This document shows positions 1 through 38,251 of a stretch of DNA of 38,251 nt, piece by piece (the stretch's first letter is position 1; the number at the start of each line of letters is the position of its first letter). This DNA is from Minisyncoccota bacterium (GTDB lineage: Bacteria; Patescibacteriota; Minisyncoccia; Moranbacterales; GCA-2747515): contig CALDDM010000025.1 in the NCBI GenBank assembly GCA_937936355.1, positions 1 through 38,251 on the forward strand, read 5' to 3'. Both the position numbers and the translations under genes were made by a program. The notes under the pieces were generated by a model. The model ran no database searches, had not been told where the DNA came from, and saw only the letters and a program-made list of their open reading frames with translations.

Positions 1-68
1 ACGACTCCCACGATTGGAATGATAACAATCATAACCACCACTCTCATGGCAGGATGTCGATCCTCCAT
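1..68 (-). CDS. possible 5' fragment of a membrane or secreted protein (MEDRHPAMRVVVMIVIIPIVGV...), cut by the window edge
   Basis: Open minus-strand frame from ATG at 68 to the window edge; AGGTGGG-like RBS upstream; hydrophobic N-terminus. Only 22 codons visible. Confidence 0.35.
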   Translation of the reverse strand, partial: MEDRHPAMRVVVMIVIIPIVGV

Positions 69-247
69 CCCACCTATACTGAAGTTTGAGAAGCCTCCAG
101 AATAGGTTAAAAATACTACAAAAATCAAGCCCAAAGTCAAACTATTCATGCATCACCCCTTTTAGTGTGTATTCATACTATTACACACTACTATATAATT
201 ATATTTTTGTCAACTATCAGAGATTCACGACCCGTCCCACAAATGAA

Positions 248-274
248 ATAAGGCAGACTATACACCTGCCTTAT
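248..274 (-). terminator. hairpin downstream of the lipoprotein CDS (weak terminator candidate)
   Basis: ATAAGGCAG (248-256) / CTGCCTTAT (266-274), perfect 9-bp stem; T-rich but interrupted tail on the minus strand. Confidence 0.4.
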
Positions 275-340
275 CAATCTATCACACGCAACGTGCTGCG
301 TCCCAACATGTCGATGTGACACATGCGCACATACAGCGTT

Positions 341-1279
341 TTACTGTGTTAAATGCAACGACATACCCCACTGCGACCACACAACAACAAACCTTTCGCC
401 TGACCGTGACAGAATCACAATAGACCCATTGCGAGACTCTACACAGATCTCTGTTATATTTCTTCCCACATCTCTATACCACATTTCTTCTGCAACATCA
501 TTTGGTTCTATAGAGATCGCAGGCGCATCTGGGTACACTGGGCTCGCCGAGCCATCATTGAGGACAAAAAAGCCGCTACCATGATTGACAATCATGTATC
601 CAATATTACCAGTCAACACACCAGACTGCGTATCAGCCAAATACATACACTTATCATCGGACTGCATCCGGTTTCCCTGATCAAACAGAACGTCAAAAGC
701 TTGCTCGACAGAAATCAAATCAACTCCCAAGCTATAACCATTCTTACTGACATATCGCGCAAAAAGCGCAATCTGCAATTGTGCCCAATCAAAGTATTGA
801 TCTCGATGCGTCACAACATAGTCAAAATCTGCACTCTGCTGATCAAGGTAACCTTCAAGTTTTTGAAACGCCCAAACTGTGGGCATCTGAGCTAAATCGC
901 TCATAGAAGATGTTGCGACACGTGGACCCATAAGAGCGATATAAAATTCTGTGCGATCTTTTGGATTCATATCAACTGAGAACCTGTAAAGATCGCCCAA
1001 ACATGCTATGTTGTACTGCGCACAGTCACCAATCTTTTTTGTAAATATCTCAGGAATATCTATATCAGGATGAAGAGGATATAGCGCTCTCCCATCCTGG
1101 ATATGAAAACGATTATCAAATTCTTGTATCAGATAATCGTCTGCGACTGCACGCGCAACCACGTTTGCGTGCACTAAATCTTCTACTTCAACTAAATCAT
1201 CATTACGCACTGTAGAATTTTCTCCACCACACGCAACCAATGCATGTATGAGGACAAGCAATAAAATTTTAAATAACAC
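341..1279 (-). CDS. lipoprotein of unknown function
   Basis: The ORF track runs to 1372, but a GTG start at 1277-1279 has GGAG six bases upstream and yields VLFKILLLVLIHALVACGG, a signal peptide with a lipobox (LVAC). Confidence 0.7.
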   Translation of the reverse strand: MLFKILLLVLIHALVACGGENSTVRNDDLVEVEDLVHANVVARAVADDYLIQEFDNRFHIQDGRALYPLHPDIDIPEIFTKKIGDCAQYNIACLGDLYRFSVDMNPKDRTEFYIALMGPRVATSSMSDLAQMPTVWAFQKLEGYLDQQSADFDYVVTHRDQYFDWAQLQIALFARYVSKNGYSLGVDLISVEQAFDVLFDQGNRMQSDDKCMYLADTQSGVLTGNIGYMIVNHGSGFFVLNDGSASPVYPDAPAISIEPNDVAEEMWYRDVGRNITEICVESRNGSIVILSRSGERFVVVWSQWGMSLHLTQ

Positions 1280-1417
1280 TTTCTTCTCCAAGGATATAAA
1301 GTCATGCAAATAGTATAAAAAATACATGACAAAGTCAAGGTATAGCAAAGATATGATCAAGGCGATACACACAAATCAAAAAAACACGAGAGGAGTCCCT
1401 GTCTTAGAAATTCTCTA

Positions 1418-2167
1418 CTATTCTATCTCAAAGCTAATTGTGACAGATGCGCGAAGGCGGTCTTCACCAACTGGAATATTTGCATCAACAGATTCTTCCA
1501 CAGCTAAACCAGACATTCTTGTTTTCGCATAATCAAATTGGACCGGTACCCCAGATTCAGAAAATCCGACGATTGTATCCAATCGCACACCAAGGTCTTT
1601 TCCAAGAATTTTTGCTTTCTCCTTAGCGTGTGCAATCGCCTCTTTGCGCAACTCCTCCCTAATCTCCTCATCATTTTCCACATAGAATCGTGGACCGCTA
1701 AAGCCATCAACACCTTGCGTGCCTATACCGCTAATCACTTTTTCAAGATTATCAAGATCTCGGACAACCACCGCTATTGATTGGTTAATTCTATATCCAT
1801 CAAAAATACGATTGCGCGTCTCTCCTTCATAACGATACTCGGGATTTAAATTATAATTCTTTGTCTGGATATCTTTTTCTTCGATTCCAAAACTTTCCAT
1901 ATAAGAAAGAAGCTCTGCCATTCGCGTATTTACAGAGTCTGTTGCAGCACCAATTGTTGCAGCTCTCCTGGTGATTGTAAATGATAGTGACGCTGTATCT
2001 GGTGCCACGAAACGCTCAGCCTCTCCCACAACGCGCACAGTACGCATTTCATCATTTGCAAGTGTGATCGATTGGCCATAAGACCCTGTGTCAAAATATG
2101 CAGCAAGACCAAAACAAAGACCCGCCGTCGCAATAATTGCAATCAATGTATGTAAGCTATGCTGCAT
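1418..2167 (-). CDS. SIMPL-domain (DUF541) secreted protein
   Basis: N-terminal TM/signal, then VRVVGEAERFVAPDTASLSFTITRR...KNYNLNPEYRYEGETRNRIFDGYRINQSIAVVVRDLDNLEKVIS, typical of SIMPL-domain proteins. Confidence 0.85.
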   Translation of the reverse strand: MQHSLHTLIAIIATAGLCFGLAAYFDTGSYGQSITLANDEMRTVRVVGEAERFVAPDTASLSFTITRRAATIGAATDSVNTRMAELLSYMESFGIEEKDIQTKNYNLNPEYRYEGETRNRIFDGYRINQSIAVVVRDLDNLEKVISGIGTQGVDGFSGPRFYVENDEEIREELRKEAIAHAKEKAKILGKDLGVRLDTIVGFSESGVPVQFDYAKTRMSGLAVEESVDANIPVGEDRLRASVTISFEIE

Positions 2168-2342
2168 ATAACTATAAATAGATAATAAATGTGCGATCTC
2201 TCTTCCTCAAGAATAATTTATATCGATATCCCTGTCAAAACTTCCTACACGTCTTCCGACAAGCTCTTCCGATGGATTATAATGCAATACGCAAGTGCAT
2301 GGTACACTTTAATGAGGATACATTACATATAAATGCAATTTT

Positions 2343-2897
2343 ATGGCCCTCATACCATCACAAATGATTCCCCTTGGAACAACAGCACCCGACTTCACGC
2401 TCTACGACACAGTTTCAAATAAAGATCACAGCCTCAGTGACATACGCGGCGACAAAGCAACAGTCATCATGTTTATATGCAATCACTGTCCATACGTGCA
2501 GCACCTCAATACAGGCATCGTTCAACTAAGCAATGAGTATCAAACAAAAGGCGTCGCCTTTGCAGCCATCAGCGCAAACGATGCACAAGAATTCCCTGCA
2601 GACGGTCCTGACATGATGCACCAGACAGCGCGTACACTGGGTTATACATTCCCATATTTATACGATGAATCGCAAGAAGTCGCAAAAAATTACGGCGCTT
2701 CGTGCACGCCAGACCTCTTTATCTTTGACGCTAAACTCGCACTCGCCTACCATGGTCAGTTTGATGATTCACGCCCAGAAAATGATCTCCCTGTCACTGG
2801 CGCAAGCTTCCGACAAGCTCTTGACCACATCATAGCAGGAACAGAAATCCCTGCGCCCCACATCCCCAGCATCGGCTGTAGCATCAAGTGGAAATAA
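2343..2897 (+). CDS. thioredoxin-fold / AhpC-TSA family protein
   Basis: APDFTLYDTVSNKDHSLSDIRG...VIMFICNHCPYVQHL...; CxxC (CNHC) redox motif and peroxiredoxin-like layout. Confidence 0.85.
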   Translation: MALIPSQMIPLGTTAPDFTLYDTVSNKDHSLSDIRGDKATVIMFICNHCPYVQHLNTGIVQLSNEYQTKGVAFAAISANDAQEFPADGPDMMHQTARTLGYTFPYLYDESQEVAKNYGASCTPDLFIFDAKLALAYHGQFDDSRPENDLPVTGASFRQALDHIIAGTEIPAPHIPSIGCSIKWK

Positions 2898-2908
2898 TCC
2901 ACATAAAC

Positions 2909-3703
2909 TCATAGTAGATCTTCTGCTTCTAGATACGCGACGACGCCACCAACAATACCCAGGGCTGATTTTTCTGGCTGTTCAACAATGACTTTTCTGT
3001 CTCCGGCATTTGTCAGAAATCCCGTTTCTACAATCGCAGCAGCAGAAAGTGGATGCATCGAATGATCATAACGCCTCCAATTAAAAGCATAATACCCTAT
3101 CATATTCCAGGTAACTTTTGGGTCACGTACAAGACCTGTTTGCTGCCCATAGCTCTTCTCTAGAAAATCCACCAATACAGGAGCATTACCCGAAGCATCA
3201 CGTCGTGGAGCAGCTATTTTGTATCCATTTGCAGCCACATTCTCACTGCCATCTGCATGAACTGCCAAAAAAACATCCGCATAAAAATTTGGCGGTATTG
3301 TGACCGGCAGCAATGTCACCTTTACGCCACGTGCCTCCAGGAGCTCCTTCGTTTGTCGCGCAATATTCTGATTAACAGAAACCTCTGTCACATCCCCAAA
3401 CTGCGCACCAGTATTTCTACGCAAAGCCCGCAGCTCTTCTGGAGCTGATGCCGCTTCGAGATGACCAACCTGTATAGCTACATGCGGCGGCCCACTCGGT
3501 CTTTGCCATAATTCCAGCCCGCGCAAGCGAGGGTGTATCCACTTTTCTTGCTGAACCTCTCTCGACTGATTGACCAAATCCTCTTGGTCAATCACGTGGT
3601 GTCCACTGCTTGAGACGGCAACAGAGCTGGTACTTGGCACCAACCACGCAAATGCTACGAGGGCCACAACAAACATACTCATCACTATATTCGAATAATT
3701 CAC
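2909..3703 (-). CDS. N-acetylmuramoyl-L-alanine amidase (Amidase_3-like), secreted
   Basis: Signal peptide; HVAIQVGHLEA, NQNIARQTKELLEARGVKVTLL, ADVFLAVHADGS, AAIVETGFLTNAGD motifs. Confidence 0.8.
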   Translation of the reverse strand: MNYSNIVMSMFVVALVAFAWLVPSTSSVAVSSSGHHVIDQEDLVNQSREVQQEKWIHPRLRGLELWQRPSGPPHVAIQVGHLEAASAPEELRALRRNTGAQFGDVTEVSVNQNIARQTKELLEARGVKVTLLPVTIPPNFYADVFLAVHADGSENVAANGYKIAAPRRDASGNAPVLVDFLEKSYGQQTGLVRDPKVTWNMIGYYAFNWRRYDHSMHPLSAAAIVETGFLTNAGDRKVIVEQPEKSALGIVGGVVAYLEAEDLL

Positions 3704-3797
3704 CAGAGTTTTTTATATAACATTATTTTTTTCTACTTCCCTTTACTACGCACACGCATCATACATTCTTTCGTGTGAGAACCACACAAAAATCTCA

Positions 3798-4751
3798 TCA
3801 CTCTTTTTGCCATGGAATCTCTAGCGCATGAAAACGACGCTGATACTCTTCAAAAACTTCTGGCCCATGTGGTTTTGGAAGAAAAACAAGATGCTGATCA
3901 TTTGCAACAATTTTTGCACCCGGCAAACGCGTCTTCGGATTATCCATGATCTTTGCATACTGGAACTTACGAACAATGTCTTCAAAAAAAGTGAATCCAA
4001 ATAAGGCCTCACCCATTTTGCGCACAATCTTTGTAAAGAATGTATCTTTGAGCGTCCATGTACTTGTATGATTATGGACCATATAGTTTGGCTTGTATCC
4101 TTTGATCCATACATTCCGGGCAACAAAATCACGAAATACCTCGTGGCCAAAAAGCGGAATGATAAAGCTGTATTCATGCGCGCCATAGAGATCCTTAGTT
4201 GGAACTTCAAGTGCATTGTCTGCAACATAGTAATTGAGGCAAATACGATCAACATGCCGATCACCATAGCGTCTGACACCCATAAGCTGTGTACATAGCG
4301 TAACCAAAATTCTACACATCCATATATGCCCAGACTTTGCTACGATCAAGATATCCCAATCACTCTCTTCCTGCGCATGCCGCAGTGCAAGACGTCCCGT
4401 CATTCCAATCATCCGCACAAATGGCACGCAACGTAGCACCATGATATAACGCATCATTTTGCGTGTCTTAAGTAAGCTCAAACGCTGACGCTTCATCCGC
4501 ACATCTACAATCTCCTCTCTACCAGCAAGAAAATAAAATCCATTTTTCCGATCTACATATGCTTGCATTTCAGTGGCGTGCAACAAAGATCGCACATCAG
4601 AAAGCGACCATTGCGAGGATACTTCGCCAACAGACTCCACATCCGATGTCTGATCATAAATCAGATGTCTCCACACCTCAAACCCTGTCATGGGATAATC
4701 CATCACATCATAGTATGTCAGCGTTCGAACAATCGCATGCGCAAGCTTCAT
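3798..4751 (-). CDS. nucleotidyltransferase-fold domain protein
   Basis: MIGMTGRLALRHAQEESDWDILIVAK resembles the hG[GS]..DxD minimal-nucleotidyltransferase motif. Confidence 0.55.
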   Translation of the reverse strand: MKLAHAIVRTLTYYDVMDYPMTGFEVWRHLIYDQTSDVESVGEVSSQWSLSDVRSLLHATEMQAYVDRKNGFYFLAGREEIVDVRMKRQRLSLLKTRKMMRYIMVLRCVPFVRMIGMTGRLALRHAQEESDWDILIVAKSGHIWMCRILVTLCTQLMGVRRYGDRHVDRICLNYYVADNALEVPTKDLYGAHEYSFIIPLFGHEVFRDFVARNVWIKGYKPNYMVHNHTSTWTLKDTFFTKIVRKMGEALFGFTFFEDIVRKFQYAKIMDNPKTRLPGAKIVANDQHLVFLPKPHGPEVFEEYQRRFHALEIPWQKE

Positions 4752-4933
4752 AGTATCTGAAAGTAAAATCTAGGAAAAATGAAATGATTCAGCTTTATTT
4801 TTGCAAGGATTAAAGTATGTGCATATAGCGCAGATGTGCGCAGTAAGGTGACGTGAACCCTCAATACGTTTCGTTACAAAAGTAGCAGAGAAAAAAGCCA
4901 AAGACCCACACCATCCATAGTAACGATTTCTAC

Positions 4934-7885
4934 TTATTTTTTTGTTTTACCAGAAAGATACTCACCAGTTGGAGACTTCTTATTTTTGGCAAGTTCTTTG
5001 GGCGAACCAGAAAAAATAAGATGACCTCCCTCAGCCCCACCAACTGGTCCCAGCTCGACTACATGATCTGCATGCCTGATAACATCCAGATTATGCTCCA
5101 CAACGATAACGCTATTACCTTTCTCTATCAATGCATCCAATACGCCAAGGAGTCTTTGTGTGTCCTTAAAATGCAAGCCAGCAGTAGGCTCATCAAGAAT
5201 ATAAAGTGTTTTACCTGTTTGTTTGCGCGCCAACTCGGTTGCTAACTTAATACGCTGCGCCTCGCCACCTGATAGATTTGTTGCACTCTGCCCAAGACGC
5301 AAATAGCCCAGCCCAACATCTGCCATCGTTTGGAGTTTTTCTGTTATAAGTCTCTGCCCCTTAAAAAACTGTAGCGCATAAGCAACGCTCATATCAAGCA
5401 CGTCAGCGATATGCGCTCCGTTATACGTCACACTCAGCGTTTTTTGATTATAACGCGTACCACCACATGCCTCACATTCAACGTATGCATCTGGCAATAA
5501 ATGCATCTCCACTTTACGCATTCCATCACCTTGACACACCTCACACCTACCACCACGCATGTTAAAACTAAACTGCGACGGACCATACTTTCTGTCCTGC
5601 GCAAGATCAGTTTGCGCAAAAAGATCCCGTATATGAGCAAAAACACCTGTATACGTTGCTGCATTAGATCGTGGAGTGCGACCGATTGGTGCCTGATCAA
5701 TCAAGACCACTTTGTTAATATGATTTACACCAGTAATTTTCTTATGCTTGCCTGGCATCCGTCGCGATCTATGAAAAGTACGCGCAAGCTCCGGCGCCAG
5801 AATATCACTAATCAAAGTTGATTTACCACTACCACTCACACCACACACAGCTGTAAAGGTACCCAGCGGAAATGTCACATCAATATTTTTTAGATTATGT
5901 GACTGCGCACCCTTTATAGTAATTTTCTTTCCAGAACCTTTCCGATACGTTGACTTATCACTGACAAGTACTCGACCACTCAGGAAATCAGCAGTCTGCG
6001 TCTTACTCTTGATCAATGCCCGATAATCACCCGCAAAAATAACCTCACCGCCCTCCTCGCCAGCTCCCGGGCCCATATCAACGATCCACGACGATGCTCG
6101 CATCACATCCCCGTCATGCTCTACTACAATAAGCGTATTCCCTGCATCGCGCAGAGATTCCATAGTTGTGATGAGCTTGCGTGTATCACGTACATGCAAG
6201 CCTGTCGTCGGCTCATCAAGAACATAAATTAAGCCGGTAAGATCTGACTTGATCTGCACAGCAAGTCGTATACGTTGTGCCTCGCCACCACTTATGGAAC
6301 TACTTGACCTACCAAGCGTAAGATAACCCACACCTACATCATTCAGCGCCTGGCAACGCGTAAAAATCTCATGAAGCAACGGAGCGATAACAGTCTTTTT
6401 CTTGACAGTCAGAGATGTTTCAATATTTTCTTTAAGCGCATTCTCCAGCCGATCAAGTGGAATATTAACAAAATCATCGATAGATTTATCTCCAATCAAA
6501 ACACACAGATATGCCTTAGTAAGACGCTTTCCATCACAGCCAGGACAAACACGCTTTGACATATACTTCTCAATTTCATTACGCATATGATCACTACGCG
6601 CTTCTCTGTATTTCTTCTCAAGCAAAGCAATGACACCGGGAAAGGCTTTGAAATTTTTATCACCACGTTTTTCCGCTGGCGCTCCATAATAAATAAGCGC
6701 GCGATGAATTTTAGACAGTTTTTCTATTGGCACATCCATTGAAAACTTATAGCGCGCTGCAAGATCCATCAACATCTGCATGTTTTGCGTTACCTTACCC
6801 TCGCTGCCCACAGCCTTACTCCAGACATGGATTGCACCCTCTATAAGAGAAAGTGATGGATTAGGCACAATCAACTCTGGATCAATTTCATTCTTCTCTC
6901 CGATACCATCACATTCATCACAAGCGCCATCAGGATTATTAAATGAAAAATGCCGCGGTGTCACCTCCCCTAGGCGAAAACCTGATTCCTGACAAAAATA
7001 CTCACAACTATAGCGATCTTCACGTACACTCTTGCCCTTACCCGTGACAACAATTACCGCGCCACCAGAAATTTTCATCGCCGTTTCAACTGAATCACTC
7101 AGACGCTCTGGATCTGGATCCGAAGCATCAAATATAAGATGATCCACAACAATTTCAATAGGAACGTAGACACTTTCACTTGCAATAAGTTGAGCCTCTG
7201 ACACCGGCATCACCTTACCACCAAATCGTACACGAGCAAACCCATCAGTTACAGTCCTACGCAAAAGCTCCACAGGTGTCTGAGCACTCCCCTCAAGAGG
7301 CGCATAGATCCAGATAGGCTCACCATCACTCAGACCCGTAAGCTCCTCGACAATATCACGCGCACTTTTACGGTGTAGTGGTCGACCAGTTTCAGGACAA
7401 TGTGGCACGCCAACAGTTGCAAAAAAAATACGCAAATAATCATATATTTCCGTCATCGTACCAACTGTCGAACGCGATGAGCGAGAGATACTTTTTTGAT
7501 CAATTGCAATAGCTGGCGAAAGATTAGCGATCTTATCAACATCAGGCTTAGTCATACCACCCGTAAGCATACGTGCATGCACAGACAAGCTTTCCATGTA
7601 CCTCCGATTACTCTCAGCGTAAATCACATCAAATGCCAGAGAACTTTTTCCTGATCCACTTAAGCCCGTGATAACACTCATCGTGTCACGAGGAATGTTG
7701 ACAGAAACATTTTTTAAATTATGAACACGCGCACCTGTGACCTCTATCGCACTCCGGTCCCGCAAAGAGCTCAAGACTTTTCCACTACTTACTTGCCTTG
7801 CTTTCTTAACAGCGACAGATTTTTTTACTTTTTTTGCAACTTTTTTTGAAGTAACAGATTTTTGAGATTTTGCGCGTGTAGTCAT
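4934..7885 (-). CDS. uvrA: excinuclease ABC subunit A
   Basis: Two ABC ATPase modules (ITGLSGSGKSSLAFDVIYAE; VCGVSGSGKSTLISDIL), signature LSGGEAQRIKLA, Zn-finger CxxC clusters. N-terminal ~45-aa Lys-rich extension. Confidence 0.98.
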   Translation of the reverse strand: MTTRAKSQKSVTSKKVAKKVKKSVAVKKARQVSSGKVLSSLRDRSAIEVTGARVHNLKNVSVNIPRDTMSVITGLSGSGKSSLAFDVIYAESNRRYMESLSVHARMLTGGMTKPDVDKIANLSPAIAIDQKSISRSSRSTVGTMTEIYDYLRIFFATVGVPHCPETGRPLHRKSARDIVEELTGLSDGEPIWIYAPLEGSAQTPVELLRRTVTDGFARVRFGGKVMPVSEAQLIASESVYVPIEIVVDHLIFDASDPDPERLSDSVETAMKISGGAVIVVTGKGKSVREDRYSCEYFCQESGFRLGEVTPRHFSFNNPDGACDECDGIGEKNEIDPELIVPNPSLSLIEGAIHVWSKAVGSEGKVTQNMQMLMDLAARYKFSMDVPIEKLSKIHRALIYYGAPAEKRGDKNFKAFPGVIALLEKKYREARSDHMRNEIEKYMSKRVCPGCDGKRLTKAYLCVLIGDKSIDDFVNIPLDRLENALKENIETSLTVKKKTVIAPLLHEIFTRCQALNDVGVGYLTLGRSSSSISGGEAQRIRLAVQIKSDLTGLIYVLDEPTTGLHVRDTRKLITTMESLRDAGNTLIVVEHDGDVMRASSWIVDMGPGAGEEGGEVIFAGDYRALIKSKTQTADFLSGRVLVSDKSTYRKGSGKKITIKGAQSHNLKNIDVTFPLGTFTAVCGVSGSGKSTLISDILAPELARTFHRSRRMPGKHKKITGVNHINKVVLIDQAPIGRTPRSNAATYTGVFAHIRDLFAQTDLAQDRKYGPSQFSFNMRGGRCEVCQGDGMRKVEMHLLPDAYVECEACGGTRYNQKTLSVTYNGAHIADVLDMSVAYALQFFKGQRLITEKLQTMADVGLGYLRLGQSATNLSGGEAQRIKLATELARKQTGKTLYILDEPTAGLHFKDTQRLLGVLDALIEKGNSVIVVEHNLDVIRHADHVVELGPVGGAEGGHLIFSGSPKELAKNKKSPTGEYLSGKTKK

Positions 7886-7985
7886 AGATCGTTGAAATGT
7901 CTATTTATACTAGTAATTTATGGTACAGCCGATTTTACATATTGTAAAGAGCCAGATAGAGCATCTTTATGAAAAAAAATAAACA

Positions 7986-8007
7986 AGCCTGCGCAGATAC
8001 GCAGGCT
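7986..8007 (-). terminator. intrinsic terminator after the GGDEF CDS
   Basis: AGCCTGCG/CGCAGGCT perfect 8-bp stem with a 6-nt loop; minus-strand T-rich tail TTGTTTATTTTTTTT. Confidence 0.75.
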
Positions 8008-8054
8008 ATCGATAGAACTAAGCTTATGTACTGTTTGAGATCCCAACATGTAGC

Positions 8055-8705
8055 CTAAGCTACCCGAGGGATCTCCTCAACAATATATCCGTCTTTCCCA
8101 GAATGCTTGACCCTATACATCGTGAGGTCAGCAGCCTTAATGAGCTGATCCAATTGATACTGCTCGTCACTGACATAGACACCACCTATACTCACAGTGA
8201 CGCCATGGACACCCTTCATTGTTGCAAAATCCTTAATCTTTTGTGCAACTTGCTCGATTTTTTCGGGTGTTGTATGAGGAAAAAATATACCAAATTCATC
8301 ACCATGGAAGCGCACAGGTATATCACTATTGCGAATATGCGGTTTCACCCATTTCACAAAATTACGGAGGATTCGATCTCCCTCATCATGACCATGCGCA
8401 TCATTGACAGCCTTGAAACCATCTAAATCACAATAAATAAGGCCATGATAGCCGTCTCTGTTTTTACGCTTTTCCAGAGCTTTACTCACTTCAACATTGA
8501 GGTACTCACCCAAAAGGATTTCCGTCAGTCGACAGTATCGCGATTTTTCAAGGTCTTCAGCTTGTTGACTCAGCTGTTCTTGCTGCTCTCTTATAATGCG
8601 TGCTAAATTTTCCAGCACTTTTTTAACGATATGCGGGGGTATTTCTTCAGACATTTTAAATGTGCTCTTGTATCTACTCATATTTGAGCATGCACATAAT
8701 ATCAC
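8055..8705 (-). CDS. soluble GGDEF-domain protein (putative diguanylate cyclase)
   Basis: GLIYCDLDGFKAVNDAHGHDEGDRILRNF...VRFHGDEFGIFFP...GVTVSIGGVY...ADLTMYRVKHSGKDGY; GGDEF reads HGDEF; coiled-coil-like N-terminus. Confidence 0.88.
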   Translation of the reverse strand: MILCACSNMSRYKSTFKMSEEIPPHIVKKVLENLARIIREQQEQLSQQAEDLEKSRYCRLTEILLGEYLNVEVSKALEKRKNRDGYHGLIYCDLDGFKAVNDAHGHDEGDRILRNFVKWVKPHIRNSDIPVRFHGDEFGIFFPHTTPEKIEQVAQKIKDFATMKGVHGVTVSIGGVYVSDEQYQLDQLIKAADLTMYRVKHSGKDGYIVEEIPRVA

Positions 8706-8844
8706 AATGAGTTAGTATCGTCAACAATTTCTACTCATATTAATACGCAGAAAAAACCTAGAGAAACCAACTTAGCACACTTCCCATCACCACACCCATC
8801 AACACTCACCAATCATTTATACACATACTAATCAGATGACATGA

Positions 8845-8873
8845 TTGAACACTTGTCAAAAATATCATATAAT
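8845..8873 (+). promoter_or_regulatory. sigma70-type promoter for the GH12-like gene
   Basis: TTGAAC (8845-8850), 17-bp spacer, TATAAT (8868-8873). Confidence 0.6.
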
Positions 8874-8887
8874 ATGTACATTATATG
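8866..8887. repeat. inverted repeat overlapping the -10 (operator candidate)
   Basis: CATATAAT-ATGTAC-ATTATATG, perfect 8-6-8 inverted repeat. Confidence 0.6.
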
Positions 8888-8918
8888 GTGCGTGGTCTAA
8901 TATTCTGTAAAAACAAAA

Positions 8919-10427
8919 TTGCGTATGAAAAATAATCTACCTCTAGCAGTCCTGCTAACAATCGTTGCGGTTGGTGCACCTCTCTATGTATACCTCACTG
9001 TATACCAAGATCCACCACAAACTCTTTCACCGTTCCTCAGTGATGCTGCGCCCCCACCAACATGTCAAAGTGCAAGCTCCGATCCAGATGGTGACGGATG
9101 GGGCTGGGAAAACAACAAATCATGCAAAGTTCAAAAAGTCACAACTACAAACAACACCTCAGGCGGACAAGACCCAAACTGTCCTGATCCAGATGGTGAT
9201 GGATGGGGCTGGGATGGAAGCGCTTCATGCATTCCTTTTGGAGGGCAGCAAGATACAAACAATAACACAAACAACACCGTTAATCCAAAGGTTAAAGTTC
9301 AATCAGGATCGGGCGTTGCTGTAACACCGGATCCATCCAACCAATTCAGCAAGTTCCAAGCAGCCAACCTTCTCTTTACAACGAATGTTTATGCAGGTCA
9401 AAACAGTGGAGATTTTACAAAATGGACTGTCCCACATAATGGCAGCAGCGGATGCTCAGCCTCGAGCATTACAGGACCAATCACACTAGAATTCCTCAAC
9501 ACAAAGGACATTTACGACAATCGCTATGTGCGATCATTTCCAGCAATGGTCCTTGGAACTATGGGTGGTCGCTATGAGACACTCGGATGGGAATGTGGTG
9601 TACGTAACTACATCAGCAGTAACACACTCGATAATGCAAGCTCACGCCGTGTAGGGACCGACAGCATGAGTGGCATTCTCGATATGCAACCGACATCAAA
9701 CCAAACTGGTTTCCCTACCAAAGTATGGGATCTAAATTCTACTCTCATATCAGTAAAAGCTGATATACACAGCACACCTAACAACCTTTCAAACGTTTTC
9801 CTTGACACTTACTGGCACGACGTTGGCGAGTACTTTGGTCGAGTATCAGCTGTTGCAGACAAGTCCCTCGCAAGCACCATAAACGGGATCAACGAAAACA
9901 AGACTGAGCTATGGAACCTCAACATATGGTTTGATTATCCGCGCAAGAATAACGGAAAATCTGCAGATGTGGATATCACACAGGGCTGGACTGGTGCAAG
10001 AAAGATTGGTAACACGACAATTTCTGGTCATAATTTTGACGTACAATTCAAGCTAGAGGGTCGACAAGGATGTCAGGTCCGCACAGCTGAAAATTGCTTT
10101 CTGTACATTGCCCTCGTTACAACAAACCCAAACCTTGCAAAAAATGGTGTAACAATTGACTACAGGGACGTTGCAGATTGGTTTACATCTGATGCATTCA
10201 GAACAATGTTCAAAAGCTCAGATTTCGCCGTAAACACAATGGAATCAATGGGCGTAAATCCAAATGACGCACAAGTCTATCCAAGTGATTCACACGTCAT
10301 TGGCGGCCTCCACCTCGGTAGCGAAGTCTGGTATAACGAGAATCGCCAACCAATCACCAACACATTCGAGACACTTGGCGTACGCATTCAGGGCAAAGGA
10401 GACTTTGGCTTGTTCCGACAACATTAG
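8919..10427 (+). CDS. secreted/anchored GH12 (endoglucanase-fold)-like protein with two N-terminal DPDGDGWGW modules
   Basis: Signal/TM N-terminus; two C..DPDGDGWGW(E/D)...SC modules; then GH12-like blocks: VRSFPAMVLG, FPTKVWDLNSTLIS...LSNVFLDTYWHDV, NLNIWFDYP, VTIDYRDVADWF, GGLHLGSEVWYNENRQPITNTFETLGV. Confidence 0.65.
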   Translation: MRMKNNLPLAVLLTIVAVGAPLYVYLTVYQDPPQTLSPFLSDAAPPPTCQSASSDPDGDGWGWENNKSCKVQKVTTTNNTSGGQDPNCPDPDGDGWGWDGSASCIPFGGQQDTNNNTNNTVNPKVKVQSGSGVAVTPDPSNQFSKFQAANLLFTTNVYAGQNSGDFTKWTVPHNGSSGCSASSITGPITLEFLNTKDIYDNRYVRSFPAMVLGTMGGRYETLGWECGVRNYISSNTLDNASSRRVGTDSMSGILDMQPTSNQTGFPTKVWDLNSTLISVKADIHSTPNNLSNVFLDTYWHDVGEYFGRVSAVADKSLASTINGINENKTELWNLNIWFDYPRKNNGKSADVDITQGWTGARKIGNTTISGHNFDVQFKLEGRQGCQVRTAENCFLYIALVTTNPNLAKNGVTIDYRDVADWFTSDAFRTMFKSSDFAVNTMESMGVNPNDAQVYPSDSHVIGGLHLGSEVWYNENRQPITNTFETLGVRIQGKGDFGLFRQH

Positions 10428-10446
10428 GCATTGCAAAAATCTCACA

Positions 10447-10477
10447 AAAAACAGCTCACATCTGAGCTGTTTTTTTA
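10447..10477 (+). terminator. intrinsic terminator
   Basis: ACAGCTCA-CATC-TGAGCTGT followed by TTTTTTT. Confidence 0.85.
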
Positions 10478-10561
10478 TAACACCTCATCATCGAAAGCTT
10501 CATCAGGAAACACAGTGACTCTGTGTTAAACTGAAAATACTAAATATATCAGAGTTTCTGC

Positions 10562-11701
10562 ATGAAAATATTTGTTGCAATCTTATCCGGCATCCTTCTA
10601 GGATGGCTTGGCGCCACTACCACATCCAATGTTGCCGTCGATCAACGAAAGGATGTGTCACATGACAATCGCGACGCCAAGCCTGTTCATATTTCAATTA
10701 TCACAGACATAGACCGCTGCATGACACGAGCATTTGCCACACGTGCAAACCTTGACCGTTTTGTTCGCTTTGCAAATATGCAAAAAAATCACTTTGATGG
10801 CACTATTTTAAACAATGGACCAAGTGATCTTGCTTTTAGTCTCGGTGACAATATAGCCCATCGCCTTGAAAACTGTAGCACATCTGCCACAAAGGACTTG
10901 AACTTTGTTGCAGATGCAATGAAAGGCCTCTCAATGCCCATGCATTACGTTCTTGGGGACCATGATATTGACAGTGATGCTGAAACCCTCTCAACCTGGC
11001 GCAGACACACTGGTCGCGATGAAACTTTTTACAGCTTTGATCACGAAGATATACACATTATAGTACTTGATACAATTCTTGGCGGTCAATCAATTTTGCC
11101 ATGCGAGAAAGATCCTCAGTGCACACAACTATTAACTGAGAAAGCAAACCTCAAAGCAATCCTTGCCAGCGATAGCAAAAGAAAAAAAAGCGACACAACA
11201 AAAGAAACGGTACGCAAAGAAAAGCTCGGAAAAAAAGAAATTCTAGCACATAGAGCACGTATCACATCCCTTGAGTTGATGATAGAATCTCATAAAAAAT
11301 CTGCTACACACCTTCTCAGTACAGATGTACGCGACCATGGGATGATCGGCAAGTCACAGCTTCTGTGGCTTGCACACGACCTTGCAACAACACCATATGA
11401 AAAAATTCTGATCTTTGCAGATCACCCTCTTTTTCCATTCACAACAACAAAAAAATCTTATCAAATCGACGATCTTGAAGCCCTAACAACGATCTTGCAT
11501 GATGCGCGTGATAACGGAAAAGAAATCAACACGATATCAGGCGAAGCCCATACATGGTCTCGGAAAGAAATTGATGGCATCACGTACCATGTAATCGATG
11601 AATTCCGTTCTGAAGAAGGGACGTGGGCTCACGCAGTCTGGGATAATGAGCTAACAATTTATAAGGTAATAAATGACAAGATAAAAACAAATCTGAAGTA
11701 G
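10562..11701 (+). CDS. secreted calcineurin-like metallophosphoesterase
   Basis: Signal peptide; ISIITDIDRC, SLGDN, YVLGDHDID, ILIFADHPLF, TISGEAHTW correspond in order to metallophosphoesterase motifs I-V, with substitutions. Confidence 0.75.
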   Translation: MKIFVAILSGILLGWLGATTTSNVAVDQRKDVSHDNRDAKPVHISIITDIDRCMTRAFATRANLDRFVRFANMQKNHFDGTILNNGPSDLAFSLGDNIAHRLENCSTSATKDLNFVADAMKGLSMPMHYVLGDHDIDSDAETLSTWRRHTGRDETFYSFDHEDIHIIVLDTILGGQSILPCEKDPQCTQLLTEKANLKAILASDSKRKKSDTTKETVRKEKLGKKEILAHRARITSLELMIESHKKSATHLLSTDVRDHGMIGKSQLLWLAHDLATTPYEKILIFADHPLFPFTTTKKSYQIDDLEALTTILHDARDNGKEINTISGEAHTWSRKEIDGITYHVIDEFRSEEGTWAHAVWDNELTIYKVINDKIKTNLK

Positions 11702-11711
11702 CACAAAAGAT

Positions 11712-12764
11712 CTAGATTTTAAATTCTACAACATCACCATCGGCCATGAGATAGTCCTTACCCACCGTCTTGAGTGTACCTGCATCACGTGCCGCACCAT
11801 ACGAACCAGCACCCAGAAGCGTATCCCATGGAATCACATCTGCACGAATAAATTTTTCCTGAAAATCGCTATGTATAGCACCACCAGCCTCTGGTGCAGT
11901 TGCACCTTTTTTGACAGTCCACGCCCGAGATTCCGTTTCTCCTGTTGTGAAAAAAGTCTGAAGACCAAGCAAATCATATGCTCGAGTGATAAGGCCAGGC
12001 AAAGAGGTCTCCATGCCTAGTTCTCCCGCTTCTTCTGGAGACATTTCTATAAGCTCCTCCTCAATCTTGATATCAAGCTGCACATGCGGACGCTGCTCCA
12101 AGTTAGACGGCAATGCAGCTTGACCTTCTGTTGTATTATAAACATACATCATCGGCTTCATCGTAAGGAGAGACATCTCCCGAACAATATCCTGTGTCGG
12201 CTCATGCTCTATATCAATCTGCGCCGTCCCTGCAAGCTTGCCATTGTCAAGTAACACCTTAAGACTCTCAACAACTTCCAACTGAGCAATGGCATCCTTA
12301 TCATTGCTTTTCACAGATTTAGAGAGCCTCACAATCGTTTTTTCTATGGTTGCCAGGTCTGCAAGAATGAGCTCCGTCTCAATCACCTCAATATCATTCA
12401 CAGGATCAACTTTATTTGCAACATGCGTGATATCATCATTTGCAAAAACACGGACAACTTGCGCAATAGCATCAACTTCCCTAATATTTGCCAAGAATTT
12501 ATTTCCAAGGCCCTCACCCTTACTTGCACCCTCAACCAATCCAGCAATATCAACAAATTCAATTGCCGTTGGGACTGTTTTCGCTGAACGTGAAAAATCA
12601 GCAAGCTTGAGCAGGCGATTATCAGGCACTGTCACGATGCCAACATTTGGCTCAATTGTACAAAAAGGATAGTTATTGATATCTACAGGGTTCCTTGTAA
12701 GTGCTTTAAAGAGAGTGGATTTACCAACATTTGGAAGTCCGACAATGCCAATTTGTAGTGCCAT
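11712..12764 (-). CDS. ychF: redox-regulated ATPase YchF (Obg-family)
   Basis: MALQIGIVGLPNVGKSTLFKALT, YPFCTIEPNVGIVTVPD, FVDIAGLVEGASKGEGLGNKFL, C-terminal TGS-like domain. Confidence 0.97.
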   Translation of the reverse strand: MALQIGIVGLPNVGKSTLFKALTRNPVDINNYPFCTIEPNVGIVTVPDNRLLKLADFSRSAKTVPTAIEFVDIAGLVEGASKGEGLGNKFLANIREVDAIAQVVRVFANDDITHVANKVDPVNDIEVIETELILADLATIEKTIVRLSKSVKSNDKDAIAQLEVVESLKVLLDNGKLAGTAQIDIEHEPTQDIVREMSLLTMKPMMYVYNTTEGQAALPSNLEQRPHVQLDIKIEEELIEMSPEEAGELGMETSLPGLITRAYDLLGLQTFFTTGETESRAWTVKKGATAPEAGGAIHSDFQEKFIRADVIPWDTLLGAGSYGAARDAGTLKTVGKDYLMADGDVVEFKI

Positions 12765-12892
12765 ATAATAATATATTTAAGATAGGGTTGGTGGAAGTAG
12801 TGCCGTTGCACTATATACAGAAAGAAGTATGACGCAAAAGACATTCTCAGTCAATTCTAGTATAATAAAAGGGTAAGAAAAAGAAAAACGAC

Positions 12893-14260
12893 ATGAATAC
12901 AAATATCTTTAAAGCGTACGATATTCGCGGTATCTATGGATCAGATATAGACGAATCCACTGCTTATCATATTGGTCGCGGAATCGTAGAAGTCCTTGGA
13001 GCAAAGCACCTTGCTGTCGGAAGAGACGCGAGGCCACACGGCGAATCCCTCAAGCAAGCACTCATCCGGGGAATCAATTCCAAAGGTTGTGACGTCACTG
13101 ACCTTGGTATGATCACAACTCCGATGCTATATTACTCCTCATGGAACCTTGATGTTGATGGATCTGTTGCAGTTACAGCCTCACACAACCCTGTAGAGTA
13201 CAATGGAGTTAAGCTCTGCAAGAAAAATGTTGGACCCGTAGGCGATGTAACAGGATTAAATGATATCCGTGACTACGTAATTGCTGAGATGCGCGGCGAA
13301 GCAGACACTTCTGTTGCAAATGAATTAGGCAGTATTACCCAGCACGATATCATCACTCCTTACTACAAACATGTTCGTAGTTTTGCAGAATTTGGAGACA
13401 AAAAACGCAAAATCGTAGTAGATTGCGCGAATACCATGGGCGTTCTTGAGCTGCCAATTCTGGAACATTTTGCTGACAATCTTGAGATTACAAAAATCTA
13501 CTGCGACCTTGATCATCCATACACTGCACATGAAGCCAACCCACTCAACGAAAGCACACTCGATGAACTGCGAGAAAAAGTTCTCGAGGTAGGCGCAGAT
13601 CTTGGCATCGCATATGACGGAGACGCTGATCGTGTTGGATTTGTAGATGAAAAAGGCGAAATCATCCCAATGGACCTCGCCTCCGCACTCATGGCAACGG
13701 TTATGCTCGATGACAACAAAGGCGCAACCGTTCTCTATGACTTACGCTCTTCAATGGCAACACGTGAAGCGATCGAAGAGGCTGGCGGTGTAGCACATGA
13801 ATGTCGTGTTGGCCATACGTTCATCAAGGCGCAAATGCAAGAAGAGGATGCACTGTATGCTGGCGAGCTTTCTGGACACTACTACTTCAAAGCAAACAAA
13901 ACTGGTGAACTTTCATCTCTGGCAGCCATCACACTGCTCAACCTCATGATGGAAAAAGGCGAGTCAATTTCTGATCTTGTATCTGACTACCGTCGCTATT
14001 TCCACAGCGGAGAAATCAACTCTGAAGTAGAAGATAAGCAAGGTATGATGGAAAAACTCAAAGACCTCTACAAAGATGGAGATCTTGGTGAGCTTGATGG
14101 AATAAAGATTTCTTTTTGGGACAAGCCTAGCGGAGAACGCTGGTGGTTTAATGTCCGCCCAAGTAATACGGAACCAGTTCTCAGATTCATCTGCGAAGCA
14201 GACAACAAAGACCTCATGGAAGAAAAACGCGACGAAATTCTTGCAATTATCCGAGGATAG
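12893..14260 (+). CDS. phosphomannomutase/phosphoglucomutase
   Basis: FKAYDIRGIYG, VTASHNP phosphoserine loop, GIAYDGDADRVGFVDEKG, RPSNTEPVLRF. Confidence 0.95.
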   Translation: MNTNIFKAYDIRGIYGSDIDESTAYHIGRGIVEVLGAKHLAVGRDARPHGESLKQALIRGINSKGCDVTDLGMITTPMLYYSSWNLDVDGSVAVTASHNPVEYNGVKLCKKNVGPVGDVTGLNDIRDYVIAEMRGEADTSVANELGSITQHDIITPYYKHVRSFAEFGDKKRKIVVDCANTMGVLELPILEHFADNLEITKIYCDLDHPYTAHEANPLNESTLDELREKVLEVGADLGIAYDGDADRVGFVDEKGEIIPMDLASALMATVMLDDNKGATVLYDLRSSMATREAIEEAGGVAHECRVGHTFIKAQMQEEDALYAGELSGHYYFKANKTGELSSLAAITLLNLMMEKGESISDLVSDYRRYFHSGEINSEVEDKQGMMEKLKDLYKDGDLGELDGIKISFWDKPSGERWWFNVRPSNTEPVLRFICEADNKDLMEEKRDEILAIIRG

Positions 14261-14302
14261 ATCCCTCGCAATTGCACACATCTAATACAATAATCTAAAA
14301 AT

Positions 14303-14497
14303 ATGCTAGATAATCATAAGTTCAATCTCCTCAATCAACTTGTACAAGAAAGTAAAAGTCTTTGGCGCATCGAGAATGTCTACCTCAAAGATGCAGACTC
14401 TTCAGATGATAGTGTTGCAACGTGGGAAAAAGTTGCGCAAGAAAAGCGAAAGTGCATCGAGCATTTGGAAGAGCAGGTCAAAAAGTGCATGAGCTAG
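14303..14497 (+). CDS. small hypothetical protein (64 aa)
   Basis: ORF between the phosphomutase and an intrinsic terminator; charged helical sequence, no recognised family. Confidence 0.5.
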   Translation: MLDNHKFNLLNQLVQESKSLWRIENVYLKDADSSDDSVATWEKVAQEKRKCIEHLEEQVKKCMS

Positions 14498-14514
14498 AAC
14501 AAGTCATACCCATC

Positions 14515-14546
14515 AAAAAAACCACATTTTCAAATGTGGTTTTTTA
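14515..14546 (+). terminator. intrinsic terminator (bidirectional potential)
   Basis: AAAAAACCACATTT-TC-AAATGTGGTTTTTT. Confidence 0.85.
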
Positions 14547-14556
14547 TATGGTCACA

Positions 14557-16281
14557 CTACCTTAGATAATCCTTTACGATATGCCATTTCGGTCGTCTCC
14601 AGCTACTACGAAATTCTTCTACTGATCGCTCTTTGACCTGAGAAGTATTTTCATCACCATCCCAAAATGCTACAAACAATAGTTGCCGCACACCATCCTT
14701 ATCATCCATCTCACTATCAAATTTTTCCACAAATTGATTTGGAGAAAAAATCACTCGACCACTGACCATGCTCGTTTCAAAATTCAATCCCTCAACATCT
14801 GCCAATGCTTTATATATAACCTCTGAGCAAACTAATGCATGATCAGTCAAAAAATCAAAATCATAGTCATACCCACGACCAAAAAATGATATGGCCCTCA
14901 GAATCGAATCCCACTTTTCTTGTTTCGTTATATTTGGTCGTATAATACCAACAGAATCCGCATTAACAGAGTGTTCAAAAGATTTCAATATTACGCCAGG
15001 TCGCTTTGCCTCTATGACAGATAGCGGATAAACATCTTCAGTATCATTTTTTAGCTGATTATACGCGTCAGGATAAAGGCGAGCGATAACCTCACTAGGC
15101 TTCTTATTATCCAATGTTGTGAGCGTTGCAAAATACTGATCCATCTCATCAAGGGTACCAATATAAAACGCACTGTGCGTCCAATACCCAGGTATACCTA
15201 TATTTGTTGCATGCCACTCTCTTCTTTGCAAAAGAATATCTGCAGGTTCAACATGCTCACGCCTTGCATGAGCAAAAGAGGGGGATATAATGTAAGATCT
15301 ATCAGTGGTTCGAACATAGCTAAGCTGAAGTGCTGCTTTTTTTTGTAGCGGATACCAAGCACCAAAACTCAATGACTCCAATTTTTTTAAGGGACTATCG
15401 AGTGTCAGAGCCGTGTATTTTTGAAGGTTTCTATCTATATATTCTAAATACTTCGCTATGTTTTCCACAAGGACGTTCTCAGAAACTTGGCTACCAAGAA
15501 TACTGCGATATGTCCTTCCTGCGTTTATACGAATCACAGTATCAGGATGGACTAAAAGATCCACAGATCTATCAAAACTATTTGAAACCATCCCCATATC
15601 CTCATTCTCATCATTTAGTATTTTCTTTATTCCTACCTCATTGCCAATACGCCTTTCTACACGCAAAACATAATGATTTTGAGCCAAAAAAGAACTATAT
15701 GCAATCAAAAAACTATTTATATGATTTTCAGGACTTTGCAAGTAATCAATCTGATAAAATCCCTTATATCTTTCTTTCAAAATATCTAGTTCAAAAAGAT
15801 AGTCTAGCGTATTTTTCCAAGATTTTTGAACGTACGCCCTCTCTTCAAAAGAAAGAGTGGTCGCATCCTTGGTAAAAATTGGATTAGTTTCAATATTTTG
15901 CACCTCTTTACTCAAGCCCCTTTCGATATACATAAACGAACTAGTATCATCTTGTATGTACTTTGCAAAATCTTTAGGCGGAATATCCGTAAGGAATGTT
16001 TTCTCCAACGGAATCAAAACCCATGCAAAGTATGCAAACAAAACCAAAAAAAATGCAAGAGTCACATGAGCACCATACTGCATAATGAATCTCTCAGCAA
16101 CCTCCCCTGAATCAATAATCAGCTTACGCTTAGAATACAAAGACCAGATAAAAAATACCCACCCAAAAGCATATACGAAAAATGCAAGGGCACGATGATA
16201 AGGATAGAAAAGCTTCGTTGCCAAAATCGCAAATGCTATGAATGTCAGTGTAAAAGATGTAACTATCGCAAGAAACTTCAT
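14557..16281 (-). CDS. membrane-anchored YiiX/permuted NlpC-P60 (papain-like) hydrolase
   Basis: Several N-terminal TM segments; C-terminal DILLQRREW...GYWTHSAFYIG and DHALVCSEVIYKALADVEG, the permuted His...Cys arrangement. Confidence 0.65.
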   Translation of the reverse strand: MKFLAIVTSFTLTFIAFAILATKLFYPYHRALAFFVYAFGWVFFIWSLYSKRKLIIDSGEVAERFIMQYGAHVTLAFFLVLFAYFAWVLIPLEKTFLTDIPPKDFAKYIQDDTSSFMYIERGLSKEVQNIETNPIFTKDATTLSFEERAYVQKSWKNTLDYLFELDILKERYKGFYQIDYLQSPENHINSFLIAYSSFLAQNHYVLRVERRIGNEVGIKKILNDENEDMGMVSNSFDRSVDLLVHPDTVIRINAGRTYRSILGSQVSENVLVENIAKYLEYIDRNLQKYTALTLDSPLKKLESLSFGAWYPLQKKAALQLSYVRTTDRSYIISPSFAHARREHVEPADILLQRREWHATNIGIPGYWTHSAFYIGTLDEMDQYFATLTTLDNKKPSEVIARLYPDAYNQLKNDTEDVYPLSVIEAKRPGVILKSFEHSVNADSVGIIRPNITKQEKWDSILRAISFFGRGYDYDFDFLTDHALVCSEVIYKALADVEGLNFETSMVSGRVIFSPNQFVEKFDSEMDDKDGVRQLLFVAFWDGDENTSQVKERSVEEFRSSWRRPKWHIVKDYLR

Positions 16282-16287
16282 AGGGCT

Positions 16288-16944
16288 TTAATTTTTCTTC
16301 TTATGATTAAGCATATCTAATTTCCAAAGGTCTCTATGAGATCGCCATACTACCAGGAAGAAAATAAACACACTAATTATGAGAAAAAGCGGCATAGATT
16401 TACTAAGAAGATCAATGCCAAAAAAAATCAAAATACAGTTAATTCCAATAAAAAATAATCGCACCTCTGTAGGTCCAATACCACTATAACTGATATTAAA
16501 CTTTCCAGTTGCGCCAAACGAAAGAAATGAACTCACCATAAATCCACCCAGAATTGTTTGTACAAAAAAGAGTACGTACTTAAACTGATCTGGCAGTAAA
16601 AGTGAGTATCCGATTATGATAGAGCTTAAGAACAGATAGTCCAGTAGATGATCCATGTAGAATCCCCACTTAATAAATCCTGAATTTCTCGACCTACCAA
16701 TCGCTCCATCAAGAAGATCGGTCACATACTGAAGAGCTATCATAGCACTCGTGACCCAGAGCCAATGTACATTATACCGCGCCAAAAAACCAGAGACTAT
16801 AATCACAAAACTCCATATCAGCGTCATCATAGTCAGGTGATACGTCTCCATCCACAGAGGAACTTTCGGCACCAAAAAACGACGGATCACATCGTCCATC
16901 CTTTGCAACACCCAAACACCCTCTTTTTGATCGGCACCGCTCAT
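16288..16944 (-). CDS. CDP-alcohol phosphatidyltransferase family protein
   Basis: DLLDGAIGRSRNSGFIKWGFYMDHLLDYL fits D(x)2DG(x)2[A/G]R...G(x)3D(x)3D; multiple TM helices. Confidence 0.85.
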   Translation of the reverse strand: MSGADQKEGVWVLQRMDDVIRRFLVPKVPLWMETYHLTMMTLIWSFVIIVSGFLARYNVHWLWVTSAMIALQYVTDLLDGAIGRSRNSGFIKWGFYMDHLLDYLFLSSIIIGYSLLLPDQFKYVLFFVQTILGGFMVSSFLSFGATGKFNISYSGIGPTEVRLFFIGINCILIFFGIDLLSKSMPLFLIISVFIFFLVVWRSHRDLWKLDMLNHKKKN

Positions 16945-16969
16945 ACAAAACTTTTCTGATCAATATAAT

Positions 16970-17968
16970 CTATGACCCCAATCCCATCACCTTTTTTATC
17001 TCTCTCATTTTTATATCCGCCGCCCTACCTGCAGATTCAGTTCCCTGTGATAGAACATCTTCAATCTCCTGATCACTTACATTAGCAATCCTTTCCTGTA
17101 AAGGCAGAATAAAATCCACTACAACTTCTGCCAAGTCTTTTTTAAAATCACCAAAACCCTTGCCATCATACTGCTCTACAATATCCCCTACAGACTTCTT
17201 ACTTAACAAACTATAGATTGTGATAAGATTTTTTACTGCTGGACGATCATCGCTATATGTAATTGTAGGCTCGCTGTCAGTTACTGCTTTCATGATTTTC
17301 TTGCGAATGACATCTGCACCATCACTGAGAGCGATATAATTATACTCACTTGAAGCGCTTTTACTCATTTTCTTTGTCGGATCATCGAGACCCATAATGC
17401 GCATACCCTCTTCACGAATCTCGCCCTTGGGCACAACAAAGCCATCTGTTGCAAAACGCTTGTTAAAGCGTCGAGCAAGTGTCCTGGTAAGCTCTATATG
17501 TTGTCGCTGGTCATCGCCCACTGGTACTATATACGCATCATAAAGCAGGATATCGGCAGCCATAAGAATTGGATACCCAAAAAGCCCAACACTTGATCGT
17601 TCAGATCCATCTTTTGCGCTCTTATCCTTGAATTGTGTCATTTTTTCCATATCCCCCATACGTGCAACAGTATTCAGGATCCACGCAAGCTCAGAATGTC
17701 CGCTCACATCGCTTTGCACAAAAAGCGTTGACTTGTCTGGATCAATTCCAGATGCAAGCAAGAGTCTCGCGAGATCGTGTATATTATCCCGCAACACTCC
17801 CGGCTCCTGTGGCACAGTAATCGCATGCGCATCCACAATACAAAAAATTGCATCATAACCATCTTGCATCTCAATCCAATTTTTCACAGCACCAAGGTAA
17901 TTTCCCAAGTGAAGGTTACCTGTTGGCTGTATACCACTAAAAAGTCTTTTTTTCTGATTTTCTGCCAT
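16970..17968 (-). CDS. trpS: tryptophanyl-tRNA synthetase
   Basis: FSGIQPTGNLHLGNYLGAVKNW (HIGH-like), GYPILMAADILLY, KKMSKS. Confidence 0.98.
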   Translation of the reverse strand: MAENQKKRLFSGIQPTGNLHLGNYLGAVKNWIEMQDGYDAIFCIVDAHAITVPQEPGVLRDNIHDLARLLLASGIDPDKSTLFVQSDVSGHSELAWILNTVARMGDMEKMTQFKDKSAKDGSERSSVGLFGYPILMAADILLYDAYIVPVGDDQRQHIELTRTLARRFNKRFATDGFVVPKGEIREEGMRIMGLDDPTKKMSKSASSEYNYIALSDGADVIRKKIMKAVTDSEPTITYSDDRPAVKNLITIYSLLSKKSVGDIVEQYDGKGFGDFKKDLAEVVVDFILPLQERIANVSDQEIEDVLSQGTESAGRAADIKMREIKKVMGLGS

Positions 17969-18010
17969 ATATCAGTAATCACATCATAATTTATGTACCT
18001 ATTTTAGCAC

Positions 18011-18039
18011 AAAAAGACCTCATCAAATGAGGTCTTTTT
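18011..18039 (-). terminator. intrinsic terminator after the RNase J CDS
   Basis: AAAAAGACCTCAT-CAA-ATGAGGTCTTTTT, perfect 13-bp stem. Confidence 0.85.
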
Positions 18040-18084
18040 ACTACATCCAGCCTTTATCTCGATTACCAAGGCAAAATAACGAAG

Positions 18085-20298
18085 CTAAACTTCCATGATG
18101 ATTGGTAAAACCATCGGTCTACGAGCAGTTTTCTGGAAGAGAAACTCACCAATTTTATCTCGAACATCATTCTCAACCAATCTCCAATCAATTTGAGCAT
18201 CCTCACTTGTCGACTCTGCAATGACTTTTTCAACACGACGCTTCGCTTCATTGATCGTGTCAAAATTATCCTTCACAAAAACAAATCCCCGTGATGTAAC
18301 ATGTGACGAGACAACACTCTTCTTCTTTGCATCAACGATCACATTAACGATAAACATACCATCTTCTGCCAATGCTTGGCGATCACGCAAAACAACTTGG
18401 CCTACATCACCAATGCCTAATCCATCGACAAAAACATAACTCGTATCCGCCTTCTCCTTTCTTATACGTGTCCCTTTCTTACTGATCTCAAAGATCTGAC
18501 CATTGTCAAGGATTGCAACCTTATTACCAGGAAATCCCATCTCCACTGCACGCTTTTTCGCTTCATGAAGCATGTAGTGATTAGCATAGATTGGTATAAA
18601 GTACTGCGGATCCACCATCCTTATGACTGTCTCAATATCTTGTGCTGTAGCATGACCACCCATATGCACATCCATGATGTCGCTATGAATGACATTGTCA
18701 CACTTACGATAGAGATTGTCTTTGAGTCTCTGAATACTCCTCTCGTTACCTGGGATAATTGATGACGAAAATACAATCGTATCATCACGCTGCACCTTAA
18801 TAAATCGATGATTTTCCGTCACAATTTTATTTAGGGCTGCATTATGCTCACCTTGAGCGCCAGTACACAGAACGAGAATCTTATTGTCAGGGTACTTACT
18901 CATTTCTTGTGGCGTGATAAAAACATCGTCACTCACCTTGATGTAGCCAAGGCTTTTCGCGATCTCGATGTTTGTTTTCATACTATAACCCTCCAAGAGG
19001 ACCTTACGTCCAATCTTCTCAGTAAACTCAAGCAATCCAGCAATACGCTTGATCTGCGACGCAAATGTACCAATAATAATACGACCAGGAGCTTCCTTGA
19101 TAAGCGTTTGCAAATTACCCTGCATCACCTTCTCACTCTTTGGCGCCCTTGTATTAATCGCACTCAATGACTCAAGCATCAAAATACGTGGCTCAGGGTA
19201 CTGATTGAGACTCTCATAGGAGATAGCTCCACCATCTGCAGGATCATGGTTAATGGTCCAATCACCAAGGTTAATCGCAGTACCAACATCAGTTTCTAGT
19301 GCGATACCCATACAGTCCATAATCGAATGATCTACCTCAAAAAAATGTGCCTTAAAAGAGCCAAAAGTCATTTTCTTGTCGATATCCTTCACACTTATCG
19401 TTTTGACGTTTGCAGCACCCCCTGGATTACCATCCTCTAATTTCTTCTTGATCATTGCCAGAGTCAGGTCACGTGCAACAACTGTAGGATAGCCCAGCTG
19501 CTTCAAGATCACTGGTGCAGCACCAATATGATCCAAGTGACCATGCGTGTACATAACTGCCAAAATGTTGCGCTCTTTACCTCGGAAATAACTGACATTT
19601 GGAACGATATAGTCAATGCCATGCATGTCTTCTTCAGCAAATTGCATGCCAGTATCCGTAATAATGATGTCACTTTTTCCATCACCTGTTCCATACTCTA
19701 CAGCAACCATATTACGTCCAACTTCCTCATTTCCACCAATAGGTATAACTCGCATCACACCTTTTTCGATCGCTGGAATCTTAGGAGCCTCTACCGACCC
19801 ATTTGCAGCTGTCACATCAATAATCCGTTCAGCATTTGTCTTAGGCTGTCCTGGCCTAAAACGCATACCACCGCGCGAACGCCTTCCAGCCTTTTTAGAT
19901 GTTTTACGCGTCGATTTTTTTGTTGCATTTTTTGTTGCTGCCTTGCTTGGATTTGCCTGCGCACCTTGAACTTTCCTTTGTCCACCTCGTCCACGACTAC
20001 CACGTGAGCGACGACGTTGCGACCCTGCATTATCTTGCTGTGTCCCACCTCCGCTTACAGTGCTACTTGAGGGTGAGGTAAGAGGCTTATCTGGAACACT
20101 TCGTCCCAGAGCTGCATCACGACGAGCCTGATCAATTTTTGCTTGATCATTCTGTACGGCTTTTTGATTATTTGTACCGCGCCCTCCACGCATGTGTTGC
20201 GCATTTTTTTGAGAGCGACGATTAGCACCACCTGTTATATCAGTACCACGGCGGGCTCTTTTTTGTTGTGCATCTTGCGATGCATTATTTTCTGTCAT
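18085..20298 (-). CDS. rnj: ribonuclease J with a long basic low-complexity N-terminal extension
   Basis: MBL core (YTHGHLDHIGAAPVIL), beta-CASP features, VFSSSIIPGNE, MGGHATAQDIETVIRMVDPQYFIPIYANHYMLHEA; ~170-aa N-terminus rich in R/K/G/Q/S. Confidence 0.96.
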   Translation of the reverse strand: MTENNASQDAQQKRARRGTDITGGANRRSQKNAQHMRGGRGTNNQKAVQNDQAKIDQARRDAALGRSVPDKPLTSPSSSTVSGGGTQQDNAGSQRRRSRGSRGRGGQRKVQGAQANPSKAATKNATKKSTRKTSKKAGRRSRGGMRFRPGQPKTNAERIIDVTAANGSVEAPKIPAIEKGVMRVIPIGGNEEVGRNMVAVEYGTGDGKSDIIITDTGMQFAEEDMHGIDYIVPNVSYFRGKERNILAVMYTHGHLDHIGAAPVILKQLGYPTVVARDLTLAMIKKKLEDGNPGGAANVKTISVKDIDKKMTFGSFKAHFFEVDHSIMDCMGIALETDVGTAINLGDWTINHDPADGGAISYESLNQYPEPRILMLESLSAINTRAPKSEKVMQGNLQTLIKEAPGRIIIGTFASQIKRIAGLLEFTEKIGRKVLLEGYSMKTNIEIAKSLGYIKVSDDVFITPQEMSKYPDNKILVLCTGAQGEHNAALNKIVTENHRFIKVQRDDTIVFSSSIIPGNERSIQRLKDNLYRKCDNVIHSDIMDVHMGGHATAQDIETVIRMVDPQYFIPIYANHYMLHEAKKRAVEMGFPGNKVAILDNGQIFEISKKGTRIRKEKADTSYVFVDGLGIGDVGQVVLRDRQALAEDGMFIVNVIVDAKKKSVVSSHVTSRGFVFVKDNFDTINEAKRRVEKVIAESTSEDAQIDWRLVENDVRDKIGEFLFQKTARRPMVLPIIMEV

Positions 20299-20777
20299 AA
20301 TTCATTTTTATATATACAGACCATTCTGTATATGTATTGTTATTCATAAAATCCAATAAGCACATCTTCTTTTATTTGCTCATCAGACTCTGTTGTAACG
20401 AAAAATTTCTACACATTCCGTCATTCAAAGCATTGTACGACAGAGAAATTACTGATGACCAGTTATTCCCTGCTTTTGCACAACACCTACGCGTGACACA
20501 TACGTGCCTGAAAAAATGATATCCAACAAGTAATCATATCCATGACACTATCGGATCAAAATTTTCAAATATAATTGACTATCAAATCGACCAAATTCTT
20601 ACAGGATGTGCATATATCGCACTACTATCACAGCAAGATTTCTTTGTACAGTCTTTAGCGTGCTTCCTATGAGTACTTGAAACTCATGCTATCCATTTAT
20701 AGTAGGAAGTTCTATGGAGAGAGTATATCACTTTGCTGATTTTGGCACAAGATCCCCTTGCCAAAACCATATTCTCA

Positions 20778-23225
20778 TTATTCTACGTACCAAGCAATCC
20801 CCTCATAGATCCAGTTAGTATCCGTAAGTCGTATATGATCTCGCTCCTTCAAGCTTTTTGTGAAAAAGTGATGCTTAAACACAGGGCTCCAAAAACGATA
20901 GATTGGACTTGCACTACCATTGGCATCACCCAATACTTTGTACGCTACGCCCTCATAACTCCAGTTTGGATCAACTTCAGTCCTTGCTCGTTCAGTTTCA
21001 GAAATAGTATAGAAATGCCCCTTGAACAATTGACTATAAAATCTATACACTGGCACGCCTTGTGCAGTTTTTTCATCGGTAAGCGTATAAGCAATGCCTT
21101 CATATGCCCAATCAGCATTACTTTCCAAATTCTCCTTCTCAGAATTTGATGTAGTATAAAAATGACCTTTATACACACTGCTGTAGAATCGGTGAACCGT
21201 CGTGCTGCCAGCAGCCTGAGGTATGATGACTGGATCTTCTTCAACAATTTCAATTTCCGGATCTTCAGTAACTGGCGATCGTGATACAACCTCAAATGTG
21301 GCTGCACGAGGTACCCACAAGTAATCAACTGTCTGATCTGGTGATGTGACTGCTATATTCAGAACATATGAACCAAGTGGGAGTTGAAAAGACGCATCAA
21401 ACACTCTTTGTACGCCTTGCTCAATGACCTGATTCTCCACAGTGAAGTCATACTCAGATAAATGAGTACCACTACTTTGATCATGAATCTGGAAATGAAG
21501 TGTTACAGGATCATTTTGACCATCATTGCCAAACGTATTGACTGTATGAATATCATTACCAAAGAAATAAGGTTGCGCTGATGTTATCTCAGTGATGCGA
21601 TGCGTAGGATCTGCATCATAACCGCCACTAAATGGCTCCTCAACAAGAATTGTTCGAGATGTTACATTTGTGAGCCCTTGTGCAGTCACAGTTAGCTGCG
21701 CTTCATACTGGCCTGGGCCTGGATACGTGTGCGACACTTCCTTGCCACTACCAACACTACCATCACCAAAATCCCACGCATACGAAAGAGGTGCGCCACC
21801 AAAAACACTTGATAGTTCAGCATCAAAATCGACAGAAAGAGGTGCGGTACCTTGATCCACTGACAAAGAAAAATCTGCCACTGGCGCCTCTGTATAAACT
21901 AATCGCTTAACGAGTCCAGAATAATGCTCAATATAGTATATAAGGCCATCTGCACCTGTCACGTACTCAACAGCAAAGGGCACCTCAGACGCAAAGTCAC
22001 GCACGTCACGTATGTACTCATTGTCATCAAATCGGATCTGCCGCATAAATCCAAATATAGCATCTCCAAAGATATATGAGCCACGAACACTATCAGGATA
22101 TGTATCACTCAGTGCAAATGCACCACCTGTAATTGCGCCAATAAGATTCTCCCCTCCAATTTCTGGCACCTTCTCATGAACATAATCGTAGATGGGATTT
22201 GTATAATCACCCTCTATCTGACAGCCTGGCATAAAGTTATAGCCGCCCGTCTCAGTCCTTCCTTCGCGACATGGCCACCCATAATTTTTACCTGGACTGT
22301 CTGGGCTGATAATATTAAGTTCTTCATATGCACCCCACCCAACATCCGCTACTAGCAAATTACCTTGTGGCGAAAAATTGAACCGATATGGGTTGCGAAA
22401 TCCATATGCCCATACTTTTGATCGATTATCACTCACATCTCCAGTGAAATATGGATTGTCCTCTAAACCTTCCCCATTTGACTTTATACGTAATACCTTT
22501 CCACTGAGATGATCAAGGTCTTGTGCACGAAAGGCATGCTGCTCTGGAAAAAAGAAGCCCGCACCATCTCCAGTCGAAACATAGAGATTTCCATCTGGAC
22601 CAAAGCGAAGGCCGCCAATTGAATGACTACCAGAATCAGATGCTACACAATCGTCTCCAGGGTAGCTAGCACATGATGGAAACTCTGCAGTACCACCTTG
22701 TGACCCAAGGATTGTGAGCGGATTTGTTGCTAAGCCATCGACTTCTGTGTAGCGCACAACACGGGCATTCTTCTTTGGTATCGAATAGCACTCCACTCTA
22801 CTCCAATTGTCGCCAACATCAGCACATCCCTCTTTTGTGTCATCAAGATAATATCCTCCAGGCTCTGTTGGATCTGGTTCATGCGTATAGGCTATATAAA
22901 TGAAGTGATTTGACGCAAAATCAGGATCAACCACTATACCAATTAATCCTCGATCCTCTGCAGCATTTACCGCATCCCCAAGATCGATAAGAGGATTGCT
23001 GATCGTAGTGCCATCAGCCTGAACAATGAATATCTCACCTGTTTTCTGTGCAACAAGCATCCGACCATCCGGCAGAGGTGCTAGGGCTGTAGGTCGCTCA
23101 AAGCCCTCCGCAAATTCCTGCGCAACAAATCCTTCAGGTAAGTCGCTTGCAGCATTTACAGTTGTGCCAAAATGCATGATTCCTGCAAAACCAAGTACAA
23201 TAATCGCTAAAAATTTCTTTTTCAT
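20778..23225 (-). CDS. secreted PQQ-type glucose/sorbosone dehydrogenase beta-propeller + PKD domain + three DUF5648-like repeats
   Basis: FERPTALAPLPDGRMLVAQKTG, GIVVDPDFASNHFIYIAYT, GGLRFGPDGNLYVSTGDG, WAYGFRNPYRF; PKD (PLSYAWDFGDGS); C-terminal YRFYS...HFYT...W.YEG.AY repeated three times. Confidence 0.9.
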   Translation of the reverse strand: MKKKFLAIIVLGFAGIMHFGTTVNAASDLPEGFVAQEFAEGFERPTALAPLPDGRMLVAQKTGEIFIVQADGTTISNPLIDLGDAVNAAEDRGLIGIVVDPDFASNHFIYIAYTHEPDPTEPGGYYLDDTKEGCADVGDNWSRVECYSIPKKNARVVRYTEVDGLATNPLTILGSQGGTAEFPSCASYPGDDCVASDSGSHSIGGLRFGPDGNLYVSTGDGAGFFFPEQHAFRAQDLDHLSGKVLRIKSNGEGLEDNPYFTGDVSDNRSKVWAYGFRNPYRFNFSPQGNLLVADVGWGAYEELNIISPDSPGKNYGWPCREGRTETGGYNFMPGCQIEGDYTNPIYDYVHEKVPEIGGENLIGAITGGAFALSDTYPDSVRGSYIFGDAIFGFMRQIRFDDNEYIRDVRDFASEVPFAVEYVTGADGLIYYIEHYSGLVKRLVYTEAPVADFSLSVDQGTAPLSVDFDAELSSVFGGAPLSYAWDFGDGSVGSGKEVSHTYPGPGQYEAQLTVTAQGLTNVTSRTILVEEPFSGGYDADPTHRITEITSAQPYFFGNDIHTVNTFGNDGQNDPVTLHFQIHDQSSGTHLSEYDFTVENQVIEQGVQRVFDASFQLPLGSYVLNIAVTSPDQTVDYLWVPRAATFEVVSRSPVTEDPEIEIVEEDPVIIPQAAGSTTVHRFYSSVYKGHFYTTSNSEKENLESNADWAYEGIAYTLTDEKTAQGVPVYRFYSQLFKGHFYTISETERARTEVDPNWSYEGVAYKVLGDANGSASPIYRFWSPVFKHHFFTKSLKERDHIRLTDTNWIYEGIAWYVE

Positions 23226-23251
23226 ATAGGTAGATTAAAAAAAGTAAGTCT

Positions 23252-23271
23252 CCACAATTGATATATTGTGG
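23252..23271. repeat. inverted repeat upstream of the PQQ dehydrogenase gene (operator candidate)
   Basis: CCACAAT-TGATAT-ATTGTGG, perfect 7-6-7. Confidence 0.5.
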
Positions 23272-23293
23272 CATATCTGTATAAAACTGTCAA
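23265..23293 (-). promoter_or_regulatory. sigma70-type promoter for the PQQ dehydrogenase gene
   Basis: Minus strand: TTGACA (23288-23293), 17-bp spacer, CACAAT (23265-23270). Confidence 0.45.
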
Positions 23294-23385
23294 CTATTTT
23301 GTTTTTTTGTAAGCGCAAAAGAGATTTCAGTAGATTCATTGTACACAAAGAAGTCGTCAAGTGCAATCCTTTTTTACACAAACAC

Positions 23386-26061
23386 TTATTGCGCAACACT
23401 CGCCTCCCAAAGATTCACAAATTTTTTGTTATAAAGTGCACTTCCAAGCCACGCCCAGTTTGCATCAAGGTAATTGATACCGTCATTCCACTGCTCTTTT
23501 TCGAAATCATAGGCTTGCACGAAATTCTTATTGTAGTAGCGCTGGGCAAACTGCTGATCTTCGCCCCACATTAGTGCACTAAGGTAACCAGACTTTACGG
23601 CAAGAGATCCACTTTGGTTACTTGTAGCACCACTCGCTGCAATAGATGTAGGTATTTCCTCACCATAACGTGTCAGGTAATTAGCCACTCCAGAAAGATA
23701 CGTCTGTGCTGTAGCAGTTTCATACCACGCAACATCGGTACTTACACGCCACAAAGTCCGAAATGCATCAAAACTAAATCGATTTGCATAGCCTGCCTCT
23801 AAAATATGCTTTTGTGCGGGCAAAATTCTACCAGACGAGGTATCTATTGAAACCCAATTCATTGGCAAAGCAGTTTGATTCCATGCAAGAACAGATATAT
23901 CGTTCAAAATATCATATGTATCGTCAGCCAATCCAATCCAATCACGGTCAATGTTTGTATCAAATTCAGCAAAGACACGATACCATGCTGGTGAGAAATG
24001 AGACGGATTCACAAGATACTCGTCTGTACCTCGCAATGCTGATTTTTTATTTAAAGCAATCAAGTAATGTCGCTCTCCTACCGTAATAACATTCTGTTTC
24101 CAAATATCAGCAATAATTTCCTGCGCTGCCGCACCATACTCAGCATCGCCCCAAATATTTGAAGCAAAAATGAGCGCGAGAGCTATATCAAGATCGGCAT
24201 CGCTGGAATTATCAGACGCCTCAACGCCGTCCTTCCAGCGAGAAGAAAACAATTTATCCTCGACACGAAATTGCAAATGATCCCGTGTCCATCCCCATGT
24301 CGCATCAAATACGTCCTTATCAAACATCATCGCAGCCCTAAGCATCGCATACCCTTGCCCCTGTGAAGTTGTAGCAGTCGTAACAGGATCAACTACTTGG
24401 CCATACTGCTCCCCTGACAGAGCTATAAATCGTGATTTATATTGACGCCATGAATCCAAAAGCAATTCACGGGAACTATCATTAATCTTAAAAAGTGCGG
24501 CCCAATCTCCATTTGTTGAAAGCAGATCATCAAAGTCTACAAATGCAGTCGTGCCAGACTTCCACTCCTTATCTGGAAGCGAGTTATCAAAAGCAGCGCG
24601 AACAATCGGGTCTTGTCCTTCACGGATCTGTCGCATCATCTCATGCGTCAATCCTATATAATCAAAATTTCGCCAGTTCAAATTATACTTTTGCTCTCCT
24701 ATCTCTGGGTCACGCGAGATCTTATAATACCAATCTGCATTAGGAAAGGCCTTGGTATTGATATAACGCGGGTCATGCAAATCTACATATGCATAACTAT
24801 CAATCAATATGACTGCATCATTCTCAACATTCTCTTTTATCCACCGTACAGACTCCTTCTGATTAGTCGTCTCATCTGCTGTAAAATGATTCTGCGGCGC
24901 CAAAAAGCCATAATAGCATCCAACCCCGCCTAAGATCACAATGAATACGGCATTATAAAGCGCGCGCGGCATCCAAGCTAAGACATTATGCAAGAAAATT
25001 GCCAAAACAGCACTCACAAATGGAATAAGTGGAACAATATAGAAATTAAATGTCACACCACCTCGTATCAAAAAAGCAAAGTATGTAATGATACAAATCA
25101 GAAATGCCCACAAATTTTTACTTGGCGTAAAGTGAATACTTCGAACATTAAAGAGCCAGCTAAAGAAAGACATAATCAAAATAGCAATCGGTATCAAAAG
25201 CGCAACACCAATCGCGTAGATAAAAACTTCATCTTTAAGCATCCAGTCACCAAGAGTAGTACGGAAGTCACTTGCCGGGTCCCAAAAAACACCACCATCA
25301 CGACCTGACTGAAACTCCAAAGCCCCAAGGAAGCTAACATGCTCACCGGTTGGACTTTTGAAAAACTCATTCTGCAGCAAAGCAAAAAGAATATATGTTG
25401 ACACTACCATGCCAGAAAACATAAACCACATTGTGGTACGAAAATGCCGTCCAACAGGAGACTCCTTTGCAAGCAAGAGAAAAAGAAAAGCCGGTCCAAA
25501 CATAACGGCAGTCACCTTAGTAAGAACAGCAAAAGCATAAAAAACACCAGCTGAAATAAAATGTCGCAACTTCTGCTTTTTATAAGGCACAAAAAACATC
25601 GCGAAAGCAAGAAGAACCCAAAAAATCATAATATTATCCAGCAACACTCGTCGCTGAAAATATATCGCAAGCGGTGAGAGCGCAAAGAGCGCAACCGCTG
25701 CTGACGCAGGTAAAATACGTCGGGTCATGTGATAAACGATGTAAAACAAAACACATGTACTTGCAGCATGTACAACGAGCATCAATACACGTCCCGTATC
25801 CAGAGAAGACCCAAAGGCGAAGAATCCTTCCTCAAAAAGCATCGTCCACCCCGCAATTACGATCCAACCAAGTGGTGGATGGTCATACCAATACGTATAT
25901 GGCGCAAGCTCTCCTTGCGTGACCAGTGACCACGCCTGTGAAGTATATGTGCCTTCATCACTCTCAAAATATGGATATTGAAGCATATTGCGCGAGTGAA
26001 AACCAACTGAAACAGCAAGTGTCAGCACAAAAACGATCCAAATTATAAGCTTCTTTGTCAT
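23386..26061 (-). CDS. fusion: GT39/PMT-type polytopic glycosyltransferase + C-terminal GH8-like domain
   Basis: N-terminal YFESDEGTYTSQAWSL...YDHPPLGWIVIAGW with many TM helices; C-terminal WRQYKSRFI...TTSQGQGYAMLRAAM..DKDVFDATWGWT..HL...SSDADLDIALALIFAS..WG and FDAFRTLWRVSTD (GH8 blocks). ATG at 26061 has an upstream AAGGAGG; the ORF track start (26100) is probably too long. Confidence 0.85.
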   Translation of the reverse strand: MTKKLIIWIVFVLTLAVSVGFHSRNMLQYPYFESDEGTYTSQAWSLVTQGELAPYTYWYDHPPLGWIVIAGWTMLFEEGFFAFGSSLDTGRVLMLVVHAASTCVLFYIVYHMTRRILPASAAVALFALSPLAIYFQRRVLLDNIMIFWVLLAFAMFFVPYKKQKLRHFISAGVFYAFAVLTKVTAVMFGPAFLFLLLAKESPVGRHFRTTMWFMFSGMVVSTYILFALLQNEFFKSPTGEHVSFLGALEFQSGRDGGVFWDPASDFRTTLGDWMLKDEVFIYAIGVALLIPIAILIMSFFSWLFNVRSIHFTPSKNLWAFLICIITYFAFLIRGGVTFNFYIVPLIPFVSAVLAIFLHNVLAWMPRALYNAVFIVILGGVGCYYGFLAPQNHFTADETTNQKESVRWIKENVENDAVILIDSYAYVDLHDPRYINTKAFPNADWYYKISRDPEIGEQKYNLNWRNFDYIGLTHEMMRQIREGQDPIVRAAFDNSLPDKEWKSGTTAFVDFDDLLSTNGDWAALFKINDSSRELLLDSWRQYKSRFIALSGEQYGQVVDPVTTATTSQGQGYAMLRAAMMFDKDVFDATWGWTRDHLQFRVEDKLFSSRWKDGVEASDNSSDADLDIALALIFASNIWGDAEYGAAAQEIIADIWKQNVITVGERHYLIALNKKSALRGTDEYLVNPSHFSPAWYRVFAEFDTNIDRDWIGLADDTYDILNDISVLAWNQTALPMNWVSIDTSSGRILPAQKHILEAGYANRFSFDAFRTLWRVSTDVAWYETATAQTYLSGVANYLTRYGEEIPTSIAASGATSNQSGSLAVKSGYLSALMWGEDQQFAQRYYNKNFVQAYDFEKEQWNDGINYLDANWAWLGSALYNKKFVNLWEASVAQ

Positions 26062-26129
26062 GATATTATTTTCCTCCTTAAATGCAGTTCGTCCAAACAC
26101 TTGCCACGAGACAATACCTTCTTATAAGA

Positions 26130-28289
26130 TTACGAATTATTATTGGTCGTAACAGAATAATCAATATTCAGATGTTCAGTTTTTTCCCAATTCAGCTTTC
26201 CAGACAAATTTCGGATAATTGCACGAAAAGCACTAATACCTAAAAGCATTTGAAAAGGGATGATCATAATAATAATCTTGAGAAAATACAGAATATTAAA
26301 TTTTGTTTTATACGTTTTTGCAAACTCGTAGATCGCCAAACAACTAATCACGATAATCGCTATCAAAACATAGAGCGGGATAAATGCCAATAAACTGTAA
26401 ACAATTGGGATCTTGATAAAGAATGCAGCTACAATTGACAACGGCAAAAAGAATACGAGAGCAGCCTGCATGAACGGCCACGCCAAAACGTAGACGATCA
26501 AAACTTTTTGAGAAAATTTCTCTAGCTGCAACCACTCACCTTTTTTCAGAATCTGCATAAAACCTTGATTCCATCGTGTACGCTGTTTTACAAAACTTGC
26601 AATCGTTGGTGGTGTTTGCTCTTGGGTAGACAATTCCTCATTATAGAAAATATCAAATTTAGCACCCTTTGAGGCCATACGAATTCCAATATCAGCATCC
26701 TCTGTCAAACAATCAGCATCCCATCCACCAATCTCTCGCACCATATCTCGCTTCATGAACACCGTATTCCCACCAAGTGGTACTACGCCACGACTAGCAA
26801 AGAAATGAAGCGCAGATTTAAACCAGAAGTAGTACTCTAAGACATTAAACATTGAGTACCAGTTTGAATGGTAATTCATGAGCTGTACACCAGACTGCAC
26901 CACATCAACACCTTTACGAATAAAAATAGTATTTATAGCATTATACAAGCCAGGCTGCACACGATCTTCTGCATCAAAAATTGTAATGATATCCTTTGTT
27001 GAGCGCGCAAGACCAATGTTAAGACCACGAGACTTACTCGGCCCTGGATCACCACCAAAATCTAGAAGCTGTACGTTTGACTTCCCAATCTCAGCTATAA
27101 CCTCCTTTGCTGCTTGGATAGTTTCTGGATCATCATCTGCATACACAAGGACAAAAGTCTCCTTCAAGTGCTCTGGATAATCCACCTCACTAACCCGTTT
27201 GATAGTTGTCTTAAGAACATCCACTTCATGTCGCGCTGGAATCATCGCAGTAAAGGAGTACGTTGGTGTCTCATGCGGCAGATACCGCTCTTGCGCAAAA
27301 TGCTTGAGCGGGTTATTCCATGTGTAAAGATGTAAGATGACAGCAAAAAAACCTTGGATAGAGAGAAACATCGACACTGTAAAAACAATTTTAGCAAGTG
27401 TTCCCTCGACAAGTCCTGATATAAAATATGCAGCATAAATAAGAGCTGCAGCAAGTAAAATTGCATAAAAAAGATGCAGCTTCTGTCGTAGGTACTTTGC
27501 ATAAAATGGCTTAATGTAGTAATCACGCCAAAGGTCTACCACCTGCGCTAGGTAATTTATACCTTGTTGCATTGTCGCCTTAGAGTCATTCCCCTCTCTT
27601 TTACGAAAACCGTACACTATCTCACTTACAGTTGCATTCTTCTTTTGTACAAGAATTTCTATAAGTATTTTAAATCCCCGTAATTTTGTAGGATCAATTG
27701 TTGTCGCAATAGATCGACGAATAGCAAAAAATCCTGCACCTGGGTCACTTGATTTTCTTGTTGCCGGTAAAAATGTCCATGCAAAAAACCGGCAAAGATG
27801 TGACACCGCTTTTCTGTAAGTACCACCAAGACCTTCAGCATGACCACCCTTACGATAACGTGTAGCAACCACTATATCACTCTGCGTACGCTCCACTTGA
27901 CGCATAAGCCGTGGCACTGCCTCTGGTGGGTGTTGCAAATCACTATCCATACATACCACATACTCACCCTGTGCAGCCGCAAAACCCTCGGCAAATGCTG
28001 TCGCAAGGCCAGTATTGTTGTTGCGATGAATTAGTGTAATATTCGGTGCATGCTTCATGTATGCTCGAATCACTTCTGGAGTATTGTCCTTACTGTCATC
28101 TATAAACAAAATCTCATACGGATAGTCAACTTTTTCTAGGTATACCCCAAGCTCACGTAGAAGAGGCACAACATTCTCTGATTCATTGAATGTTGGGAAA
28201 ATAATAGAAAACAATACCTCACTATTGTAAGAATCACTGCGCTCTATTAGGTTGCCCTTCTTTGTTATATTTAACGTTTTTTCCATCAC
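26130..28289 (-). CDS. tandem GT2 fusion: DPM1-like polyprenyl-phosphate glycosyltransferase + cellulose-synthase-like processive GT2
   Basis: N-half: SIIFPTFNESENVVPLLREL...EILFIDDSKDNTPEVI...VCMDSDLQHPPE. C-half: AMIPARHE...YADDDPET..DAED...LTEDADIGIR...QRTRWNQGF (D, DxD, TED, QxxRW) with C-terminal TM helices. Confidence 0.92.
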   Translation of the reverse strand: MMEKTLNITKKGNLIERSDSYNSEVLFSIIFPTFNESENVVPLLRELGVYLEKVDYPYEILFIDDSKDNTPEVIRAYMKHAPNITLIHRNNNTGLATAFAEGFAAAQGEYVVCMDSDLQHPPEAVPRLMRQVERTQSDIVVATRYRKGGHAEGLGGTYRKAVSHLCRFFAWTFLPATRKSSDPGAGFFAIRRSIATTIDPTKLRGFKILIEILVQKKNATVSEIVYGFRKREGNDSKATMQQGINYLAQVVDLWRDYYIKPFYAKYLRQKLHLFYAILLAAALIYAAYFISGLVEGTLAKIVFTVSMFLSIQGFFAVILHLYTWNNPLKHFAQERYLPHETPTYSFTAMIPARHEVDVLKTTIKRVSEVDYPEHLKETFVLVYADDDPETIQAAKEVIAEIGKSNVQLLDFGGDPGPSKSRGLNIGLARSTKDIITIFDAEDRVQPGLYNAINTIFIRKGVDVVQSGVQLMNYHSNWYSMFNVLEYYFWFKSALHFFASRGVVPLGGNTVFMKRDMVREIGGWDADCLTEDADIGIRMASKGAKFDIFYNEELSTQEQTPPTIASFVKQRTRWNQGFMQILKKGEWLQLEKFSQKVLIVYVLAWPFMQAALVFFLPLSIVAAFFIKIPIVYSLLAFIPLYVLIAIIVISCLAIYEFAKTYKTKFNILYFLKIIIMIIPFQMLLGISAFRAIIRNLSGKLNWEKTEHLNIDYSVTTNNNS

Positions 28290-28337
28290 TCTATAATTAT
28301 ATACTCAATAATTTTTGTATTTCAGCTTTTCTATAGT

Positions 28338-29699
28338 TTATTTTGACTGTGATTTTTTATTTTTGTCATCCATAACCATTTGAGCAATCATCTCACCTTC
28401 CTTTATGGCATAATTAACACCACGATCATCAGGGTAGATTTGTGAAAAGTTCGCAAGATACAATCCTTCAACCGGTGTTCTATACTCTGGCATCTTGTCT
28501 TCATAACCAATATCAACAATATGCTGAGCATTCTTAAACGTAAAGAGCTCCTCACTAACTATTTGATCCTCATCAAAATGCGCAAACATTTTCCTTAGGC
28601 CATCCTTCCATTCTTTCATGATATCTTGCTTCTCCATCGAAAAATATCTGTGGTCATGTGTAACATAATCACCAATGTAGTAGATATAACGCCCACCTGT
28701 GCTCTCTATGCCAGAAAGTGCAGTCTTTGAAAGCAGAACCAAAAACGGAACCTCATCATCATTTATGTTATGCCAATAGTAATCACTAATCTCCTGCTTT
28801 GTACTGAAGATCATAACTGCTGCACCGATATAATCGATTGACGTAAGCTTCGTTCGGTACTCAGACGTCATCGATGGATGCTCCTGCGTTAATTGTGCCA
28901 AAACATGTGATGGCGTTGTAGCAACCACGTCATCAAATGTTTTTGTTGAAGATTCTTGATCTGTGACAATTGTCATGCGACCATCGGCCTCATCATGCGC
29001 AGGAACTATCTTCTGTATATCAACTCCTAAATGAATTGTACCGCCCGCTGATTCAATTGCCCGTGCCATAGCTTCAGTCTGCACGCGAAAACCACCCTTA
29101 AAGTAACCCAACTTTTCCTGCGTTGTTTCTTTTGAATTAGCGCGAACATGGATACGTGACCAAAGCCAAGACATTGTCACCTTATCGTAATACTTATCAA
29201 ATTTCCCTTTTAAAAGTGGTGTCCAAATAATCTCAGTTGCCCTCTTACCATTATAGCGCGTTAACCAGTCCAGTGCAGTCACTTTTGTGAGAGGCTCCCA
29301 ATTTGTTAGCTTTTGCAAATAAAGACCGACAAGCCCTGTACGAACTCGATCTACTATACTCAACGGAGTAAATTTCAATAGATCTACTGGAGTCATAAAT
29401 GGATACAACTTACCATCATAGTAGGTTGAAATAGAGCTATCGTGAAATGTCAGATCATCGTAAACATCCAACTCTTTGGCCAAATCAATTGCTGCCTTAT
29501 CAGTTGTATAGAGAAAGTGATAAGCCTTTTCCAATGGAATACCATCCAAATCAAATCCTGCAACAAGACCACCAAGTAGATCGCTACGTTCGTAAAGAGA
29601 AACGCTATAACCTTTAGTAGCGAGTCTATAAGCAACCGTTAGTCCTGTGTACCCGGCTCCTATAACTGCAACATTCTTCTTTATACCTTTACTTTTCAT
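28338..29699 (-). CDS. FAD-dependent amine-oxidase / UDP-galactopyranose-mutase-like oxidoreductase
   Basis: VAVIGAGYTGLTVAYRLATKGYSVSLYERSDLLGG Rossmann dinucleotide motif; C-terminal GLYLANFSQIYPDDRGVNYAIKEG. Confidence 0.85.
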   Translation of the reverse strand: MKSKGIKKNVAVIGAGYTGLTVAYRLATKGYSVSLYERSDLLGGLVAGFDLDGIPLEKAYHFLYTTDKAAIDLAKELDVYDDLTFHDSSISTYYDGKLYPFMTPVDLLKFTPLSIVDRVRTGLVGLYLQKLTNWEPLTKVTALDWLTRYNGKRATEIIWTPLLKGKFDKYYDKVTMSWLWSRIHVRANSKETTQEKLGYFKGGFRVQTEAMARAIESAGGTIHLGVDIQKIVPAHDEADGRMTIVTDQESSTKTFDDVVATTPSHVLAQLTQEHPSMTSEYRTKLTSIDYIGAAVMIFSTKQEISDYYWHNINDDEVPFLVLLSKTALSGIESTGGRYIYYIGDYVTHDHRYFSMEKQDIMKEWKDGLRKMFAHFDEDQIVSEELFTFKNAQHIVDIGYEDKMPEYRTPVEGLYLANFSQIYPDDRGVNYAIKEGEMIAQMVMDDKNKKSQSK

Positions 29700-29727
29700 T
29701 TTTTTAGATTATACAAGTTGTAGTTTT

Positions 29728-30156
29728 TTATGACTGGCGAAATGTAATTGCTCTATTCAAAGTAAACTGCACAATAAATATAATTGGCAACGATAGAACT
29801 TTAATAATATTTTCATCATGTCCACCATATCGCGCAAAATAATAGATCATTCCAACACTGATACATATACCTAAGACGTTTACACCAAAATATGAGAGAA
29901 ACCTACGAACAAGGTGCGTTTTAATCTTAAAGTTATAAACTGCGTTCAGTGTAAATGCATAGATAACCGCACACGTTGACGAGATAATCGTTGCCAACTC
30001 TGCAGGGAAATTAAAAGCATTATTAAGTGAGAAAAAAATTGCCAAATCGACTCCAGCAGCTGTAACACCAATGCAAAAATAGAGAAAAATCTTTGCAAGC
30101 TCAGGGTGCCTCTGCGCCAAAGCCGTCATTGTCTGTGATGGAGTCTGCTGTATCAT
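29728..30156 (-). CDS. GtrA-family membrane protein (putative polyprenyl-phosphate-sugar flippase)
   Basis: KIFLYFCIGVTAAGVDLAIFFSLNNAFNFPAELATIISSTCAVIYAFTLNAVYNFK...RRFLSYFGVNVLG; four TM helices. Confidence 0.88.
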   Translation of the reverse strand: MIQQTPSQTMTALAQRHPELAKIFLYFCIGVTAAGVDLAIFFSLNNAFNFPAELATIISSTCAVIYAFTLNAVYNFKIKTHLVRRFLSYFGVNVLGICISVGMIYYFARYGGHDENIIKVLSLPIIFIVQFTLNRAITFRQS

Positions 30157-30201
30157 AAAATTCTTTTAAAGCACAATGCCATATAGAACATGGAGCATGA
30201 T

Positions 30202-30254
30202 CACTCCCCTCAGCGTCATCCATAGAAAAATGCTGATGGAGTGACTTCCATCAG
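30202..30254 (-). promoter_or_regulatory. two mutually exclusive hairpins in the gtrA 5' UTR (RNA switch/attenuator candidate)
   Basis: Hairpin A: CTGATGGA (30233-30240)/TCCATCAG (30247-30254). Hairpin B: CACTCC..TCAGC (30202-30214)/GCTGA.GGAGTG (30232-30243). They share 30233-30240. Confidence 0.5.
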
Positions 30255-30261
30255 TACTTCT

Positions 30262-30290
30262 ATAATACCACTGTAGAAATCATATGGCAA
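30262..30290 (-). promoter_or_regulatory. promoter P1 of the gtrA-glycan operon
   Basis: Minus strand TTGCCA (30285-30290), 17 bp, TATTAT (30262-30267). Confidence 0.55.
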
Positions 30291-30316
30291 AGTTATCAAA
30301 TCCTTACCTTGAGAAC

Positions 30317-30345
30317 ATATTATCATATTATTGATATAATGTCAA
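30317..30345 (-). promoter_or_regulatory. promoter P2 of the gtrA-glycan operon
   Basis: Minus strand TTGACA (30340-30345), 17 bp, TAATAT (30317-30322). Confidence 0.5.
30332..30340 (+). promoter_or_regulatory. plus-strand extended -10 promoter, divergent to P1/P2
   Basis: TGATATAAT, a perfect TGnTATAAT extended -10; no good -35. Confidence 0.35.
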
Positions 30346-30346
30346 T

Positions 30347-30745
30347 ATACTGTTATTAAAAAAAATGCCGCATTTAAAAAAAGAGCCGACAGTTAACAGA
30401 AAAGTCCTACAAACGCAGGAACGAGAGATAGGCCATTTAAGTACTGAACGAGAAAAATCCTCTTAAAAAAAATGTTGAACTACCAAGTCAGATAAACGTT
30501 GACTAAGGACTAAAACAGGAATCAAAAGCTCGTACTCAGGAGAAAAAATCAAGTGAAAAAGGTGATTATCAAGTCAATGAGGAAGAGTAAGAGTAAGAGA
30601 AATACACTAAGTAGGAATAAATCCGTTATGAGTCTCAAAAAATCGGCATCAAAATGAAACCGAAGGACTCAAAGACTAGCGACCCTCCCCGATACAAGAA
30701 TTGAACGAAAAAAAACCTTTGCACAAGGCAAAGGTTTTTTTAAGA
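30347..30745 (+). ncRNA. candidate ~400-nt noncoding RNA of unknown family
   Basis: ORF-free, strongly purine-rich on the plus strand; preceded by an extended -10 and ended by a strong hairpin + T7; local stems CC.AGTCA/TGACT..GG and GAGTC..TCGG/CCGA..GACTC. Confidence 0.3.
30711..30741. terminator. bidirectional intrinsic terminator
   Basis: AAAAACCTTTGC-ACAAG-GCAAAGGTTTTTTT, perfect 12-bp stem; serves the minus-strand repeat-protein CDS and any plus-strand RNA. Confidence 0.85.
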
Positions 30746-30757
30746 TTGCGTAAACTG

Positions 30758-32158
30758 TTACTCTACAGTAAGGTCTACAACACATTCTCCAGTATTACCA
30801 TCAGCATCTGTGACAGTAACAACGTACGAACGTGAATCAGTGATTCCTGAGATATAGATTTCATTTGACGGATCTACACCCTCAAAGAATACTCCAGTTG
30901 AACCATATGGACGCAAACTTGAGCTAACAGCGTCGTCTGATCCAGTCCAGCTTAACGTTGTCGCACCATCCACACCAATTGTTGACGGTGAAGCACTCAC
31001 AGTACATGTTGGACCACCAGCTGACACTTCCTCTGTAGATTCTTCAGTCTCTGAATCGATCATACAACCCTCCTCACCTGAAGCTGTATCTCCCCATCCA
31101 TTACCATCAACATCTGCGATAACACGACCAGGATATACCTCGCTACAGTATGCGTGTGATGAAGTCTCCTCTGTCTCTTCTGTAATAGGATCCATCATGC
31201 ATCCTGCTTCGTCAGACTCAGTGTCTCCCCATCCATCTCCATTTGCATCAACCATGACGCGTCCTGGGTATGTAACAGAACAGTAGTTGTGTGTTACCTC
31301 GTCTGTCTCTTCCTCAGTTGTTGTAGCAATTTTACATCCAGTCTCTCCCGACTCAGTGTCTCCCCATCCATTTCCATCGATATCAGCGATTTCACGTCCT
31401 GGGTACACATCACTACAATAACCATGATCAGTTGTCACCTCTTCTACCTCTTCAGGATCCATCATGCATCCTGCTTCGTCAGACTCAGTGTCTCCCCATC
31501 CATCTCCATTTGCATCAACCATGACACGTCCTGGGTATGTAACAGAACAGTAGTTGTGTGTTACCTCGTCTGTCTCCTCTTCTTCCTCTTCTTCAGACTC
31601 TGAACCATCGATCAGACAACCTTTCTCGCCGTCCCATCCCCATCCATCGCCGTCCCAGTCATAACACTCTGACTCTACCTCTTCACCAGACGGATCAATC
31701 ATGCAACCAGTCTCGCCATGCTGCGTGTCTCCCCATCCATTTCCATCGATATCAGCGATTTCACGTCCTGGGTATACCTCACTACAGTAACCATGCTCAA
31801 CAGATTCCTCTGTAAGTGTGGCTGCAGTCTCACATGTTGCACTTTGACCATCATCTGTCATGACAGTAAGTGTGTATGTTGTATCTGACTCGATACCATT
31901 TGTCCACCAGTATCCCTTTGGATCCACAGCTCCAACTCCCTCAAGGTTTGCCGATGTTACGTTCTCACTACTCCACCAGATCAGTGTTGTAGCACCATTT
32001 TCTACGACTCCAGGATTGGCGTCGATTGTGCAGTGTACAGAATCCCCGCCGTAGCCAGACCCCTCAACTGCCAATACACTTGTCGCGATACTTGCAAGAG
32101 CCACAAGGACTGCTGCAAATACTGCAAACATATGCAATGAAACAGACTTGCTCATCAT
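30758..32158 (-). CDS. secreted protein with two Ig-like domains flanking six Cys-bounded D-x-(D/N)-G-(N/D)-G-W-G-(D/W) repeats
   Basis: Signal peptide; units such as YCSEVYPGREIADIDGNGWGDTxxGExGCMID plus one CYDWDGDGWGWDGEKGC unit, separated by Glu/Thr-rich linkers; Ig-like domains at both ends. Confidence 0.85.
   Translation of the reverse strand: MMSKSVSLHMFAVFAAVLVALASIATSVLAVEGSGYGGDSVHCTIDANPGVVENGATTLIWWSSENVTSANLEGVGAVDPKGYWWTNGIESDTTYTLTVMTDDGQSATCETAATLTEESVEHGYCSEVYPGREIADIDGNGWGDTQHGETGCMIDPSGEEVESECYDWDGDGWGWDGEKGCLIDGSESEEEEEEETDEVTHNYCSVTYPGRVMVDANGDGWGDTESDEAGCMMDPEEVEEVTTDHGYCSDVYPGREIADIDGNGWGDTESGETGCKIATTTEEETDEVTHNYCSVTYPGRVMVDANGDGWGDTESDEAGCMMDPITEETEETSSHAYCSEVYPGRVIADVDGNGWGDTASGEEGCMIDSETEESTEEVSAGGPTCTVSASPSTIGVDGATTLSWTGSDDAVSSSLRPYGSTGVFFEGVDPSNEIYISGITDSRSYVVTVTDADGNTGECVVDLTVE
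31188..31309 (-). repeat. copy 1 of a 122-bp direct repeat within the repeat-protein gene
   Basis: Same as 31454-31575 apart from one base (ATGACGCGTCC vs ATGACACGTCC), by direct reading. Confidence 0.85.
31454..31575 (-). repeat. copy 2 of the 122-bp direct repeat
   Basis: See 31188-31309; offset 266 bp. Confidence 0.85.
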
Positions 32159-32276
32159 ATTGTTTTTAGTATTTTACTTATGACACAACTATAGTATACC
32201 TTTAAAAAAAATGCAAGCATGCAAGACGCAAGACAAGCAGAGCAATTCAGATATTATCCACAGAGTTATACCCACC

Positions 32277-33026
32277 CTAATTTCCTTGAAATTGTGCAAA
32301 AGCATTTTGTACCTCCTCAGAAGGTAAAAAACTCTGTAAAAATGGGCGCTCACTATCTTTATCAACTGGGTCAGCAATACTTACATACAGCCCGATCAAT
32401 GCCCCATTTTGCCCAATTAGGGGGGTGCCAAGCGCAAAACGTTGCGATAAATCAGTTTGGATTAAATCTGCACTTTCCACTACCATCCCCATAGCAGGAC
32501 TCATGATGACATCCCCACCCAATGCAACGACATCACGAGACCCTACAGGTTCTGCATCAATTTCTATAGCACGAGAAGGCTCTGCATCGATTTTAAGAAT
32601 GGTGATTGGACCAAAAGCTTCCTGACGCTTCACGTCAAATGGCTCTCCGATCCCTGGAATAAGGATTGAAAACTCCCCTAATTTTGCCCTCTGAGTCTCA
32701 AAAGCTGCTGTCGCCGTTGCTATGTAGCCATCCTGTGAAAGGATAACCGCACGTGCTATAAATTTTTCCGTCAACTCTTTCACTGAAGGAGCAGTTCCGA
32801 CACCTGTATGAATCGTTGCAACAGCCGGATTTGCAATATCAATCGCTGCAAGTAACTTTTGCTCTCGTGTCAGCTCTACAACTGGCACAACGTTCTTCTC
32901 AGGCAATACACCCTTCGTTACCCGACCAAAGATTTTTTGCACAGTCAAATTTTGAGACTGCGAAGCCCAAACAAAGGCAATGATCGCAAGAAGTAAAAAA
33001 ATAACTGATATAACTACTTTTTTCAT
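32277..33026 (-). CDS. HtrA/DegP-like trypsin-fold protein lacking the catalytic triad
   Basis: N-terminal TM; NPAVATIHTGVG, ILSQDGYIATATAAF, ITILKIDA, VVALGG, IQTDLSQRFALGTPLIGQNGALIGLY follow the HtrA layout. ATG chosen at 33026 (MKKVVISVIFLLL). Confidence 0.6.
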   Translation of the reverse strand: MKKVVISVIFLLLAIIAFVWASQSQNLTVQKIFGRVTKGVLPEKNVVPVVELTREQKLLAAIDIANPAVATIHTGVGTAPSVKELTEKFIARAVILSQDGYIATATAAFETQRAKLGEFSILIPGIGEPFDVKRQEAFGPITILKIDAEPSRAIEIDAEPVGSRDVVALGGDVIMSPAMGMVVESADLIQTDLSQRFALGTPLIGQNGALIGLYVSIADPVDKDSERPFLQSFLPSEEVQNAFAQFQGN

Positions 33027-33120
33027 AATTATGATGTGTTTAATAAGCCCCCCCTTCTTATGTCGCAATTATGCGCCAAAAAATACTTCTGTCAAGGCAA
33101 AGTGTTCGCATGCCCACAAT

Positions 33121-34044
33121 CTACGCAGACATCATCAGATCCTGCTCTAGACCATTATGAACATACGCCTTGTATTCTTTCATCTCACGCCAAGCTGTCA
33201 AAAAGGCAGCGACCTTTTGCTTGGCATCCTGGGCATCTGTATAATTACCCATCGTATCAGCCAATTGTATAAACAATAATGCCTCACTATTTGGTTTTCC
33301 GAAAATTTCCTCTTTATCCTCCTGAGAAATGCCTCCTGTTCGTGCAATCTTATGCATCTCCATATGATCCACCAGCAACTGACGAATTTTGGCAGCTTCC
33401 GCATCATCAAACTCTAGTCGCTGTGCAATCTTGTCAAATAATTCTCCACTAAGGTCTTCATGACCCTGAAAGCTATAGTACAGGTCTCTTTTCCCATTTT
33501 CCAACTTTCTTTCTCGTAACTCTTGCGTGCCATACTTGCCGATATCATGCAAAGGAGGCACCCATGCAAATTCCGTACCCAATTTTTCAAAAAGAATCGC
33601 ACGCACTTCTTCTTTGGACATTTCTTCATCAAGTCCATACACCTCTTTGACAGCATAAATAAATTCCTTTCTTTCCATAGCTGCCATCACACTTAAGGTG
33701 TGCTTCCACACACCACCCTCCTTGTGTCGCGTCACAGGCTCACGCAACTCACCCGGCTCCAGCTCTGGCACATGTCGTTGTTTTATAGTATCAAGCAACT
33801 CAGGCAAATACGTATGCAAAATAGGCGCATCAGATCGTGCGAGCTTGCTCAAGCCAAAAGCGGCTCGCGGAGCAAGAAACATTTCCTCGAGATACTTTTT
33901 TGCTTCTCGTGGCCTTTCGCATTGCTCACTCAACATCTTTTCGAAAACATTTCCCACCGGATCCATATCATTCTCCAACGGAACACTTGTAAAAGTTTTT
34001 TCGAAATTTACCATAGGTTCAATCTTATACTGCCATAATAGCAT
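33121..34044 (-). CDS. HD-domain protein (resembles the HD/RNA-binding part of CCA-adding enzymes, without the nucleotidyltransferase head)
   Basis: VTRHKEGGVWKHTLSVM...LHDIGKYGTQ...FQGHEDLSGELFDKIAQRLEFDDAEAAKIRQLLVDHM: HD-type metal ligands. Confidence 0.8.
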   Translation of the reverse strand: MLLWQYKIEPMVNFEKTFTSVPLENDMDPVGNVFEKMLSEQCERPREAKKYLEEMFLAPRAAFGLSKLARSDAPILHTYLPELLDTIKQRHVPELEPGELREPVTRHKEGGVWKHTLSVMAAMERKEFIYAVKEVYGLDEEMSKEEVRAILFEKLGTEFAWVPPLHDIGKYGTQELRERKLENGKRDLYYSFQGHEDLSGELFDKIAQRLEFDDAEAAKIRQLLVDHMEMHKIARTGGISQEDKEEIFGKPNSEALLFIQLADTMGNYTDAQDAKQKVAAFLTAWREMKEYKAYVHNGLEQDLMMSA

Positions 34045-34066
34045 GGTATCTTCTCAACACTCACAT

Positions 34067-34693
34067 TTAGTCACGCATAAACACTCGCACTTTTGGCACA
34101 ATCCTTTCTACCAGAACCGCATATCCTTCCTTGTTTGGATGAATTGCATCATACATAAGATCCCTCTTGCCAAACACTCCCCTCAAAGCATCTTTCACAT
34201 AAGGAATATTTTTTTCCTGAGCTAATTCCTTGAAACGCTTTTTATACTGTGCATTATGAATACCCCCACGAACACCAACAAGCACAACGCCAGATCCAAC
34301 TGATTGTATACGATCAACAATTGTCGCAATGTTTGTAAATGTAACGTCTGGCGCAACTCTCTGCAAAGCATCATTTCCTCCCAGAAGAACAATGACAACA
34401 CGCGGATCACGTAACAATACATCCTCATCTATGCGCAGCAATGCCTCTGCAGTGGTATCTCCACTACGTCCTGCATTGATAACATCGACTCCCAAAGCAT
34501 CACGCAACTGCGCTGGATAGCTTTCCTCATCTTGTAAGCCATAGCCCTCAGTCAAGCTATCACCAAATGCAATAATACTTGTTCCTGATGTGGGCTGCAC
34601 ATAACGCGAGCCACATCCGGACAAAAACAGCAGGAAACACATGGCAAATACAACAAACAACAAAGAGTCTTTTTTGGTATGCATACAACTCAT
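34067..34693 (-). CDS. SGNH/GDSL hydrolase lipoprotein (TesA-like)
   Basis: Lipobox LFLSGC; IIAFGDSLTEGYGL, VVIVLLGGNDAL, DAIHPNKEGY (blocks I, III, V). Confidence 0.9.
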   Translation of the reverse strand: MSCMHTKKDSLLFVVFAMCFLLFLSGCGSRYVQPTSGTSIIAFGDSLTEGYGLQDEESYPAQLRDALGVDVINAGRSGDTTAEALLRIDEDVLLRDPRVVIVLLGGNDALQRVAPDVTFTNIATIVDRIQSVGSGVVLVGVRGGIHNAQYKKRFKELAQEKNIPYVKDALRGVFGKRDLMYDAIHPNKEGYAVLVERIVPKVRVFMRD

Positions 34694-34842
34694 TTATCAA
34701 TGCTGATCATTGTATCATGTAAGATTGTATAAATCCCTAATTTCCTTGACTTCTCAATGGTTTTTATATAGCCTACCCACGAAGGTCCTACCTGTAGTGT
34801 AGGATTAAATTTTCACAGCACTTTTACAAAAGGAAAATCGTC

Positions 34843-35598
34843 ATGCACGACAATACACCACCACAACAACGATTGGTCATTGGGTGTGATCCAAAATTTA
34901 CCACTAACATGAATCGTCAAAAAATGATTGATGAGTGTAAAAAAAAGCTTGATTTTTGTTGCGAAAAGCTGGGTCCGCTTGGAGTAACATGCAAAGTAAA
35001 CACCATATTTCGCATTCTCGGTAATGATGCAATCGCTCAGGTCCAGCAAGCTGGTCTTGGCGTTTTTTTGGATGGCAAGTTCTTTGACATTGAGAACACG
35101 ATCAAAAATGATCTGATGTTTTGGTCAACATTCGGGGACACAATCAAGATCTGCACACTTGCCGAGAAAATAAAGCCCAAGATCTACAGTGCAGCATCTC
35201 AATTAATGTCTGATACAATTTTTTGTCCCGTCGGTCCCTTGACCGATTTAACCAATGAGGATTTCAGAGTATGGTACGGGTCAGAATATGATCGAGTTCG
35301 CGCAGTAAAAAAATTTCTACACCAAAGCTGTGAACTCAAAGGTGCAAGAGGTGTTGTATGCTCTCCTCTTGATATCAAACACGGACCCGATGACTTACAA
35401 TCAAAACGCGTTATCATCACACCTGGCATCCGTAGATCCTCTGATCCAACTGATGATAACTCGCCTAATGCTATGGCACCTCGTGAAGCCATAGAAGCCG
35501 GAGCATCCTATCTCGTTGTTGGTCGACCTGTAATGAGAGCGTCTGACCCGGTAGGTGTTGCAACTAACATGATTGAAGAAATCAATAACGCATCCTAA
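34843..35598 (+). CDS. pyrF: orotidine 5'-phosphate decarboxylase
   Basis: VFLDGKFFDIENTI (DxKxxD), VIITPGIR, EAGASYLVVGRPVMRASDPVGVA. Confidence 0.85.
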   Translation: MHDNTPPQQRLVIGCDPKFTTNMNRQKMIDECKKKLDFCCEKLGPLGVTCKVNTIFRILGNDAIAQVQQAGLGVFLDGKFFDIENTIKNDLMFWSTFGDTIKICTLAEKIKPKIYSAASQLMSDTIFCPVGPLTDLTNEDFRVWYGSEYDRVRAVKKFLHQSCELKGARGVVCSPLDIKHGPDDLQSKRVIITPGIRRSSDPTDDNSPNAMAPREAIEAGASYLVVGRPVMRASDPVGVATNMIEEINNAS

Positions 35599-35617
35599 CA
35601 AATACAGGAGAGAAATA

Positions 35618-36304
35618 ATGAAAACAATACCTCAGTCAGATTTTCGCAGTATCATAGGCTACCTTGAAAAACACCGTGCGGTAATCCGTGATGGACACCT
35701 TGTTGGCACATCCTGGAAGCATCTCAACGGCTTTGTTAACATGCGTGAAGTGGCTGGTCATGCTGAATTCTGGCATCACATAGGAGGCATCATGGCAAAA
35801 GAGCTTAGGCAATATAATCTCGATGTTATTCTCGGCATTGAGACTCTTGGTCGCACAGTAGCACAAACAACAGCATTTCATCTTGGCATTCCATATATTT
35901 GGTGTGATACATTCGACGACCCGCAACATAAAGGCAAGAAACATGCAAAGTTTCAGGAAAAACTCATGTTTGAACGTTTTGTTCAAAGTGGTACTCGCAT
36001 TGGCACGCTTGATGATCTTTTGACCTCTGGCTCTTCCGTGCATGGAGGTAACACTCTCATGCGTGATATGGGTGCAATCCCTGTTGTTACAGGTGTTGCC
36101 GTTCGACGCAACCAAACTATTGATGCCCAGACGTGCAATTCTGATAGTTTGGTAGTTCTTGAAGAAGTTACTGGATTAAGAGATTGGACCGAAGCAGATT
36201 GCAAGCTACACGGCCCCTGCTCTCACAATACTCCAATGATTCTGCGTCCAGGTCACGGATTCGAATGGATTGAAAATAATCCAGATTATCCTGTTGCTCG
36301 CTAG
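35618..36304 (+). CDS. pyrE: orotate phosphoribosyltransferase-like protein
   Basis: ATG at 35618 with AGGAG upstream; DVILGIETLGRTVAQTTAFHLGIPYIW and PRPP loop GTLDDLLTSGSSV; adjacent to pyrF. Confidence 0.8.
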   Translation: MKTIPQSDFRSIIGYLEKHRAVIRDGHLVGTSWKHLNGFVNMREVAGHAEFWHHIGGIMAKELRQYNLDVILGIETLGRTVAQTTAFHLGIPYIWCDTFDDPQHKGKKHAKFQEKLMFERFVQSGTRIGTLDDLLTSGSSVHGGNTLMRDMGAIPVVTGVAVRRNQTIDAQTCNSDSLVVLEEVTGLRDWTEADCKLHGPCSHNTPMILRPGHGFEWIENNPDYPVAR

Positions 36305-36334
36305 CAACAGATCACATTCTGTAGTTTTACAAAC

Positions 36335-36366
36335 ACTCATCGCATGTACTGCGATGAGTTTTTTTG
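36335..36366 (+). terminator. intrinsic terminator of pyrF-pyrE
   Basis: ACTCATCGCA-TGTAC-TGCGATGAGT followed by TTTTTTT. Confidence 0.85.
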
Positions 36367-36423
36367 TAAAAAAAATAATCGCCCTCCAAATATATTAGAA
36401 GACGACTTTTTATAGACTTTATA

Positions 36424-37056
36424 TCATTTTACACATAACACTTTCTTATGCGCGTTTCGTCTTACAAGCAGTCTGTATGGCATAAGCAAGACAATTGCCA
36501 TCAGGATCTTAACAAGGAAATCTGCCGCTGCCATCGACACCCAGGTAGGCATTTCAGGTCCGATTTTCAGTAGCGGCATCACTTCAAAGGCCCAATAATT
36601 ACTATCTGCAAATATTGTTTCTGAGACAACGTCAAATGTGAATTGCGAAAAGGAGATGAAGAAGAATATGGCTGTATCTATAACAGAGCCGATAAATGAA
36701 GATATCACTGGCGCTTTCCACCATTCCAAATGACGCAACATGCCAAAGACCTGCACATCAAAAATCTGCGCCACAAGAAATGCAGATCCTGATGCCACAG
36801 CTATTCTAAATGTTACTTGGTTTATCTCCCAAAAAAAGAATGTGCAAACTATGCCAATAGCAAAACCCCAGAGTATAATCATCCTCGCCTTCTTTCTTCC
36901 ATGTACTCGATTGGCAAGATCAGTTATGAGAAATGCTATGGGGTACGTCAATGCTGCATACGTCAGAAGATTTTCAAAGAAAAAATACTGCAAGAGTATG
37001 TTTGAGATCAAAATAGTAAAACCCATCGCAAATATGAATGGTATGGTTTTTTTCAT
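36424..37056 (-). CDS. queuosine precursor transporter (YhhQ/VUT family)
   Basis: ISNILLQYFFFENLLTYAALTYPIAFLITDLANRVHGRKKAR...QIFDVQVFGMLRH..WWKAPVISSFIGSVIDTAIFF. Confidence 0.88.
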   Translation of the reverse strand: MKKTIPFIFAMGFTILISNILLQYFFFENLLTYAALTYPIAFLITDLANRVHGRKKARMIILWGFAIGIVCTFFFWEINQVTFRIAVASGSAFLVAQIFDVQVFGMLRHLEWWKAPVISSFIGSVIDTAIFFFISFSQFTFDVVSETIFADSNYWAFEVMPLLKIGPEMPTWVSMAAADFLVKILMAIVLLMPYRLLVRRNAHKKVLCVK

Positions 37057-37116
37057 GTTGTTAATGTCCGATCTGCTTTTTAAGTGTGGTAACTATATTT
37101 TACTTTTGACTTTCCG

Positions 37117-38244
37117 TCAATTCTCCACAGCGTCGGCTCCACCTACGGTGCGCCACCACGCTTTTTGTGGCCTCTCTTTTTTTACATGAAATCGCTCTCC
37201 AATCCCAGGCGTAATAATATCAATATCATACTGCCTTGCTGCAACAAGTGCGCGCTCAACCGGCTCTGTCCACGGATGTGCTGCAAGCGTAAATGCTGAC
37301 CAATGGATCGGCATATACACACGACCACCAAGATCACGATGTGCCTGCACTGATTGTTCCGGAGTCATATGAGATGTTGCCCACAAATCATCATATTGCC
37401 CAGCATCGAGGAGTGTCAGGTCAAATGGCCCATATTCCTTGCCATGTTTTGCAAAGCCATCAAAGTACCCAGAGTCACCACCAAAGAAGATCTTTGTATC
37501 AGATCCTTCTATAATCCACGCCGCCCACAATGTTTTCAATCGGTCATTAACAGTCCGACCAGAATAATGACGTGACTGAACAGCCGTGACCGTTAAGGAA
37601 TCAGAAACGTATTCATCACCCCAATCAAATTCAACGATGTTCTGCGCGGGTACACCCCATGATTTTAGATGTGAGCCTATACCCAGAGGCACCAAGAACT
37701 TACCCACTTTCGAGGTAAGGAACTGCACCGTTTTATAATCAAGATGATCATAATGATCGTGGGAGACAATAACATAATCAAGGTAAGGAAAGTCCTCTAC
37801 ACGGACAGGCAAATCGTAATCATACCGCTTAACACCAAAACCAAGTGGAGAAGCATTGTCGGTGAGCATTGGATCAAAAAGAATTTTCTTTCCCGCCACT
37901 TCATAAAGAAATGTAGAATGACCAAACCACGTAAGAAATGGATCCAGTGAAACAGCATTCTCACCCAAGAAGGCTGATGGCAATTTTTCTGTAGGCTTTC
38001 CGTCTTTGACCCCAATCAGTAAGATTTTTAAAAATTTAATCTTATCACCAAATGACACTTTGAGATCACTATATGTCATATGTGGGAACTGCCCCTGCTT
38101 GTAGTGAGGAGAATGTTCCATTCTCTGCAGATCCGCACCAGATGGTTTTTGCCCCAACTGCGGCGCACTCACAAGAAAGACCACGCTACCAATAAAAAAC
38201 AAAAAAACAAGGCTGATAAATATATTTAACAAAGATTTCCACAT
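37117..38244 (-). CDS. MBL-fold metallohydrolase (NAPE-PLD/UlaG-like), membrane anchored
   Basis: WFGHSTFLYEVAGKKILFDPML, VIVSHDHYDHLD, FGGDSGYFDGF, MPIHWSAFTLAAHPWTEP; N-terminal TM. ATG at 38244 close to the window edge. Confidence 0.88.
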   Translation of the reverse strand: MWKSLLNIFISLVFLFFIGSVVFLVSAPQLGQKPSGADLQRMEHSPHYKQGQFPHMTYSDLKVSFGDKIKFLKILLIGVKDGKPTEKLPSAFLGENAVSLDPFLTWFGHSTFLYEVAGKKILFDPMLTDNASPLGFGVKRYDYDLPVRVEDFPYLDYVIVSHDHYDHLDYKTVQFLTSKVGKFLVPLGIGSHLKSWGVPAQNIVEFDWGDEYVSDSLTVTAVQSRHYSGRTVNDRLKTLWAAWIIEGSDTKIFFGGDSGYFDGFAKHGKEYGPFDLTLLDAGQYDDLWATSHMTPEQSVQAHRDLGGRVYMPIHWSAFTLAAHPWTEPVERALVAARQYDIDIITPGIGERFHVKKERPQKAWWRTVGGADAVEN

Positions 38245-38251
38245 AATCAAC

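Follow-up and report, generated by a model that had tools for sequence, protein, structure and literature searches.

A Patescibacteria gene cluster combining a processive glycosyltransferase, a putative lipid-linked-sugar module and a repeatedly inactivated cellulase domain

The putative operon described here, at positions 23386-30156 on the minus strand of a 38,251-nucleotide stretch of DNA (the window) from a Patescibacteria genome (1.21 Mb, 37 contigs, 89.7% complete), brings known parts together in an unusual way, among them a cellulase domain that has been inactivated repeatedly among its relatives. It encodes a GtrA protein, an FAD oxidoreductase, a DPM1-like GT2 domain joined to a processive GT2 domain, and a GT39 domain joined to a GH8 domain. 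The evidence on the mechanism is suggestive, and the reading that we favour, with a probability of roughly 55%, is that the operon combines a synthase-dependent surface glycan with multi-component extracytoplasmic glycosylation, and that the GH8 remnant in it does not cut. A literature search, with most subscription journals outside its reach, found neither the GT39-GH8 nor the DPM1-CesA fusion described. The features of the locus are as follows.

29728..30156, minus strand: GtrA-family small membrane protein, 142 aa, proposed polyprenyl-phosphate-sugar flippase (PF04138, 9.9e-19)
28338..29699, minus strand: FAD-dependent oxidoreductase of the amine-oxidase superfamily, 453 aa, NF005560/PRK07233 (NF005560, 449 bits)
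26130..28289, minus strand: DPM1-like GT2 fused to a processive CesA/PgaC-like membrane GT2, 719 aa (Pfam, PDB, AlphaFold/Foldseek, alignment)
23386..26061, minus strand: GT39 (GT-C, PMT/ArnT-like) with C-terminal GH8, 891 aa (Pfam, alignments, AlphaFold/Foldseek)
24361..24363, minus strand: codon of the lost GH8 general acid, Gln580 in 904-aa numbering (from ORF 23386-26100)
30262..30345, minus strand: possible promoter region, two matches, not above shuffled expectation

The initial annotation had described four narrowly spaced minus-strand genes behind one promoter region. The open reading frames were confirmed at these coordinates and on this strand, with gaps of 28 bp between GtrA and FAD, about 50 bp (48-51 bp) between FAD and DPM1-CesA, and 68 bp between DPM1-CesA and GT39-GH8 if the latter begins at the ATG at 26061. 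This ATG, with an AGGAGG-like site ahead of it, is the probable start as judged from the sequence; with an upstream GTG as the start, the last gap would be 29 bp. Residue numbers of GT39-GH8, such as 580, refer to the 904-aa reading of ORF 23386-26100. The single promoter region fared less well: two promoter-like matches, TTGACA-17-TAATAT at 30345-30317 and another at 30290-30262, are present on the minus strand, and such matches show no excess (20 observed vs 22.6 in shuffles). The signal in a terminator scan was likewise no higher than in shuffles.

The identities assigned earlier to all four proteins were upheld by profile HMMs, and those of the two fusion proteins also by AlphaFold models and Foldseek, the input to both models being the window protein and its related loci alone. 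In the DPM1-CesA protein, Pfam recognizes Glycos_transf_2 (4.5e-40, residues 28-160) and Glyco_tranf_2_3 (4e-42, residues 346-575), with the DPM1-like part at residues about 25-255 and the CesA/PgaC-like part at about 270-700. Among solved structures in the PDB, the N-terminal GT2 is nearest to the Pyrococcus dolichyl-phosphate-mannose-type synthase PfDPMS (5mlz, 5.9e-35), and BcsA is matched at 2.8e-11; the model (mean pLDDT 82.9) has PfDPMS 5mlz and BcsA 4p00/5ej1 as its best Foldseek matches, and hyaluronan synthase is matched as well. The catalytic motifs of the DPM1-like domain (DDS and DSDLQHPPE) are intact. The enzyme in 5mlz is a stand-alone polyprenyl-phosphate mannose synthase, whereas the window protein continues from the catalytic domain into a CesA-like synthase, and GtrA has a gene of its own.

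The CesA-like domain carries FDAED, TEDAD and QRTRW together with membrane helices, and thus has the features of a processive GT2 synthase (DxD, TED and Q(Q/R)xRW plus membrane helices); DAED, TED and QRxRW are invariant or nearly so in an alignment of 17 sequences. It scores under every curated synthase cut-off, the PgaC/IcaA model (131 bits) standing above CelA (TIGR03030, 52 bits vs a cut-off of 699) and both lying far under their cut-offs. The BcsB, BcsC_C and PilZ models, all three of which match in control genomes, have no profile match in the genome of the window at its 89.7% completeness, which bears out the earlier remark that these components were not seen. With the CelA score so far under its cut-off and BcsB, BcsC and PilZ not found, the locus does not qualify as a Bcs system by these features.

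The missed cut-offs and the fusion to a DPM1-like domain would also suit another reading, in which the CesA-like domain is a non-extruding membrane GT2 acting with DPM1 to build or lengthen a lipid-linked saccharide, the GT39 domain then passing the product to the envelope. We regard this as distinctly unlikely, because the processive motifs are so strictly kept, the fold is BcsA- and HAS-like with membrane helices, and many relatives retain CesA-GT39-GH8 with a DPM1 domain that is degenerate (L033, L040) or absent (L029, L032, L036, L066), even though the window, L030, L031 and several others have an intact one. In the favoured reading of a synthase-dependent glycan, the CesA-like domain would polymerize and extrude a beta-glycan. 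A beta-1,4-glucan-like polymer is the most likely product, because a GH8 domain is fused in the same locus, a GH6 gene lies directly 3' of the locus in a same-genus relative, and two GH5 cellulase domains are encoded behind a second GT39-GH8 copy of the genome (L003, contig C26). Detection of GT39-GH8 genes among genome contigs needed an alignment-based search, a search with the single window sequence having found none. The DPM1-like domain would load a sugar onto polyprenyl phosphate. Mannose donated by GDP-mannose is the likeliest candidate, since the domain is closest to a GDP-Man-using DPMS, the copy on C26 is followed by PGI, ManC and PMI as well as the GH5 domains, and a phosphomannomutase-like gene is present at 12893-14260 of the window.

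The small membrane protein belongs to the flippase family GtrA_DPMS_TM (PF04138 in Pfam) and is the sole full-length GtrA match in its genome, where one further match is half-length; going by what is known of the family, it would flip the lipid-linked sugar. The FAD protein, also single-copy in the genome, matches Amino_oxidase (Pfam, 9e-30) and exceeds the NF005560 cut-off of 252 bits (NCBIfam); comparison with the PDB gave weak matches, mostly over the nucleotide-binding region, from which no function was obtained. Its neighbourhoods are more informative. The FAD gene adjoins DPM1-like genes in many Patescibacteria outside loci of the present kind (L153, L155, L157, L159-L161, L176, L179, L180), in L157 GtrA too stands with FAD and a DPM1-like gene, and in L030 GtrA and FAD form one fused protein. 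Because of this association without a GT39-GH8 locus, the FAD enzyme is assigned to the DPM1/GtrA module, and it may alter the lipid-linked sugar or its carrier. The initial annotation had identified GtrA and FAD correctly and had given the latter no role. Gene order suggests that FAD, GtrA and DPM1 constitute a lipid-linked-sugar module, attached in some cases to a core of CesA and GT39-GH8, and the earlier proposal of a lipid-linked-sugar pathway beside a processive synthase is supported.

The existence of such a core emerges from a comparison of 33 related loci with a GT39-GH8 fusion (Patescibacteria, Saccharimonadia, Chloroflexi and Actinobacteria). A CesA-like gene accompanies GT39-GH8 in 26/33 of them, mostly directly upstream on the same strand and with a gap of a few bases to about 60 bp, whereas GtrA and FAD each occur in 7/33, and in most Patescibacteria loci neither adjoins CesA-GT39-GH8. 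All of GtrA, FAD, CesA and GT39-GH8 are found together in the window, L029, L030, L031 and L049, and the DPM1-CesA fusion accompanies the other three genes in the window, L030 and L031 only. The compact four-gene block of the initial annotation is thus rejected as a conserved unit, although the co-occurrence of CesA and GT39-GH8 within it is real; the conserved core, CesA with GT39(-GH8), is narrower. The fusion itself is patchy, being present in 3/17 family members and, in full-length or near-full-length form, in about 8/381 genomes across the phylum. Unfused versions of these parts occur in many Actinobacteria, where GH8 has its own gene near that of GT39, the latter often preceded by a CesA-like gene.

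In the GT39-GH8 protein, PMT_2 (7.5e-11, residues 73-233) is followed by Glyco_hydro_8 (1e-33, residues 549-857), the latter with 117 bits against a Pfam cut-off of 24, and the AlphaFold model has a mean pLDDT of 89.6. Foldseek gives OST and Pmt4 as the best matches of the GT-C part and CelA 1cem (TMt 0.81) as that of the GH8 part, which adopts the (alpha/alpha)6 fold. Residues D48, E49, H74, P76 and R150-R151 are invariant across 37 proteins, so that PMT_2, the structural matches and D48/E49 together identify a GT-C transferase with the conserved Asp-Glu loop. From the modelled GT-C fold, the GH8 domain would face the outside of the membrane. A plasmid search with the protein yielded partial matches, confined to the GH8 part.

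The names of the Pfam families (PMT/PMT_2) and the resemblance to Pmt4 and OST raise the question of the acceptor. They would fit a GT39 domain that works as a PMT-like protein O-glycosyltransferase for surface proteins, with the CesA-like synthase belonging to a separate pathway that shares the operon, as would the paralogous GT39 genes of L027/L028, which lie near a surface protein that appears SdrD-like by eye. We consider this unlikely: the CesA-like gene and GT39 stay together across several phyla, and fusion of GT39 to a domain with a beta-glucanase fold points to a glycan acceptor. Under the favoured reading, the GT39 domain would instead attach the sugar to the glycan as it emerges outside the cell.

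Synthase-made glycans are known to be changed by trimming, acetylation and phosphoethanolamine modification, and decoration by GtrA/GtrB/GT-C systems has been described for O-antigen, teichoic acids and cell-wall polysaccharides. The conserved CesA-GT39-GH8 unit would join these two worlds. At the level of sequence, the window operon has the features of a GtrA/GtrB/GT-C three-component system, sharing a GtrA flippase, a DPM1/GtrB-type synthase and a GT-C transferase with the Gtr systems of Shigella and Salmonella, GtcA-CsbB-YfhO and GtsABC. It differs from them in that the charging enzyme is fused to a processive synthase and the GT-C to GH8, in the extra FAD oxidoreductase, and in that its acceptor would be a synthase-made glycan. 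With Bcs operons (BcsA and the GH8 enzyme BcsZ) it shares a processive GT2 with DxD, TED and Q(Q/R)xRW and a GH8-fold protein; it is set apart by the components not found, by a synthase far under the CelA cut-off and by a GH8 domain that is fused to GT39 and lacks its acid. The clostridial ccsZABHI cellulose operon, from Gram-positive bacteria, likewise couples a synthase to a dedicated beta-glucanase and has no BcsC, yet it contains GH5 and O-acetylation genes where the window has GH8 and the lipid-linked-sugar/GT-C module (PMC7710045). Surface glycans likely matter in Patescibacteria for the attachment of these small cells to their hosts.

A feature of the locus missed in the initial annotation lies in the active site of its GH8 domain, in which Gln replaces the general acid Glu (CelA E95, BcsZ E55); in the second GT39-GH8 protein of the genome, on contig C26, the position is occupied by Ser. 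The same Glu-to-Gln change was made in the laboratory in the acid-catalyst mutants CelA E95Q and BcsZ E55Q, whose structures with bound cellopentaose are 1kwf and 3qxq (PMC8805304). The general acid is lost in 16/39 GT39-fused GH8 domains, with Q, S, V, R, A, L or D in its place, and in 0/22 stand-alone GH8 relatives (Fisher p 2e-4, a value that ignores relatedness and is indicative only), and a tree of the GT39 domain only requires at least seven changes of its state. As the general acid is missing, hydrolysis by the window GH8 is unlikely. The GH8-like label of the initial annotation stands for fold and family and probably does not extend to glycosidase competence: the fold is present, the general acid is absent, and the domain is probably not a catalytic GH8 member. 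Its loss here, and repeatedly in relatives, suggests that the GH8 part now does something other than cutting.

That the domain might still hydrolyse, by means of a different acid and in a BcsZ-like trimming of the glycan, appears very unlikely to us. The window GH8 does retain the base Asp778 as well as D634/D636/D638, and related fused copies that bear Glu exist, for example the second tandem copies of L029, L030 and L031; against this, Glu is retained in 22/22 stand-alone relatives, and its replacement by Gln is the acid-catalyst mutation that was introduced into CelA and BcsZ for solving sugar-bound structures (PMC8805304).

A rather unlikely possibility, though one with more in its favour, is that GH8 became dispensable once fused and is simply decaying on its way to being lost. 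The identity of acid-less GH8 domains is 5-12 points lower than that of their GT39 partners, a lag that Glu-bearing domains do not show, and other conserved positions have gone as well: the window domain is also changed at W620S, Y701H and Y878L, the first of these being W in 97% of Glu-bearing copies. A third GT39 paralogue of the genome (C35) is without any GH8, and its syntenic counterpart in a same-genus relative retains an acid-less GH8, so this lineage can dispense with the module. Several findings speak against decay: the fold is modelled with high confidence, the window GH8 keeps 36/42 other conserved positions in an intact frame, and the losses recur across phyla in full-length, intact frames. 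The acid-less GH8 of Demequina is moreover under purifying selection, with dN/dS of 0.29-0.39 vs 0.45-0.48 for the rest of the same protein. We read this as catalysis having been relaxed while, in Demequina at least, the domain stayed folded and constrained; extension of this reading to the window is an extrapolation.

Following the favoured reading of a non-cutting remnant, the fused GH8 would descend from a BcsZ-type beta-glucanase that once belonged with the synthase, and would most likely have been kept as a folded extracytoplasmic domain, in contact with the glycan or positioning it. This view likens it to the acceptor-binding CBMs carried by the GT-C enzymes EmbC, AftD and Citrobacter ORF12 (PMC11127046, PMC8035078). 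Common to all is an extracytoplasmic extra domain on a GT-C, in the known enzymes able to bind the acceptor polysaccharide (PMC11127046); theirs is an immunoglobulin-like CBM, whereas that of the window is a former inverting GH8 glycosidase. A more specific proposal, which we put forward tentatively, is that the former cellulase holds the beta-glucan on its exit from the synthase and offers it to the fused GT-C for mannosylation from the lipid carrier, giving a branched, decorated cellulose. Having lost further conserved positions, the acid-less GH8 need not bind unmodified beta-1,4-glucan, and the idea that the exact cellulose cleft is retained is weakened by the loss of W620 and the other positions.

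The repeated loss of the acid offers a natural experiment in the conversion of a cellulase into a putatively non-cutting module, in which live and dead copies occur together in some genomes: in L029, the first tandem GT39-GH8 copy has Ser and the second Glu at the general-acid position, and in L048, the fused copy has Arg and the GH8 protein encoded behind it has Glu.

On the minus strand, the operon is adjoined by genes whose products are likely secreted:
window 20778-23225 (-), downstream neighbour, with a glucose/sorbosone dehydrogenase-like domain, PKD and a C-terminal DUF5648
window 30758-32158 (-), immediate upstream neighbour, probably a secreted protein
The upstream gene contains a 132-bp tandem repeat in three copies that encodes repeats of the pattern HxYCSxxYPGRxxxDxxGDGWGDT.

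The same genome carries a second GT39-GH8 gene, with Ser at the position of the GH8 general acid:
L003:5289-14850, contig C26, second GT39-GH8 and downstream genes
Behind it on the same strand lie phosphoglucose isomerase, a ManC-type GDP-mannose pyrophosphorylase, type I phosphomannose isomerase and two proteins with GH5 cellulase domains. In a same-genus relative (L026), CesA-GT39-GH8 is directly followed by a GH6-family gene:
L026:13299-14126, GH6-family protein (PF01341, 2.8e-34)

The fused GH8 domains of loci L062, L069 and L043 retain the acid Glu, but their base Asp is replaced by Asn. They may form a separate GH8 subfamily, or may have become inactive in another way.

Paralogous GT39 genes occur at two further loci:
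L027:2096-7890, GT39 with a GH8 lacking the acid Glu, and neighbours
L028:7554-12220, GT39 without GH8, and neighbours
In both, GT39 is followed by a 541/546-aa protein (63% identical between the loci), for which Pfam gave no match at E <= 1e-4, and by a surface protein that appears SdrD-like by eye.
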